Below, piece by piece: positions 1-64,000 of a stretch of DNA of 64,000 nt (its first letter is position 1; every line of letters starts with the position of its first letter). Made by a program: the position numbers and the translations under genes. This DNA comes from Guyparkeria sp. SCN-R1 (lineage in GTDB: Bacteria; Pseudomonadota; Gammaproteobacteria; Halothiobacillales; Halothiobacillaceae): NCBI RefSeq assembly GCF_003932495.1, contig NZ_QZMT01000004.1, forward strand, positions 1 to 64,000, read 5' to 3'. Below the pieces are notes generated by a model that worked only from the letters and a program-made list of their open reading frames with translations, was not told the origin of the DNA and made no database searches.

Positions 1-66
1 TGGTATCAGATTGATGGGGTGAAGGTGCCCCATCAACCATTAAATCCGTATACCCGAAGAAAGTAA
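1..66 (+). CDS. possible 3' end of an upstream gene (partial)
   Basis: The frame beginning at base 1 is open and ends with TAA at 64-66, giving a 21-residue tail (WYQIDGVKVPHQPLNPYTRRK is split here as WYQIDGVKVP and HQPLNPYTRRK). It ends 8 bases before the ATG of the next gene, a typical within-operon spacing. The piece is too short to assign a family, and it could also be chance open frame. Confidence 0.3.
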   Translation, partial: WYQIDGVKVPHQPLNPYTRRK

Positions 67-74
67 CTCTCCAT

Positions 75-908
75 ATGGGGTTGTGGAAAACCGGTACGAC
101 TTTCTTGCAGAAGGCGGTTTTCCGCGAGACGGGGGTGTGCGCCGGGATGCACATCACCCCGCACAAGCAAGAGCGCGAGTTTCAAAGTCACTTCATGCAT
201 AGCTCGCCCCTGTTTTGGGATACCAAAGGCGGGCGAGAGATTCTCAAGCAGCTTTTCGTTGGCAAAAGCCTTTACACGGCCGAGAACCTGTATCGAGCGA
301 AGATCTTCAAGAACAACGTGGATCGAGGCGTGGCTGGGGTCGAGCCGGATGCCTTTCTTCGCCATCTCGACGCCATCGGCGACGTGCTGGCGGAATTCGG
401 CATGGACCTTCAGGTGCTGTTCTTCTTCCGACGACAGCCTGAGTGGCTTGCGTCGATGTACAGCGAAATGAGCAGGCCGTTGAACGCCGCAAGTCAAAAG
501 GACTTCGACGAGCGCATCGAGCAGATGGTCAACAACCCGTATCAGCACGGTGACCACGTGATCAAGTATGACCTGCTCTATAAAAGGCTTTGCCAGAGTG
601 TCGGGCGCCGCCGAGTGCTGGCACTCCCCTACGAGGAGTTCATGACGCCTGACAACCTCAACCGGATGCGAGAGTTCACCGGGATTCTGGAGTTGGGTGA
701 GGGGGTCGATCCGAATAAGCGGGTAAACAAGAAGTCATCCGGGGAACGGTCCTGGGGTCTGTGGGTCAAGGAAAAAGAGGAATTTGTCCCCGGGAAACTG
801 ACGCTTTCTCCCAAGACGGAAAAGCTGATCCAGGATCACTACCGTCGTTCCAATCAGAATTTCTCCAAGATGCTCGACCTGGATCTGGGTCAGTGGGGCT
901 ACTTTTGA
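75..908 (+). CDS. sulfotransferase-like protein (PAPS-dependent type)
   Basis: The protein probably transfers sulfate from PAPS to a sugar or other acceptor. The 5'-phosphosulfate loop is visible as GLWKTGTTFLQ at residues 2-12. A second nucleotide-binding segment of the form FFFRRQPEWLASMYSEM lies near residues 115-132, matching the 3'-phosphate site with its Arg and Ser. The 277-residue length suits a small soluble sulfotransferase. The start is uncertain. ATG 75 falls inside the first beta strand, and the in-frame codons just upstream read KKVTLH, which is what the family normally has before the loop. The frame is open back to a TGA at 12-14 but contains no ATG, GTG or TTG; only ATT at 39 is available. 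The next gene follows within 8 bases, so they are probably co-transcribed. The acceptor is unknown. Confidence 0.7.
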   Translation: MGLWKTGTTFLQKAVFRETGVCAGMHITPHKQEREFQSHFMHSSPLFWDTKGGREILKQLFVGKSLYTAENLYRAKIFKNNVDRGVAGVEPDAFLRHLDAIGDVLAEFGMDLQVLFFFRRQPEWLASMYSEMSRPLNAASQKDFDERIEQMVNNPYQHGDHVIKYDLLYKRLCQSVGRRRVLALPYEEFMTPDNLNRMREFTGILELGEGVDPNKRVNKKSSGERSWGLWVKEKEEFVPGKLTLSPKTEKLIQDHYRRSNQNFSKMLDLDLGQWGYF

Positions 909-916
909 GTAATTCG

Positions 917-1579
917 ATGTCGTATTCAACCTACCGAACGTTGGTGTTCGACTGCGATGGCGTCGTGTTGAACTCCAATCGCTGCAAGACCGACGCGTTT
1001 TATCAGGCAACGTTGCCCTACGGCGAGGCGGCTGCCAAGGCGATGGTCGACTACCACCGGGCCAATGGCGGGATATCTCGCTACACGAAGTTTGCCTACT
1101 TCCTCGAGGAGATCGCCCCGCGACACGCGGCCCACTCTGCCGGCCCCGATCTGGATGGCCTGCTGGAAAACTACGCCAGCGAAGTTCGCCAGGAACTGAT
1201 GCGTTGCGAGGTTGCGCCTGGTCTGCGTGCGCTGCGCGAAAAGACCCCCGACGCCCGCTGGCTGATCGTGTCCGGTGGTGATCAGAACGAGCTGCGTGAC
1301 GTATTTGCCGATCGCGGCTTGTCAGAGCTGTTCGATGGCGGGATTTTCGGCAGCCCGGACACCAAGGACGAGATTCTCGCGCGCGAACTCGACACGCAGG
1401 TGATTCGGCAGCCGGCGCTGTTCCTGGGTGACAGTAAATATGACCACGAAGCGGCCAGCGCCGCTGGTTTCGACTTCGTTTTCCTGAGCGGCTGGACCGA
1501 AGTGTCTGGATGGGAAGAGTGGGTTGCGTCCAAACAGATCACCACGCACGAGAACCTGGCCGAATTCGGCCGCGGGTAG
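917..1579 (+). CDS. HAD-superfamily hydrolase
   Basis: This is a 220-residue haloacid-dehalogenase-type phosphatase. Motif I is FDCDGVV with nucleophile D12 and acid/base D14. Motif II is the Ser in LIVSGGD (S119), motif III is probably K150, and motif IV is LGDSKYD with D172 and D176. A cap insertion of about 80 residues lies between motifs I and II, the layout of beta-phosphoglucomutase-like or sugar-phosphatase members. ATG 917 was chosen because the protein then begins right before motif I; TTG 905, overlapping the previous stop, is the alternative. It sits between sulfotransferase and phosphohexomutase genes, so a sugar-phosphate substrate is plausible but inferred. Confidence 0.75.
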   Translation: MSYSTYRTLVFDCDGVVLNSNRCKTDAFYQATLPYGEAAAKAMVDYHRANGGISRYTKFAYFLEEIAPRHAAHSAGPDLDGLLENYASEVRQELMRCEVAPGLRALREKTPDARWLIVSGGDQNELRDVFADRGLSELFDGGIFGSPDTKDEILARELDTQVIRQPALFLGDSKYDHEAASAAGFDFVFLSGWTEVSGWEEWVASKQITTHENLAEFGRG

Positions 1580-1663
1580 CCGTTTGCGGAGGGTGACGGG
1601 ACGTCACTTGTCGATTCAGGTCGCTGTTATTTATTAAAACTATCGTTATCTGGGAGTTGTATT

Positions 1664-3094
1664 TTGCACGACGAATCTAATGTTCAGGCGATTCTCGGGA
1701 AGAGTCAGATCGAGTTCGGCACCAGCGGTGCGCGCGGTCTGGTCGAACAGTTCACCGACGAGGTGTGTGCAGCTTTCACGACTGCGTTTCTTGTCGTGAT
1801 GCGCGAGCAGGGCGATATTAATCGCGTAGCGATCGGCATGGATCGGCGCCCGAGCAGCCCGGCGATGGCGGCGGCGTGCACTACAGCTGCCCGGGCCCTG
1901 GGGGTGGACGTGGTCGATTACGGGGTGCTGCCCACCCCGGCGTTGGCGTTGCAGGCCATGGCCGATGGGATGCCGGCCATCATGATCACCGGCAGTCATA
2001 TCCCGTTCGATCGCAACGGCATCAAGTTCTATCGCCCGGAAGGAGAGATATCCAAGGCGGATGAACAGGCGATCATGACGGTGTCGGCCGAGTTGCCGGC
2101 GCTTGGCACGAGCAAGCGCGAACCGGTCAACGATGCCGCCAATCGGCGCTATTTCTCCCGGTATACCGAGTGGTTTGCGGGCCAGCCGTTGGCGGGCCGG
2201 CGCATTGGGCTCTATCAGCACTCCGCGGCTGGACGTGACCTGAGCCAGGAGGTGCTTGAGGGGCTGGGTGCGGAGGTGATTGCCCTGGGCCGGAGCGAGG
2301 AGTTCGTCCCGGTGGATACCGAGGCCGTCAGCAACGAGGACCGTACTCGCGCCCGCCAGTGGGCGACCGAGCACCGGCTGGACGCGCTGTTGACGACCGA
2401 CGGCGACGGTGACCGCCCGCTGCTGGCCGACGAACGAGGTGAATGGCTGCGCGGTGATATCACCGGGCTGCTGTGCGCACGTGAGCTGGGCATACAGGCA
2501 CTGGCCGTGCCGGTCAGTTGCAATACCGCCATTGAAGCCAGTGGTGCGTTTGATGAAGTACTGCGCACCCGCATCGGGTCGCCCTACGTCCTGGCGGGCA
2601 TGGAAGAGTTGGCCGGGAAACATGCCCGGGTCGCCGGCTTCGAGGCAAACGGCGGTTTTCTTCTTGGCACCCCGGTCGAGGAGGGTGATCGCCGACTGGA
2701 CCCGTTACCGACCCGCGATGCGCTGTTGCCGGCCCTGACGTTGATGGTGGCCGCCGCACGCCAGGGCGGGCCGCTTTCCGCCTTGGTGGATGGGCTGCCT
2801 GCACGCTATACCGCCAGCGATCGTCTCAAGGAGTTTCCCACGGAACGCAGCCGGGCACTGCTGGCCGAGTGGCGTGAAGACCTGACGGCCATGCAGCAAG
2901 CCCTGGGCCTGGAAGCCGCCGTTTCTCGCATCGACGATACCGATGGGCTGCGTGCCGTCCTGGCCAACGGGGATATCGTTCACTTGCGTCCGTCGGGGAA
3001 TGCGCCTGAATTGCGTTGTTACGCGGAGTCGGCTCAACCAGAACAGGCAGAAGCCCTGGTCGCCCACGTGCTGGAGAGGCTCTCACGGCAATGA
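1664..3094 (+). CDS. phosphomannomutase/phosphoglucomutase-family protein
   Basis: This alpha-D-phosphohexomutase would interconvert hexose 6- and 1-phosphates to feed nucleotide-sugar synthesis for surface polysaccharide. The phosphoserine loop is ITGSHIPFDRNG with S111, where the second position is Gly rather than the usual Ala. The metal loop DGDGDR starts at 246, the sugar-specificity loop FEANGG at 326 and the phosphate-binding loop RPSGNAPELR at 442. The 476-residue length is normal. Translation probably starts at TTG 1664, preceded by GGGAG about 8 bases upstream; no ATG lies near. It overlaps the next gene by ATGA, so the two are translationally coupled. Whether it acts on mannose or glucose phosphate cannot be decided here. 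A second, Pgm-type enzyme is encoded at 60647. Confidence 0.85.
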   Translation: MHDESNVQAILGKSQIEFGTSGARGLVEQFTDEVCAAFTTAFLVVMREQGDINRVAIGMDRRPSSPAMAAACTTAARALGVDVVDYGVLPTPALALQAMADGMPAIMITGSHIPFDRNGIKFYRPEGEISKADEQAIMTVSAELPALGTSKREPVNDAANRRYFSRYTEWFAGQPLAGRRIGLYQHSAAGRDLSQEVLEGLGAEVIALGRSEEFVPVDTEAVSNEDRTRARQWATEHRLDALLTTDGDGDRPLLADERGEWLRGDITGLLCARELGIQALAVPVSCNTAIEASGAFDEVLRTRIGSPYVLAGMEELAGKHARVAGFEANGGFLLGTPVEEGDRRLDPLPTRDALLPALTLMVAAARQGGPLSALVDGLPARYTASDRLKEFPTERSRALLAEWREDLTAMQQALGLEAAVSRIDDTDGLRAVLANGDIVHLRPSGNAPELRCYAESAQPEQAEALVAHVLERLSRQ

Positions 3095-4353
3095 GACCGG
3101 AGCGCCGTATCGTTCTTCACATCGGAACGGAAAAAACAGGCACGACGTCCTTGCAAGCGTTGCTCCACGCGAATCGGGAGACGCTGGCCAGACATGGCGT
3201 CGCCTACCTGTCGACGCCGGGGCGGGCCGAGGCACGCGGGCTGACGGCTGCCGTGCTTGATGAAAACCTGCCGGACGACTATCTGCGGTTTCTCGGTGTG
3301 GACGGGGAGAACGCTCGCCGGGTGTTTCGCGAGAAAACCCTGGCCGAATGGCGTGCACAGCTCGAGGGTCTCCCTGCGCACATACATACCGTGGTGGTTT
3401 CCAGCGAGCACTTGCATTCCCGTCTCAGGCGTCCCGAGGAACTCAAGCGGCTTGCGGATTTGTTGAGCCCGTGGGGTTCCGAATTCCGGGTAGTTTGCTA
3501 TCTGCGCCGCCAGGTCGACGTGATGGACTCGTTCTATTCGACGGAGCTCAAGAACGGGGGCACGCGGACGTTGCTCGAGGCGGCCGGGAAAATGTGCCGG
3601 CCGGGGAATCATTACTTCAACTACCGCCAAGTGCTCGAGCTATGGGGCGACGTGTTCGGTGAAGAGACGCTGTGCCCCCGGCTCTTTATTCGACCAACCC
3701 GTCAGGGCGACGGGGTGATCGAGGATTTCCTTTCGCTGTTGTCCATCGATAGGGCCGCGTTGTCGCGCCCGGTGCGCCCGCGACTGAACGAGTCGCTCAC
3801 GCCCATGGGCCAGGCGCTCTTGCGCGGGCTTAACCAGTTGGCGCATCGAGCCGGGGATGAGGGCCGCCTCGCCGAGGACCTGCAGATGTTGCGCCGTGAG
3901 GTGGTGCGGGTGTTTGCCGGCAAAGGGGCCACCTTGCCGACGGAAGAGGCACGTGCGCTTCAGAGCCGGTTTGACGAGATCAATGGGGCATTGCGCGAAC
4001 GGTGGTTCCCGGATCGGGAGACCCTTTTCGCTCCATTGGGCAAGAACGATGATCGTCAGGCCGGGCGGCGCATGGACCTGTCTGCGAAGCAACTGACACT
4101 GGTTTCTCGCGCACTGAATCTGTCCGACGCCCTGGGTGAAAAGGCCAACCGGTTCAAAGGGTTCGACGAGTGTGCCGTGCGTTTGCGCGACGCGGCCGTG
4201 GAGCGGGAGACGCGGGATCCTGCGGGGGCCGCCTCCTACATGAAGTTGGCCGCCCGTATCCGTCCCAAGGGCGCATTCATCCGGCAGTGGCTGGAGACGA
4301 ATTGCCCGCCGATGGGGTTCGCCGCGCGCCTGCGTCACCTCCTGGGCCGATGA
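3091..4353 (+). CDS. second sulfotransferase-like protein
   Basis: The 420-residue protein begins with a clean PAPS-binding strand and loop, IVLHIGTEKTGTTSLQ, with the loop at residues 12-20. A second site, YLRRQVDVMDSFYSTEL near residue 137, matches the 3'-phosphate-binding helix. The C-terminal part beyond about residue 290 is extra relative to small sulfotransferases and is Arg/Ala-rich helical. ATG 3091 overlaps the previous TGA, which fixes the start well. It resembles the gene at 75 in motif order but is longer and clearly divergent. Two such enzymes beside capsule genes suggest sulfation of the same glycan at two positions or steps, which is inference. Confidence 0.75.
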   Translation: MRPERRIVLHIGTEKTGTTSLQALLHANRETLARHGVAYLSTPGRAEARGLTAAVLDENLPDDYLRFLGVDGENARRVFREKTLAEWRAQLEGLPAHIHTVVVSSEHLHSRLRRPEELKRLADLLSPWGSEFRVVCYLRRQVDVMDSFYSTELKNGGTRTLLEAAGKMCRPGNHYFNYRQVLELWGDVFGEETLCPRLFIRPTRQGDGVIEDFLSLLSIDRAALSRPVRPRLNESLTPMGQALLRGLNQLAHRAGDEGRLAEDLQMLRREVVRVFAGKGATLPTEEARALQSRFDEINGALRERWFPDRETLFAPLGKNDDRQAGRRMDLSAKQLTLVSRALNLSDALGEKANRFKGFDECAVRLRDAAVERETRDPAGAASYMKLAARIRPKGAFIRQWLETNCPPMGFAARLRHLLGR

Positions 4354-4679
4354 AGTCGCCTCGAGCCTGAAATGGGGATTCCTCGGCACCGGCCGCTGAG
4401 GCGAGAGCCGTCCAGCGGCAAGGGGTCAAAGCCCACCCGATCGTTCACGGGCACCAAGCCACGGTACCGGTGGTCGATGCCATCGGGTGAGGGTCCAGAC
4501 ACTCTGGGCCTGGTTCAATGAACGGTTCGATCCTGCGGTGTCAAACCAGCATTCTGTAGACGGTTCATGTGGCCCCTGGTGCGTGTGTACGTGCCTGCGG
4601 TAGTCCGCGTGGGCGTCGAATGAAACAAACCTACCGAGAGAACAAAGCCAGCCTTTGCTCTTCCCGACACGGGACCGCC
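4354..4679 (+). other. 326-base gap without a recognised gene
   Basis: No convincing coding frame or hairpin-plus-T terminator was seen. The frame of the next gene stays open upstream to 4569, with alternative ATGs at 4569 and 4620, but that extension lacks family character. A short imperfect repeat around GAACGGTTC / ACGGTTCAT lies at about 4519-4570. The gap probably contains the promoter for kpsS, but no clear -35/-10 pair was found. Confidence 0.4.
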
Positions 4680-5909
4680 ATGTCGTCGTTCTTGTTCCTG
4701 CAGGGTTCCGCGTCGCCGTTTTTCGATGTGCTTGGCAGGGCCCTCAAGGCCCGCGGGCACACGGTGACGCGCATTTTCTTCAACCCGGGCGACCAGCTTT
4801 ACTGGTCGCATGGCGGGGTGGCTTTCCGTGGACGGCTTGCGGCCTTGCCGGATTTCGCCGATGACGTGATGACCCGCCATGGCGTGACCGATCTGGTGCT
4901 GTTCGGCGATTGCCGGTCGATACACCGGCCGGTGATCGACCGTGCCGAGGCCGCCGGTTTGCGGGTTCACGTCTTCGAGGAAGGGTATTTCCGCCCCAAT
5001 CGCATCACCCTGGAGCGGTTTGGGGTGAACCGGCATTCACGTCTGCCGCGGGATCCGGACTGGTACCTCAAGGCCGCCGCGCTGTGCCCGGACGAGCCCA
5101 CGGGGTGCCAGATGACGAAGGTGTTCCGCGCTCGGGCGTATCACGATGTGCGGTATCACGTGGCCGGGTTGCTCAATCCGGTGCTGTATCCGCATTACCG
5201 TAACCATCAGATCTACAACGCCCCGCTGGAATACAGCGCCTACCTGTGGCGGTTTGCGCGCCTGCTCGTGCGCCGTCGGCAGGACAAGGCGGCGGTGCAA
5301 ACCCTGCTCGGTGGTGGGCGGACGTTCTTTCTTCTGCCGCTGCAACTCGACGGCGATGCCCAGATCCGGAATCACTCGCCGTTTGATGGCATGAGCGGGG
5401 TGTTGTGCTCGGTGATGCGGTCGTTCGCCGAGCAGGCGGACCCGTCCCACTGGCTCGTGATCAAGAATCACCCGCTCGATCCCGGCGTGGCATCCCACGA
5501 ACGGCAGGCGCGACGAATAGCCGACGAGTTGGGCATCCGCGACCGGGTGGTGTTTCTCGAAAGCGGGCCGCTGGAGGAGTTGATCAAGGCCTCCCGCGGG
5601 GTGGTGACCGTCAATAGCACCGTCGGGTTGGTTTCGCTCGGTCTGGGTTGCCCGACGATCGCCCTCGGGGAGTCGATCTACCGACTGCCGGGGCTGACGC
5701 ACCAGGCCGGCATGCGTCACTTCTGGTCAGACCCGCAACCGCCGGACAGCCGGTTGTTTGCCGCCTTCGAGCGGGTGGTTCGTCATGCCGCGCAGGTCCC
5801 GGGCGGGTTTTACTGCCGTGAAGGCATTGCCTGGGCCGTGGAGAACGCGGTTCCGCGTCTGGAGGCCGAGCGTTCGGTGCTTGAGGAGTTGCTTGATGCC
5901 GTCGGTTGA
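4680..5909 (+). CDS. kpsS: capsule polysaccharide Kdo transferase, KpsS/LipB family
   Basis: In group 2 capsule systems KpsS adds the first beta-Kdo to lysophosphatidylglycerol, starting the lipid-linked linker on which KpsC and then the capsule glycan are built; it acts on the cytoplasmic face of the inner membrane. The 409-residue product shows the family hallmark HVFEEGYFRPNRITLE at about residues 97-112. It also has the C-terminal NSTVGLVSLGLGCP segment near 311, equivalent to the conserved INSTVG motif of this family. ATG 4680 was chosen because the core strand SSFLFLQG follows at once. No kpsC, kpsM/T or kpsE gene is in the window, so the rest of the system must lie elsewhere or upstream. 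It overlaps the following SDR gene by 14 bases. Confidence 0.8.
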   Translation: MSSFLFLQGSASPFFDVLGRALKARGHTVTRIFFNPGDQLYWSHGGVAFRGRLAALPDFADDVMTRHGVTDLVLFGDCRSIHRPVIDRAEAAGLRVHVFEEGYFRPNRITLERFGVNRHSRLPRDPDWYLKAAALCPDEPTGCQMTKVFRARAYHDVRYHVAGLLNPVLYPHYRNHQIYNAPLEYSAYLWRFARLLVRRRQDKAAVQTLLGGGRTFFLLPLQLDGDAQIRNHSPFDGMSGVLCSVMRSFAEQADPSHWLVIKNHPLDPGVASHERQARRIADELGIRDRVVFLESGPLEELIKASRGVVTVNSTVGLVSLGLGCPTIALGESIYRLPGLTHQAGMRHFWSDPQPPDSRLFAAFERVVRHAAQVPGGFYCREGIAWAVENAVPRLEAERSVLEELLDAVG

Positions 5910-6672
5910 CCCCTGTCGTGTCCTGATTACCGGGGCCAGTGGCGCCATTGGTGCAGCGCTGGCGCAAGCGTATGCCGAGCCGGGACGAACCCTGGTCCTG
6001 CAGGGGCGCAATCTCGACGCGCTCGAACAAGTGGCAAAGTCGTGCCGGCGGGCGGGCAGCGAGGTGATCGTCGAGGGTGTCGATCTGCTTGAGCGTGCGT
6101 CGGCATTGGCATTCATCGAGCGTCACCTTGCCGACATGACACCGGACCTTGTCGTGCTGAATGCTGGCATGAACGTGCACGCGCCCCCCGGCGAGGCCAT
6201 CGAGGCGGCTGGCGAGGCGGAAGCCCTGTTGACCCTCAACATGATGATGACCCAGCGGCTTTTCGACCGCGTGGCACGGGCCATGCTCGCGCGGGGAAAC
6301 GGGCAGATTGCCCTGGTGAGCTCGCTGGCTGCCGACATGGGGCTGCCACCGACGCCGGCCTATTCGGCCAGCAAGGCGGCGGTCAAGGCCTATGGTGAGG
6401 CCATGCGCGGGGCGCTCGCCCCTCGGGGTGTCCGCGTGAGCGTCATCATGCCCGGGTACGTGCGTTCACCGATGTGCGATGCCATGCCCGGCCCCAAGCC
6501 GTTTCTTGTTTCTCCCGAGCAGGCGGCGCGGCGGATTCGTCGCGGTCTGTCGCGAAACCGAGGCCGGATCGCCTTCCCGTTCTGGTTGTCGCTGGGGACG
6601 CGCTGGCTTGGACTGATGCCGGTCGATTGGGCACTGACGCTATTGCGTCGGCTGGGTTATCGCGCGCCCTGA
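5896..6672 (+). CDS. SDR-family NAD(P)-dependent oxidoreductase
   Basis: This is a classical short-chain dehydrogenase of 258 residues. The cofactor loop TGASGAIG lies at residues 12-19 and NAG at 89-91. The catalytic set is S142 or S143, Y156 and K160 (YSASK). The C-terminal 40 residues are hydrophobic and basic and may lie on the membrane. It overlaps the 3' end of kpsS, so the two are coupled, and SDR genes are common beside capsule kps genes. The substrate is unknown; a sugar or lipid-linked intermediate is possible. Confidence 0.85.
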   Translation: MPSVDPCRVLITGASGAIGAALAQAYAEPGRTLVLQGRNLDALEQVAKSCRRAGSEVIVEGVDLLERASALAFIERHLADMTPDLVVLNAGMNVHAPPGEAIEAAGEAEALLTLNMMMTQRLFDRVARAMLARGNGQIALVSSLAADMGLPPTPAYSASKAAVKAYGEAMRGALAPRGVRVSVIMPGYVRSPMCDAMPGPKPFLVSPEQAARRIRRGLSRNRGRIAFPFWLSLGTRWLGLMPVDWALTLLRRLGYRAP

Positions 6673-6723
6673 CCGGCATGGCCGGCCGTGTTGGTCGCTG
6701 TTAATGCCCCGCGCAACGTCTTC

Positions 6724-8451
6724 CTAGAAAGGGAACGCCAGCGGGATCAGGATGATGACGGCCGCCGAGTACACCAGGGTGAGTGGCAGACCGGTGCGGA
6801 GGTAATCGCCCATTCGGTAACGTCCGGATGAATACACCATCAGGTGGGTCTGGTAGCCGAACGGAATCAGAAAGCAGGCGCTTGCCCCGAATGCCACGGC
6901 CATCACGAAGGGCATCGGATCCACGCCGAACCCTTGGGCTGTGGCGTAGGCGACCGGGAATACCAGGGCAGCGGCCGCGTTGTTGGTGACGGTCTCGGTC
7001 AGGACCACCGTCAGCAGGTAGGCGCCGACAAACGCGGCGAAGACCCCATGCCCATTGAATGTCGCTTGCATGAGATCCGCGATCAAGGCGGCACCACCCG
7101 CGTTTTCCAATCCCTCGGCCAGCGTCAGTGCCGAACCGATGATCACCACGATCTCGAAGGGGAAGCGCCGCCTTAGCTCTCCGACCGTGAGAATGCGGCT
7201 GACCAGCAGGGCACCCAGCAGCAGCAAGAGCCCCTCGAACAGCGAAAGCCAGCCCGCGGCGGCGGCCGCCACGACCGCGAAAAAACCGCCGAGTGCGAAT
7301 CCGCTCTGTTTTGCCCCGAGTCGCGGGCGCTGAAAGCTGCCGCTCAGCACATGGAAGTTGCGATCGATGTTGCGGTGCTGCCGGAAGTCCGCGCCGGTAG
7401 CCAGAAGCAGGCAATCGCCCACCCTCAGCGGCACCCGTCCGAGTTGACCGCGAATCCGTTCGTTCCCCCGACGAATGCCGACGACGCCCGCGTTGAACAT
7501 GCTGCGGAAATCCACTTCCTGGAGTGTGCGGTTGGCCAGCTCCGACTGGTTGGAAACGACTACCTCGACCAGGTTGGTGGCCAGCAGGTCGTCGGCGCGA
7601 TGGCCGAACAACTGTAGGCCGGGGAATCGTTGCAGGGCCTGAACCTTGTCGACTTCACCAGTAAAGACCAGCACATCGCCGGCGGCGAGCACTTCGTCGG
7701 GGCCGACCGGCGTGATCAGGCGCCCTTGGCGTTCGATTTCCAACAGATAAAGACCTTCGAGCTGGCGCAGGCCATTGGCCTCGATGCTGTTTCCAATCAG
7801 GGGAGAGTCAGGACGGACCTCGGCGGCGAGGAAGTAGGACATCGCTTCACCGCCGCCTTCTCGCTCGTTGTGCGGCAGGCTGCGGGCCTGCCACCACAGC
7901 ACGGCCAGCCCGAGCAGGGCCACCGGCACACCGACCAGGCTGAACTGGAACATCGTCAGTTCGGGGAGGCCGGCATTGACCGCGAAGGAGCTGACGACAA
8001 GGTTGGTCGACGTGCCGATGAGCGTGGTGACGCCGCCGAGAATCGAGGCGTAGGAGAGCGGGATCAACAGGCGCGACGGGGTGATGCGCTTCTGCCGGGA
8101 GATCGCGCCGAGGAACGTGCCGACCACCGCGGTGTTGTTGAGAAATGCGGAAAGCAGGGCCGTGGTGCCAATCAGCTTGAAACGCGCCAGGCCTTCCCCA
8201 CCGGAGACCAGGCGTTCGGCAATGCTGTCGAGGAAAAGGGAGCGCTCGAGCGCCAGGGAGACGAGCAGTAGCAGGGTCAGTGTGGCCAGCGCCGGGTTGG
8301 TGAAGTTGGTGAGCATCTCGGCGGGTGCGACCAGTCCGGTCAGCACAAAGGCGACGGCGGTGAAGGCAAAGGCCGCTGCCGGTGAGGCGCGGCCGCTGGC
8401 GAGTACGGCCAGTAGGGCGGCGATGGCGAGAAGTACGAGCCAGGCGCTCAT
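6724..8451 (-). CDS. SLC13-family permease with two TrkA-C domains, probable sulfate transporter
   Basis: The 575-residue membrane protein has two hydrophobic halves, about residues 1-190 and 390-575, separated by a soluble region. Each half carries a DASS-type signature: SAFLNNTAVVGTF with IGTSTNLVVS in the first, TETVTNNAAAALVFP with PFGYQTHLMVY in the second. The soluble middle (about 205-375) contains two TrkA-C-like domains, recognisable by VLAAGDVLVFTG and LRVGDCLLLATG. This architecture is shared with proteins annotated as sulfate permeases or sulfur-deprivation regulators. It is transcribed divergently from cysD, which supports sulfate as substrate, but that is inference. Start ATG 8451 is the first in frame. 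Confidence 0.75.
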   Translation of the reverse strand: MSAWLVLLAIAALLAVLASGRASPAAAFAFTAVAFVLTGLVAPAEMLTNFTNPALATLTLLLLVSLALERSLFLDSIAERLVSGGEGLARFKLIGTTALLSAFLNNTAVVGTFLGAISRQKRITPSRLLIPLSYASILGGVTTLIGTSTNLVVSSFAVNAGLPELTMFQFSLVGVPVALLGLAVLWWQARSLPHNEREGGGEAMSYFLAAEVRPDSPLIGNSIEANGLRQLEGLYLLEIERQGRLITPVGPDEVLAAGDVLVFTGEVDKVQALQRFPGLQLFGHRADDLLATNLVEVVVSNQSELANRTLQEVDFRSMFNAGVVGIRRGNERIRGQLGRVPLRVGDCLLLATGADFRQHRNIDRNFHVLSGSFQRPRLGAKQSGFALGGFFAVVAAAAAGWLSLFEGLLLLLGALLVSRILTVGELRRRFPFEIVVIIGSALTLAEGLENAGGAALIADLMQATFNGHGVFAAFVGAYLLTVVLTETVTNNAAAALVFPVAYATAQGFGVDPMPFVMAVAFGASACFLIPFGYQTHLMVYSSGRYRMGDYLRTGLPLTLVYSAAVIILIPLAFPF

Positions 8452-9045
8452 GATCGGATTTCCTCGGCCGGTTGGGGTGACGGTGTCACGTGGTTAAAGC
8501 GTGAGGATATGGATTGTGATTCTAGGGGCTGGTTCAATACACTGTCGAATAAATTCGGACACTTCTTGTGTATGGATGTCATTATAAATTAATAAAAACA
8601 ACGTGATACAGATTAAAAAAGTATAAAACTTTTTCTGCCGCGTCCTGTCGAACTCTGCACGCCCCGAGGTGCCGCCTTTGCGGCTGGGAGGGGTGAGCGC
8701 CGCGATGGCGGGGGTGAGCCCCCGTTTTGTCGGTCGCCCGGAAAGGCGGGTGGCACGGCGATGGGCCGCAGGGAGATCCCCGTTGTGCTCGCGGTTGAAC
8801 TTCCCGGTCTCGTTGGCCGTCCACCGTTGGCGATCCGAAGGGCGAGAGAGGCGCGATGACCCGAGCGAAAGCCCCAATGGGCCGTGTGGCGCCAGTGCCG
8901 CGACGGGTTGAGGAAAACGCCGGTTCTGCGTGAGGCGCGAAACAATCGACGAGGCCGGCTTTGCGTCGGACTCAGGGCAGGCGGGCCGACGTCGGCTCGT
9001 CAGCACAACGAATTGATAAGCAAGGCGAAAAGGTTGAATGACACC
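8452..9045. other. 594-base divergent intergenic region with an A+T-rich island
   Basis: The region separates the permease (minus) from cysD (plus). An unusually A+T-rich patch at about 8560-8640 stands out in this GC-rich DNA. On the minus strand it contains TATAAT (complement of about 8583-8588), a candidate -10 for the permease, with no good -35. A hairpin of six pairs followed by TTTT lies at 8709-8728 and resembles a weak terminator. The rest (about 8650-9000) is GC-rich with no convincing gene. Nothing identifies a CysB-type operator with confidence. Confidence 0.5.
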
Positions 9046-9948
9046 ATGACGACACTGACACACCTGCAACGGCTCGAAGCCGAGAGCATTCACATCATGC
9101 GTGAGGTGGTGGCCGAGACCGAGAACCCGGTCATGCTGTACTCGATCGGCAAGGACTCGGCAGTGATGCTGCACCTGGCCCGCAAGGCATTCGCGCCGGG
9201 CCCGCCGCCGTTCCCGCTGATGCACATCGACACGCGCTGGAAATTCCGGGCGATGTACGAATTCCGCGACCGGATGGCCGAAGAAGTGGGCATGGACCTG
9301 CTGGTCCACGTCAACCCGGAAGCGATCGAAAAGGACATCAATCCCTTCACGCACGGCTCGGCGCTGCACACCGAGATCACGAAGACGGAAGGGCTCAAGC
9401 AAGCACTCGACAAGTACGGCTTCGACGCCGCCTTCGGCGGGGCACGCCGCGACGAGGAGAAGTCCCGTGCCAAGGAGCGGGTGTTCTCGTTCCGCACCGC
9501 GCAGCACCGCTGGGACCCGAAGGGTCAGCGCCCCGAGCTGTGGAAGCTCTACAACGCCCGCAAGCACAAGGGCGAGTCGATTCGGGTGTTCCCGCTGTCG
9601 AACTGGACCGAGCTGGACATCTGGCAGTACATCTACCTCGAGAACATCCCGATCGTGCCGCTGTACTACTCCGCGGAGCGTCCGGTGGTCGAGCGTGACG
9701 GCACGCTGATCATGGTCGACGACGATCGCATGCCGCTCAACGAGGGCGAGGTGCCGATGATGAAGAAGGTCCGCTTCCGCACGCTCGGCTGCTACCCGCT
9801 GACCGGGGCGATCGAGTCCGAGGCGGACACGCTCACCGACATCATCCAGGAGATGCTCCTGACCAACACCTCCGAGCGCCAGGGCCGCGTGATTGATCAC
9901 GATTCGGCCGCCTCGATGGAGAAGAAAAAGCAGGAAGGCTACTTCTAA
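9046..9948 (+). CDS. cysD: sulfate adenylyltransferase subunit 2
   Basis: CysD is the catalytic ATP pyrophosphatase-type subunit that, with GTPase subunit CysN, makes adenosine 5'-phosphosulfate from sulfate and ATP. The PP-loop SIGKDSAV is at residues 33-40, and the downstream [18 protein letters not shown] segment is characteristic. The product has 300 residues, close to the usual 302. ATG 9046 gives the expected N-terminus; an ATG at 9038 is out of frame and closes at once. It leads the cysD-cysNC-cysQ operon, 74 bases before cysNC. Here it may serve PAPS production for the sulfotransferases, assimilatory sulfate reduction, or both; no cysH, cysI or cysJ gene is in the window. Confidence 0.95.
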
Positions 9949-10022
9949 AGCGACTTCGACCTCCAGGGCCCCGACGGCCCGGATTGGCGCTCACGATCAG
10001 ATAAAGAAAAGGTTTTTGGCAT

Positions 10023-11933
10023 ATGGCACACGCATCGGACTTGATCGCCTCGGATATCGAGGGATACCTGAAATCACACGAGAACAAGGGGCTGCTGCGG
10101 TTCATCACCTGCGGCAGCGTGGATGACGGCAAGAGTACGCTGATCGGGCGGCTGCTGTTCGAATCGAAGCTGCTGTTCGAGGACCAGCTCGCCGCCATGG
10201 AGGCCGACTCGAAGAAGTACGGCACCCAGGGTGGCGACATGGACTTTGCCCTGCTGGTCGACGGCCTGGCGGCCGAGCGGGAGCAGGGCATCACCATCGA
10301 CGTGGCGTACCGGTTTTTCTCCACCGACAAGCGCAAGTTCATCGTCGCCGACACCCCGGGCCACGAGCAGTACACGCGCAACATGGTCACCGGTGCATCG
10401 ACCGCCGATGCGGCGATCCTGATGGTCGACGCCCGGCAGGGCGTGCTGACCCAGACACGCCGGCACAGCTTCCTGATGCACCTGATCGGCATCCGCCACG
10501 TCGTGGTCGCGATCAACAAGATGGACCTGGTGGACTACTCGCAGCAGGTCTTCGATCGAATCGTGGCCGACTACCGCGCGTTTGCCGACGAGATCGGGAT
10601 CGACGAAGTCACCTTCATTCCGATGTCCGCGCTCAAGGGTGACAACATCGTCGATCACAGCGATCGGATGCCGTGGTATCACGGCACCACTCTGATGGGC
10701 TTTCTCGAGACGGTCGAGGTGGATGACGATCGGCTCCAGCGCAAGCCGTTCCGGCTGCCGGTCCAGTGGGTCAACCGGCCCAACCTCGATTTCCGTGGCT
10801 TTTCCGGCACGATCGGCAGCGGCGTGATCCGTCCCGGCGATGAGATCCGCGTCTTGCCCTCTGGCCAGACCAGCCGGGTCGAACGTCTCGTCACCTTCGA
10901 TGGTGACCTCGATCAGGCGGTGGCCGGTCAGTCAATCACGCTTACCACCGAGGATGAGATCGATATCTCTCGTGGTGATGTCATCTCGACGACCGACGCC
11001 CCGCCGCAGGTGGCCGACCAGTTCGAGACCTCGCTGGTGTGGATGCATGACGAGCCGCTTTATTCGGGCCGTCCGTATCTGATGAAGATCGGCACCCAGA
11101 CGGTCAGCGCGACGGTCACCGACATCAAGTACGAGGTGAACGTCAACACGCTCGAGCACACCGCCGCGAAGCAGCTGGGGCTCAACGGCATCGGCGTGTG
11201 CACCCTGTCGATCAACCGTCCGATCGCCTTCGACCCGTACACCGAGAACCAGGATACCGGCGGCTTCATCCTCATCGACCGGATGAACAACAACACCGTC
11301 GGTGCCGGGATGCTCCACTTCGCGCTGCGTCGCAGCCAGAACATCCACCGTCAGCATGTCGACGTCGACAAGGCGCGCCGGGCCGAACTCAAGGCGCAGC
11401 AGCCGGGCGTGCTCTGGTTCACCGGGCTGTCCGGGGCGGGCAAGTCGACCATCGCCAACGCGCTCGAGAAGAAGCTCGCCGCGGCCGGACAGCACACCTA
11501 CATGCTGGATGGTGACAACGTTCGCCACGGTCTCAACCGGGATCTGGGCTTCACCGACGCCGACCGGGTGGAGAACATCCGTCGAGTGGCCGAGGTGGCC
11601 AAGCTGATGGCCGACGCCGGCCTGATCGTGTTGACCTCGTTTATCTCGCCGTTCCGCTCCGAGCGCGAGATGGCGCGCGGCATGCTTGAGGAAGGCGAGT
11701 TCATCGAGATCTTCGTCGACACGCCGCTCGAGGTGGCCGAAGAGCGTGACGTCAAGGGTCTGTACAAGAAGGCCCGTCGCGGCGAATTGAAGAACTTCAC
11801 CGGTATCGACTCGGCCTACGAGGCGCCGGAAAACCCCGATCTGCACATCAAGGCCGCCGAACTCTCGGCTGACGAGGCGGCGGACCGAATCCTCGTGCTG
11901 CTCGCCGAGCGCGGCATGATTCCGGCAGCTTGA
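10023..11933 (+). CDS. cysNC: bifunctional sulfate adenylyltransferase subunit 1 / APS kinase
   Basis: This 636-residue fusion carries both remaining activities for PAPS synthesis. Residues 1 to about 440 are the EF-Tu-like CysN GTPase, with P-loop GSVDDGKST at 31-39, DTPGHEQY near 110 and NKMD near 166. Residues from about 455 are the CysC APS kinase, with P-loop GLSGAGKST near 469-477 and the FISPFRSER segment. CysN drives CysD with GTP hydrolysis, and CysC phosphorylates APS to PAPS. The fusion is known from other proteobacteria and would channel APS to PAPS. ATG 10023 is preceded by a weak AAAGG-type ribosome site. It lies directly before cysQ. Confidence 0.95.
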
Positions 11934-11947
11934 AGCGAGGTGACATG

Positions 11948-12739
11948 ATGACAATCAACCAGGCATTACTGGACGAAGTGGTCGCCATCGCCGAGGAGGC
12001 GGGGCGGGCCATCATGACGATCTACGCGCGGGACTTTTCGGTCGAGGAGAAGGCCGACAAGAGCCCGCTGACGGAGGCCGACCAGACGGCACACGACCTG
12101 ATCAGCGAGCGGCTCGTGCCGCTGCTCGGGGGCATCCCCATCCTCTCGGAAGAGGATGTGGAGGGATTCCCGGGGGCGGACGCCGCGGGCCGCTACTGGC
12201 TGGTCGACCCGCTGGACGGCACCAAGGAGTTCATCAAGAAGAACGGCGAGTTCACGGTCAACGTCGCGCTGATTGAGAGCGGCCGGCCGATACTGGGCGT
12301 GGTCCACGCCCCGGACCTGGACCGGACCTACATCGGCTGGCCGGAGGAAGGCGCCTGGCGTGTGGATGGCGACGGGACGCGGCCGATCACGGTGGCCGGC
12401 GAGCACGACGGGCCGTGGCGCGTGGTGGGCAGTCGCTCCCACGCCAGTCCGAAGATGGCCGACTGGCTGGCCGAGCTTGGCGAGCACGAAATGGTTCCCA
12501 TGGGCAGTTCGCTGAAGCTTTGCCTCGTCGCGGAGGGGGCGGCCGACGTCTACCCCCGTCTGGGGCCGACCAGCCTCTGGGACACCGGTGCGGCCCAGGC
12601 CGTGGTGGAGGCGGCTGGGGGCCAGGTGATTGAGTCGTCTGGCGACGTGCTCTGTTACGCCGACACGTCCGAGGTGCTCAATCCGCACTTTCTTGCCTTC
12701 GGGCGTCATGTCAATCAATGGCCGGCTTTGGGCGAATAG
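11948..12739 (+). CDS. cysQ: 3'(2'),5'-bisphosphate nucleotidase
   Basis: CysQ removes the 3' phosphate of PAP or PAPS. PAP is the by-product of every PAPS-dependent sulfotransfer, so this gene fits a sulfation locus. The inositol-monophosphatase fold is shown by SEEDVE near residue 67, the metal motif DPLDGT at 87-92 and the C-terminal WDTGAAQAVVEAAGG. Length is 263 residues. ATG 11948 has GAGG 7 bases upstream; ATG 11945 is too close to that site and an upstream TTG at 11930 overlaps cysNC. It is the third gene of the cysD operon. Confidence 0.93.
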   Translation: MTINQALLDEVVAIAEEAGRAIMTIYARDFSVEEKADKSPLTEADQTAHDLISERLVPLLGGIPILSEEDVEGFPGADAAGRYWLVDPLDGTKEFIKKNGEFTVNVALIESGRPILGVVHAPDLDRTYIGWPEEGAWRVDGDGTRPITVAGEHDGPWRVVGSRSHASPKMADWLAELGEHEMVPMGSSLKLCLVAEGAADVYPRLGPTSLWDTGAAQAVVEAAGGQVIESSGDVLCYADTSEVLNPHFLAFGRHVNQWPALGE

Positions 12740-12776
12740 CTCGTGGCGGTCGCGGTGACATGATGGACGGCACATC

Positions 12777-14294
12777 GTGATCACAGCCCTCGGTATCCCC
12801 GCCCTGGGGGTGGTTGGATTTATCGGGGCGTTGATGATCGAGTCGTTTCAGCGTCCTCGAGCGCTTCCTCCCAGTCGCCGGCAAACAGCGGCGGTTGTGA
12901 CCCACGCCGGGGTCTGGACGGCCCTGTTCTCGCTATTGGTGATCGTGCTGGCCCGGCCCGTCTTCGCGCTGGGCATCGGCTGGGCGCTCTGGTTCGCCCT
13001 GGTGATGGTCAACAACGCGAAGGAGCGGGTGCTCAGAGAACCGTTCCTGTTCGACGATTACGACTATTTTCTGGACGCCGTTCGCCATCCCCGCCTGTTC
13101 CTGCCGTTCCTCGGCGGAGCCAAGGGGGTGGCAATCATCGTCGTGTCGATCGGCGTCGTCGTTGCCGGCTGGTGGTTGGAGCCGGCCTGGGCGCGCAGTG
13201 TTGATGCAATCACGGTTGCCACCGGCTTGTTTGCCGCCGGGGCGGTGGTCGTGGGGCTGTCGGCCCGTCGCGGGGCGGCGGAGCTCACGTTTCGCCCCGG
13301 CATCGACCATCGCCGGTATGGGCTGATCGCGCACCTGGCGTTTCAGGCAGCGGCCCGGCAAGCGTGCCCTGAGCCCTCCATGCCATGGCGGCGCAGGCGC
13401 CTGTCTCCTTCGCCGAAACCGGGCCTACCAAACGTCGTCGCGGTGCAGAGCGAGTCCTTCTTTGACCCCAGGTATCGCCTTCCCGGGATTCGGCCGGATG
13501 TGTTGACGCATTTCGACCGCCTCGCTCGGGAAGGCCTTTCCGGCAAACTTGATGTGCCGGCGTTTGGTGCCAACACGATTCGCAGCGAGTTCGCATTTCT
13601 TTCCGGTGTGGCGGGCGGCGAGCTCGGTCATCGACAGTTCAGTCCCTATCGATTCGTGCAGTCCGGATTTCTGGACGCGACGCTGGCATCCGCTTTTCGC
13701 GAGGCGGGATATCGGACAGTGTGTGTGCACCCCTACCATGGGGGGTTCTATCGCCGGGAGCAGGTCATGCCGTTGCTTGGGTTCGACGAGTTTGTCGATA
13801 TCTCGCACTTTGCCCACGCCCGGGGTGAGAGTCCGTACGTCGACGATGAAGCCCTCGCCGACTGGGTGATCGGGCGTTTGGGTAAGTCGGATCAGCCGGT
13901 GTTCGTGTTCGTGATCACCATGGAGAATCATGGCCCGCTGCACCTGGAAACCCCGCGCCCCGGCGAGTCGGAGGACTACTTCGTTCGCGGGCAGGCAAGC
14001 ACCGACCCCGATGCGACCATCTACCTGCGTCACCTGGCGAATGCGGATCGAATGCTGGGGCGTCTTGCCGCTGCCCTCAAGGGTGACGAGCGGCCGGGTG
14101 CCTTGTGCTGGTTCGGTGATCACCCCCCGATCCTGCCGGCTGTCTACGCGCGCCACGGTTACCCGGGTCGCTCCACCGATTACCTCGTGTGGCGGACCGA
14201 GCCGGGGCTTTCGAGGCCTCCCGCTCAGCGGTCGCTGCATGAGCTTGGAGCGACATTGATCGATGCCATCGGGTGGACGGCCACGGAGCGCTGA
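12777..14294 (+). CDS. LTA-synthase-like membrane sulfatase/phosphotransferase family protein
   Basis: The 505-residue protein has about five N-terminal membrane segments (residues 1-22, 40-80 as two, 116-134, 145-161), then an alkaline-phosphatase-fold domain. The catalytic set parallels S. aureus LtaS: E226 in VQSES, T267 in ANTIRSEF as likely nucleophile, D448 and H449 in FGDHP, plus N384-H385 in MENHGP. Such enzymes move phosphoglycerol or phosphoethanolamine groups onto extracytoplasmic glycans, and true sulfatases would carry Cys or Ser in place of this Thr. It starts at GTG 12777, 37 bases after cysQ, so it is probably the last gene of that operon. A decorating role on the same surface glycan is inferred. 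Confidence 0.75.
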   Translation: MITALGIPALGVVGFIGALMIESFQRPRALPPSRRQTAAVVTHAGVWTALFSLLVIVLARPVFALGIGWALWFALVMVNNAKERVLREPFLFDDYDYFLDAVRHPRLFLPFLGGAKGVAIIVVSIGVVVAGWWLEPAWARSVDAITVATGLFAAGAVVVGLSARRGAAELTFRPGIDHRRYGLIAHLAFQAAARQACPEPSMPWRRRRLSPSPKPGLPNVVAVQSESFFDPRYRLPGIRPDVLTHFDRLAREGLSGKLDVPAFGANTIRSEFAFLSGVAGGELGHRQFSPYRFVQSGFLDATLASAFREAGYRTVCVHPYHGGFYRREQVMPLLGFDEFVDISHFAHARGESPYVDDEALADWVIGRLGKSDQPVFVFVITMENHGPLHLETPRPGESEDYFVRGQASTDPDATIYLRHLANADRMLGRLAAALKGDERPGALCWFGDHPPILPAVYARHGYPGRSTDYLVWRTEPGLSRPPAQRSLHELGATLIDAIGWTATER

Positions 14295-14472
14295 AGCCTG
14301 CGCCGGTAGCTCCCTGTACACATCCATGTCACATCGCAGCGGCACAGTGGTCATGTGGCTGGCCCGGTCGACGGCTTGCCGATCGGTTTGCCGGCCATGA
14401 GCGGAAGCGGGCTTCCTCGAAGCGCCCGGCCGCACCGCTCTCACTTGGTGATTTCTTACTTGCTCCTCGTTG

Positions 14473-14498
14473 CCCCGCCTCGTGCGGGGTTTCTTTTT
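14473..14498 (+). terminator. rho-independent terminator
   Basis: A six-pair stem CCCCGC / GCGGGG with a five-base loop is followed by TTTCTTTTT. It lies about 180 bases after the LTA-synthase-like gene and before the convergent ytoQ remnant, so it probably ends the cysD operon transcript. Confidence 0.8.
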
Positions 14499-14527
14499 GC
14501 TGTTAGCACAGCCCGAGGGCGGGACTG

Positions 14528-15240
14528 TCAGTCGCGCATCACGTGCTTGAGAATGCCGACCACCTGTTCGGGGGTGGTCGCCCAGGCCATGGCGGCGGCG
14601 TCGACTTCCTTGAGCGGGTGGACGATCTCCTCGTCGTGCAGAGTGATGTAAGGCGTACCCAGCGCCGCGGTGTAACCGGCGTCGAAGGCGGCGTTCCATT
14701 GCTTGTACTTGTCGCCGAAGCGCACCACGACGACGTCGGCCTGTTCGATCAGGGTCTTGATGCGAATCGCGTTGACCTTGGCGGACTTGTGGTCGCGCCA
14801 GAACTGCTTGGACTCGTCACCGAGCAGGTCGCCGGCGGCATCGCTGGCGGCGTGATCGGTGACCGGGCGGGTGAAGGTGATATCCAGACCGGCATCGTGT
14901 GCGCCCTGCTCGATCTGTTCGCGCGTAAGGAACCTCGGGGTGGATCGAACGGCCTCTCTGGCCTTGCGAGTGGTCCGCCTTCAAGGCGTCCATGTCGATG
15001 GCGTGCCGGGGGGGCACGGCGAGACATGGCAACGAAGAAGGCGGGGCACTCGCAAGGCCCCTTCGGGCGCACCTTTAGCCGGCCATCTGCTGCGTTGCCG
15101 TCCTTGGAAAGGGAATCACCCTTCCGCGGCGGACGGTCGCCTTGCATCTGCCCGGCTCAAGGTGCGCAGAGAGGCCGTTCGATCCACCCCGAGGTTCCTG
15201 GGGTGTGGATCTCGCCGGACAGGTAGACGGTCAGGCTCAT
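14528..15240 (-). pseudogene. ytoQ: YtoQ-family protein, split by an inserted element
   Basis: On the minus strand ATG 15240 opens MSLTVYLSGEIHT, the YtoQ N-terminus, with ribosome site AAGGAG just upstream. The frame then runs into inserted DNA and meets TGA at 15159-15157 after about 27 residues. The rest of YtoQ resumes on the other side (TREQIEQGAHDAGLDITF, then VVRFGDKYKQWNAAFDAGY) and ends at 14528. Deleting exactly 14928-15199 (272 bases) leaves 441 bases, a 146-codon frame reading GEIHTPTREQI, the normal family length. The gene sits 20 bases after ilvD and was presumably its operon partner. YtoQ function is not established. The C-terminal half could only be made from an internal start such as ATG 14728. 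Confidence 0.9.
14928..15199 (+). mobile_element. structured non-coding element, copy A (in ytoQ)
   Basis: A 272-base element with perfect 32-base inverted ends (14928-14959 against 15168-15199). Inside are two hairpins. H1 is at 14960-15059, with arms 14960-14996 and 15023-15059, of which the first 13 pairs (GGCCTTGCGAGTG) are perfect. H2 is at 15067-15167, with arms 15067-15103 and 15131-15167. H1 abuts the outer stem, H2 abuts it on the other side, and 7 bases separate H1 from H2, so the whole folds as a three-way junction. It contains no open frame of note. It interrupts ytoQ, and removal restores that frame. No target duplication is obvious. Two relatives lie at 25317 (reverse) and 50117. 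Confidence 0.88.
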
Positions 15241-15260
15241 GGTGTTTCTCCTTGTTCGAT

Positions 15261-16949
15261 TCAATCGGGCAGGTCGGTGACCGCGCCGGTGGAGGCCGAA
15301 CTCACGGTCTTCGCGTATTTGGCCAGCACGCCGCGCGGGTAGCGGGGCTTGGGGCGTTGCCAGTTGGCGTGGCGGCGTTCGAGTTCGTCGCTGTCTACGT
15401 GCACCTCGATGGTGTCGGCCACCGCATCGATGGTGATGGTGTCGCCGTCCTCGACCAGCGCGATCGGGCCGCCGTCGAAGGCCTCGGGGGTGATGTGGCC
15501 GACGACGAAGCCGTGGCTGCCGCCGGAGAAGCGCCCGTCGGTGATCAGGGCGACCTCCTTGCCGAGCCCGCGGCCCATGATCGCCGAGGTGGGCGAGAGC
15601 ATCTCGCGCATGCCCGGTCCGCCGCGCGGGCCTTCGTAGCGGATGACCACCACGTCGCCGGCGCCGACGGTGCCGTCGAGAATGCGCGCCTGGGCTTCCT
15701 CCTCGGAGCCGAACACCCGCGCGGTGCCGGAAAAGCGCGTGCCTTCCTTGCCGGTGATCTTGGCCACCGCGCCCTCGGGGGCGAGATTGCCCTTGAGCAC
15801 GCGCAAGTGGCTGTCGGCCTTCCGCGGCTGATCTAGCGGCGCGATGATCTGCTGATCGTCGGGGTAGGGCGTGACATCGGCCAGATTTTCCGCGAGCGTC
15901 CGACCGGTGACGGTCAGGCAGTCGCCGTGCAACAGCCCGGCATCGAGCAGCATCTTCATCATCGGCTGGATGCCACCGATCTCGACCAGCTCGCTCATCA
16001 TGTAGTGCCCGGAGGGGCGCAGGTCGGCGAGCACCGGAACGCGCCGGCCGATCTCGGTGAAATCATCCAGCGTGAGCGGCACGTCGACCACGTTCGCCAT
16101 CGCCAGCAGGTGCAGTACGGCGTTGGTCGAGCCGCCCAGGGCGATCGTTACCGTGATGGCGTTCTCGAAGGCCTTCCGGGTCATGATGTCGCGCGGCTTG
16201 ATGTCACGCGCCAGCAGATCGAGCACCGCCGCGCCGGCCGCCTCGCTGTCGGCGCGCTTCTCCTCGGAGACCGCGTTCTGCGCCGAACTGCCCGGCAGGC
16301 TCATGCCGAGTGCCTCGATCGCCGAGGCCATGGTGTTGGCCGTGTACATGCCGCCACAGGAGCCGGGGCCGGGGATGGCGGTCTTCTCGATGTCCTCCAG
16401 GCGCGGCAGGTCGATCTCACCCTGGGTGTAGGCGCCGACGGCCTCGAAAACCGAGACGATGTCGGTGTGGCACTTGCCCGGCAGGATGGTGCCGCCGTAG
16501 ACGAACACGGACGGTCGATTGAGGCGCGTCATGCCGATCAGGCAGCCGGGCATGTTCTTGTCGCAGCCGCCGATCGCCACCAGCCCGTCGAACCCTTCGC
16601 AGCCGGCGACCGTCTCGATCGAGTCGGCGATCACCTCGCGCGAGACCAGCGAGTACTTCATGCCCTCGGTGCCGTTGGCGATGCCGTCGGAGATGGTGAT
16701 GGTGTTGAAGATCACGCCCTTGCCGCCGGCGGAATCCGCCCCGGTGCGAGCGGCGTCGGCTAACTTGTCGATGTGGGCGTTGCAGGGGGTGACCTGGCTC
16801 CAGGTCGAGGCGATGCCGACCTGCGGCTTTTTGAAGTCGGCGTCGGTGAAGCCCACCGCGCGCAGCATCGCCCGGCTGGCGGACTTGTTGATGCCATCGA
16901 CCACGGGGGCGGAATGACGGCGGCGCGGATCGTTGCTGGGGTTGGTCAT
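15261..16949 (-). CDS. ilvD: dihydroxy-acid dehydratase
   Basis: IlvD dehydrates dihydroxyisovalerate and dihydroxymethylvalerate in valine and isoleucine synthesis. Its Fe-S cluster ligands are visible as C56 (TPCNAHI), C129 ([10 protein letters not shown]) and C198 (GPGSCGG). The 562-residue form starts at ATG 16949, which has AGGAGCA about 6 bases upstream; an in-frame ATG at 16979 lacks such a site. The C-terminal [19 protein letters not shown] segment is complete, so the gene is intact although the next gene, ytoQ, is broken. Confidence 0.96.
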
Positions 16950-17154
16950 GCGGTTGCTCCTGGAAAAGTCGCTGGGCACACCTTAGCAAGGGCCTGGCTG
17001 TGACGGGCATGGCAGCTCGTCGATCCGCAGATGCTATAACAAGGTGGACGCAGCGCGATCAAGGGCGATCGATGTCCGGGCGCGCGTCGACCGGCCTGGC
17101 CTTCTGGTCGGGGCGTTCCGGGAATGCGCCGGCAAAGGATGAGGTGCCGTCATC

Positions 17155-18492
17155 GTGAAAGTGCAGTTGTTCAAGTACTGGGATGCCTTGCGCACCAGTT
17201 TCTGGTTCATCCCGGCGATCATGGTCTTCGGGGCCGTGGTGTTGTCGGCGGTTGCCATCCAGGCGGATCATCTCGCGAAGGGCGAGGGGTGGCTGGCCTC
17301 TGGCTGGGTGTTCACCGGTGGCCCCGATGGGGCCAATGCGGTGCTGAGCATTATCGCTGGTTCAATGACCACGATCGCCGGCGTCGTGTTCTCCATGACC
17401 CTGGTGGTCCTCTCCCTGGCCTCGTCGCAACTGGGGCCACGTCTGCTGCGCAGCTTCATGCGCGATCCTCCGACCCAGGTCGTGCTCGGGACATTCGTGG
17501 CCACGTTTCTCTACTGCGTGCTGGTGGTGCTCACCATTCGCCGGGGTGATGAAGACGCGTTCGTGCCGCACCTGTCGGTCACCCTGGGCGTGCTGCTGGC
17601 GGTGATCAGCCTGGGGGTGTTGATCTACTTCATCCATCACGTGGCCATCTCGATCCAGGCGAATCAGGTTGTCGCGCGAGTCGGTCATGAACTGATCGAT
17701 GTCCTGGAGCGCTTGTTTCCCGAAACGATCGGTCAGGGGCCGGCGGGGGAGTCCGCCTCCGCGCCAGACGCTGCCTTCTTGCGACGTTTCGATCGCGAGG
17801 CCGAGCCGGTGTGCTCCTCGGGCGACGGCTATCTGCAATTCATCGATGCGGATGCCCTGATGGCCCTCGCCGTGCGCGACGATGTGGTCGTTCGTCTTGA
17901 GTGCCATCCCGGCCATTACGTGGTGGCAGGCGGGCCCCTGCTGAGGGTCTGGCCCACCGGCAAGCGGGGCGACAAGCTTGCCCGAGAGGTTAATGCGGCC
18001 TTTGCGCTCGGCAATCAGCGCACCTCCGGTCAGGACATCGAGTTTGCCCTCTATGAACTGGTGGAGATCGCCGTGCGGGCACTATCGCCGGGGATCAACG
18101 ATCCGTTCACCGCCATTGCTTGCGTCGATCGCCTCGGTTCGGCGCTATGTCGTCTGGCCACTCGAGAAATGCCGTCGCCTTATCGCCATGACAGCGAGGG
18201 GACGTTGCGGGTGATTGCTCCATCTCCCAGTTTCCCGACCATGCTCGACGCGGCTTTTGATCAGATTCGGCAACACGGCCGAACGAACGTGGCGGTGAGT
18301 ATTCGGCTGATGGAAACACTCGTGCTGATCACGGCCTTTGCGCATCGACCGGCCGATCGGGCGGCAATCTTGCAGCATGCGGAGATGATCCGGCGGGGCG
18401 CTTGGCTGAGCTTTGCCGAACAGGAGGATCGTGAAGCACTGGAAAAGCCCTATCGGGCGGTCAAGCAGGCACTGGCATCGCCGGCACCGTAA
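17155..18492 (+). CDS. DUF2254 family membrane protein
   Basis: The 445-residue protein has four hydrophobic segments in the first 170 residues (about 15-38, 65-92, 108-128, 140-165), followed by a soluble C-terminal domain. The segment SPGINDPFTAIACVDRL in the soluble part, and the order of membrane then soluble regions, match the DUF2254 family, whose function is unknown. Translation starts at GTG 17155 with GGATGAGG upstream. A strong terminator follows at 18511. It stands alone, divergent from ilvD. Confidence 0.8.
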   Translation: MKVQLFKYWDALRTSFWFIPAIMVFGAVVLSAVAIQADHLAKGEGWLASGWVFTGGPDGANAVLSIIAGSMTTIAGVVFSMTLVVLSLASSQLGPRLLRSFMRDPPTQVVLGTFVATFLYCVLVVLTIRRGDEDAFVPHLSVTLGVLLAVISLGVLIYFIHHVAISIQANQVVARVGHELIDVLERLFPETIGQGPAGESASAPDAAFLRRFDREAEPVCSSGDGYLQFIDADALMALAVRDDVVVRLECHPGHYVVAGGPLLRVWPTGKRGDKLAREVNAAFALGNQRTSGQDIEFALYELVEIAVRALSPGINDPFTAIACVDRLGSALCRLATREMPSPYRHDSEGTLRVIAPSPSFPTMLDAAFDQIRQHGRTNVAVSIRLMETLVLITAFAHRPADRAAILQHAEMIRRGAWLSFAEQEDREALEKPYRAVKQALASPAP

Positions 18493-18510
18493 GACAGGGG
18501 GTAGATGCAG

Positions 18511-18541
18511 GAAAGCCCGACGCCATGTCGGGCTTTCGTTG
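18511..18541 (+). terminator. rho-independent terminator
   Basis: An 11-pair perfect stem, GAAAGCCCGAC / GTCGGGCTTTC, with a five-base loop lies 18 bases after the DUF2254 stop. The T tract is short (TTTCGTT), but the stem is strong. It may work in both directions for the converging gene at 18575. Confidence 0.8.
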
Positions 18542-18574
18542 GGTTGGGCCGATGCGATCGAAGGGTTCGAGGGC

Positions 18575-19117
18575 TCAGCCAGCGGCGATCGTTTCGATCA
18601 ACTTGGCGTTGAAAGCCGGTAGGTCATCGGGATTGCGACTGGTGATCAGGCCGTTGTCGTCGACCACGTCCTCGTCAACCCAGACCGCCCCGGCATTCTT
18701 CAGGTCGGTCTGGATGCTGGGGTAGGAGGTCACCCGCCGGCCCTGGAGCACGTCGGCCTCGGCCAGCGTCCAACCACCATGACAGATCGCGGCCACCGGC
18801 TTTTGCTGATCGAAGAAGCTCCGGACGAAGGCGACGGCCTGCTCGTTCTGGCGCAACGCATCGGGATTCATCACCCCGCCGGGCAGCACCAGGGCATCGA
18901 AGTCCGACCCGTTGGCCGAATCCAGCGGCACGTCGACGTCGAAGGCATCACCCCAGTCGGTGTGCTGCCAGCCTTTTACCCGGCCGTCGGCCGGCGAGAC
19001 GATGTGGGCGGTTGCGCCGGCTTGTTCCAGCGCACGCTTCGGTTCGGTCAGCTCGACCTGCTCGAAGCCGTCGGCAACCAGCAGGGCGACGCGTTTACCG
19101 TTGAGTTGCTCGGTCAT
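18575..19117 (-). CDS. DJ-1/PfpI family protein (YhbO-like)
   Basis: A 180-residue single-domain class I glutamine-amidotransferase-like protein. The nucleophile elbow is AICHGGW with C112 and H113, and the partner acid is E19 in DGFEQVEL. These are the residues of PfpI/YhbO proteins, which have been reported as stress proteins acting on glycation damage or as peptidases. The exact activity cannot be read from sequence. ATG 19117 has AAGGAGG at a good distance. Confidence 0.88.
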   Translation of the reverse strand: MTEQLNGKRVALLVADGFEQVELTEPKRALEQAGATAHIVSPADGRVKGWQHTDWGDAFDVDVPLDSANGSDFDALVLPGGVMNPDALRQNEQAVAFVRSFFDQQKPVAAICHGGWTLAEADVLQGRRVTSYPSIQTDLKNAGAVWVDEDVVDDNGLITSRNPDDLPAFNAKLIETIAAG

Positions 19118-19305
19118 GGGTTGCCTCCTTGAGAAGCGATCGTGTGAAACCTGCGTCTAGCCTAGAAGACCAGACGAGTGTCTTCAGGCACGGGGCCCGT
19201 CATAAGAAGGGTGATCGACCGCCGTGATTTCGTGGCAGTCTCCGATCCGTCGGATCGACTATCCTTCGAGCAACGTTTTCCGAGGCCCGAATCCATGCTG
19301 TGTCC

Positions 19306-20310
19306 ATGTTTCGACTGATGCGCGTCGCCCGCGTTGCCAATGCGCTGGTGATTCCGATCGCACTGGTTTGCCTGCTCACGTTGTCATCGGCTCATGCCGA
19401 CTACTCCACGCCGGCACAGACCGTCTGGCTTGATGATCAGAAAGTGCGGTATCACCTGATGGGGGACGCAGGGGCGCCGGTGGCGATCGTGCTGGGCGGC
19501 GGGCCCGGCTTTTCCAGCTGGAACCTCGAGCCGGTGCAGCGTCGGCTCGCCGAGTTGGGCTACCGAACGGCCATCATGGACATGATCGGGGTGGGCGAGA
19601 ATGCCAACGGCGGGGAGTTGCCGACGGGGCAGGCCCTGCTGGATGTCTGGGTGGAACAGATCGAGGCACTGCGCCGGGCGGTGACCGACGAGCGGCCGGT
19701 GGTGCTGCTGGGGCATTCCTGGGGCGCATTGACGGCATTGCTCTACACGCGTACTCATCCCGACGCGGTACATCGCCTGGTGCTGCTCAATCCCGTCGAC
19801 CCGGAGCGCCGCGCGATGCGCGATGTCGCCGAGCAGATCGATCGGCGCCGGTCGAGGGAATTGGGCGAGAGCTGGGACGACGAGCGGGCCTGGGAGCAAC
19901 CAATGGGGGGAGGGGATGACTCGGCGGCGACCGCCCGTCATCAGATCGAGCGGTCGTTGCCGAGCTATTTTCGCGATTACGCGCAGGGCCAGCGGTATGC
20001 CGAGCAGTTCGATGACTCGGATTTCTCGCCGAGATTGAACATCGAGGGCTGGCGGGCGTACCGGGCCGACCCGGTCGACTACGCGACCATCCGGGAATGG
20101 GACATCCCGATTGATGTTATCGGCTGTCGGGACGACCTGTTGATGCCCGAGAGCCTGGACTCCCTGCAGGCGAACCTGTCGTTGGCGCGGGTCGAGGTGC
20201 TAACGGGATGCGTGCACTTTCCGTGGGAGGAGGTGCCAGGGGCATTCACCGAGGCGTTGACACGGATTGTGTCGCGGCCCGCCGGTCAGGGGGCCGGCAA
20301 CACCCCCTGA
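19306..20310 (+). CDS. exported alpha/beta hydrolase, proline-iminopeptidase-like
   Basis: A signal peptide of about 30 residues with hydrophobic core ALVIPIALVCLLTL ends near AHA-D, so the enzyme is probably periplasmic. The mature part has the oxyanion-loop motif GGGPGFSSW, the nucleophile elbow GHSWG (S138), an acid near D276 and H304 in CVHFPW. The GGGPG motif is typical of S33 peptidases such as proline iminopeptidase, but specificity is unknown. Start candidates are GTG 19300, ATG 19306 and ATG 19318; all keep the signal peptide. It converges on the entericidin-like gene 3 bases later. Confidence 0.78.
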   Translation: MFRLMRVARVANALVIPIALVCLLTLSSAHADYSTPAQTVWLDDQKVRYHLMGDAGAPVAIVLGGGPGFSSWNLEPVQRRLAELGYRTAIMDMIGVGENANGGELPTGQALLDVWVEQIEALRRAVTDERPVVLLGHSWGALTALLYTRTHPDAVHRLVLLNPVDPERRAMRDVAEQIDRRRSRELGESWDDERAWEQPMGGGDDSAATARHQIERSLPSYFRDYAQGQRYAEQFDDSDFSPRLNIEGWRAYRADPVDYATIREWDIPIDVIGCRDDLLMPESLDSLQANLSLARVEVLTGCVHFPWEEVPGAFTEALTRIVSRPAGQGAGNTP

Positions 20311-20313
20311 CCA

Positions 20314-20463
20314 TCAGTCCTCGTTCTTGTTTTCGTTCGCCGAGCCTTCGATGGCGCTGCCCAGGCTTCTGATGTCTTCGCCGAGGCCTTCCATGGTGTT
20401 GCAACCAGCGGTCAGGGCCAGCAGGCCGGCGAGGAAGCCGATGCTGAGGAGTCGTTTGATCAT
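20314..20463 (-). CDS. entericidin-like small lipoprotein 1
   Basis: A 49-residue peptide with a lysine-arginine N-terminus, a hydrophobic core and lipobox LTAGC (lipidated C21), followed by NTMEGLGEDI. The GCNTMEGLG motif is that of EcnA/EcnB-family membrane lipoproteins, which in E. coli form an antidote/bacteriolytic pair. A highly charged tail (ENKNED) ends it. Its paralogue lies 150 bases upstream on the same strand. Role as toxin or antidote cannot be assigned. Confidence 0.8.
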   Translation of the reverse strand: MIKRLLSIGFLAGLLALTAGCNTMEGLGEDIRSLGSAIEGSANENKNED

Positions 20464-20558
20464 GGCTGAGTCTCCGTGTGCGTTGTGTGGGCCATCGTCG
20501 GCGAGTGTCCGATCGATGCCGCCGCGTACTGCAATGCCGCGCCGGGGGCGGCGCGATC

Positions 20559-20590
20559 AAAAAAAGCCACACCATGTCGGGCGTGGCCTT
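20559..20590 (-). terminator. rho-independent terminator
   Basis: On the minus strand a stem GCCACGCC / GGTGTGGC (one G-T pair) is followed by seven T. It lies 25 bases after the second entericidin-like gene, so the two paralogues are probably separate transcripts. Confidence 0.8.
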
Positions 20591-20614
20591 GGTTCGCCCG
20601 GATGGCAGAGGGCG

Positions 20615-20767
20615 TCAATCGTGCTCGGCGGCCTCACCTTCGATCGATTCGCCCAGTTCCTGGGTATCCTGGCCCAGGCCTTCCATCGTGTTGCAGCCGG
20701 CCAGCAGGGTAAGCGAGCCTGCCATGGCAATCAGCATCGCAAGCCGTTTGAGAAATGTGTGAATCAT
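20615..20767 (-). CDS. entericidin-like small lipoprotein 2
   Basis: A 50-residue peptide with lipobox LLAGC (C25) and the same NTMEGLG motif as its downstream paralogue, then an acidic tail (GESIEGEAAEHD). ATG 20767 is followed directly by a membrane signal. The two peptides share the mature N-terminus but differ in charge at the C-terminus, as EcnA and EcnB do. A terminator follows at once. Confidence 0.8.
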   Translation of the reverse strand: MIHTFLKRLAMLIAMAGSLTLLAGCNTMEGLGQDTQELGESIEGEAAEHD

Positions 20768-20945
20768 TTTCCGATACCTCTTCCATTGTTCCCTACGGAC
20801 GCTCCGAGCGAACCGGCCAGGTCTCGGAGGTTTGAGCCGAAGATCACATCGTTGCCGATTCATTCGGGCAGTACCTAGGATAGTCCAACGACGACGAGGT
20901 TCCCGATCGGATGTGTCGAATCGGGTCCATGGATAAGGAGATGGC

Positions 20946-22166
20946 GTGGAAATACTGCTGATCGGCGTCCTGCTGCTGGCCGGTTTGGCCTTCGGCACCC
21001 TGGGGAGCCATTACTTCGGCGTCCCAAGGGTGGTCGGCTACATCCTGATCGGGATGCTGTTCTCACCGGACCTGCTGGGCGACTACCTTGGCCTGGATGC
21101 CGCGCGCTGGACCCAGCCACTGGTGGCCATCGCGCTGGGCATCGTCGCCTACCTGATCGGCGGGGCGGCCACTGTCGGGCAGCTGCGTCGCCTGGGCGTG
21201 TCGATCATCACGGCGACCGTCGGCAAGGTTGCCGGGGCGTTCCTGCTGGTGTTCGCCGGTTTTGTCTGGATGGGTGTGAGCGTGCCCGATCTGCCGGGCT
21301 GGGGCGTCCCGCTGGTGCTTGCCGCGCTGGCGACCATCACTGCCCCGGCCGCCATCGTCGCGATCATCCATCAATATCGTGCACGTGGACCGCTGACCAC
21401 GGCCTTGCTGGGCATGGTCGCGATGGACGACGCCCTTGGCGTGGTGATCTTCTCCGTGGCGTTGGCCCTGTTGGCCGCCGACGGCCTGGTGTCGGCCCTG
21501 CCGCTGGTGGTCTGGGAGATCGTCGCGGCGCTGGTGATCGGTGGAATCGGCGGCTGGCTGATCGAGCGGATCAGCCGCCTGCTGCACGAACACGAACTGC
21601 GCCTGGTCGCCCTGATCGGCGCGATCGTGCTGCTGGTGGGGCTGGCCGAGGCGTGGCACTTCTCCGGTCTGCTCGCGGCCATGACGCTGGGGTTCACCGC
21701 GCGCTGGTTTGGCGGGGTGCATGCCGAACGGCTGTTCGAGCCGGTCGAGCAACTCGAGGAGATGGTGTTCGTGCTGTTCTTCACCTTCGCCGGGTTGTAC
21801 TTCGACCTGTCCGTGGCGGTCGAGCACGGCTGGCTGATCCTGCTGTTCTTCGTGCTTCGGGCCGCGGGGCAGGTGATCGGCTCGTGGATTGGTGCACGCC
21901 TGGGCGGAGCGCCGCCGGCGATCGCGAACAACGTGGGCTTGGGCATGCTGCCGCAGGGTGGCGTGGCCGTGGGCATGGCGTTGATGCTCGAGGGGCAGCC
22001 ACGCTTTGCCGAGGTGGCGACCCTGGCAATCAACATCATTACGGCGAGCACGCTGCTGACCGAGTCGATCGGTGCGCTGGCCGCCCGGTTCGGCCTGAGA
22101 CGGGCCGGCGAACTCAACGCGGCCAATGGCGGACATGACGGGGGGCACGACGATGAAGGCAAGTAA
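20946..22166 (+). CDS. CPA2-type cation:proton antiporter
   Basis: A 406-residue, almost wholly hydrophobic protein with about 12 membrane segments. The first half has GYILIGMLFSP; the core has ATITAPAAIVAI and GMVAMDDALGVVIF, whose DD pair corresponds to the transport aspartates of Kef/NhaA-fold exchangers. The cytoplasmic RCK domain of KefB/C is missing; instead the next gene encodes a separate CBS protein overlapping its 3' end. Start is GTG 20946 after AAGGAG. Ion specificity (Na+ or K+ for H+) is not evident. Confidence 0.85.
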   Translation: MEILLIGVLLLAGLAFGTLGSHYFGVPRVVGYILIGMLFSPDLLGDYLGLDAARWTQPLVAIALGIVAYLIGGAATVGQLRRLGVSIITATVGKVAGAFLLVFAGFVWMGVSVPDLPGWGVPLVLAALATITAPAAIVAIIHQYRARGPLTTALLGMVAMDDALGVVIFSVALALLAADGLVSALPLVVWEIVAALVIGGIGGWLIERISRLLHEHELRLVALIGAIVLLVGLAEAWHFSGLLAAMTLGFTARWFGGVHAERLFEPVEQLEEMVFVLFFTFAGLYFDLSVAVEHGWLILLFFVLRAAGQVIGSWIGARLGGAPPAIANNVGLGMLPQGGVAVGMALMLEGQPRFAEVATLAINIITASTLLTESIGALAARFGLRRAGELNAANGGHDGGHDDEGK

Positions 22167-22581
22167 CTGGTTGGAAACTCATCCCGCTCGGGCGGTCACC
22201 GTGGCGCCCGACGCGTCACTGCCGGAGGCGGCGGCCCTGTTTCTCGAGCATCCCGAGGTGCGCGACATCTACGTGGTCGACGAGAAGGGGCGGGTTTGCG
22301 GCCACCTGGGGTTCCGTCGACTCGCTGGCCTGCTGCTCGCGCACCTGCGGCCGACCCACAGCCGGCGGCAACTGGTCGAACGGGTGACCGCCGGGGCCGT
22401 ACGCGAGCACATGGACGAGCACGTGCTGTGCATGCGCCCGGACGAGCGGATCAGCGAGGTGTTTCACCACCACATGGAACGGCGGGTCGAGGACATCCCG
22501 GTAGTCGACGCCGACCGACGATTGCTTGGGGTGATCCGCGTGGCGGATCTGTTGCGCAAGGCGATCGAGCCGGCGGGTTAA
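22153..22581 (+). CDS. two-CBS-domain protein
   Basis: A 142-residue protein made of a tandem CBS pair (about 7-60 and 85-140), recognised by [20 protein letters not shown] and [23 protein letters not shown] pairs bind adenosine nucleotides. ATG 22153 overlaps the antiporter gene by 14 bases, so this is probably its nucleotide-sensing regulator acting in trans. That link is inferred from overlap only. It converges with the RimB-like gene, sharing four bases at the stops. Confidence 0.82.
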
Positions 22582-23060
22582 CCCTGTGGGGCAGTTGGGG
22601 GGATCTTGGGCTTGCCGGTGAGATAGGACGCCGCCGGGTCGACCAGAAAGCGTCCCTCCATCGCCTTGCGGCCGAGCAGCATGCGAAAGCGCATGGTGTC
22701 CCGGTCCGTCAGGGTCAGCTCGATCGACTGCTCGCTCTTGCCGATCACCAGCCGCGTGGCGATCACGTAGCGGTTTTCCCGGTGCCCGCCGGAGTCGGAG
22801 ACCTGGCGGCGGTCGAGCAACGGTGCCTCGCAGTGCACGACGGTGTCGCTGTCGCCCTGGATGGGGTGGATGCCAATACGGACCCAGTCGCCTCCGTCAC
22901 GGCGAAATGGCTCGACGGCAAAGGCATGCAGCGCGGAGGTGCGCGCGCCGGTATCGACCTTCACCTTGATCCGCCGGATGCCAAGATCGGGCAACCCCAC
23001 CCATTCGCGCCACCCTAGGCGGGTCAGTTGTTCGGTCGTGTCGTCCTTGTCATCCGTCAT
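22578..23060 (-). CDS. rimB: RimB-like retropepsin-fold protease
   Basis: A 160-residue protein with the aspartyl-protease-like motif [14 protein letters not shown] (D36-TGA) and later [15 protein letters not shown]. It belongs to the family often named ATP-dependent zinc protease. In Pseudomonas the rimABK genes encode RimB of this family, acting with RimK, which adds glutamates to ribosomal protein S6. Here the order rimK, AstE-like, rimB on one strand with gaps of 4 and 5 bases indicates one operon. No rimA-like gene was seen. Confidence 0.82.
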
Positions 23061-23065
23061 GCGGT

Positions 23066-24097
23066 TCAGTCCTCCGAGGCGTCCTCGTCGTCGGCGTGGT
23101 TGGCCTGGAAATCCTCGACCTTGCCGGCGACCTCGCTGACGTCGCCCTTGAAGCGGGCGATGTGATAGACGGCATCGCCCTCGTGGACCAACGGGCGTTC
23201 CAGCCGGCCGATCACCACGCCGTCGCTGGGTGACACGATCGACTCGCGCCGACCGCTGTAGGCATCATCGACGTAACCCAGCGTGTCGCCGCGAGAGACC
23301 TGTGCGCCCAGTCGCACGACGGTGCCGAGCATGCCGCTTTCCGGGGCTCGTACCCAGAGGCTGCGCCGCGAGACAAACGGCTCCGGCCGAGGTGTCTTGC
23401 GCCGGTTGGGCGGCAGCATGTCCAGCGCGCGCATGACGTTGAGCACCCCCTGGGTGCCCGCCCGGATGGAGACCTCGTCGAAGCGCAACGCCTCGCCGGC
23501 TTCATAGAGCAGGGTGGGGATGCCCCGTTCCCCGGCGGCCGCACGCAGCGAGCCGTCGCGCAGGGAGGCATTGAGCAGCACCGGCACGTCGAAGGCCCGC
23601 GCCAGCCGCAGGGTCTCGGGGTCATCGAGATTGCCGCGGATCTGCGGCAGGTTCGTGCGATGGATCGCCCCGGTGTGCAGGTCGATGCCGTGACTGCAGC
23701 GGCTGACGATCTCCTCGAGGAACAGGTTGGCCAGGCGAGCGGCCAGCGAGCCCTCGTCCGAGCCCGGAAAGGAGCGATTGAGATCGCGCCGGTCGGGCAG
23801 GTAGCGGCTTTCGTGGATCAAGCCGTAGGCATTGACCACCGGCACGGCGATGAGCGTGCCGCGCAGGCGCTGCAGCGTTCGGGTCTTGAGCACGCGACGG
23901 ATGATCTCCACGCCGTTGAGCTCGTCGCCGTGGATGGCCGCACAGACGAACAACGTCGGACCGTCGCGTCGGCCGTGGATCACGTGCACCGGCATGGACA
24001 GCGCGGTGTGCGAACTCAGGCGCGGCATTTCCAGATCGACCAGGGCACGCCGCCCCGGTTCGATGCGCCGCCCGGCGATTTCGAAGGCCTCACGCAT
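23066..24097 (-). CDS. succinylglutamate desuccinylase/aspartoacylase-family protein
   Basis: A 343-residue M14-like zinc hydrolase. The zinc motif is [10 protein letters not shown] (H56, E59), followed by DLNRSFPG and IDLHTGA with the third His. The last 80 residues form a biotinyl-lipoyl-like beta region ([15 protein letters not shown]). Family members remove acyl groups from amino acids. It lies between rimK and rimB, so a role in trimming polyglutamate or S6 modification is tempting but unproven. The tail is rich in Asp and Glu. Confidence 0.82.
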
Positions 24098-24101
24098 GCG
24101 C

Positions 24102-25022
24102 TCAGCCCTGGCCGCGGGTGCGGGTCAGGCCGCGCTTGGTGCGCCGCTCGGCCAGCTTTTTCTCGATGAACTGGATCTGTGTCCCGGCGATGTCCTTGCC
24201 GGTGGCCGCCTCGATGCCCTCCAGCCCCGGCGAGGAATTGACCTCCATGACCACCGGTCCGTGGTTCGAGCGCAGCAGGTCGACGCCGGCGACATTCAGC
24301 CCCATGGTCTTGGCCGCGCGCACGGCCGTGGAGCGCTCCTCCGGGGTGATGCGAATCAGGCTGGCCGACCCGCCACGGTGCAGGTTCGAGCGGAATTCGC
24401 CTTCCTTGCCCTGGCGCTTCATCGCGGCGACCACCTTGTCGCCGATGACGAAGCAACGGATGTCGGCGCCACCGGCCTCCTTGATGTATTCCTGAACCAG
24501 AATGTTGGTTTTCATGCCCATGAAGGCTTCGATGACGCTCTCCGCGGCCTGCTTGGTTTCGGCCAGTACCACGCCGATGCCCTGCGTGCCTTCGAGCAAC
24601 TTGATGACCAGTGGCGCGCCGCCGACCATCTTGATCAGGTCCTCGACGTCGTCGGGGCGGTGGGCAAAGCCGGTCACCGGCAGGCCGATCCCCTTGCGCG
24701 AGAGCAGTTGCAGCGAGCGCAGCTTGTCGCGAGAGCGACTGATCGCGACGGACTCGTTGAGCGGGAAGGTGCCCAACATCTCGAACTGGCGCAGCACCGA
24801 GGCGCCATAGAAGGTCACCGACGCCCCGATGCGCGGGATGACCGCGTCGAAGTCGTCGAGCGTTTCGCCCTTGTAGTGCACCTTGGGCTTGTTCGAGGTG
24901 ATGTTCATGTAACAGCGCAGCACGTCGAGCACCCGCACCTCGTGGCCACGTTCGGTGGCGGCCTCGACCAGGCGTCGGGTGGAGTAGAGCTTCGGGTTGC
25001 GCGACAGGATGGCGATCTTCAT
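24102..25022 (-). CDS. rimK: ribosomal protein S6 glutamate ligase
   Basis: RimK is an ATP-grasp ligase that adds glutamate residues to the C-terminus of ribosomal protein S6 and can make poly-alpha-glutamate. The 306-residue product has the N-terminal [18 protein letters not shown], the ATP-grasp loop [11 protein letters not shown] and the metal site [13 protein letters not shown]. It is first in a three-gene operon. Length and motifs match E. coli RimK (300 residues). Confidence 0.95.
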
Positions 25023-25147
25023 GGGCTGGGCTCGATCCGGAAGATAAAAGTGGGTGTGGTGAATGATGACCCAACTGTAGGAAAGATCGCGCCGGATTGG
25101 GCGGGACGGCCCACGACCGGTGGCCGGACGGCCAGCGGAGCGGTATC

Positions 25148-25234
25148 TGGTGCGGGTGGCCGGACTCGAACCGGCACGGCCTTTCGGCCTGCAGATTTTA
25201 AGTCTGCTGTGTCTACCAATTCCACCACACCCGC
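25148..25234 (-). tRNA. tRNA-Leu(UAA)
   Basis: An 87-base class II tRNA on the minus strand. The acceptor stem GCGGGTG pairs with CACCCGC, the anticodon stem is GCAGA/TCTGC with loop CTTAAAA (anticodon TAA), and the variable arm is long (AGGCCGAAAGGCC). The T arm contains GGTTCGAGTCC, and the 3' CCA is encoded. It reads UUA codons. Confidence 0.97.
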
Positions 25235-25316
25235 GATGGGACTCGGCCGGGCGGGGTGCCCGGCGGCGGGCATTCTATCGCCTTTCGTCGGTGTCGGCGA
25301 ACCGCATGCATGGGCG

Positions 25317-25590
25317 TTAAGGAGCCTCTACGCGGATGTCATGCCGCTCTGCGCGTCTTGAGCCGGGCAGATGCAAGGCGTTCGTCCGCCGCGGAAGGGC
25401 CGTTCCCTTTTCAAGGACGACAACACAGCAGATGCCCGGCTCAAGGCGCGCCCTGCGGGGCCTGTCGAGCCGCCCGTGCCCGGCGTTGCGTCGCCTTGAC
25501 GTGGCCACCGGCACGCCGGCGACGACGCGCCTTGATCACGAACGGCTCGACCGGCCAGAGTGGCATGGCATCCGCGTAGAGGCTCCTTAA
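25317..25590 (-). mobile_element. structured non-coding element, copy B
   Basis: A 274-base relative of copy A in reverse orientation, between tRNA-Leu and the PreP gene. The outer arms 25317-25350 and 25557-25590 match over 34 bases with two mismatches and begin TTAAGGAGCC. H2 lies at 25351-25451 with arms 25351-25387 and 25415-25451, and H1 at 25459-25556. The linker is 7 bases, as in copies A and C. The H2 arms carry the shared CTTGAGCCGGGCA. Interior identity to copy C is high. The outer-arm sequence differs from copy A but still pairs within itself. Confidence 0.87.
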
Positions 25591-25647
25591 GGTACGTTAC
25601 ACTCACGCGTTCGATTCATTCAGCACAGCCCGGAGTTATCCGCGATC

Positions 25648-28578
25648 ATGTCAGAAGCCAACGGTTCCCATGCCAAGGGCCACCATCCCGCGTTCAGCCT
25701 GGTGCGCTCGGTACCCATCGAGGCGCTCAACCTGACCGTCGACGAGTATCGGCACGACAAGACCGGCGCCCGGCACTACCACCTGGCCACCGACGACGAT
25801 CAGAACGTGTTTCTGGTCGGCCTGCGCACGGTGCCGGAGGACTCCACCGGCGTGGCGCACATCCTCGAGCACACCGCGCTGTGCGGCTCGGAGCGCTTCC
25901 CGGTGCGCGACCCGTTCTTCATGATGATCCGCCGGTCGCTCAACACCTTCATGAACGCCTTCACCTCGAGCGACTGGACGGCCTACCCGTTCGCCTCCTG
26001 CAACGAAAAGGACTTCTACAACCTGCTCGACGTCTATCTCGACGCGACGTTCTTCTCGCGCATCGACGAGCTCGATTTTCGCCAGGAAGGCCACCGGGTC
26101 GAATTCGAGCAGTGGGACGATCCGTCCACCCCGCTGACCTTCAAGGGCGTGGTGTTCAACGAGATGAAGGGCGCGATGAGTGACCCGACCTCGGTGCTCT
26201 GGCAGACGCTCTCGCGCGAGCTGTTCCCGGACACCACCTATCACCACAACTCGGGTGGTGATCCGGAGCGGATTCCGGATCTCACCTACGAGCAGATGGT
26301 GGCGTTCTACAAGCGCTTCTATCACCCGTCGAATGCGGTTTTCATGACCTACGGCAACCAGCCGGTCGGGCGGCTGCAACGCGAGTTCGAGGAACGGGCG
26401 CTGGCGCGTTTCGAGCAGATCGACCCCGATTCGGCCGTGCCGCTCCAGCCGATCTTTGCCGGCCCGAAACAGGTCGAGGACATCTACCCACTCGACGATG
26501 ACGACACCGCCGAGAAGACCCACGTTAATGTCGGCTGGATGCTCGACGAGAGCGCCGATCTCGATGCTCGCCTCGAGGCACAACTGCTCGAAGGCGTGCT
26601 GCTGGAAAACAGTGCCTCGCCGCTGCTGCGCGCGCTGGAGACCACCGATCTGGGCGCCGCGCCGTCGCCGGTGCTGGGCCTGGAAGACTCGCAGCGTCAG
26701 ATGGTGTTCGTCGCCGGGCTCGAGGGTAGCGAGGCCGACCGCGCGCAAGACGTGGAGAAGCTGATCCTCGACACGCTCACCGAGGTGGCGGAAAAGGGCG
26801 TCGACCCCGACATGGTCGAGTCGGTGCTCCACCAGCTGGAGCTCGAGCAGCGTGAAGTGACCGGTGATGGTTTTCCCTACGGTCTGCATCTGATCGTCCA
26901 GGCGCTGCCGGCGGCGATCCACGACAGCGATCCCATCAATCTGCTCGATCTTGAGCCGGCTCTTGGGCGTCTGCGTGCCAAGGCCGCCGACCCGCAGTTC
27001 ATCCCCAACCTGGTTCGTCGGCTGCTGCTGGACAACCCGCACCGCGTGCGGCTGGTATTGAAGCCGGACACCGAGCTGTCCGCGCGCCAGCAGGCCGCGG
27101 AGAAGGCGCGGCTGGCGGCAATGCAGGACACGCTCACCACGGACGAGAAGCAGCGCATCGTCGATCAGGCCAAGGCGCTGGCCGACCGCCAGGCCGAGGA
27201 GGGCGACCTGTCACTGCTGCCGACGGTGACCCGCGAGGACATCCCTGAAGACATCGACATCCCGCAGCCCGAGCAGTTCGTCCACCAGCCGTCGAGCCAG
27301 CGTTGGTACAACCGCAGCACCAACGGCCTGTGCTACCTGCAGCTGGCGATCGACCTGCCGCATCTGGATCGCGACGAGCTCGAGCTGATGCCGGTCTATG
27401 CCGGCCTGCTCACCGAGCTGGGGGCGGGTGATCGCGACTACGTCGCCATGGCCGAGGCGGTGACTGCCAGGACTGGCGGTTTCTCAGCAAGCGCCTCGGT
27501 GCGCGCCGGCATCGATGATGTCCACCGGACCAGTGGCTTCTGGCTGCTGTCGGGCAAGGCGCTGGTGCGCCACGCCGATGCGATGGCCGACCTGTTCCAC
27601 CAGCATCTTGATGCCGCGCGCTTCGACGAGATCGATCGCATTCGTGACCTGGTCAGCCAGATGCGCTTCGGCACCGAGCAGGGCGTTTCCGGTCGGGGTC
27701 ATGTCCACGCCATGCTGTTGGCCACCTCGGGCATGTCGGCTCGCGCGGCCATGCGTCACGATACCGCCGGGGTCTCGGCCGTGCGTCGCATCAAGGCGAT
27801 GGACGACGGCCTCGAGCAGGCCGAGTCCCGCTACGACCTGGCCGAGCGGCTGGCGCGACTGCACGAGAAGCTCAAGGGTGGGCTGCGTCACTACAACGTG
27901 GTCACCGAGCAGCGCCATTTCCCCGAGATGGCCCAGGCCCTGCGCCCGCACATGCACCAGGGACAGACGGATCAGCCGTTTGCGCTGGGGCATCACGAGA
28001 CGCAGGTGCGCGAGGCCTGGATCGGTAACCTCGCGGTCAATTACTGCGCCAAGGCGCATGCTTGCGTGCCGCCCAAGCACGCGGACGCGGCCGCGCTGGC
28101 CGTGCTGGGTGGGTTTATGCGCAACGGCTTTCTGCACACGGCTATCCGTGAAAAAGGTGGCGCCTACGGCGGCGGGGCCGGGTTTGATGCCGAATCCGGC
28201 AGCTTCCGCTTCTTCTCCTACCGCGATCCGCGTCTGGGCGAGACGCTCGACGACTTCGATCGCGCGGTCGACTGGGTGGTGGACAATACCCACGAGGACC
28301 GCACCGTCGAGGAGGCGATCTTTGGTGTGATCGCCTCGATCGACAAGCCGGGCTCGCCGGCCGGCGAGGCGAAGAAGGCGTTCATGGACACGCTGCACGG
28401 GCGCACGCCCGACGACCTGCGCGAGATCCGGGCCCGGGTGCTCGATGTCACCCAGGACGACCTCAAGCGGGTGGCGGAAACCTATCTCAAGCCCGAAACG
28501 GCCTCGGTCGGCGTGCTGGCCGGTCCGTCGCGCGAAGAGGACCTCAAGGCGCTGGATCTGCGGATCGAGCGCATCTGA
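25648..28578 (+). CDS. M16C insulinase-family peptidase (presequence protease PreP-like)
   Basis: A 976-residue single-chain M16 metallopeptidase. The inverted zinc motif is HILEH with H71, E74 catalytic and H75; the distal ligand is E172 in FNEMKGA. The surrounding GVAHILEHTALCGSERFPV sequence is typical of the PreP/Cym1 branch. Both pairs of M16 domains are present, as expected from this length. Bacterial members degrade peptides; there is no signal sequence, so it is cytosolic. The next two genes follow within 6 bases each. Confidence 0.9.
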   Translation: MSEANGSHAKGHHPAFSLVRSVPIEALNLTVDEYRHDKTGARHYHLATDDDQNVFLVGLRTVPEDSTGVAHILEHTALCGSERFPVRDPFFMMIRRSLNTFMNAFTSSDWTAYPFASCNEKDFYNLLDVYLDATFFSRIDELDFRQEGHRVEFEQWDDPSTPLTFKGVVFNEMKGAMSDPTSVLWQTLSRELFPDTTYHHNSGGDPERIPDLTYEQMVAFYKRFYHPSNAVFMTYGNQPVGRLQREFEERALARFEQIDPDSAVPLQPIFAGPKQVEDIYPLDDDDTAEKTHVNVGWMLDESADLDARLEAQLLEGVLLENSASPLLRALETTDLGAAPSPVLGLEDSQRQMVFVAGLEGSEADRAQDVEKLILDTLTEVAEKGVDPDMVESVLHQLELEQREVTGDGFPYGLHLIVQALPAAIHDSDPINLLDLEPALGRLRAKAADPQFIPNLVRRLLLDNPHRVRLVLKPDTELSARQQAAEKARLAAMQDTLTTDEKQRIVDQAKALADRQAEEGDLSLLPTVTREDIPEDIDIPQPEQFVHQPSSQRWYNRSTNGLCYLQLAIDLPHLDRDELELMPVYAGLLTELGAGDRDYVAMAEAVTARTGGFSASASVRAGIDDVHRTSGFWLLSGKALVRHADAMADLFHQHLDAARFDEIDRIRDLVSQMRFGTEQGVSGRGHVHAMLLATSGMSARAAMRHDTAGVSAVRRIKAMDDGLEQAESRYDLAERLARLHEKLKGGLRHYNVVTEQRHFPEMAQALRPHMHQGQTDQPFALGHHETQVREAWIGNLAVNYCAKAHACVPPKHADAAALAVLGGFMRNGFLHTAIREKGGAYGGGAGFDAESGSFRFFSYRDPRLGETLDDFDRAVDWVVDNTHEDRTVEEAIFGVIASIDKPGSPAGEAKKAFMDTLHGRTPDDLREIRARVLDVTQDDLKRVAETYLKPETASVGVLAGPSREEDLKALDLRIERI

Positions 28579-28583
28579 CACGG

Positions 28584-29693
28584 ATGAGCGACATGACGAC
28601 CAGGGGAAGCTCGACGACGCGCTGGATGATCGGGATCGGCCTGGCCGGTCTGCTGCTGGTGGCGTATTTCCTGTTGCCGATTCTGAGTCCCTTTGTGGTC
28701 GGTTTCATCATCGCCTACCTGTTCAACCCGATGGTGACCCGGCTTGACCAGCATGGCGTCTCGCGAACCTGGGGAACGTCACTGATCTTTCTGGTCGGTG
28801 CGCTGCTGTTGGTCGTCGGCCTGATTGCCTTGATCCCGGTGCTGATCGAACAGACGGCTCGTCTGGTGCGGGTATTCCCGCAGTTGCTCGACATCGTTCA
28901 GCAACGGGTGATTCCCTGGGTCAACCAGACCGTCGGCGTGGAATTGCATGTCGGCCAGTTGCGTGAGCTGCTGGTCAAGCACGGCGAGACCATCGGCAAG
29001 ATGCTCGCTGACGGGTTGTCGAACGTCTCGACCACGGGGACCGCGGTATTCGTCGCGATGATGAACCTGCTGCTGATTCCGGTGATCGCCTTCTATCTCT
29101 TGCGTGACTGGCCGCGGGTAGTCGATCGCATCGAGCGGATGCTGCCGCGCCATCGTGCCGGCACGGTGGTCGGGTTGGCGCGCGAGTCCGATCGGATGCT
29201 GGGCAATTTCCTGCGCGGTCAGCTGGCGGTGATGATCGCCAACGGGGTGACCTACTCCATCGGCCTGACCCTGATCGGTCTGAACACCGGTGTGGCGATC
29301 GGCATGTTTGCCGGGCTGGTGAGCTTCGTGCCGTACCTGGGCACCATCATTGGTGTGTTGCTGGCCCTGATCGCCATGTACATCCAAGCCGACAGCCTAT
29401 GGCCGCTGCTGCTGGTGCTGGGCGTGTTCGGCATTGGTCAGGTGCTGGAGACGGTGGCCTGGCAGCCGCGTTTCGTCGGCAACGAGATCGGCCTGCATCC
29501 GGTGGCGGTGATCTTTGCCGTCATGGCCGGTGGCCAGCTGTTCGGCTTTTTCGGCATCCTGCTCGCGCTACCGGTCTCGGCGGTACTCATCGTGCTGGGT
29601 CAGCACGCCCTGGAGTCCTATCAGCAAAGCCGTTATTACCGCGGAGGCGACGAGCGGGCACTGCCCCCGGGCGATGACAGGGCCGGGGACTGA
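28584..29693 (+). CDS. AI-2E family transporter (PerM-like)
   Basis: A 369-residue membrane protein with seven or eight hydrophobic segments: two at 12-55, one near 70-90, and the rest beyond 150. The FVPYLGTIIGVLLALI and FVGNEIGLHPVAVIFAVMAGG segments identify the AI-2E/PerM exporter family. In gammaproteobacteria perM often lies next to hda, exactly as here. The substrate is unknown; the AI-2 name comes from one E. coli member and should not be extended to this protein. Confidence 0.88.
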   Translation: MSDMTTRGSSTTRWMIGIGLAGLLLVAYFLLPILSPFVVGFIIAYLFNPMVTRLDQHGVSRTWGTSLIFLVGALLLVVGLIALIPVLIEQTARLVRVFPQLLDIVQQRVIPWVNQTVGVELHVGQLRELLVKHGETIGKMLADGLSNVSTTGTAVFVAMMNLLLIPVIAFYLLRDWPRVVDRIERMLPRHRAGTVVGLARESDRMLGNFLRGQLAVMIANGVTYSIGLTLIGLNTGVAIGMFAGLVSFVPYLGTIIGVLLALIAMYIQADSLWPLLLVLGVFGIGQVLETVAWQPRFVGNEIGLHPVAVIFAVMAGGQLFGFFGILLALPVSAVLIVLGQHALESYQQSRYYRGGDERALPPGDDRAGD

Positions 29694-29698
29694 GCCGG

Positions 29699-30394
29699 AT
29701 GCAACAAATCCCGCTAGCGCTCGACCTGGTGACCCCGACGAGCTTCGAGGGGTTCATCGGCAACGAGAACCTGTTGCTCAAGGCGACCCTGGCCAAGCAG
29801 GCGACTGGTGCCGGCGAGGCTCAGGTGCTGATTCACGGACCGGCCGGGGCGGGCAAGTCGCATCTGGCGCAGGCGGCCTGCTACCACGCCGGTTCGATGG
29901 GGCGGCCTGCCGCCTACTGGCCGTTGCGCCAACTCGGCGGGCAGCTGGCGGCGGCCAGTGAGCAGATCGAGGCCTTCGCGCTGGCGGTGATCGACGACGT
30001 CGACGCCGTGATCGGCCAGGCCGAGGGAGAATTCATGCTGTTCGACCTGATCAACCGGGCGCGCGAGGCCGGCGTGCCACTACTGTTGACTGCCTCGCAT
30101 CCGCCGACCGAACTGCCGGTAAAGTTGGCGGATCTCGCCTCGCGGCTCACCTGGGGGGCGGTAATGGCCGTCCATCTGCCGGGTGACGGCGAGAAAATCG
30201 AATTGCTGCGAGCCCGAGCGCAGGCGCGGGGCCTGGAAATGCCGCATGGCACCGCGCAGTGGATGCTGGGCCATCTGCCGCGCGACGTCGGCACCTTGTT
30301 GGAGGTGCTTGATCGGCTGGATCGCGAGTCGATGATCGCCAAGCGCCGGCTGACCATCCCCTTCGTGCGCGAGGTGCTGATCGAGGGGGAATGA
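29699..30394 (+). CDS. hda: DnaA regulatory inactivator Hda
   Basis: Hda, bound to the DNA sliding clamp, promotes ATP hydrolysis by DnaA after initiation and so prevents re-initiation. The N-terminal QQIPLALDL is the clamp-binding motif; the AAA+ Walker A is GPAGAGKSH and Walker B is LAVIDDVDAV. The 231-residue length is normal and there is no DNA-binding domain IV, separating it from DnaA. Start ATG 29699 lies 5 bases after perM. Confidence 0.92.
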   Translation: MQQIPLALDLVTPTSFEGFIGNENLLLKATLAKQATGAGEAQVLIHGPAGAGKSHLAQAACYHAGSMGRPAAYWPLRQLGGQLAAASEQIEAFALAVIDDVDAVIGQAEGEFMLFDLINRAREAGVPLLLTASHPPTELPVKLADLASRLTWGAVMAVHLPGDGEKIELLRARAQARGLEMPHGTAQWMLGHLPRDVGTLLEVLDRLDRESMIAKRRLTIPFVREVLIEGE

Positions 30395-30418
30395 GCGCCT
30401 ATTGGTTGTTGCCCCGCC

Positions 30419-30510
30419 AGCGGGCCTCTGCACGATTCGGTGACGTTTCTGGCTTACGCTCCGTAGGGGCGGTTTCGCAGAGACGTTATCGAATCGTGTA
30501 GAAGTCCGCT
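30419..30510. repeat. 92-base imperfect inverted repeat between hda and smpB
   Basis: Arms 30419-30453 and 30476-30510 are complementary over about 33 bases with six transition mismatches, around a 22-base loop. The right arm covers the smpB stop codon. It may terminate both converging genes, though no T run follows. The arm contains CTCTGCACGA, also seen in the outer arm of element copy C, so a solo outer-stem derivative of that family is possible. Confidence 0.6.
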
Positions 30511-30988
30511 ACATGCTGTGGCGGACGATGCGCTGCTTGTCGCGCTCCCAGTCGCGGTCCTTGATGGTGGCACGCTTGTCGTGGGCCTTCTTGCCCTCGC
30601 CTAGGGCGATTTCAAGCTTGACCATGCCGCGCTTGAAGTACATCGCGGTGGGCACGATCGTGAACCCTTTGCGCTCGACCTGACCGATCAGACGCGCGAG
30701 CTCGTGCTCGTGCAACAGCAGCTTGCGGGTGCGGGTCGGATCGGGGCGGACGTGGCTGGAGGCCTGGAGCAGCGGAGTGATCACCGCCCCCAGTAACCAG
30801 GCCTCGCCGTCCTTGATGATGACGTGGGCGTCGGCGATCTGGGCCTTGCCGGCGCGCAGGGCCTTGACTTCCCAGCCCTCAAGTACCAATCCGGCCTCGA
30901 TGCGATCGCCAAGAAAGAAGTCGAATTTCGCCTTCTTGTTCAGCGCGATGGTGGACTGGCCGGTGGTGGGCTTGTTGTTCTTGCTCAT
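30509..30988 (-). CDS. smpB: SsrA-binding protein
   Basis: SmpB binds tmRNA and brings it to stalled ribosomes. The 159-residue protein shows [20 protein letters not shown], the [14 protein letters not shown] strand, and the basic tail [17 protein letters not shown] that enters the empty mRNA channel. No tmRNA gene was found in the window. It is the first gene of the conserved cluster running to dnaJ. Confidence 0.96.
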
Positions 30989-31152
30989 GCGCGCATTCTA
31001 GCAGGATCTGTATGGCTTCCCGGTGTCCATCGACAGTTACGCTGCCCCCGTGGCGCTGCTTGGCCGCGGGGGCGCCATGGTGGTAGTTTTCAGCGATTCG
31101 CCCGGTTCCCGGGACAAGGAACCCTGCCCGTCCAAACCGAAGAGGAAGACCG

Positions 31153-32514
31153 GTGTCCGCACAGCATCTCGAGAACCATCCGGAATGGAGTGGCCGGCTG
31201 GCCTTCATCCTCGCCTCTGCGGGCTCGGCCGTCGGCCTGGGCAATATCTGGAAGTTTCCCTACATCATGGGCGACAACGGTGGCGGGGCGTTCGTGATGA
31301 TCTATCTCGCCTGCCTGCTGATCGTCGCGACACCGATCCTGATCAGTGAAGTGATGCTCGGGCGTCGCGCGCGCTCAAACCCGATCATCGGCATGGGCAA
31401 GCTCGCCGATCAGGCCGGCGTCAGTCGCGGCTGGCAGGTGATCGGCTGGATGGGCGTGCTCACCGGCTTTCTCATCCTGAGTTTCTACTCGGTGGTCATG
31501 GGCTGGGCCTTGTCCTATGTCGAGAAGGCCGCCAATGGCGCCTTCGTCGGGGCCTCGCCCGAGGCCATCAAGGGCCTGTTCGACGGCCTGGTTGGTAATC
31601 CGGGGACCCTGCTGTTCTGGCACACGGTCGCCATGGTGATGACCGTGGCGGTGGTGGCGCGTGGCGTGCGTGGCGGGTTGGAACTGGCGACGCGAATCAT
31701 GATGCCGCTGCTGATCGTGATCCTGGTGCTGCTGTTCGGCTACAACATCGGCACCCCGGGGTTCGCGCCCGCCATGGAGTTCATGTTCGCGCCGGATTTC
31801 TCCCGGGTGAATGCCGAGACCTTCCTGGTCGCGCTCGGGCACGCGTTCTTCACGCTGAGTCTCGGCATGGGCGCGATCATGGTCTACGGCTCGTACATGC
31901 CGCGGGGCACCTCGATCGTGCAGGCCGGCATCTGGATCATCGTGCTCGACACCGGTATCGCGCTGCTGGCCGGCATGGTGATCTTCCCGATCGTGTTCTC
32001 CAACGGCATGAGCCCCGAGCAGGGTGCCGGTCTGATCTTCCAGACCTTGCCATTGGCGCTGGGGCAGATGGAATGGGGTTACTGGCTCGCCATCGTGTTG
32101 TTCGTGCTGGTGTCGATCGCCGCCTGGACCTCGGCCATCTCGCTGGTCGAGCCGGCGGTGTCCTATCTCTGGGAGCGATTCGGCATCCGCCGGCTGCATT
32201 CGGCGATCGCCGTGGGCGTGGCGACCTGGTCGCTGGGGGTGCTGGCGGCCCTGTCGTTCAACCTGCTTGGTGATCTCACCCTGTTCGGCAAGAACGTCTT
32301 CGGCCTGCTCGAATTCACCACCGCCAACATCCTGCTGCCGGCCGGCGGCATGCTGATCGCGCTCTTCGCCGCTTGGCGGATGCCCCGGGCCGACTCGGCC
32401 GAGGAGCTGGGGCTGACGGGCTGGCGCTACCGCTTGTGGTGGTGGCTGGCGGCCATCGTCGCCCCACTGGGTGTGGCGCTGGTGTTCCTCAACGGATTGG
32501 GCGTGTTCGGCTGA
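31153..32514 (+). CDS. sodium-dependent transporter, SNF family
   Basis: A 453-residue membrane protein with 11 or 12 hydrophobic segments of the neurotransmitter:sodium symporter family. The first helix contains LASAGSAVGLGNIWKFPYIMGDNGGGAFV, given here in pieces as LASAGSAVGLGNIWKFPY and GDNGGGAFV, which holds the sodium and substrate sites. Bacterial relatives carry amino acids such as Trp, Leu or Tyr; substrate here is unknown. Start is GTG 31153 after AGAGGAAG. It is an insertion in the otherwise conserved smpB-ratA neighbourhood. Confidence 0.9.
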   Translation: MSAQHLENHPEWSGRLAFILASAGSAVGLGNIWKFPYIMGDNGGGAFVMIYLACLLIVATPILISEVMLGRRARSNPIIGMGKLADQAGVSRGWQVIGWMGVLTGFLILSFYSVVMGWALSYVEKAANGAFVGASPEAIKGLFDGLVGNPGTLLFWHTVAMVMTVAVVARGVRGGLELATRIMMPLLIVILVLLFGYNIGTPGFAPAMEFMFAPDFSRVNAETFLVALGHAFFTLSLGMGAIMVYGSYMPRGTSIVQAGIWIIVLDTGIALLAGMVIFPIVFSNGMSPEQGAGLIFQTLPLALGQMEWGYWLAIVLFVLVSIAAWTSAISLVEPAVSYLWERFGIRRLHSAIAVGVATWSLGVLAALSFNLLGDLTLFGKNVFGLLEFTTANILLPAGGMLIALFAAWRMPRADSAEELGLTGWRYRLWWWLAAIVAPLGVALVFLNGLGVFG

Positions 32515-32592
32515 TTCGGCCGTCGCCCGGATGGCGTGGTGGCTTTGCTAGAATGCTGGTTTGAGCACTCCAAACGGCGGACCTTCCCCGGT

Positions 32593-33057
32593 ATGAGCAC
32601 CACCATCGAGCGACAGGTCGATGTGCCGTTTTCCGCGCTGCAGATGTACGCGCTGGTCAACGACATCGACGCCTATCCCGACTTTCTCCCCTGGTGCGAG
32701 CAGACGCGCATCCTGCAGGCATCGGGTGACGAGGTCGAGGCCAGCATCACCCTGAAGAAGGGCGCGATCCGCAAGACCTTCGTTACCCGCAATCACAACG
32801 AGCCGGGTTCGCGCATCGTGGTCACGCTGGTCGATGGACCGTTCCGTCACCTCGATGGTTTCTGGGGCTTTGAGGACCTGCCCGATGGCGGGTCGCGGGT
32901 AACGCTCGACATGCGCTTCGAGTTCTCCAACCGGCTGCTCGAACGGGCGATCGGTCCCGTGTTCCGCGAGATCGTCAAGAACCTCGTCGGCGCCTTCCGC
33001 AAGCGCGCCTTTCAGGTCTATCCGCGCGAGCCATCCGGTGGGGGTGACGGGGCGTGA
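32593..33057 (+). CDS. ratA: RatA, START-domain/coenzyme Q-binding family
   Basis: A 154-residue START-like protein. MSTTIERQVDVPFSALQMYAL and DIDAYPDFLPWCEQTRIL are the conserved opening of RatA/YfjG. E. coli RatA has been described both as a toxin that blocks 70S assembly and as a ubiquinone-binding Coq10 homologue. ATG 32593 was chosen over an upstream ATG at 32536 because the family begins here. It overlaps rnfH by GTGA. Confidence 0.92.
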   Translation: MSTTIERQVDVPFSALQMYALVNDIDAYPDFLPWCEQTRILQASGDEVEASITLKKGAIRKTFVTRNHNEPGSRIVVTLVDGPFRHLDGFWGFEDLPDGGSRVTLDMRFEFSNRLLERAIGPVFREIVKNLVGAFRKRAFQVYPREPSGGGDGA

Positions 33058-33428
33058 AGGTCGAGGTGGCCTACGCCCGCCCGGATGTGCAGCTGATTCT
33101 CGAGGTGGATGTCGCAGAGGGGGCGACCGTCGAGGAGGCCATCCGCCTCAGTGGCATTCTGGAACGCTTTCCCGAGATCGACCTGTCGAACCAGAAGGTC
33201 GGCGTATTTGCCAAGGTCGCGCCGCTGTCGCAGGCATTGCGCGAGTGGGATCGCGTCGAGATCTATCGCTCGCTGATTGCCGATCCCAAGGCTGCGCGCC
33301 GTCAGCGCGCGCAAGAAGATGGCGCCCGGAAGGATGGGGCCAAGAAGGATGAAGCCCGGCCTGGGCGAAAAACGGCGTCGTCCAAGCAGGATCAAGCGTG
33401 GGCGGACACAAAAAAACCGGCGGAGTAG
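33054..33428 (+). CDS. rnfH: RnfH family protein
   Basis: RnfH has a beta-grasp, ubiquitin-like fold (MKVEVAYARPDVQLILEVDV, then VGVFAKVAPLSQALREWDRVEIYRSLIADP in pieces VGVFAKVAP and DRVEIYRSLIADP). It is commonly paired with ratA, and its function is unclear. The last 35 residues form an unusually long Lys/Arg/Asp-rich tail beyond the family core. It starts at GTG 33054, overlapping ratA. A minus-strand terminator for bamE lies inside its 3' end. Confidence 0.9.
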   Translation: MKVEVAYARPDVQLILEVDVAEGATVEEAIRLSGILERFPEIDLSNQKVGVFAKVAPLSQALREWDRVEIYRSLIADPKAARRQRAQEDGARKDGAKKDEARPGRKTASSKQDQAWADTKKPAE

Positions 33429-33442
33429 GCTTCGCGCCGGTT
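33410..33442 (-). terminator. rho-independent terminator for bamE
   Basis: On the minus strand the stem AACCGGCG / CGCCGGTT is followed by seven T. It overlaps the last codons of rnfH on the other strand. Confidence 0.82.
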
Positions 33443-33460
33443 CATGAAATTGTTGCCGGT

Positions 33461-33488
33461 GCCCGGTAAACCGGGCTACGGCTTTTAT
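33461..33488 (+). terminator. probable terminator for ratA-rnfH
   Basis: A perfect six-pair stem GCCCGG / CCGGGC with a four-base loop lies 33 bases after rnfH. A short T-rich stretch (CTTTTATT) follows after five bases, so strength is moderate. Confidence 0.55.
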
Positions 33489-33498
33489 TGGTCCCTGA

Positions 33499-34020
33499 TC
33501 AGAGCGGATCTTGGGGTGGCGGCGTCTGTGGCAGGGGCTGACCATCATCCTGCGTTTCCAGATCGTAGGGGCTGTCGCCGCCCTCCGCGCCGGGTGCCGA
33601 GCTCGTCGGGGTGTTGCTCGGCGAGGCGGCCTCGGCCTCGTCGGGCAGCTCGGCGCTGTTCATCGACGGCGCGTCAGCCAGGTCCATGCCGTCACGGCGG
33701 ATGGCATCCACGCGGCCGGTCGAGTCGTATTCGATTACCAGCGTGTGACGGAAGGCTTCCTCTTTGCCGCGCTTGTCGTAATAGATGTAGGTATCACGCT
33801 GGCCCTGATGGAAGATGTCATTGAGGCTGGGCGTGCCGAGGATCGAGCGCACCTGGGACTGGGGCATGCCCTCGCGCAACCGCTCGATCTGCTCCTCCTC
33901 GTAGATATTGCCCTGCTGGATATCCGGCTGGTAGACCTGGATGAAGCTGGGGACGTAGACCGACGAGCAGCCGGCTAGCAGGGTGGCGACGAGCGGTAGC
34001 GTAAGAAGTGAGCGCTGCAT
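33499..34020 (-). CDS. bamE: outer membrane protein assembly factor BamE
   Basis: BamE is a lipoprotein of the BAM complex that inserts beta-barrel proteins in the outer membrane. ATG 34020 gives a signal peptide with lipobox LLAGC (C18). The mature part has YQPDIQQGNIYEEEQIERLR, then GMPQSQVRSILGTP and DTYIYYDKRG, the core motifs. A Pro/Ser/Glu-rich tail of about 60 residues extends past the family core (E. coli BamE is 113 residues; this is 173). It is divergent from fur, the classical arrangement. Confidence 0.94.
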   Translation of the reverse strand: MQRSLLTLPLVATLLAGCSSVYVPSFIQVYQPDIQQGNIYEEEQIERLREGMPQSQVRSILGTPSLNDIFHQGQRDTYIYYDKRGKEEAFRHTLVIEYDSTGRVDAIRRDGMDLADAPSMNSAELPDEAEAASPSNTPTSSAPGAEGGDSPYDLETQDDGQPLPQTPPPQDPL

Positions 34021-34202
34021 GATCCTGGAAAACCTGTTCCTGATGGTCTGGATGGGCATTCGAATGCGCCCCAATGATACGCCGTCTGACGGGTGATGCC
34101 AGCCTACCGGTCTGTGCGCCTCTCATTATCCGCGTGGTGCTCCGGTTCGCGCGGCATCTTCGGTTACAATCTCGCAAGCACACGCAATCGAGGGTAGAAG
34201 TT

Positions 34203-34619
34203 TTGGATTCCAGCGAACTCAAGAAGGCCGGCCTGAAGGTCACCTTGCCACGGGTGAAAATCCTCGAGATCATCGAGTCCAACCCGGATTGGCACATGAG
34301 CGCGGAGGACGTCTACAAGGAACTGCTCGCGCGCGGCGAAGAGATCGGCCTGGCGACCGTCTACCGCGTGCTGACCCAGTTCGAGACGGCCGACATTCTC
34401 AAGCGCCACCAGTTCGAGGGCGGCAAGGCCGTGTTCGAGCTGATCTCCAAGGGGGATCACGATCACCTGGTGTGCGTGAAGACCGGACAGGTCGAGGAAT
34501 TCCACGATCCGATCATCCAGGAGCGGATCGCCATGATCGCCGATCAGCTCGACTTCGATCTGACTGATTACTCGCTGGTGATCTACGGCATCAGCCGCAA
34601 GGCGACCGGCAAGAAGTAA
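34203..34619 (+). CDS. fur: ferric uptake regulator Fur
   Basis: Fur represses iron-uptake genes when loaded with Fe2+. The 138-residue product starts at TTG 34203 (MDSSELKKAGLKVTLPR) with GAGGG upstream; no ATG gives the family N-terminus. The winged helix ends with EEIGLATVYRVLTQFE, the recognition region. Metal ligands appear in GDHDHLVC and EEFHD. The second Cys pair of E. coli Fur (CxxC) is absent: the sequence reads CVKTG, as in Pseudomonas Fur, so a structural zinc at that place is unlikely. A full Fur box was not seen upstream. Confidence 0.95.
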   Translation: MDSSELKKAGLKVTLPRVKILEIIESNPDWHMSAEDVYKELLARGEEIGLATVYRVLTQFETADILKRHQFEGGKAVFELISKGDHDHLVCVKTGQVEEFHDPIIQERIAMIADQLDFDLTDYSLVIYGISRKATGKK

Positions 34620-34640
34620 GCGACTCGCGGTTGCCACATG

Positions 34641-34682
34641 ACGACGCCCGCCCGGGTTCTCCGGGCGGGCGTCGTGCGTTTT
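34641..34682. terminator. strong terminator between fur and recN
   Basis: A perfect 15-pair stem (ACGACGCCCGCCCGG with its complement) and five-base loop, followed by GCGTTTTG. It lies between converging fur and recN and probably acts on both. Confidence 0.85.
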
Positions 34683-34711
34683 GCTCCCAGCGTGCCGGGC
34701 TGGGGAGGCGG

Positions 34712-36400
34712 TCAGGCGGAGCTTGCCAACAACTCGCGGGCATGTGCCCGTGTCTGCTCGGTGACCTCGCGCCCACCTAGCATGCGCGCGAGTTCCTCGA
34801 CGCGCTCGTCGGCATCCAGACCACGCACCCAGGTGCGGGTCGAGTCGGCCTGTTCGTCCTTCTCGATCCGTGCCTGGTGGTGTCCATGCGCGGCGACCTG
34901 CGGCAGGTGGGTGACGCACAGGACCTGGCGCGAGTCGCCCAGTGCGCGCAGGTGCGCCCCGACGATCGCGGCAGTGGCCCCACCGATGCCGGTATCGACC
35001 TCGTCGAAGATGAAGGTGCCCACCGGGTCATCGCCGGCGGTCAGCGTCTTGAGGGCCAGGCTCACGCGTGCCAGTTCGCCGCCCGAGGCGATCTGGTCGA
35101 GCGGGGCGACCGGCTGGCCGCGGTTGGCGCTGATCAGGAAGACCACCTCGTCGATGCCGCGCTCGCCGCGTCGTTCGGCCAGTGTCTTTGACTGGGTCAG
35201 TTGCACCTCGAATTCGCCGTTGGGCATGCCCAGTTCGCGAATCGAGGCCTTGAGGCGCTCGGCCAGCTTCTTCGCACCGGTTGCGCGTTTCTTGCTGACC
35301 TCGGCGGCCAGCCGGTCGTAGGTGGCGCGGTTCTCGGCCAGCCGAGTCTCGACCTCGCCCAGCGTGCTGCCGGCCTGCTCGAGTTGCTCGTATTCCTCTC
35401 GCAGATCGGCCACGTGCTGCTCGAACATCTCCGGGGCGACGCGATGCTTGCGCGCCAGTTCGTGGAGGGTATCGAGTCGGGCCTCGACCGTGGCCAGGCG
35501 TTCCGGGTCGGCATCGGAGGATTCCAGCCGGTCGCGCAGGGTGTCGACCGCCTCGGCGATCTGGATCTCGGCGGACTGCAGGGTCTCGATCACCGGGCCG
35601 AGCGCCTCGTCGAGATCGGCAATCCGCGAGAGCGACTGTTCGGCCGCGCCGATGCGGTCGTGGGCGTTGCCGTCCTCGTCGAATAGCGCGGCCATCTGCT
35701 CGGCCAGTACCTGCCGCCATTCGTCGAGCCTCGAGAGGCGCTTGAGCTCGGCGTGCAGCTGGTTGAATTCGTCGGGCTGCGGGTCGACGCGCTCGATCTC
35801 CTCGAGCTGGAATTCCAGGAAGGCGAGCCGGTCGGCCCGCGAGGCCTGCTCGGCCTGGTGATTGGCGAGCTGGGCCTCATCGCTGTGGATCTGCCGGCTC
35901 AGGTGGCCGAGTTTGTCCACCTGGCCCTTGAGGTCGCAGAAATGATCGAGCAGGGCGAGCTGGGTCTTCGCCTGCATCAATCGCTGGTTCTGGTGCTGAC
36001 CGTGGATGTCGATCAGGTGCCGGCCGATGCCCTTGAGGGTCTGCCCCGGCACGGGGCGGCCGTTGATCCAGGCCTTCGAGCGCCCGTCACGGGACAGGAC
36101 CCGGCGCACGATCAGCGGCAGCCTCTCGCCTTCCGGTTCCTCGCCCAATTCCTGTTCCTCGAGCCAGTGTGCCGCCGGGCTGTCCACCGGCAACAGGAAC
36201 TCGCCGGAGACCTCGCCCTGATCGCAACCGGCGCGCAGCAGGTTCATGTTGGCCCGATCGCCCAGCAGCAAGCCGATCGCGTCGATCAGGATCGACTTAC
36301 CCGCCCCGGTTTCGCCGGTGAGCGCGGTCATGCCGGCGGCGAAATCGAGCTCGAGCTGGTCGATCAGGGCGATCTGGCGGATCGAGAGGGTGGTCAGCAT
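34712..36400 (-). CDS. recN: DNA repair protein RecN
   Basis: RecN is an SMC-like ATPase acting in double-strand break repair. Walker A is GETGAGKS near residue 30, coiled-coil arms fill about 150-360, the signature is ASGGELARVSLAL and Walker B is TFIFDEVDTGIGG. At 562 residues it is full length. E. coli recN is SOS-controlled; no clear LexA box was seen in the 187 bases between recN and nadK. Confidence 0.95.
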   Translation of the reverse strand: MLTTLSIRQIALIDQLELDFAAGMTALTGETGAGKSILIDAIGLLLGDRANMNLLRAGCDQGEVSGEFLLPVDSPAAHWLEEQELGEEPEGERLPLIVRRVLSRDGRSKAWINGRPVPGQTLKGIGRHLIDIHGQHQNQRLMQAKTQLALLDHFCDLKGQVDKLGHLSRQIHSDEAQLANHQAEQASRADRLAFLEFQLEEIERVDPQPDEFNQLHAELKRLSRLDEWRQVLAEQMAALFDEDGNAHDRIGAAEQSLSRIADLDEALGPVIETLQSAEIQIAEAVDTLRDRLESSDADPERLATVEARLDTLHELARKHRVAPEMFEQHVADLREEYEQLEQAGSTLGEVETRLAENRATYDRLAAEVSKKRATGAKKLAERLKASIRELGMPNGEFEVQLTQSKTLAERRGERGIDEVVFLISANRGQPVAPLDQIASGGELARVSLALKTLTAGDDPVGTFIFDEVDTGIGGATAAIVGAHLRALGDSRQVLCVTHLPQVAAHGHHQARIEKDEQADSTRTWVRGLDADERVEELARMLGGREVTEQTRAHARELLASSA

Positions 36401-36587
36401 GTCAGGCGGATTCCTTTGCCCGGTTAGCCCGGATGTTTCATGAAGCCGCGCGATGATCGCGCAGTATATTGATCGTACAAGGGATTTTCCGAAAGAGCGG
36501 CGTATCGGTGATTACGGCCGACTGAGGAAAATTCTTTGAACGGACAAGAGGCAAGCGAGGGCGTGTGGATTTCATGAAATATCCGGG

Positions 36588-37505
36588 CTAGAACTTCTGC
36601 TCGCTCCAGCAGAGCTTGTCACGCAACAGCGAGTAATGGTCGTGACCGGCCGGATGGATCAGGCGGATATCGTGCTCGTATTTTGATATGACGAGTACGT
36701 CGCCGCATTCCAGCGGCTGGTTGAGCTGGCCGTCGAAGCTGACCACGCCGCCGCCGCGCGAACCGGCCACCGGGCGGATCTCGATCTGGTGACGGGCGTC
36801 GACCACGATCGGTCGGTAGCTCAGCGTGTGCGGGCAGATCGAGACGATCCCGACCGCGTGCAGGTCGGGGGCGATCAGCGGGCCACCGGCCGATAGTGCA
36901 TAAGCCGTCGAGCCGGTCGGGGTGCAGACCACCACGCCGTCGGAACGCTGCTGGTTGACCAGGGTGCCGTCGATACACATCTCGAATTCGACCATTCGGG
37001 CCGGGTCACGCATCTTGAAGGTGATGTCGTTGAGTGCGACCGATTCCATGATGCGCGTGTCGTTGCGCATCAGGCTGCCCTGCAGCAGAAATCGGCGTTC
37101 CTCGCTGTAACGGCCTTTGAGAATGGCCGAGAGGTGGCGCTGCACCTCGCCCGGGCTGACGTCGGCGAGAAAGCCCAGGCGGCCGAGGTTGACGCCCAGG
37201 ATCGGCACGTCGTGCAGGCACAGCGAACGCGCGGCATTGAGCATGGTGCCGTCGCCGCCGATCACCACGATCAGGTCGCGATCGATCCGGTCGCGCGAAA
37301 AGCGCGCCGCCGTGATCGACGGGGCGGGGTTTTCGGCGTCTTCCTCCAGCGCCCAGTCGACGCCGTGAGCTTCGGCGACCTCGACCAGGTTGCGGTAGAC
37401 CTCGGCCAGCGCCTCGCCACCGTTGGGCTTGATGATGATGCCCAGACGCGAGAAGGCGGGGGCACCGTCCGGCTGTTCGCTGGCTGACGAGGAGGAAGGA
37501 TTCAT
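36588..37505 (-). CDS. nadK: NAD kinase
   Basis: NadK phosphorylates NAD to NADP. The GGDGT motif is at residues 83-87, LGVNLGRLGFL follows, and the NAD-binding loop is TPTGSTAYALSAGGP. At 305 residues it has about a 15-residue Ser/Pro-rich N-terminal extension before the core strand LGIIIKPNG. Position beside recN is conserved in gammaproteobacteria. Confidence 0.96.
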   Translation of the reverse strand: MNPSSSSASEQPDGAPAFSRLGIIIKPNGGEALAEVYRNLVEVAEAHGVDWALEEDAENPAPSITAARFSRDRIDRDLIVVIGGDGTMLNAARSLCLHDVPILGVNLGRLGFLADVSPGEVQRHLSAILKGRYSEERRFLLQGSLMRNDTRIMESVALNDITFKMRDPARMVEFEMCIDGTLVNQQRSDGVVVCTPTGSTAYALSAGGPLIAPDLHAVGIVSICPHTLSYRPIVVDARHQIEIRPVAGSRGGGVVSFDGQLNQPLECGDVLVISKYEHDIRLIHPAGHDHYSLLRDKLCWSEQKF

Positions 37506-37533
37506 GGCGTGTGCGCTCTTTCTGCCTGACGAC

Positions 37534-37860
37534 TCAATGATTGCCGGAGGACCACTTCAGTCCGATGATGCCCACCACGATCATGGCGATGAAACCCAGT
37601 CGCGCGAGCGAGGCCGGTTCCTTGAACCAGAGGATGCCGAGGATCGCCACGCCGGTCGCGCCAATGCCCGTCCAGATCGCATAGGCGGTGCCCATGGGAA
37701 TCTCGCGCATGGCCAGGGCAAGCAGGTAGAAACTGGCCCAGGCGATGACCAGAACCACAACCGACGGCACCAAGCGGGAGAAGCCGTCGGTAAAGCGCAG
37801 CCCGGTTGCCCAGACGATTTCCAACAGGCCGGCGGCCAACAAGATGAGCCAGGCGTTCAT
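37534..37860 (-). CDS. sugE: SMR-family exporter, SugE/Gdx type
   Basis: A 108-residue protein with four membrane helices. AAGLLEIVWATGLRFTDGFS places the essential Glu (E14) in the SugE/Gdx context, with GTAYAIWTGIGA and the C-terminal IGLKWSS. Members of this branch export guanidinium and some quaternary ammonium compounds. It works as a dual-topology dimer in the inner membrane. No guanidine riboswitch was recognised upstream. It lies 28 bases before nadK on the same strand. Confidence 0.9.
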   Translation of the reverse strand: MNAWLILLAAGLLEIVWATGLRFTDGFSRLVPSVVVLVIAWASFYLLALAMREIPMGTAYAIWTGIGATGVAILGILWFKEPASLARLGFIAMIVVGIIGLKWSSGNH

Positions 37861-37988
37861 GCCGTGGTGTGATCCTCGAATCCGTTAGGTCGCGTCCGTC
37901 GTGAGCCGGCGATCGGCCGGCGGGATGCGAAAGTCGGCCCAGTCTAGCAAAGGAACCCGCGTTTGAATCCGACTGCCGCGCGGCGCGC

Positions 37989-38015
37989 TTGGCACTCTGG
38001 TTGGGCGAGTGCTAG
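37989..38015 (+). promoter_or_regulatory. CIRCE operator before hrcA
   Basis: The inverted repeat TTGGCACTC, nine bases, GAGTGCTAG matches the CIRCE consensus (TTAGCACTC-N9-GAGTGCTAA) at all but two positions. It lies 68 bases before hrcA. HrcA binds CIRCE, so hrcA is probably autoregulated. The left arm overlaps a possible -35 (TTGGCA) and the right arm abuts a possible -10 (TAGTTT). Confidence 0.9.
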
Positions 38016-38082
38016 TTTAGAAACCCATTTGAGCGGACCCGCGCGATTGCCGCCAACAAGCCAGAGGTTTTCAAGTTCGCGT

Positions 38083-39132
38083 ATGACTGACGCCTGGAGT
38101 GCACTTCCCGAGCGGGCACAGACCCTGCTGCGGGTACTGATCGATCGCTACACCGACGAGGGCGCGCCGATCGGGTCGCGTGCGCTCGCGCGCATGTCCG
38201 ATCTCAATCTCAGCCCGGCGACGGTGCGCAACGTGATGGCCGATCTCGAAGACCTCGGGTTGGTGCGTGCGCCGCATACCTCCTCCGGACGTGTGCCGAC
38301 TGAGCTCGCGTATCGCCTGTTTGTCGATTCGTTGCTGACCGCGCCCGGCAAGGCGCCTGTGGATGCCCGTCGCCTGGAGCGCATCCTGCGCGAGGCGGCC
38401 GAGGATGACCCGCAGCAGATGGCGGATACCGCCTCCAACCTGCTTTCGAGCCTGACGCAGTTCGCCGGCGTGGTTACCATTCCGTCGCGGGCCCGCGCCC
38501 TGTTTCGCCAGATCGACTTCGTCTCGCTGTCGCCCGGCAGGGTGCTGATGGTGCTGGTCACCAATGACGGTGGGGTGCAGAACCGCATCATCCACCCCGA
38601 CAAGCCCTACAGTCAGGACGAGCTGACGCGGTTCGCCAACTTCCTCAACGAGCGGCTCAACGGCCAGTCCATCCAGGGGCTACGCGAGACGCTGGTGGCC
38701 GAACTCAAGAGCACGCGCGAGCAGATCGAGGGCAATCTCTCCGAGGCGATCACCCTGGCCGAGTCGGCCGTCGAGGCGGTCGAGGACGAGGCTGGCGTGG
38801 CCGTGGCCGGCCAGGTCAATCTGATGGGCACCGACGAGCTGGGCGATGTCGATCGCATGCGGCGGCTATTCAATGCCTTTGCCGAGAAACGCGAACTAGT
38901 CTCCCTACTTGATCAGTGCGAGCGCGCCCAGGGCGTGAAGATTTTCATCGGCCGCGAGTCCGGCTCGCCCACCTTCGATGAATGTGGCGTGGTGGGGGCC
39001 TCTTATGGTGTCGATGACGAGGTGGTCGGCGTGCTGGGCGTGATCGGTCCCAAACGGATGCCCTACGACCGGGTGATATCGATCGTCGATGTCACCTCGC
39101 GCCTGCTCTCGAGCGCGTTGTCCCGCCAGTAA
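38083..39132 (+). CDS. hrcA: heat-inducible transcription repressor HrcA
   Basis: HrcA binds CIRCE elements and releases them on heat stress under GroE control. The 349-residue product begins with the winged-helix part (LIDRYTDEGAPIGSRALAR, then LSPATVRNVMADLEDLGL), followed by the GAF-like and dimerisation regions (VVTNDGGVQNRII, IGRESG). ATG 38083 is the family start; an upstream ATG at 37963 would place the CIRCE site inside the gene and is rejected. It heads grpE-dnaK-dnaJ. Confidence 0.95.
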   Translation: MTDAWSALPERAQTLLRVLIDRYTDEGAPIGSRALARMSDLNLSPATVRNVMADLEDLGLVRAPHTSSGRVPTELAYRLFVDSLLTAPGKAPVDARRLERILREAAEDDPQQMADTASNLLSSLTQFAGVVTIPSRARALFRQIDFVSLSPGRVLMVLVTNDGGVQNRIIHPDKPYSQDELTRFANFLNERLNGQSIQGLRETLVAELKSTREQIEGNLSEAITLAESAVEAVEDEAGVAVAGQVNLMGTDELGDVDRMRRLFNAFAEKRELVSLLDQCERAQGVKIFIGRESGSPTFDECGVVGASYGVDDEVVGVLGVIGPKRMPYDRVISIVDVTSRLLSSALSRQ

Positions 39133-39176
39133 GCCTCCCCAGCCAGATCGTCGTTCCCCAAGCCGGACTCCTTCCC

Positions 39177-39200
39177 CTTGAAAAGATGACGGATGCCCCA
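39177..39200 (+). promoter_or_regulatory. sigma-32-like heat-shock promoter before grpE
   Basis: CTTGAAA, 12 bases, CCCCA matches the heat-shock consensus CTTGAAA-N11-16-CCCCATnT except at the last bases. It lies 120 bases before grpE. If used, grpE-dnaK has sigma-32 control beside the CIRCE control of hrcA. Confidence 0.65.
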
Positions 39201-39319
39201 AGACTCCGGGCATCAATCGAAGCCGTTGACTTGGAGTGGCAGCCCCGGCGACCGGGGCATTGCCGCTTTCAGCCAATGGTTTCAGCGCCAATTTCCATCC
39301 GCTTTTCAGGAGAGTTTCG

Positions 39320-39874
39320 ATGACGGACAAGCCGGTCGATCACGACGACATGAACCAGGAACAGCCGGAGCAGCCCGTCGAGGACGGCGCTCAGGCTCAG
39401 GCGGGCGATGCCGGCGAGCAGAGCGAGGTCGAGCAACTCAAGGCGCAACTGGCCGAGAAGGAAGAGGAGCTCCTGCGTATCGCAGCGGAGATGCAGAACG
39501 TGCGTCACCGCGCCGAGCGAGATATCGAATCGGCCCGCAAGTTCGCCCTGGAGCGTTTCGTCGAGGGGCTTTTGCCGGTCGTCGATTCGCTGGAACTGGG
39601 TATTCAGGCGACCGAGAAGGAAAACGCCACGCTGGAGAAGATCAAGGAGGGGGACGAGATGACCCTCAAGATGCTGATCCAGACCCTGGAGAAGTTCGGC
39701 GTTCAGGCCGTCCATCCGATCGGCGAGCGCTTCAACCCGGATCACCACCAGGCGATGAGCTTGCAGCCGCACGACGGCGAGCCGGACCACGTCGTCGACG
39801 TGATGCAGAAGGGCTACCTCTTGAAGGACCGCGTCGTGCGCCCGGCGCTGGTGGTGGTTTCGAAGCCCAAGTAA
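39320..39874 (+). CDS. grpE: nucleotide exchange factor GrpE
   Basis: GrpE releases ADP from DnaK. The 184-residue protein has an acidic, Glu/Gln-rich N-terminus (residues 1-50), a long coiled coil (about 45-100) and the beta domain with HPIGERFNPDHHQAM and VVRPALVVVSK. ATG 39320 has GGAG upstream. It lies 149 bases before dnaK. Confidence 0.95.
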   Translation: MTDKPVDHDDMNQEQPEQPVEDGAQAQAGDAGEQSEVEQLKAQLAEKEEELLRIAAEMQNVRHRAERDIESARKFALERFVEGLLPVVDSLELGIQATEKENATLEKIKEGDEMTLKMLIQTLEKFGVQAVHPIGERFNPDHHQAMSLQPHDGEPDHVVDVMQKGYLLKDRVVRPALVVVSKPK

Positions 39875-40023
39875 GGGGTTCGAGGGCGGATTTTCCGCGG
39901 GTGGCTTGAAAAATCACGGCTCGCCCGCAAGTCCAAGCACAAGAGCGGGTCCGGTGGCCTTCGAGGCCGCGGGCCACGCCAACCGAATTTCGCATTCACG
40001 ACAGAACTCTGGAGACATGATTT

Positions 40024-41949
<1,926 letters not shown>

Positions 41950-41972
41950 GTCGTCGACATCCTGACCAGTGG

Positions 41973-42003
41973 ATCATCCGCCCCTCGGGGTGGATGATTT
42001 TTT
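41973..42003 (+). terminator. terminator after dnaK
   Basis: A stem of about 12 pairs (ATCATCC-CCCC with GGGGTGGATGAT) and a very small loop is followed by six T. It lies 24 bases after dnaK, before dnaJ. Confidence 0.88.
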
Positions 42004-42140
42004 GTGCCTCGCGATTCGTTCGCGTGGCACCCAAGTTTCCAAGATGGGTCGGCCACTTTCGTGGTGCGGCCTGTCACCGTATTCAGTCCCGTACGGCGTT
42101 GCCGGGCGGGCGAAAACGAAGACAGCCCTAGAGATCGACC

Positions 42141-43292
42141 ATGGCAAAACGTGACTACTACGAGGTGCTGGGGGTCAGCAAGAATGCCTCGGCCGACGAA
42201 CTGAAGAAGGCCTACCGCCGTCTGGCGATGAAGCATCACCCGGACCGCAATCCGGGCGACGAGGAGGCCGAGACCCTCTTCAAGGAGGCCAAGGAGGCCT
42301 ACGAGGTGCTCTCCGACCCGCAGAAGCGGTCGGCCTACGATCAGTTCGGTCATGCCGGGGTCGATGGCCAGGGTGCCGGTGGCTTTGGTGGCGGCTTCGG
42401 CGGAGGTGCCGGCTTTGCCGATATCTTCGGTGACGTCTTCGGTGACATCTTTGGTGGCGGCCGAGCCCGTGGCGGTGCCTCGCGTGGGGCCGACCTGCAG
42501 TACAACCTCAGGCTCTCGCTCGAGGAGGCCGTGCGCGGCACCACCGTCGAGATTCGCATCCCGACCACCGAGCCCTGCGAGACTTGTGATGGCAGCGGCG
42601 CCAAGCCGGGCACCGGCAAGACCACCTGTTCGACCTGTGGTGGTCAGGGCGCGGTGCGCATCCAGCAGGGCTTCTTCTCCATCCAGCAGCCCTGCCCGGA
42701 CTGCGGCGGCGAGGGTCAGAAGATCGAGGACCCCTGCACCGACTGTGGTGGCACAGGCCGCATCGAGACGCAGAAGACGCTTTCGGTCAAGATCCCGGCC
42801 GGGGTCGACTCCGGCGATCGCATCCGCCATTCGGGTGAGGGTGCGCCGGGCGAGAAGGGTGGTCCTCCGGGCGATCTGTACATCCTGATCGATATCAAGC
42901 CGCACCCGCTGTTCCGCCGCGACGACGCGGACCTGCTGTGCGACATGCCGATCAGCTTCACGACCGCCGCCCTGGGTGGCGAGATCGAGGTGCCGACGCT
43001 CGATGGCAAGGTGAGCCTCAAGATCCCGGCCGAGACGCAGACCGGCAAGGTGTTCCGGCTGCGCGGCAAGGGCGTGCGTCCGGTGCGCGGCGGCACGCAG
43101 GGCGACCTGCTGGTGACCGTCCATGTCGAGACGCCGGTCAAGCTCAACGACGAGCAGCGTGAGCTCCTCGAGGCCTTCGAGCGCTCACTGGGCAGCGGCG
43201 AGGGCGACGGCGTGGCCAAGAAGCATCGGCCGCGACAGCACTCGTTCCTGGATTCGGTCAAGCGGTTCTTCGACGATCTGCGAGGCGATTGA
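42141..43292 (+). CDS. dnaJ: chaperone protein DnaJ
   Basis: Type I Hsp40 of 383 residues. The J domain covers 1-70 with the HPD motif in [10 protein letters not shown]; a Gly/Phe-rich region follows to about 115. Four CxxCxGxG zinc motifs lie at about 146-206 ([32 protein letters not shown]), all intact. The C-terminal substrate domains are complete. It starts at ATG 42141. Confidence 0.97.
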
Positions 43293-43457
43293 CCGTTGCC
43301 GTTGGCCGGTAGCGGGGTACCCCGCGTTCAGGGAAAAACGGGCCCCTGAGTCTGGCCCGGCCCCAGGGCCCTCGGTCCAAGTGAGGCCTCGCGCGGACCG
43401 GGGTGAAACGGGACGGCATGGCCGCTCGTTGAAGCCATGGTGTATCCCGGGGTCGGA

Positions 43458-43486
43458 TTGACTTTGGCAGGCGTTGTCTTTATATT
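43458..43486 (+). promoter_or_regulatory. sigma-70 promoter of the rimP-nusA-infB operon
   Basis: TTGACT and TATATT are separated by exactly 17 bases, one of the best promoter matches in the window. Transcription would start near 43493, giving a leader of about 115 bases before rimP. Confidence 0.82.
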
Positions 43487-43524
43487 CCGGTTCCCGCGAA
43501 CATTGGCTTTAAGAGTGATGCCGG

Positions 43525-43549
43525 GCCCCATATGGGGCTTTTTTATTTT
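43525..43549 (+). terminator. leader terminator/attenuator before rimP
   Basis: The stem GCCCC / GGGGC with loop ATAT is followed by TTTTTTATTTT. It lies about 35 bases after the predicted start site and 58 bases before rimP, inside the leader, so it should stop part of the transcripts. It can also end read-through from dnaJ. Leader bases 43293-43457 hold no gene. Confidence 0.8.
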
Positions 43550-43606
43550 CCCGGCTCCCGGTCTTGCGAAAAGGGCGGGCAAAACCAGCAGAGGGTGCAG
43601 GCAGAC

Positions 43607-44119
43607 GTGCAGAGAATCCCGGCGGCGATCGAAGACATGCTCAAACCGGTGGTCGAGGACCTCGGTTTCGAGTGGGTCGGCGGTGAGTTCCGCGGCGGCC
43701 CGTCTGGCCTGCTGCGCGTGTACATCGACCACCCGGATGGCATGACGCTCGAACACTGTGCCGACGTGAGTCGTGCCCTGGCGGGCGAACTCGACGTCGA
43801 AGACCCGTTCCCGGGCGCCTACCGGCTCGAGGTTTCCTCGCCGGGCGTCGAGCGGCCGATGTTCCGTACCGAGGATTTCGCCCGTTTCGTCGGGCACCGT
43901 GTGCGTCTGCGGCTGTACAAGCCGGTGGCGCAGCAGAAGAAGTTCGAAGGCGTCATTCAGGGCGTCGATGGCGAGGACATCACGGTCCTGGTCGACGAGG
44001 TGGGTGAACTGGTCTTCCGTTTCGAGGAAGCCGAGAAGGCCCACCTCGTCTATGAATTTGCCGACAACACCAAGCGTGGCCGCAACAAGCGCAAGAAGCG
44101 GCGCACGGCGCGGAAATAG
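43607..44119 (+). CDS. rimP: ribosome maturation factor RimP
   Basis: RimP helps assemble the 30S subunit. The 170-residue form reads IPAAIEDMLKPVVEDLGFEWVG, then CADVSRALAGELDVEDP and YRLEVSSPGVERPMF, all family hallmarks. A Lys/Arg-rich tail (KRGRNKRKKRR) is added at the C-terminus. The start is probably GTG 43607, with GTG 43595 as the alternative; an ATG at 43532 lies just behind the leader terminator and adds a non-family extension. nusA follows after 18 bases. Confidence 0.93.
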   Translation: MQRIPAAIEDMLKPVVEDLGFEWVGGEFRGGPSGLLRVYIDHPDGMTLEHCADVSRALAGELDVEDPFPGAYRLEVSSPGVERPMFRTEDFARFVGHRVRLRLYKPVAQQKKFEGVIQGVDGEDITVLVDEVGELVFRFEEAEKAHLVYEFADNTKRGRNKRKKRRTARK

Positions 44120-44137
44120 AGCGATCTGGCTAGCAAC

Positions 44138-45631
44138 ATGAACAAAGAAATCCTTTTTGTCGTCGATTCGGTTTCCAACGAGAAGGGCGTCGATCGCGAC
44201 GTGATCTTCGAGGCGATCGAGGCCGCGCTTGCCCAGGCAGCGCGCAAGCGTCACGGCGGTGACATCGAGACGCGCGTCGAGATCGACCGCGAAGACGGCA
44301 GCTATCGCACCTTTCGTCGCTGGCTGGTGGTCGAGGGCGAAACCTCCGAGCATCCCGAGCGCGAAATGATTCTCGAGGCCGCCCAGATGGACGACCCGGA
44401 AGTGCAGCTCGGCGACTACATCGAGGAAGAGATCGAGTCGGCGGAGTTCGGCCGGATCGCCGCCCAGGCCGCCAAGCAGGTGATCGTGCAGAAGGTGCGC
44501 GAGGCCGAGCGCCGCCAGGTGGTCGAAGCCTACGAAGATCGCAAGGGCACCCTGATCATGGGGCTGGTCAAGCGCATCGATCGCGGCAACGTCATCCTGG
44601 ATCTGGGCGGCAATGCCGAGGCGATGATCCCGCGTGATGAGATGATCGGCCGCGAAGCCGTCCGTCCCGGCGACCGCCTGCGAGGTTACGTGACCGACGT
44701 GCGCCACGAGCCGCGCGGCCCGCAGATCTTCGTCTCGCGCACCGCGCCGGAATTCCTGATCGAGCTGTTCAAGCTTGAGGTGCCGGAGATCTCCCAGGGG
44801 CTGATCGAGATCGTCAACGCCGCCCGCGACCCGGGCCTGCGTGCCAAGATCGCGGTGCTCTCCAATGACCCGCGCATCGACCCGGTCGGCACCTGCGTGG
44901 GCATGCGTGGCTCGCGGGTCCAGTCGGTGACCAACGAGCTCTCCGGTGAGCGGATTGATATCATCGTCTGGGACGAGAACCCGGCCCAGTTCGTCATCAA
45001 CGCGATGTCGCCGGCCGAGGTCGTCTCGATCGTCGTCGACGAGGACACCGGCAGCATGGACGTGGCGGTCAGCGAGGAGAACCTCTCCAAGGCAATCGGT
45101 CGCGGTGGCCAGAACGTCCGGCTCGCGAGCCAGCTGACGCGCTGGCAGATCAACGTCATGAGCGAAGAGCAGGCGATCGAGAAGGGCGAGACCGAGACGC
45201 GCCGCATCGTCGAGCAGTTCATGGAGGCGCTCGACGTCGACCAGGAAGTCGGTGAGGTGCTGGTCGAGGCCGGTTTCACCACCATCGAGGAAATCGCCTA
45301 CGTGCCCACCGAGGAGCTGCTCGAGGTCGAGGGCTTCGACGAGGGCATCGTCGAGGAACTGCGCAACCGGGCACGCGATGCATTGCTGACCATGGCGATT
45401 GCCGGTGGCGGCGAGGCCGAGGAGGAAACCGAATCCTCCGGCGAGGCGCTGGCCCTCGAGGAGCTCGACGGGATGACGGCCGAACTGGCCGCCAATCTGC
45501 GCGAGAACAACATCAAGGACTCGGAAGACGTTGCCGAGCTTTCCATTGATGAGTTGACGGAATACGAAGGCGTGGACGAGGAGCTTGCCGGGCGGCTGAT
45601 CATGGCCGCACGCGCACCCTGGTTCGCCTAA
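44138..45631 (+). CDS. nusA: transcription termination/antitermination factor NusA
   Basis: NusA binds RNA polymerase and nascent RNA. The 497-residue protein has the N-terminal polymerase-binding domain (about 1-125), S1 domain (about 135-200), two KH domains (about 230-345, with GTCVGMRGSRVQSV and SKAIGRGGQNVRLA) and two C-terminal acidic helix-hairpin-helix repeats, as in E. coli. The leader terminator upstream of rimP would put nusA under a signal that NusA itself can influence. Confidence 0.97.
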   Translation: MNKEILFVVDSVSNEKGVDRDVIFEAIEAALAQAARKRHGGDIETRVEIDREDGSYRTFRRWLVVEGETSEHPEREMILEAAQMDDPEVQLGDYIEEEIESAEFGRIAAQAAKQVIVQKVREAERRQVVEAYEDRKGTLIMGLVKRIDRGNVILDLGGNAEAMIPRDEMIGREAVRPGDRLRGYVTDVRHEPRGPQIFVSRTAPEFLIELFKLEVPEISQGLIEIVNAARDPGLRAKIAVLSNDPRIDPVGTCVGMRGSRVQSVTNELSGERIDIIVWDENPAQFVINAMSPAEVVSIVVDEDTGSMDVAVSEENLSKAIGRGGQNVRLASQLTRWQINVMSEEQAIEKGETETRRIVEQFMEALDVDQEVGEVLVEAGFTTIEEIAYVPTEELLEVEGFDEGIVEELRNRARDALLTMAIAGGGEAEEETESSGEALALEELDGMTAELAANLRENNIKDSEDVAELSIDELTEYEGVDEELAGRLIMAARAPWFA

Positions 45632-45720
45632 TTGGTCGGCGAAGACCGACCCGTCGCCATCGGCAGGTGCCGAGGCGTGAAATCTCTATTCGATAGTTTG
45701 CAGGACCACAGGAGTCGTTA

Positions 45721-48330
45721 ATGTCCGAGGTCACGGTTAAAGATTTGGCAAAAGTGGTAGGCGCCACCCCCGAACGGCTGCTTGAGCAACTGGCTGAAGC
45801 GGGCGTGACGGTCGCCTCCGTGGATGCCAGTGTCAGTGACGACGACAAGATGAAGCTGCTGGCCCATCTGCGCAAGTCGCGCTCGTCGGGTGAGGGAGAG
45901 GCGAAGTCGCCGTCCTCGCGCATCACGCTCAAGCGTCGCTCCCAGCAGGAGATAAAGGTCGGCGGCGGTGCCCGTGGCGGCAAGACCGTCGCGGTCGAAT
46001 ACCGTCGCCGCAAGACCTACGTCTCGCGTGATGAGGTCGAGCCGACCGAAGAGACCGAACAAGCCGAGCAGCCGGCCGAGGAAGTGACCCAGGCAGCACC
46101 GGTGGAAGAGCAGCCGGTCGCCGAGGCCGCGTCGCCGGTCGAAGAGGCGCCGAGCACGACCGCCGAGGCCGAGCCGGTCGAGCGCGAAGAGTCGCCTGCC
46201 GAGCCGGAGCCGGCGGCTGCCGAGCCGGTCGAGCCCTCTGCCGAGGAAAAGCCGGCTGAAGAGCCGGCGGCCGAGGAGAGCGCTCCCGCCGAGGAAGCGG
46301 CTGCAGGCGAAGGCGAAGACAAGGACGACGGCAAGAAGAAGTCGCGTCTGCGCATCGTGGCGATGCCGGAAGAGGCGCCGGGCATCCCGGTTTCTGCCGA
46401 CGAAGGCAAGCCCAAGCGCGGCAAGCATGGCGGCAAGGGCCGTCATGCCCGCGAGAATGCCCGCGAAGAACTGCACCTCGGTGCCGGCGCCGGTCGTCGC
46501 CGCAAGAAAGGCAAGAAGGGCGCGGCCTCTAAGACGGCCGTGGCTACCCGGCACACCTTCGAGAAGCCGACCGCCCCGGTCGTTCGCGACGTCAATGTTC
46601 CCGAATCGATCTCGGTCGAGGAACTGGCCCAGCGCATGGCCGTCAAGGGCGTCGACGTGGTCAAGGTCCTGTTCAACATGGGCGTGATGGCCACCATCAA
46701 CCAGGTGCTCGATCAGGACACCGCGATCCTCGTGGTCGAGGAAATGGGGCACACGCCGCACGCCGAGTCCGAGACCGCGATCGAGGACGAGGCGCTCGAG
46801 CAGGTCGAGCAGGGCGAAGCCATGCCGCGGCCGCCGGTCGTGACCGTCATGGGTCACGTCGACCATGGCAAGACCTCGCTGCTCGACCACATCCGTCGCG
46901 CCAAGGTGACCGCCGGCGAAGCCGGTGGCATCACCCAGCACGTCGGCGCCTATCACGTCGACACGCCGCGCGGCACCGTCACCTTCCTCGATACCCCGGG
47001 ACACGAGGCGTTCACCGCCATGCGTGCCCGTGGGGCGAGCGCCACCGACGTGGTCGTGCTGGTCGTGGCGGCGGATGACGGCGTCATGCCGCAGACCAAA
47101 GAAGCGATCCACCACGCTCGTGCCGGCAACGTGCCGATGGTGGTGGCCGTCAACAAGATCGACAAAGAAGGCGCCGACCCCGAGCGGGTGCGCGCCGAGC
47201 TTTCGCAGGAAGAAGTGATTTCCGAGGAGTGGGGCGGCGATACGCAGTTCGTGCACGTCTCCGCGCACACTGGTGAAGGCATCGACCAGCTGCTCGAGGC
47301 AATTCTCCTTCAGGCCGAGCTCCAGGAGCTCAAGGCACCGGTCGAGGGCCACGCCATCGGCACGGTCGTCGAGTCCTCGCTCGAGAAAGGCCGCGGTCCG
47401 GTCGCGACGATCCTGGTTCAGAGCGGCACCCTCAAGAAGGGCGATACCGTGGTCGTGGGCAAGGAATACGGCCGGGTGCGTGCCCTGCTCGACGAGAACG
47501 GCAAGCAGGTCAAGTCGGCCGGCCCGTCCATCCCGGTGGTCGTGCTCGGTCTGTCCGGCACGCCGGAAGCCGGTGACGAACTGGTGGTGATCGAGGACGA
47601 GCGCAAGGCGCGTGAGATCGCCGAATTCCGCGAGGCGAAGCAGCGCGATTCGCGCCTGGCGGCCCAGCAGGCGGCCAAGCTCGAGAACCTGTTCGACCAA
47701 ATGAAGGAAGGCGAGGTCGAGTCGCTGAACGTGCTGGTCAAGGCGGACGTACAGGGCTCCGCCGAGGCCATCCGCGACAGCCTGCAGAAGCTGTCGACCG
47801 ATGACGTCAAGGTCAATGTCCTGATGAGCGGCGTCGGTGGGATCAACGAGTCGGACATCAACCTCGCGGCCACCTCAAGCGCGATCGTCATCGGCTTCAA
47901 CGTCCGTGCCGACGCCGCTGCGCGCAAGACAGCCGGCGAGCAGGACGTCGAGATCCGTTACTACTCGGTCATCTACGAGATGCTCGACGACGTCAAGGCG
48001 GCCATGACCGGCCTGCTGGGCACCGAGACCCAGGAGAAGTTCGTCGGTCTGGCCGAGGTGCGGGACGTGTTCCGCTCGCCGAAGCTGGGCGCGATCGCCG
48101 GCTGCATGGTCACCGAGGGCGTGGTCAAGCGGAACAACCCGATTCGCGTCCTGCGCGACAACGTCGTCATCTACGAGGGCGAACTCGAGTCGCTGCGTCG
48201 CTTCAAGGACGATGCCCAGGAAGTCCGTTCCGGCATGGAGTGCGGCATCGGCGTGAAGAACTACAACGACGTCAAGGTCGGCGACCAGATCGAGGTCTTC
48301 GAGCGCTTCGAGGTCCAGCGGACCCTGTAA
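45721..48330 (+). CDS. infB: translation initiation factor IF-2
   Basis: IF-2 delivers initiator tRNA. The 869-residue protein has an IF2-N domain at 1-55 ([20 protein letters not shown]), a Pro/Glu/Ala-rich acidic linker at about 100-205, and a basic stretch. The G domain follows, with [21 protein letters not shown] and NKID, then domains II-IV. ATG 45721 follows AGGAG by seven bases. The linker is long and strongly acidic but of a known variable type. Confidence 0.97.
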
Positions 48331-48340
48331 GGCAGACGTT

Positions 48341-48772
48341 ATGGCACAGGGTTTTCAGCGCCACAAACGCGTGGCGGGCCAGATCAAGCGCGAGATCGCC
48401 GAACTGATCCGTGATTCCGGCGTGGACAGCGGGGCGAATGCGCCGTTGACCATGTTGACGGTCACGGACTGCGAGGTATCTCGCGATCTCGCCCACGCGC
48501 GCATCTTCTACAGCGTGCTCAACGCCGATGAACAGCCGATCGCCGAGCAATGGCTCAACGAGGCGGCTGGTTTCCTGCGTGGCGAACTGGGCCACCGCAT
48601 GCGCCTGCGCATCGTCCCGCAGCTGACCTTCATCTTCGACAATTCGATCGAGCAGGGCATGCAGATGGATGCCCTGATTCGGGCCGTGCGCGACAAGGAT
48701 GGGGATGCCGAGGACGGCGCCGACGAGCATGGTGCCGATCGGAACGGGTCCGAGGAAGACGACCGGCGCTGA
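48341..48772 (+). CDS. rbfA: 30S ribosome-binding factor RbfA
   Basis: RbfA is a cold-shock and 16S maturation factor with a KH-like fold. The 143-residue protein opens with RHKRVAGQIKREIAELIRD and holds DLAHARIFYSVL and LRIVPQLTFIFDNSIEQG. The last 25 residues are acidic (DGDAEDGADEHG), longer than usual. It lies 10 bases after infB. Confidence 0.95.
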   Translation: MAQGFQRHKRVAGQIKREIAELIRDSGVDSGANAPLTMLTVTDCEVSRDLAHARIFYSVLNADEQPIAEQWLNEAAGFLRGELGHRMRLRIVPQLTFIFDNSIEQGMQMDALIRAVRDKDGDAEDGADEHGADRNGSEEDDRR

Positions 48773-48790
48773 GCCGGTCTCGTCCGTCGT

Positions 48791-49714
48791 ATGGCACGCA
48801 AACGTCGCGGTCGCGAGATCAATGGCATCGTCCTGTTCGACAAGCCCCTGGGCTTGAGCTCGAACCAGGCGCTGCAGCGCGTCCGCCGATTGTTCGATGC
48901 CGCCAAGGGCGGTCACACCGGCAGTCTCGATCCGGCGGCCTCCGGGCTGCTGCCGGTCTGCTTCGGTCAGGCGACGCGCATTTCCGGATTGCTGCTCGAC
49001 GCCGACAAGACCTACCGGGTGACCGGTCGCTTGGGCACGCGGACCGACAGCGGCGATCTCGAGGGTGAAGTTATCGACACCCGCGAGGTGCCGCCCATCG
49101 ACAATGACACGATGGAAGCGGTGCTAGGCCGCTTTCGCGGTCGCGTCGAGCAGGTGCCGCCGATGTACTCGGCCCTCAAGCACGAGGGCAAGCGCCTCTA
49201 CGAACTGGCCCGCGAGGGCAAGACGGTCGAGCGCAAGGCGCGCACGATCGATTTCCACGAGATCACGCTTGAGGCGCTCTCGTCCACCGAGTTCACCTTG
49301 CGGGTGCACTCGAGCAAGGGCGCCTACATTCGCACGCTGGTCGAGGACATTGGCGAGGCGCTCGGCTGCGGGGCGGTGGTCGCCGAACTGCGCCGCATCG
49401 GGCTAGGCCCGTGGTCGATGGACGAGCAGTCGACCTACCGGCTGGAGGACCTCGAGGCGATCGCCGCCGAGGGCGGGCTCGAGGCCCTCGATCGTGTTAT
49501 CCTCCCGATCGATTCGGCGCTGGGCGCCTATCCGGCCGTCGTGCTGGACGCGACCAGTGTCACACCAATTCGCCATGGTCATCCGGTGTTTGTGCCCAAC
49601 GCGCCACAAACCGGGTGGTTTCGACTCTATGCACCTGACGACCTCTTCCTGGGTATGGGGGAAGTGCTGGATGACGGGCGAACCGCGCCGCGACGATTGT
49701 TCGCGGCGTTGTAA
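48791..49714 (+). CDS. truB: tRNA pseudouridine synthase B
   Basis: TruB makes pseudouridine 55 in tRNAs. The catalytic Asp is D47 in GHTGSLDPAASGLLP, and the family opening INGIVLFDKPLGLSSNQAL is present. The C-terminal PUA-like region is complete, with 307 residues in all. ATG 48791 is 18 bases after rbfA. Confidence 0.96.
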   Translation: MARKRRGREINGIVLFDKPLGLSSNQALQRVRRLFDAAKGGHTGSLDPAASGLLPVCFGQATRISGLLLDADKTYRVTGRLGTRTDSGDLEGEVIDTREVPPIDNDTMEAVLGRFRGRVEQVPPMYSALKHEGKRLYELAREGKTVERKARTIDFHEITLEALSSTEFTLRVHSSKGAYIRTLVEDIGEALGCGAVVAELRRIGLGPWSMDEQSTYRLEDLEAIAAEGGLEALDRVILPIDSALGAYPAVVLDATSVTPIRHGHPVFVPNAPQTGWFRLYAPDDLFLGMGEVLDDGRTAPRRLFAAL

Positions 49715-49826
49715 GGGGCGCAAGCGCCCAAACGCATTGCGGGACGGTGGCCTTCAGGCAACAGGCTTGAACGACTGACCCGTGATGGACTTTTAAAGCT
49801 TCACCCAGGCAGATAGGAGAGTTCCC

Positions 49827-50096
49827 ATGTCCCTGAACGAAAAGACTACCGCTGATATCGTTGCCGAGTTCGGCAAAGACGCGAACGACACCGGCTCCCC
49901 GGAAGTCCAGGTCGCGCTGCTGACCCAGCGGATCACGCACCTGACCGAGCACTTTGCGACCCACAAGCAGGATCACCACTCCCGCCGTGGCCTGCTCAAG
50001 CTGGTCAACCAGCGTCGCAAGATGCTCGACTACCTCAAGTCCAAGAGCCTGACCCGCTACCAGGACTTGATCAAGAAGCTGGGCCTGCGCAAGTAA
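49827..50096 (+). CDS. rpsO: 30S ribosomal protein S15
   Basis: S15 binds 16S rRNA early in 30S assembly. The 89-residue protein has the standard sequence ([41 protein letters not shown] in part). The ribosome site TAGGAG lies 8 bases before ATG 49827. The 112-base space from truB contains a GGGCGC / GCGCCC hairpin at about 49716-49731 and could hold the S15 autoregulatory leader, though this was not resolved. The structured element C separates the gene from its terminator. Confidence 0.98.
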
Positions 50097-50116
50097 GCGC
50101 ATCCCGGTTACACTGG

Positions 50117-50384
50117 GGGAAACTCTGCACGAATGGCATGCCGCTCTGGCCTGTCGAGCCGTTCGTGATCAAGGCGCGTCGTCGCTGGCGTGCCGGTGGC
50201 CACGTCAAGACGGCGCAACGCGGAGCACGGGCTGCTCGCCAGGCCCCGGAGGGCGCATCTTGAGCCGGACATCTGCTATGTTGTCGTCCTTGGAAAGAGG
50301 ATCACTCTTTCGCGGCGGACGAACGCCTTGCATCTGCCCGGCTCAAGACGCGCAGAGCGGCATGGCATTCGTGCAGAGTTTCCC
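50117..50384 (+). mobile_element. structured non-coding element, copy C (rpsO-pnp)
   Basis: A 268-base relative of copies A and B. Outer arms 50117-50147 and 50354-50384 match over 31 bases with one mismatch. H1 lies at 50148-50245, with basal arms GGCCTG and CAGGCC. H2 lies at 50253-50353 with arms 50253-50289 and 50317-50353, and the linker is 7 bases. It starts 20 bases after the rpsO stop and ends just before the rpsO terminator, so it is transcribed with rpsO. No coding frame of note. Confidence 0.88.
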
Positions 50385-50385
50385 T

Positions 50386-50414
50386 AAACCCGTCGCATTG
50401 CGGCGGGTTTTTTG
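50386..50414 (+). terminator. rpsO terminator
   Basis: The stem CCCGTCGC / GCGGCGGG (one T-G pair), flanked by AAA and followed by six T, has the form of the usual rpsO-pnp terminator. It now lies 290 bases after rpsO because element C intervenes. Confidence 0.88.
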
Positions 50415-50480
50415 TTTGCGAGGTGGTCAGCCGATCGTCTCGCCGCCCATCGAATACATTTGATACGTCAGGAGCCAAGC

Positions 50481-52565
<2,085 letters not shown>

Positions 52566-52642
52566 GTTGGCTGCGGGTATGATGGCTATCATGCCCGGAA
52601 TTCGATACGTCGGGCGCCCACGAGACAAGTCGTAGCACCGTC

Positions 52643-53917
52643 ATGGCACAACAGGCCGATCACAATCCCCCCAGCGACGAGGCGGTCCAACGGATCGTTC
52701 AGTCGGTGCGCCTCGCGCGCCAGCCGATCGTCGATGCCGATCTCAACACCATCGGGTACGAGCTGCTCTATCGGGCGGCGGATGCGGACCAGGTGGCCCG
52801 AATCGGCAATTCGAACCAGGCGACGGCGTCGACCGTACTCAACGCCCTGAGCGAGATCGGTCTCGACAGCCTGGTCGGTGGCAAGCAGGCATTCATCAAC
52901 GTGCCGGGGAAGATGCTCTTCAGTGAGGTGCTGGAAGGGATCGTCGCCCCGTCGGTGGTGCTGGAGGTCCTCGAGACGATCGAGTGCGATGAGCAGACTG
53001 CCGAGGCCATCAAGCGCCTGAAGAAGGCCGGTTACCGCGTCGCCCTGGATGATTTCTCGCCCGAATTGATCGACAAGCCCTGCGTGGCCGAGTGCCATTA
53101 CGTCAAGTTCGACGTGCTGGAGGTGGGGGTTGACCGGATCATTGCGGCATTGCCCGCTGCGCGCCGGGTCGGGGTCAAGGTCATCGCCGAGAAGGTGGAG
53201 GAGTGGGACGTCTACGATCGGCTGCGCGAGGCCGGGGTGGATTACTTCCAGGGGCATTTCGTCTCCCGGCCCGAGGTGGTGGTGCGGCCGACCGTGCGTG
53301 CCTCCAAAGCAAACCTGATGGGGCTGCTGATCCTGTTGCAGGACGACGAGGCCTCCATGGGCGAGATCGTCGAACGCATCAACACCGATCTGGCCTTGAG
53401 CTATCGGTTGTTGCGGCTGGTCAACTCGGCCGCCATCGGCCTGCGTCGCCAGGTCGACTCGGTCGAGGAGGCGGTGCGTCTGCTGGGGCTCAAGGCGGTG
53501 CGCAGCCTGGTCTACCTATCGGCGCTCACGGGCGTGGATGGCAAGCCGCCGGCTTTGATCCACAACACCATGATCCGGGCGCGCTTTGCCGAACTGCTGG
53601 CGGCACAAAGCCGGCTGGCGAATCCGCCGACCGCCTTCCTGGTCGGGCTGTTTTCCAATCTCGATGCCTTTTACAACCAGCCACTCGCGCAGTTGATCGA
53701 GGAGTTGCCGCTGACCGACGACATCGCGAAGGCCCTGCTGGAAGGGCAGGGAAGTCTCGGGGAATTGCTCGAGTACGTTCGCTTCTACGAGAAGGGCCAG
53801 TGGCTCGAGGCCGATGGCGAGACCGCGGTCTCCTCGCTCAACGAGGTGGCCCCGAACTGCTATCTCGATGCCGTGCGGTGGGACGAGGCATTAAGGGAGT
53901 CGCTCGGCAGCCCCTGA
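52643..53917 (+). CDS. EAL-HDOD domain signalling protein
   Basis: A 424-residue protein with an N-terminal EAL-like domain (about 20-215) and a C-terminal HDOD domain (about 220-410). The EAL motif is changed to YELLYR, and later EAL motifs read ALDDFSPE and KVIAEKVE, so phosphodiesterase activity is doubtful. HDOD shows RLVNSAAIGLRRQVDSVEEA. Relatives such as CdgJ of Vibrio affect motility and biofilm. It stands alone between pnp and a strong terminator. Confidence 0.85.
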   Translation: MAQQADHNPPSDEAVQRIVQSVRLARQPIVDADLNTIGYELLYRAADADQVARIGNSNQATASTVLNALSEIGLDSLVGGKQAFINVPGKMLFSEVLEGIVAPSVVLEVLETIECDEQTAEAIKRLKKAGYRVALDDFSPELIDKPCVAECHYVKFDVLEVGVDRIIAALPAARRVGVKVIAEKVEEWDVYDRLREAGVDYFQGHFVSRPEVVVRPTVRASKANLMGLLILLQDDEASMGEIVERINTDLALSYRLLRLVNSAAIGLRRQVDSVEEAVRLLGLKAVRSLVYLSALTGVDGKPPALIHNTMIRARFAELLAAQSRLANPPTAFLVGLFSNLDAFYNQPLAQLIEELPLTDDIAKALLEGQGSLGELLEYVRFYEKGQWLEADGETAVSSLNEVAPNCYLDAVRWDEALRESLGSP

Positions 53918-53948
53918 CATTCGGCGCGCGCTCGCCTCCCGACAAGAA

Positions 53949-53985
53949 AAAAGGGCCGTGATCGTCGGATCACGGCCCTTTCTGC
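53949..53985. terminator. bidirectional terminator
   Basis: A stem of 14 perfect pairs, AAAGGGCCGTGATC with its complement, has A on the left and TTTCTGC on the right. It separates the EAL-HDOD gene from the converging CNBD gene. Confidence 0.9.
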
Positions 53986-54004
53986 ATCCGGATGTCCGGC
54001 CGGG

Positions 54005-54493
54005 TCAGAACCGGCCGATGCTCGGGTTGATATAGCTCAACAGTTCGCTGTGCTGACGGTTCATGCGCCGAATGATCTCGCGCACGCTGTGCACGATCGC
54101 GCGCATCACCTTGTATACCAGAATCGGATGGTCGACCAGCAACGACTCGAGGTGAGCCCGGTCGAGCATCACCACGTGCGCGTCGCCGACGGCGCGCAGG
54201 GTTGCGCTGTGCGGCGTGCCGTCGAGAAAGCCCGACTCGCCCGCGAGTTGCCCGGTCTCGAGCAGGTGCAGCGTGTCGGAGAATCCGCGGCCGGTATCAC
54301 GGCTGACCGCGAATCGCCCCTGGACGACGACGAACAGCGTGTTGCTGCTGTGGCCTTCCTCGAACAGTATCTCGCCGTTGGCCACCGCACGACGCGTGCA
54401 TACGTTGGCGAGCAGGCGGCACTGATCATCGTTGAGTTCCTGGCCCAGCGCGGTCTGCTTGAGCTCCTCGCCGTTTACGACTTGTTTCGTCAT
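54005..54493 (-). CDS. cyclic-nucleotide-binding-domain protein without DNA-binding domain
   Basis: A 162-residue protein that is mostly one Crp/Fnr-type effector domain (about 25-140): EILFEEGHSSNTLFVVVQG, LETGQLAGESGFLDG and HSATLRAVGDAHVVML show the beta roll and phosphate cassette. The cassette lacks the RxA pattern of cAMP binding, so the ligand may differ. The C-terminal helix is long and no helix-turn-helix follows. ATG 54493 has AGGAAAG upstream. It lies 43 bases after the PPIase gene on the same strand. Confidence 0.82.
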   Translation of the reverse strand: MTKQVVNGEELKQTALGQELNDDQCRLLANVCTRRAVANGEILFEEGHSSNTLFVVVQGRFAVSRDTGRGFSDTLHLLETGQLAGESGFLDGTPHSATLRAVGDAHVVMLDRAHLESLLVDHPILVYKVMRAIVHSVREIIRRMNRQHSELLSYINPSIGRF

Positions 54494-54536
54494 GGTCTTT
54501 CCTGTTGCCGTTTGACGGATGGGCGTAGCCCGCGGT

Positions 54537-55613
54537 TCAGGGCATGGCCTTGAGCGGCTCGGCCGGGAGATTGCCCATGTCGGCGTCATCTCCGGCTTTC
54601 TCGGCGTCGTCCGCGGCCTCTTCGCTGGCGTCGTCCTCGGCCTCTTCAGCGGCATCGGTATCGTCGTCCACCTGGGCCTCATTGCCGTCGCGCTCGACCA
54701 TCGACCGGACGTCGCTGGTGAGAATCTCGACATTGGCCGATTCACGCAGCTCGGCGATCATGTCGTTGATGGCATCACGCCGGGCCCGATCTTCCAGCTC
54801 CGGACGCATCTGCTCGAGCGTCGGCTGGGGCATCGGGCGGGTTTCCTCGAGCTGCACGATGTGCCAGCCAAACCGCGTCTCGATCGGGTCCTCGGCACGC
54901 TGCCCCGGCTCCAGGGAACCAACGGCCTCGGCGAACGGTTCGACCATCTGGTCGAGGGAGAACCAGCCCAGATCGCCGCCATTCTCACCCGAACCGGTGT
55001 CCTTGGAGTGCTCTTGGGCCAGCTCGCCGAAATCGCCGCCCTCGTCGAGCTCCGCGATCAGCTCGCGGGCCGTTTCCTCGTCCTCGACCAGGATGTGCAT
55101 GGCGCGGTACTGGGTCTCTTCGCCAAGGGCCTCCAGTTCGCGCTCATAAGCGGCCTCGACGTCCGCTTCGCTCAATTCCATCTCGGTCATGTAGTTCATG
55201 AGATAGGCGTTGGCGAGCTGGTTGTCGATCGCGTTCTGAACGCGCGCCTGGGTACGCGGGTCACTGTCGAGGCCCTGTTCGCGGGCGCGGTTGGCCAGCA
55301 GGCGTAGTTCGACCATGCGGCTTACCAGCCGATCCTCGGGCACCTCGGCGCCTAGATTCTCCTTCACCACCTCGAGGTTCTCGCGGTAGAGCGGTGAGCC
55401 GTTGATGCGGGCGATCACCTCGCCTCCTTCGATGGTGTCGAACGAGCCGGCCGGAGCGCTCTGCTGGCCCAGCGGGGTCTTCTCGGCGGACTGCGGGCGG
55501 TCGTCGCTGCAGCCGGTCATCGCCCCGGCGCTGAGCAACAGCCCCGCGCTCAGCGCGATCGCGAGGCGGTGGCGACGGTGCGGGATGCGATCGGTGGTCG
55601 GGTTGCTATCCAT
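54537..55613 (-). CDS. parvulin-type peptidyl-prolyl isomerase lipoprotein
   Basis: A 358-residue SurA/PpiC-like lipoprotein. The signal ends in lipobox AMTGC (C35). A helical SurA-N-like part is followed by a parvulin domain at about 168-258 (YRAMHILVEDEET, NGGDLGWFSLDQMVEPF, RFGWHIVQLEE). A striking Asp/Glu/Ala-rich tail fills about 315-346. It probably assists folding of outer-membrane or periplasmic proteins. ATG 55613 is the first in frame and gives a complete signal peptide. Confidence 0.88.
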   Translation of the reverse strand: MDSNPTTDRIPHRRHRLAIALSAGLLLSAGAMTGCSDDRPQSAEKTPLGQQSAPAGSFDTIEGGEVIARINGSPLYRENLEVVKENLGAEVPEDRLVSRMVELRLLANRAREQGLDSDPRTQARVQNAIDNQLANAYLMNYMTEMELSEADVEAAYERELEALGEETQYRAMHILVEDEETARELIAELDEGGDFGELAQEHSKDTGSGENGGDLGWFSLDQMVEPFAEAVGSLEPGQRAEDPIETRFGWHIVQLEETRPMPQPTLEQMRPELEDRARRDAINDMIAELRESANVEILTSDVRSMVERDGNEAQVDDDTDAAEEAEDDASEEAADDAEKAGDDADMGNLPAEPLKAMP

Positions 55614-55678
55614 GAGAGGGTCCTTTGGTTTTTTTGGTGTGGTTCGTTGTTCGTTTTGTTGGGTGGTGCCGTCTGGCG

Positions 55679-55984
55679 CTAGCCGGTGGCACCGAAAATC
55701 GGCTTGTAGGGTCGGACGTCGACCGAGGCGTAGACTCCGCCGGCGTGGAACGGGTCGGCCTCGGCCCAGGCGCGAGCCGCATCCAGGCTTTCGAAGGCCG
55801 CGACGATCAGGCTGCCTGACAGCCCCCGTTCGGGGTCGGCGGGGTCGATCGGCAGGGGGCCGGCGGTGAGGATGCGGCCCTCGCTGGTCATCGACTCGAT
55901 GCGCGCACGGTGGGCGTCGCGGTGCTTTGCCCGCAGCGGGGCGCTGTCGGCCACGTCATTGGCCACGATCATAAACCATTGCAT
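55679..55984 (-). CDS. yciI: YciI-like protein
   Basis: A 101-residue ferredoxin-like fold protein. MQWFMIVANDVADSAPLRAKHRDAH, SEGRILTAGPLP and ARAWAEADPF are the typical YciI-like motifs with conserved His and Asp. The function is not established. ATG 55984 was chosen because the family starts here; upstream in-frame sequence is not conserved-looking. yciB lies 34 bases upstream on the same strand. Confidence 0.88.
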   Translation of the reverse strand: MQWFMIVANDVADSAPLRAKHRDAHRARIESMTSEGRILTAGPLPIDPADPERGLSGSLIVAAFESLDAARAWAEADPFHAGGVYASVDVRPYKPIFGATG

Positions 55985-56018
55985 TGGCGGTGCGTCCTCT
56001 GTTGCCGTCCGGGAGCGA

Positions 56019-56597
56019 TCAGGGGCGTTCGTCACCGTCCTGAGGGCCGGTCTCCGCCTCGACCTCGGCCGGGCGTTCGGCATACAGGCCGAGATAGAGC
56101 CCCTGCAGGATCATGAACACGAAGGTCATGCCCATCAAGCCGAACAGCTTGAAGTTGACCCAGAACGCCTCGGAAAACTGGTAGGCGACCAGGATATTGG
56201 CCAACCCCGACAACACGAAGAAACCTACCCAGGCCCAGTTGACCCGGTGCCAGATGGTCTTGGGTACCTGGATGATGTGCTCCATCATCCGCTGGACCAG
56301 CGGCTTCTTGCCGATGAACGCGCTGCCGAGGAACACCAGCGCGAACAGCCAGTTGAGGATGGTGGGCTTCCACATGATGAACAGCGGGTTGTGCAGGATC
56401 AGCGTCATGCCGCCGAACAGGACGATCAACCCGGCCGAAACCCAGTGCATCCGCTCGACCTTGCGCCACATCAGCCAGCCGGCGGCGATCTGCACCACCG
56501 AGGCCACCATGGCCACCGCGGTGGCGACATAGATACCCTCCAGGTGGTAGGCACCGAAGAACAGCAGGATGGGGAAGAAGTCGAACAGGAATTTCAT
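56019..56597 (-). CDS. yciB: YciB/IspZ inner membrane protein
   Basis: A 192-residue protein with five or six membrane segments (septation protein A family). MKFLFDFFPILLFFGAYHLEG and the KPTILNWLFALVFLGSAFIGKK region match. YciB affects cell-envelope synthesis and division in E. coli. ATG 56597 is the family start. It is divergent from yciO and followed by yciI, the usual enterobacterial neighbourhood. Confidence 0.92.
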   Translation of the reverse strand: MKFLFDFFPILLFFGAYHLEGIYVATAVAMVASVVQIAAGWLMWRKVERMHWVSAGLIVLFGGMTLILHNPLFIMWKPTILNWLFALVFLGSAFIGKKPLVQRMMEHIIQVPKTIWHRVNWAWVGFFVLSGLANILVAYQFSEAFWVNFKLFGLMGMTFVFMILQGLYLGLYAERPAEVEAETGPQDGDERP

Positions 56598-56774
56598 CGT
56601 GTCTCGCGTAACGGTAAGGAGCCTGGAATCGAGGGCGGCAGGACGTGCCCGCGGCCGCTTGCAGTACACTAACATGGGCGTGAGGGCGCGGGGAGCGAGC
56701 CGTTTGGCGACCCGCTCCCCCAAGCCATCAACCGGGCCCGCCGCCACTGCCATCCGACGCCACGAGGGTCAGCC

Positions 56775-57401
56775 ATGACCAAAATGCTCGACATCCATCC
56801 CGAGACCCCCCAGCCACGCTTCGTCAAGCAGGCCGCCGACGCGATCGCTCGCGGGAAGATCGTGGTCGTACCGACCGACTCGGGATACGCGCTTGCCTGC
56901 CGCCTGGAGGACAAGAACGCGATCGAGCGCATCGGGCAGATTCGTCGTGACGATGGCATCCACCATATGACCCTGTCGGTGCGCGATCTATCCGAGCTGG
57001 GCGTCTATGCCAAGGTGGATAATGTTCAGTTTCGTTTTCTCAAGACCCACATCCCCGGTCCCTATACCTTCATTCTGCCGGCGACACGCGAGGTTCCACG
57101 GCGATTGCAGCACGAGAAGAAGCGCTCGATCGGCCTGCGGGTGCCTTCCCAGGTGGTCTTGCGCGCCATTCTCGAGGCCCTTGACGCGCCGATCCTGAGC
57201 GCCTCTCTGGTGATCCCGGACTTGGACGAACCACTGGACGATCCGGAGTTGTTCCCGACCGCGGTCACCAACCAGGTCGACCTGATCGCCGGCGCGGGCT
57301 TTCTCGAGCAGATCCCGGGCACGGTGCTCGACCTGACCGGCGAGGATTTCGAGGTCCAGCGCGAAGGGCTCGGCGGCGTGCCGCCCGAACTGGCGGACTG
57401 A
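56775..57401 (+). CDS. yciO: YciO, Sua5/YrdC-family protein
   Basis: A 208-residue YrdC-domain protein. The KIVVVPTDSGYALACRLED opening, GPYTFILPATREVPRRL and KKRSIGLRVP show the threonylcarbamoyl-AMP-synthase fold. YciO is a paralogue of TsaC whose role in t6A is weak or different. ATG 56775 fits. The site-2 protease gene begins 7 bases later, so it is probably one operon to scpB. Confidence 0.9.
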   Translation: MTKMLDIHPETPQPRFVKQAADAIARGKIVVVPTDSGYALACRLEDKNAIERIGQIRRDDGIHHMTLSVRDLSELGVYAKVDNVQFRFLKTHIPGPYTFILPATREVPRRLQHEKKRSIGLRVPSQVVLRAILEALDAPILSASLVIPDLDEPLDDPELFPTAVTNQVDLIAGAGFLEQIPGTVLDLTGEDFEVQREGLGGVPPELAD

Positions 57402-57408
57402 GCCGGGC

Positions 57409-58065
57409 GTGCTGGAGCTCTCGTTCCTGCAGAAGATCGCGATCGGCATCCTGCCGATCCTGTTGGCGGTGACCGTGCACGAGGCGGCGCACGGTTATGT
57501 CGCCAACGCGCTGGGCGATCCCACCGCCAAGCGGGCCGGGCGACTGACACTCAACCCGCTCCCTCACATCGACTGGCTGGGCACGCTCGTCGTGCCGCTG
57601 CTGATGTACCTGTTCACGCCGTTCGTGTTCGGCTGGGCCAAGCCGGTACCGATCAATGCCGCCCGGCTGCGCAACCCGCGTCGCGGCATGTTCCTGGTGG
57701 CGGCGGCCGGCCCCGGGGTCAATATTCTGATGGCGCTCGGCTGGGCGCTGGTTACCGTGCTGGCGTTGAAGGGGCTCGACGGCGGTATGCGTTTCGCCGA
57801 AGCGTTGGCCCTGATGGGGCAGGTGGGGATCTTCATCAACCTGATCCTCGCCGTGTTCAACCTGCTGCCCATCCTGCCGCTCGACGGTGGACGGATGCTG
57901 GTGGCCGTGCTGCCGGCGAGCTGGGGCGACCGGTTGTCACGCCTCGAGGCGTGGGGGTTGCCGATCGTGGTGGTGCTGCTGGTCAGCGGGGTGCTCTCGG
58001 CGATCCTGATGCCGATCATGGGCACGCTGCTCGGCTGGTTCAACGCGTTGATTCATGTCTTCTGA
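57409..58065 (+). CDS. site-2-type M50 metalloprotease
   Basis: A 218-residue membrane protease. The zinc motif is HEAAH (H24, E25, H28) in the first helix, and the third ligand is D159 in LPILPLDGGR. About five or six membrane segments. This short form resembles YwhC/SpoIVFB-like proteins commonly found before scpA. Start is GTG 57409. It overlaps scpA by 11 bases. Confidence 0.88.
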   Translation: MLELSFLQKIAIGILPILLAVTVHEAAHGYVANALGDPTAKRAGRLTLNPLPHIDWLGTLVVPLLMYLFTPFVFGWAKPVPINAARLRNPRRGMFLVAAAGPGVNILMALGWALVTVLALKGLDGGMRFAEALALMGQVGIFINLILAVFNLLPILPLDGGRMLVAVLPASWGDRLSRLEAWGLPIVVVLLVSGVLSAILMPIMGTLLGWFNALIHVF

Positions 58066-58915
58066 GGGCACCATGCCAGAAACGGATTCGCGACGCTGGG
58101 TCGATGCCACCCCGCGCGTCTCCGGCCAACCGCTCGAGCAGTTGCCGCTGGATCTCTACATCCCGGCCGACGCGCTCGCGATCTGGCTCGAGCAGTTCGA
58201 GGGGCCGCTGGATCTCCTGCTCTACCTGATCCGCAAGCACAACATCGACATCCTCGAGATCCCGGTCGCACGGGTCACCGAGCAGTACCTCGAGTATCTC
58301 GCCCTGATGAAGTCGATGGCGATCGAACTGGCCGCCGAATACCTGCTGATGGCCGCGTGGCTCGCCGAGATCAAGTCGCGCATGCTCCTGCCGCCCGAGC
58401 CGCGCGAGGACGACGAGGAGGAACCGCTCGATCCGCGCGCCGAGCTGGTCGAGCGCCTGCTCGAGTACGAGCGCACCACCCGGGCCGCCGGTCTCCTCGA
58501 CGAGCAGCCAAGGCGCGGTCGCGACTGGTTCGACCTCTCGGTCGAGCCGCCCGAGCAGCTGCCCGCGCCAGCGGTGCCGGCCGATCTTGCCGGGCTGATC
58601 GCGGCGATGAACGGCCTGCTGCGCGAGGGCAGCGTGCGTCGTGCCCACCACGTGCGCGCCGAGGGGCTTTCCATTCGACAGCGCATGACCGATATCCTCG
58701 ATGCGCTGGCGGACCGGAGGAGTTGCGAGCTGGCCGAGGTGTTTCACCCCGAGGAGGGGCGGATGGGCGTGGCCGTGACCACAGTGGCGGTGCTGGAACT
58801 CTCCCGCACTCACGCACTCGACTGGTCGCAGGAACAGCCCTTCGGCCCCGTGACCCTGTTTCGCCTGGCCGGCTCGCCGAGCGAGCCGGCCGTTGAGGAG
58901 GAAATGCCCCGATGA
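58055..58915 (+). CDS. scpA: segregation and condensation protein A
   Basis: ScpA is the kleisin that bridges SMC heads. FEGPLDLLLYLIRKHNIDILEIP is the canonical N-terminus (given here as FEGPLDLLLYLIRKHNID) and ELAAEYLLMAAWLAEIKSRM follows; the C-terminal winged helix is complete at 286 residues. The 20-residue N-terminal extension is extra. ATG 58055 overlaps the protease gene; ATG 58073 is possible. scpB overlaps its stop. Confidence 0.94.
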   Translation: MSSEGTMPETDSRRWVDATPRVSGQPLEQLPLDLYIPADALAIWLEQFEGPLDLLLYLIRKHNIDILEIPVARVTEQYLEYLALMKSMAIELAAEYLLMAAWLAEIKSRMLLPPEPREDDEEEPLDPRAELVERLLEYERTTRAAGLLDEQPRRGRDWFDLSVEPPEQLPAPAVPADLAGLIAAMNGLLREGSVRRAHHVRAEGLSIRQRMTDILDALADRRSCELAEVFHPEEGRMGVAVTTVAVLELSRTHALDWSQEQPFGPVTLFRLAGSPSEPAVEEEMPR

Positions 58916-59502
58916 CCGACAAGGTGCCACCCGCGATGCCCACCGGCAGCGAGCCGCCCGAGGGGCTGGTCGAACTGGTCGAGGCCCTGCTGCTCACGGT
59001 TGATGAGCCGCTGTCGCTGGAGGCGCTGGGCGCCATGGTGGGTCAGGAGACCGCGCCGGAGCTGCTCGAGGCGACGCTCGCGCGCGTGGCCGCCCGGTGG
59101 GAGTCGCATCGCTTCATCGAGCTGGCCAGCCGCGAGATCGGCGGGCGCCGGGTTTGGCACCTGGTGGCCACCGCCGCCGTGGCCCCGTACCTTAAGGCGG
59201 GTGACCCCGGACGGGTGCCCAAGCTCAGCCGCGCGGCGCTGGAGACGCTGGCATTGATCGCCTGGCGCCAGCCGATCACCCGTGGCGAGATCGAGGCAGC
59301 CCGCGGGGTGGCGGTCAATCCACAGATCCTCAAGCAACTGGTCGAACGGGGCTGGGTGCGGAGCCTGGGCGTCAAGGACAGCCCGGGACGGCCCGAGATG
59401 CTGGGGACCACGCGCGAGTTTCTTAGTGACTTCGGCCTGAATTCGCTGGCGGAACTGCCGGATTTCGAGCGTTTCGCCGGCCAGGACGACATCGACGTGT
59501 GA
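58912..59502 (+). CDS. scpB: segregation and condensation protein B
   Basis: ScpB binds ScpA and regulates SMC. The 196-residue protein has two winged-helix domains: LVELVEALLLTVDEPLSLEAL, then LSRAALETLALIAWRQPITRGEIEA and GRPEMLGTTREFLSDFGL. ATGA overlap with scpA couples the two. No smc gene was seen in the window. Confidence 0.95.
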   Translation: MTDKVPPAMPTGSEPPEGLVELVEALLLTVDEPLSLEALGAMVGQETAPELLEATLARVAARWESHRFIELASREIGGRRVWHLVATAAVAPYLKAGDPGRVPKLSRAALETLALIAWRQPITRGEIEAARGVAVNPQILKQLVERGWVRSLGVKDSPGRPEMLGTTREFLSDFGLNSLAELPDFERFAGQDDIDV

Positions 59503-59565
59503 TGGGAGGTTTTCCAATGAACATTGGCGCGCCGGTTGTCACATCGTTACCGACAGGGAGAGGTC

Positions 59566-60518
59566 ATGACCCAGCATTCCGCCGATGAAATCCGCAGTCT
59601 CGATCAGCTGATCCAAGAGGCGCGTGCCCTGCCGCCGGCCCCGACGGCCGTGGTCGGGGCCGACGAGGTGCATATCATCGAGGCGGCGCGTCACGCGGCC
59701 GACGCCGGGCTGATCGAACCGGTGCTGATCGGCCGGGGCGCGCGCATCGAGGCGCTCATGGCCGAGCAAGGCGTGAGCTTCCCGGTCATCGATGCGCCCG
59801 GTCCGGAACAGGCCGCCCGAGCAGCGGTCGATGCGGTCGAGTCCGGCCGGGTGAGTCTGCTGATGAAGGGGGCGATCCACAGCGACGTGTTCCTGCGGCC
59901 GATCATCCGCGAACTGCGGCGCGGCCCGCGCATCTCGCACGTGTTCATGGCCGAGATGGCCAGCTACCACAAGCTGCTGTTCATCACCGATGCGGCGATC
60001 AATATCCAGCCGGACGTGCGCGCCAAGGCCGAGATCCTGCAGAATGCTGGTGGTTGGGCAACCAGCGCGCGCGGGTGGCGGCCCTGTCGGCGATCGAGAT
60101 GGTCAACCCGGCCATTCCCTCGACCCTGGATGCCGCCTGCCTGGCCAAGATGGGCGAGCGCGGCCAGATCGCGCATGCGCAGATCGACGGGCCGTTGGCC
60201 TTCGACACGGCGATCTCGGGCGAGTCGGCGCGCATCAAGGGCCTGATCAGCCCCGTGGCGGGCCACGCCGACATCCTGTTGGTTCCGGATCTGGTCTCAG
60301 GCAATATCCTCTACAAGGACCTCGAGTACCTGGCCGGGGCGCGTTTTGCCGGCATCGTGCTGGGCGCCTGCGTGCCGGTGGTGCTCACCTCGCGGGCCGA
60401 TCCCGAACAGGTGCGGATCGCCTCGCTGGCCCTGGCACGCGTAGCCGCCCATCGCCAGGCGCAGGTCGACCCGCTGCCGCCGTTCGAGGCCGGCAGTTGT
60501 GGCCATCTGCCGCATTGA
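59566..60518 (+). pseudogene. phosphate acetyl/butyryl transferase, frameshifted
   Basis: The first part (59566 to about 60045) reads as a Pta/Ptb-family protein up to HVFMAEMASYHKLLFITDA and AEILQNA. The rest (from about 60054) continues in the +1 shifted frame as LGNQRARVAALSAIEMVNPA through GQIAHAQIDGPLAFDTAIS to the stop at 60518. In relatives seven codons (21 bases) join QN to LG; here only eight bases do, so about 13 bases are missing. Both halves are otherwise well kept, so the loss is recent, or a sequence error. ATG 59566 has GGGAGAGG upstream. No acetate or butyrate kinase gene follows. Confidence 0.85.
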
Positions 60519-60646
60519 GGCAGGGCCGATGTCGGTCCAGGCCATTGCCGCCAGAGCCCAAGGAACTCTGGGCCACCGACCTCGATCCCATCCGTTTCAA
60601 CGTTTTCACGACGTCTAAGACCGTACAGCCGAAGGATTCTCTATTC

Positions 60647-62293
60647 ATGCCATTGCACGAACTTGCCGGCCAGACCCCGCCCCGTGACTTTCTCGTCGAC
60701 GTGCCACGTCTGATCAGTGCCTATTACCAGGGCGAACCGCTGGTGGAGGACCCGTCGCAACGCATTTCCTTCGGTACCTCGGGCCATCGCGGCTCGAGCT
60801 TGACCGGCTCGTTCAACGAGGCCCACATTGCCGCGGTGACCGCCGCGCTGGTCGAGTACCGCCGCAGCCAGGGGATCGACGGGCCGATCCTGATCGGTTT
60901 CGACACGCATGCGCTGGCTTGGCCGGCGTTCATGACCTGCATCGAGGTGCTGGCGGCCGCCGGTGTGCCGTTTCGCTATCAGCACGACAATGCCCCCACC
61001 CCCACGCCGGTAATTTCCCAGGCGATCATCGCGGTCAACCGGCAACGTGGCCAGGGTGGAGCGCGTTGTGACGGCATCATCCTGACGCCCTCGCACAACC
61101 CGCCGGGTGACGGCGGCTTCAAGTACAACCCGCCCCATGGTGGCCCGGCGGATACCGAGGCCACCGGCTGGATCGAGCGTCGTGCCAACGAGTTGCTGGC
61201 GGACTGGCAGGCCATCTCCCGTCAGCCATTCGACCGCGCGATCAAGGGCGATGCCGCTCAGGGCGTCGATTTCATCCGTCCCTACGTCGAGGCACTCGAC
61301 ACGGTGGTGGACATGCAGGCGATTGCCCGTGCCGGCGTGTCGATCGGCGTCGATCCGATGGGTGGGGCGGGGCTGCCATACTGGGAGCCGATCGCCGAGC
61401 ATCACGGCCTCGACCTGACCGTCGTCAATCGCCAGATCGAGCCCGATTTCCGGTTCATTCCGCTGGACCACGACGGCAAGATCCGCATGGACTGCTCCTC
61501 GCCGTACGCGATGGCGGACTTGCTCAAGATCAAGGACCGCTTCGACGTGGCCTTCGGTAACGACACCGATGCCGACCGTCACGGCATCGTCAGCCCCGAA
61601 GGCGGGTTGATCAATCCCAACCACTTCCTGTCGGTTGCGATCGACTACCTGTTCGGCCAGCGACCCGACTGGCGAGGTGATCTCAAGGTGGGCAAGACCA
61701 TCGTGTCGAGCTCGATGATCGATCGTGTCGCCGGCGGACTGGGGCGCGAGGTCTATGAAACGCCGGTGGGCATCAAGTGGTTCCAGCCGGGCCTGACCGA
61801 CGGCTGGTTGGGCTTCGGTGGCGAGGAATCGGCCGGGGCGACCTTCCTGGCCCGCAACGGCGAGCTCTGGAATACCGACAAGGATGGATTGACCATGGGG
61901 CTGTTGGCCGCCGAGATCCTCGCGGTGACCGGGGAGGATGTCTGGGCGCGCTTCAATCGCCTGATCGATCAGTATGGTCAGCCGTTCTACGCCCGTCGCG
62001 ATGCCGGCCTGAGCGTCGAGCAGAAGGAGCGCTTCAAGGCACTTGACCCGAACAGCCTTGTGATCGACACCCTGGCCGGCGAGACGGTCACCGGTATCCG
62101 CACGCGGGCCCCCGGTAACGACGCGCCGATCGGTGGGCTCAAGGTGGAGACGGCCAACGGCTGGTTCGCCGCGCGCCCCTCCGGGACCGAACCGATCTAC
62201 AAGATTTACGCCGAGAGCTTCCGTGACCCGGGCCACCTCGAGGAAATCTTCGCCCAGGCCGAGCAGGTGGTCGGTGACGCGCTAAACGGGTAA
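60647..62293 (+). CDS. pgm: phosphoglucomutase
   Basis: Pgm interconverts glucose 1- and 6-phosphate, feeding glycogen, LPS and capsule sugar synthesis. The 548-residue protein matches E. coli Pgm in length. The phosphoserine is S149 in [13 protein letters not shown], the metal loop is [10 protein letters not shown] near 304, and the C-terminal phosphate site is [18 protein letters not shown] 60647 has AAGGA 10 bases upstream; the open frame further upstream overlaps the phosphate acyltransferase and is not coding. It is of a different subfamily from the mutase at 1664. Confidence 0.95.
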
Positions 62294-62374
62294 GAACCCG
62301 GGTGTCCCATGGACGTGAGGCGGCCAAGCCGCTATCATGCCGCCCTTGCCTGGTGAGGCCTCCTCACCAAGAAC

Positions 62375-62451
62375 GCGCCCGTAGCTCAGCTGGATAGAGT
62401 GTCGGCCTCCGAAGCCGAAGGTCACAGGTTCGAATCCTGTCGGGCGCACCA
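62375..62451 (+). tRNA. tRNA-Arg(CCG)
   Basis: A 77-base tRNA. The acceptor GCGCCCG pairs with CGGGCGC, the anticodon stem TCGGC/GCCGA carries loop CTCCGAA (anticodon CCG), and the T arm has GGTTCGAATCC. The CCA is encoded. It reads CGG. Confidence 0.97.
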
Positions 62452-62475
62452 GATATGGCGGCTGCCTGTCGCCAA

Positions 62476-62515
62476 GAAAAACGCCCCCGCGAGCGCTGCT
62501 CCGGGGGCGTTTTTC
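62476..62515. terminator. terminator after tRNA-Arg
   Basis: The stem AAAAACGCCCCCG / CGGGGGCGTTTTT with a 12-base loop is a strong symmetric terminator. It serves tRNA-Arg and the converging GGDEF-EAL gene. Confidence 0.9.
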
Positions 62516-62533
62516 TTGCGCTCAGGGCAAGTT

Positions 62534-64000
62534 TTATGACGTGGGCGGGTCGAGGTGATCGGCGATCTGCTGGTCGTTTCGCAGGCAGCGGGTGAGTTCG
62601 TCGAGCGGCATCGGCCTGGCGAACAGATAACCCTGCAGGATGTCGCACCCCCAGCCGACCAGGATGTCGCGCTGGGCCTCGGTCTCGATCCCCTCGGCGA
62701 CCACCTTGATGCCCAGGTGGTGTGCCATCGAGATTACCCCCTGCACGATCGCCGCGTCGTCGGCACTGTGTTCCACGCCGCTGATGAAACTGCGGTCGAT
62801 CTTGATCTTGTCGATCGGCAGGTGCTTCAAGTAGCTCAGGCTGGAGAAACCGGTGCCGAAATCGTCGATCGAGACGCTGATGGTGCTGTCACGCAGCTGG
62901 TGCAGGGTCTCGATGGCCGTTTCGGTCTCGTTCATCAGGATGCCCTCGGTCAGTTCGAGTTCCAGCCGGTTGGCCGGCAACCCGCTGAGCTCGAGCATTC
63001 GCCGAATGGTGGCAAGGAAGTTGGGGCGATTGAACTGGATCGGCGAGAGATTGATCGCCATCCGGCCTTCGGCCATGCCGAGATCGGCCAGGGTCTTCAT
63101 GTCACGACAGGCGCGTTCAAGGACCCACTCGCTCAGCGGGATGATCTGGCCGGTTTCCTCGGCGAGCGGAATGAAGGTGGCCGGCGAGATCCAGCCGTGA
63201 GTCGGGTGGTGCCAGCGTAGCAGGGCCTCGAGTCCGGCAATGCGGCGTTCCTCGCCCAGCACCAGCGGTTGGTAGAAGACCTGGAAGTCACCGCGCTCCA
63301 GCGCTTCCTGCATGTCGTTGCGCAGCCCCACCCGCTGACGCACCTGGCTATCGATTTCCTCGTTGAAGATCTGGCAGGTGTTGCGCCCCTGTTGCTTGGC
63401 CCGGTACATGGCCATGTCGGCCTGCTGGATCAGGGTGCCCGGATTCTGTATGTCCGGCTCGCTGATAGCGATGCCGATGCTCGCGCTCAGGTACAGCTCG
63501 TGCTCGTCGATGCGGTAGGGACGACCGATCTCCGGCAGCAGCCGCTCGGCGACCATCAGCGCCTCGTCCTCGCCGTCGATGTCGGCGAGCAGCGTGACGA
63601 ACTCGTCGCCACCGAAACGTGCCAGCGTGTCTTCCGCCCGCATCTGGCCTTCGAGCCGGCGTGCCACTTCGATCAAAATCTTGTCGCCTATGGCGTGGCC
63701 CAGACTGTCGTTGATCGGCTTGAACTCGTCGAGATCGATGAACAGCACCGCCACCCGGGTGGCGCGACGGCGGGTGAGCTCGACGGTGTGCTGCAGGCGA
63801 TCCTCGAACAGGGACCGGTTGCCCAGGCCCGTCAGCGCGTCATGGGTGGCGTTGAAGGCCAGCTGGGCCTCGTAGGACTTGTGTGCCGAGACGTCGTTCT
63901 GCAGCCCGATGAAGTGGGTGACCTCGCCGTGCTCGTCTTCGACCGGGGCGATATGCAGCTCGTTCCAGAACTGGGTGCCGTCCTTGCGGTAGTTGCGCAG
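62534..64000 (-). CDS. PAS-GGDEF-EAL protein, 5' end outside the window
   Basis: The 489 codons visible encode the C-terminal part of a cyclic-di-GMP enzyme. First comes the end of a PAS/PAC domain (NYRKDGTQFWNELHIAPV, ending near FIGLQNDVSAHK), then a GGDEF domain with intact RFGGDEF. An EAL domain follows with intact LEALLRW, NLSPIQF and DDFGTGFSSL. Both catalytic motifs look active, so it may make and break c-di-GMP. The frame is open through base 64000. Confidence 0.92.
   Translation of the reverse strand: MRNYRKDGTQFWNELHIAPVEDEHGEVTHFIGLQNDVSAHKSYEAQLAFNATHDALTGLGNRSLFEDRLQHTVELTRRRATRVAVLFIDLDEFKPINDSLGHAIGDKILIEVARRLEGQMRAEDTLARFGGDEFVTLLADIDGEDEALMVAERLLPEIGRPYRIDEHELYLSASIGIAISEPDIQNPGTLIQQADMAMYRAKQQGRNTCQIFNEEIDSQVRQRVGLRNDMQEALERGDFQVFYQPLVLGEERRIAGLEALLRWHHPTHGWISPATFIPLAEETGQIIPLSEWVLERACRDMKTLADLGMAEGRMAINLSPIQFNRPNFLATIRRMLELSGLPANRLELELTEGILMNETETAIETLHQLRDSTISVSIDDFGTGFSSLSYLKHLPIDKIKIDRSFISGVEHSADDAAIVQGVISMAHHLGIKVVAEGIETEAQRDILVGWGCDILQGYLFARPMPLDELTRCLRNDQQIADHLDPPTS

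Follow-up and report, generated by a model that had tools for sequence, protein, structure and literature searches.

How can the two arms of a fold-back element remain complementary within each copy when their sequence differs strongly from one copy to the next? This question is raised by an element present in three copies in a 64,000-nucleotide stretch of Guyparkeria sp. SCN-R1 (contig NZ_QZMT01000004.1, positions 1 to 64,000), to which we refer as the window. A sequence-only reading of this DNA had offered three answers, namely selection that keeps the fold, a process that copies one arm onto the other, or the acquisition of new arms as the element moves. The features concerned are the following:

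14928-15199, + strand: copy A, 272 bp with a three-stem fold, defined by inverted repeats, fold z and genome matches
14928-14960, + strand: left outer arm of copy A, a terminal inverted repeat of the GGAAnnTCTGCACGAAT type, in copy A the variant GGAACCTCGGGGTGGAT
15167-15199, + strand: right outer arm of copy A, complementary to the left arm at 33/33 positions
14960-15059, + strand: hairpin H1 of copy A, defined by inverted repeat and fold
15067-15167, + strand: hairpin H2 of copy A, defined by inverted repeat and fold
25321-25586, - strand: copy B, flanked by TTAA on both sides and near a tRNA-Leu gene (25148-25234)
50118-50383, + strand: copy C of the element
14528-15240, - strand: ytoQ-family gene interrupted by copy A, reading MSLTVYLSGEIHTP / element / REQIEQ...

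In copy A, an inverted-repeat search showed the outer arms to enclose H1 and H2, and the fold has a z of about -15.5 on each strand relative to shuffled sequences. The sequence-only reading had described the arms of copy A as perfectly complementary at 32 of 32 positions, which we can extend to 33 of 33, and had correctly counted two arm mismatches in copy B and one in copy C. The strong difference in arm sequence between copies is equally real (GGAACCTCGGGG in copy A, GGAGCCTCTACG in copy B and GGAAACTCTGCA in copy C). The further claim that the basal H1 stem is paired within its own copy was broadly correct, but copy C carries two mismatches among the first pairs (T.C at columns 38/125 and C.T at columns 44/119 of alignment A1, which contains 42 main-family copies plus copy A, 43 in total), so that its basal H1 is nearly, not fully, paired. 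Copy C lies between the end of a short rpsO-like gene and a terminator-like GC-rich hairpin with a T-run.

The pattern of arms matched within and different between copies is general. Hypervariability between the 81 full-length copies is found at arm positions 5, 6 and 18-21, where the two arms of one copy agree in 88-99% of cases; for positions 5, 6, 18, 20 and 21, the agreement amounts to 91, 98, 99, 94 and 94%, as compared to 32-53% expected from composition. Of all cells in alignment A1, 97% pair, and two-sided changes occur in 46 of 98 pairs, the paired columns having been chosen by folding the same alignments on which they were counted. The shuffled mean was 17.8, the observed number was reached in none of 500 shuffles, and sliding the partners by 1-3 columns left 13-20 pairs with two-sided changes. 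Alignment A2, comprising 27 copies of related families that are about two-thirds identical to the main family, yielded two-sided changes in 41 of 89 pairs. Covariation was seen in all three stems, beyond the outer arms. The opposite outcome, with most copies having non-complementary arms, was tested and did not occur. Copies were gathered by arm pattern and similarity to copy A, so that very decayed arms are under-sampled and matched arms favoured to some degree, and the 123 profile-defined copies of the main tests below also depend on this arm-based collection.

The element family is genus-wide, mobile and without protein. Copy A has 44 matches in its own 2.42-Mb genome, and matches were found in every genus member except one, a 64% complete genome, whereas other genera of the same bacterial family contain almost none; plasmid and phage collections gave no match to the element. 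Typical elements are about 265-272 bp long, with terminal inverted repeats of 31-33 bp and two further hairpins inside. The ytoQ-family gene interrupted by copy A is uninterrupted in a sister species (L058), where the empty allele reads ...GEIHTDWREQI...; copy A is not bordered by a clear direct repeat, and the GACTGG present in the empty allele is missing there. Searching the concatenated flanks of ten copies revealed contiguous empty sites in sister species for L001, L002 and L004-L009. In the set of 116 copies whose ends are GG..CC, YTAR-like sequence borders the element at either end, and 19.8% of these copies, as compared to 5.7% after permutation (p<0.0005), lie between exact direct repeats of 4 bp, most commonly CTAG/CTAG. 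These data show that the element inserts at YTAR-like targets with a 4-bp target duplication; a 2-bp TA duplication, suspected at single sites, was unsupported. The element is thus MITE-like, being short, non-coding and dispersed in many copies, with terminal inverted repeats, target-site duplication and empty orthologous sites. At one site, L159 (G000 C1:327558-327649) is a 92-bp arms-plus-remnant and L057 (G004) a full 266-bp element, which indicates that short forms can arise through internal deletion in place. L038 (G005) and L162 (G000) apparently occupy one site with elements of two different families, reflecting replacement or repeated insertion, and at L046 (G010, 1470-2017) two elements from different families lie almost back to back.

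We also searched for a transposase that might mobilise the element. Among the arms listed for G000 and G009, no two face each other in opposite orientation at a distance of about 1-2 kb. DDE_Tnp_1 (PF01609) was found once, in one of 11 genus members, and is not flanked by element arms, and DDE_Tnp_1_2 (PF13586) was found in none of the genus members searched. A 4-bp YTAR target duplication and GGAA-type ends are features of the IS5 group; the YTAR flanks agree with this target, and the ends may resemble those of the group. An IS5-type DDE transposase, as would mark an IS5-group derivative, was not found in the genome. Y1-type transposase genes are present in six of 11 genus members and in G172, a distant genome from another bacterial family of the same class, and none was detected in some element-bearing genomes. 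No element arms lie within the Y1_Tnp loci inspected. None of the candidate autonomous partners, DDE_Tnp_1, DDE_Tnp_1_2 or Y1_Tnp, could be tied to the arms.

Matched arm differences may arise in place or at the birth of a copy, and we therefore set copies that share a site across species against copies from distinct sites. Profile searches yielded 123 full-length copies, among which 15 sites allowed a total of 19 same-site comparisons between species; with one genome per species, these comparisons are species-level and approximate strain-level ones. Pairs with 2-9% divergence at unpaired positions were used (6.0% for same-site and 7.4% for different-site pairs). In the outer arms, same-site pairs showed 0.14 two-sided and 1.43 one-sided differences per pair, in contrast to 2.53 two-sided and 1.15 one-sided differences for different-site pairs, which share ancestry and are thus not independent of one another. 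For H1 and H2 together, the values were 2.57 one-sided and 0.71 two-sided at the same site, and 2.61 one-sided and 1.72 two-sided at different sites. A family-I version of the test gave 0.10 versus 2.0-2.4. Because one-sided drift was similar in the two classes, the matched arm differences appear mostly to have been present when the copies were made. Matched arms are thus linked more to the making of new copies than to the time spent at a site, and it is to this extent that the element acquires new arms on moving. The arms do not, however, come from the target DNA, an outcome that the sequence-only reading had named as counting against its view: the longest match of an arm averages 6.39 nt in its own flanks and 6.35 nt in the flanks of other copies, which rules out that arms are copied from flanking DNA.

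Paired changes also arise in place. At 14 sites, five two-sided changes were observed versus 0.61 expected (p<0.0005), and at one site (L008/L031/L156), the H2 pair 148/234 is A-T in one species, T-A in a second and C-G in a third. Over all comparisons in place, one-sided changes nevertheless far exceed two-sided changes (82 versus 17). Moreover, at three of 15 sites (L179/L226, L296/L302 and L298/L043), one species carries the element in the opposite orientation to the other within the same flanks, as expected if arms recombine or templates switch. Arm-to-arm copying has clear limits, though. The inner arm positions 23 and 26 (A1 columns 24 and 27) are A/G-mismatched in 40 of 81 and 30 of 81 copies, respectively, with the same left/right sense across family-I copies. 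This asymmetry, possibly a left/right end marker, counts against unrestricted arm copying, which would erase it. Likewise, a G172 variant in which position 18 is G in one arm but C in its counterpart has multiplied while remaining unmatched. Taken together, the 23/26 asymmetry and the unmatched G172 sublineage imply that arm copying is at most partial and not obligatory, while the paired changes in place and the inversions speak for its contribution. The two inner-arm mismatches are transition-type, lie near the three-way junction in otherwise matched arms and occur in several families. Arm matches in G172 number in the dozens, and their GGAACC sequence hardly varies, suggesting a recent element burst; the elements of this genome (e.g. 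L317-L326) are often located at contig ends and include longer 339- and 620-bp forms with extra internal sequence.

To see how the stems relate to one another, we computed linkage as Cramer's V over 72 family-I copies. Partner positions are tightly linked (V=0.72-1.0), though the outer partners are about 260 nt apart. Linkage is likewise high inside one stem, at V=0.51-1.0 for the outer arms and 0.55-0.94 for H1, whereas it drops across stems to V=0.03-0.41 for the arms versus H1/H2 and to 0.02-0.25 for H1 versus H2. Two pairs tested inside H2 showed weak mutual linkage (V=0.23); stem-wise linkage is therefore supported for the arms and H1, but not for H2, which may comprise more than one linkage unit. 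Simple descent would link all positions, and replacement of an interior block would link H1 with H2. As H1 and H2 are mutually unlinked, gene conversion that exchanges the entire interior en bloc is disfavoured. Same-site interiors that are closer to a paralogue than to the orthologue do exist, most clearly at L298/L043, but not as a rule.

We favour, at slightly less than even odds (about 0.48), the interpretation that this is a MITE-like fold-back element born with matched arms, whose stems are kept matched partly by arm-to-arm copying or recombination. It builds on the mobility, the target repeat, the family-wide covariation, the lack of RNA-strand bias described below, and the inversion and paired changes in place, together with the near-independent linkage of the three stems and the association of matched arm differences with different-site copies. 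Copies would be born with matched arms. In source lineages, each stem would be matched as its own unit because its two sides anneal and are copied onto each other or recombine. Possible routes include template switching at replication, arm-arm recombination as in IS terminal repeats, and repair of a folded transposition intermediate. After insertion, the two sides would drift mostly independently and be re-matched only occasionally. Of the three options originally offered, arm copying would thus hold in part and new arms would come with new copies, leaving selection on an RNA fold as the disfavoured one.

That last option, a structured RNA whose pairs are kept by purifying selection on the fold after insertion, draws on the very stable three-way fold and on the lower divergence of stems in place as compared to unpaired positions (3.3% versus 5.7%). 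However, the unpaired positions change nearly as fast as the flanks (7.6%), and elements invert in place. Selection on an RNA fold would tolerate G-U on the transcribed strand, but not A-C. When counted at pairs predicted on both strands, G.T and A.C mismatch cells were balanced on the H1-to-H2 strand (39:35 and 38:29), such that a greater tolerance of G-U was not seen and neither strand stands out as that of an RNA. Two-sided changes private to one copy (28 and 28, 56 in total, with 10 of the second 28 in the outlier L019) and private one-sided changes (62 and 75) had indistinguishable transition:transversion ratios (17:11 versus 33:29, and 15:13 versus 35:40; p about 0.65), indicating that two-sided changes do not pass preferentially through a wobble intermediate. 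An Rfam scan of the window returned two tRNAs only and no match to the element. Given these data, an RNA function of the fold is highly improbable.

We regard as somewhat doubtful that matching is selected only at mobilisation, in which case the mobile form would have to fold as single-stranded or cruciform DNA, only paired-stem copies would spread, and recombination between sources would give new matched combinations with no physical arm copying. Such selection would fit the contrast between same-site and different-site pairs, the near-zero linkage between stems and the missing strand bias, as DNA would give, and REPINs, in which compensatory changes are common, have been proposed to move as single-stranded hairpins (PMC3116915). 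Yet it leaves unexplained the excess of paired changes in place (5 versus 0.61) and the two-sided transversions private to one copy; in addition, swapping both outer arms at once needs two exchanges, no copy was found to combine the main arm types, and a mismatched sublineage spread in G172. Plain descent from several old sources, each with matched terminal repeats like any TIR transposon and with arms differing only by source, appears quite improbable. It would account for the few arm types recurring across species (GGAAGG..CCGAT, GGAAAC..GCCAT and GGAACC..AGTAAT) and for arm type being more clustered on the weakly resolved interior tree than shuffled labels, but at least 13 arm-type changes are still required on this tree (21.1 with shuffled labels), the arms show hardly any linkage to H1 or H2, and numerous matched variants are confined to a single copy.

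Bacterial MITEs such as ERIC and Correia/NEMIS are short, non-coding and dispersed, with terminal inverted repeats and target duplication, and the element shares these features; it differs in its three-stem architecture with stem-wise linkage and in that no autonomous partner was found among DDE_Tnp_1, DDE_Tnp_1_2 and Y1_Tnp. For ISWpi1 of Wolbachia, an IS5-family element with a transposase, 23-bp repeats and a T(T/A)A target, terminal-repeat recombination inverted the interior and converted one repeat at 9% of loci (Ling and Cordaux, 2010, PMC3004938). Like ISWpi1, the element here has arms matched within copies, is inverted in three of 15 same-site comparisons and has flanks (YTAR) that broadly resemble the ISWpi1 target; unlike ISWpi1, it is devoid of genes, has two additional hairpins, shows matching in the internal stems as well and retains an arm asymmetry in many copies. 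REPINs and BIMEs, mobilised by RAYT transposases and rich in compensatory changes (Bertels and Rainey, 2011, PMC3116915), are likewise short fold-back units that encode no protein and occur in many copies, and six of 11 genus members have Y1-type genes; the present element, however, is about 265 bp long with three stems and 4-bp direct target repeats, and no arm copies lie beside the Y1 genes inspected. Finally, template switching, known as quasipalindrome correction, homogenises inverted-repeat arms and inverts spacers (PMC8604942). Its predicted matched arms, clustered changes and spacer inversion are all seen here, but such cases mainly involve short spacers, whereas some 200 nt separate the outer arms here, and matching shows mostly when different-site copies are compared rather than in place.

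The element may also move via a folded single-stranded DNA intermediate in which the sides of each stem pair and their mismatches are corrected either ahead of insertion or in its course, new copies being re-matched stem by stem. We consider this specific route unlikely, but if it were true, the transposition cycle would act as an error-correction and allele-switching step, which would explain why partners 260 nt apart are almost completely linked and neighbouring stems assort almost freely. Divergent arms that nonetheless match are usually taken as proof of RNA-structure selection. Here, covariation is as strong as in a structured RNA, yet neither strand is favoured as an RNA and the covariation goes mainly with the copying of a mobile element, so that caution is needed when covariation is used to discover RNAs in repeat families. 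With dozens of copies, several species and same-site comparisons, the family provides a natural system for measuring how inverted-repeat arms stay matched.
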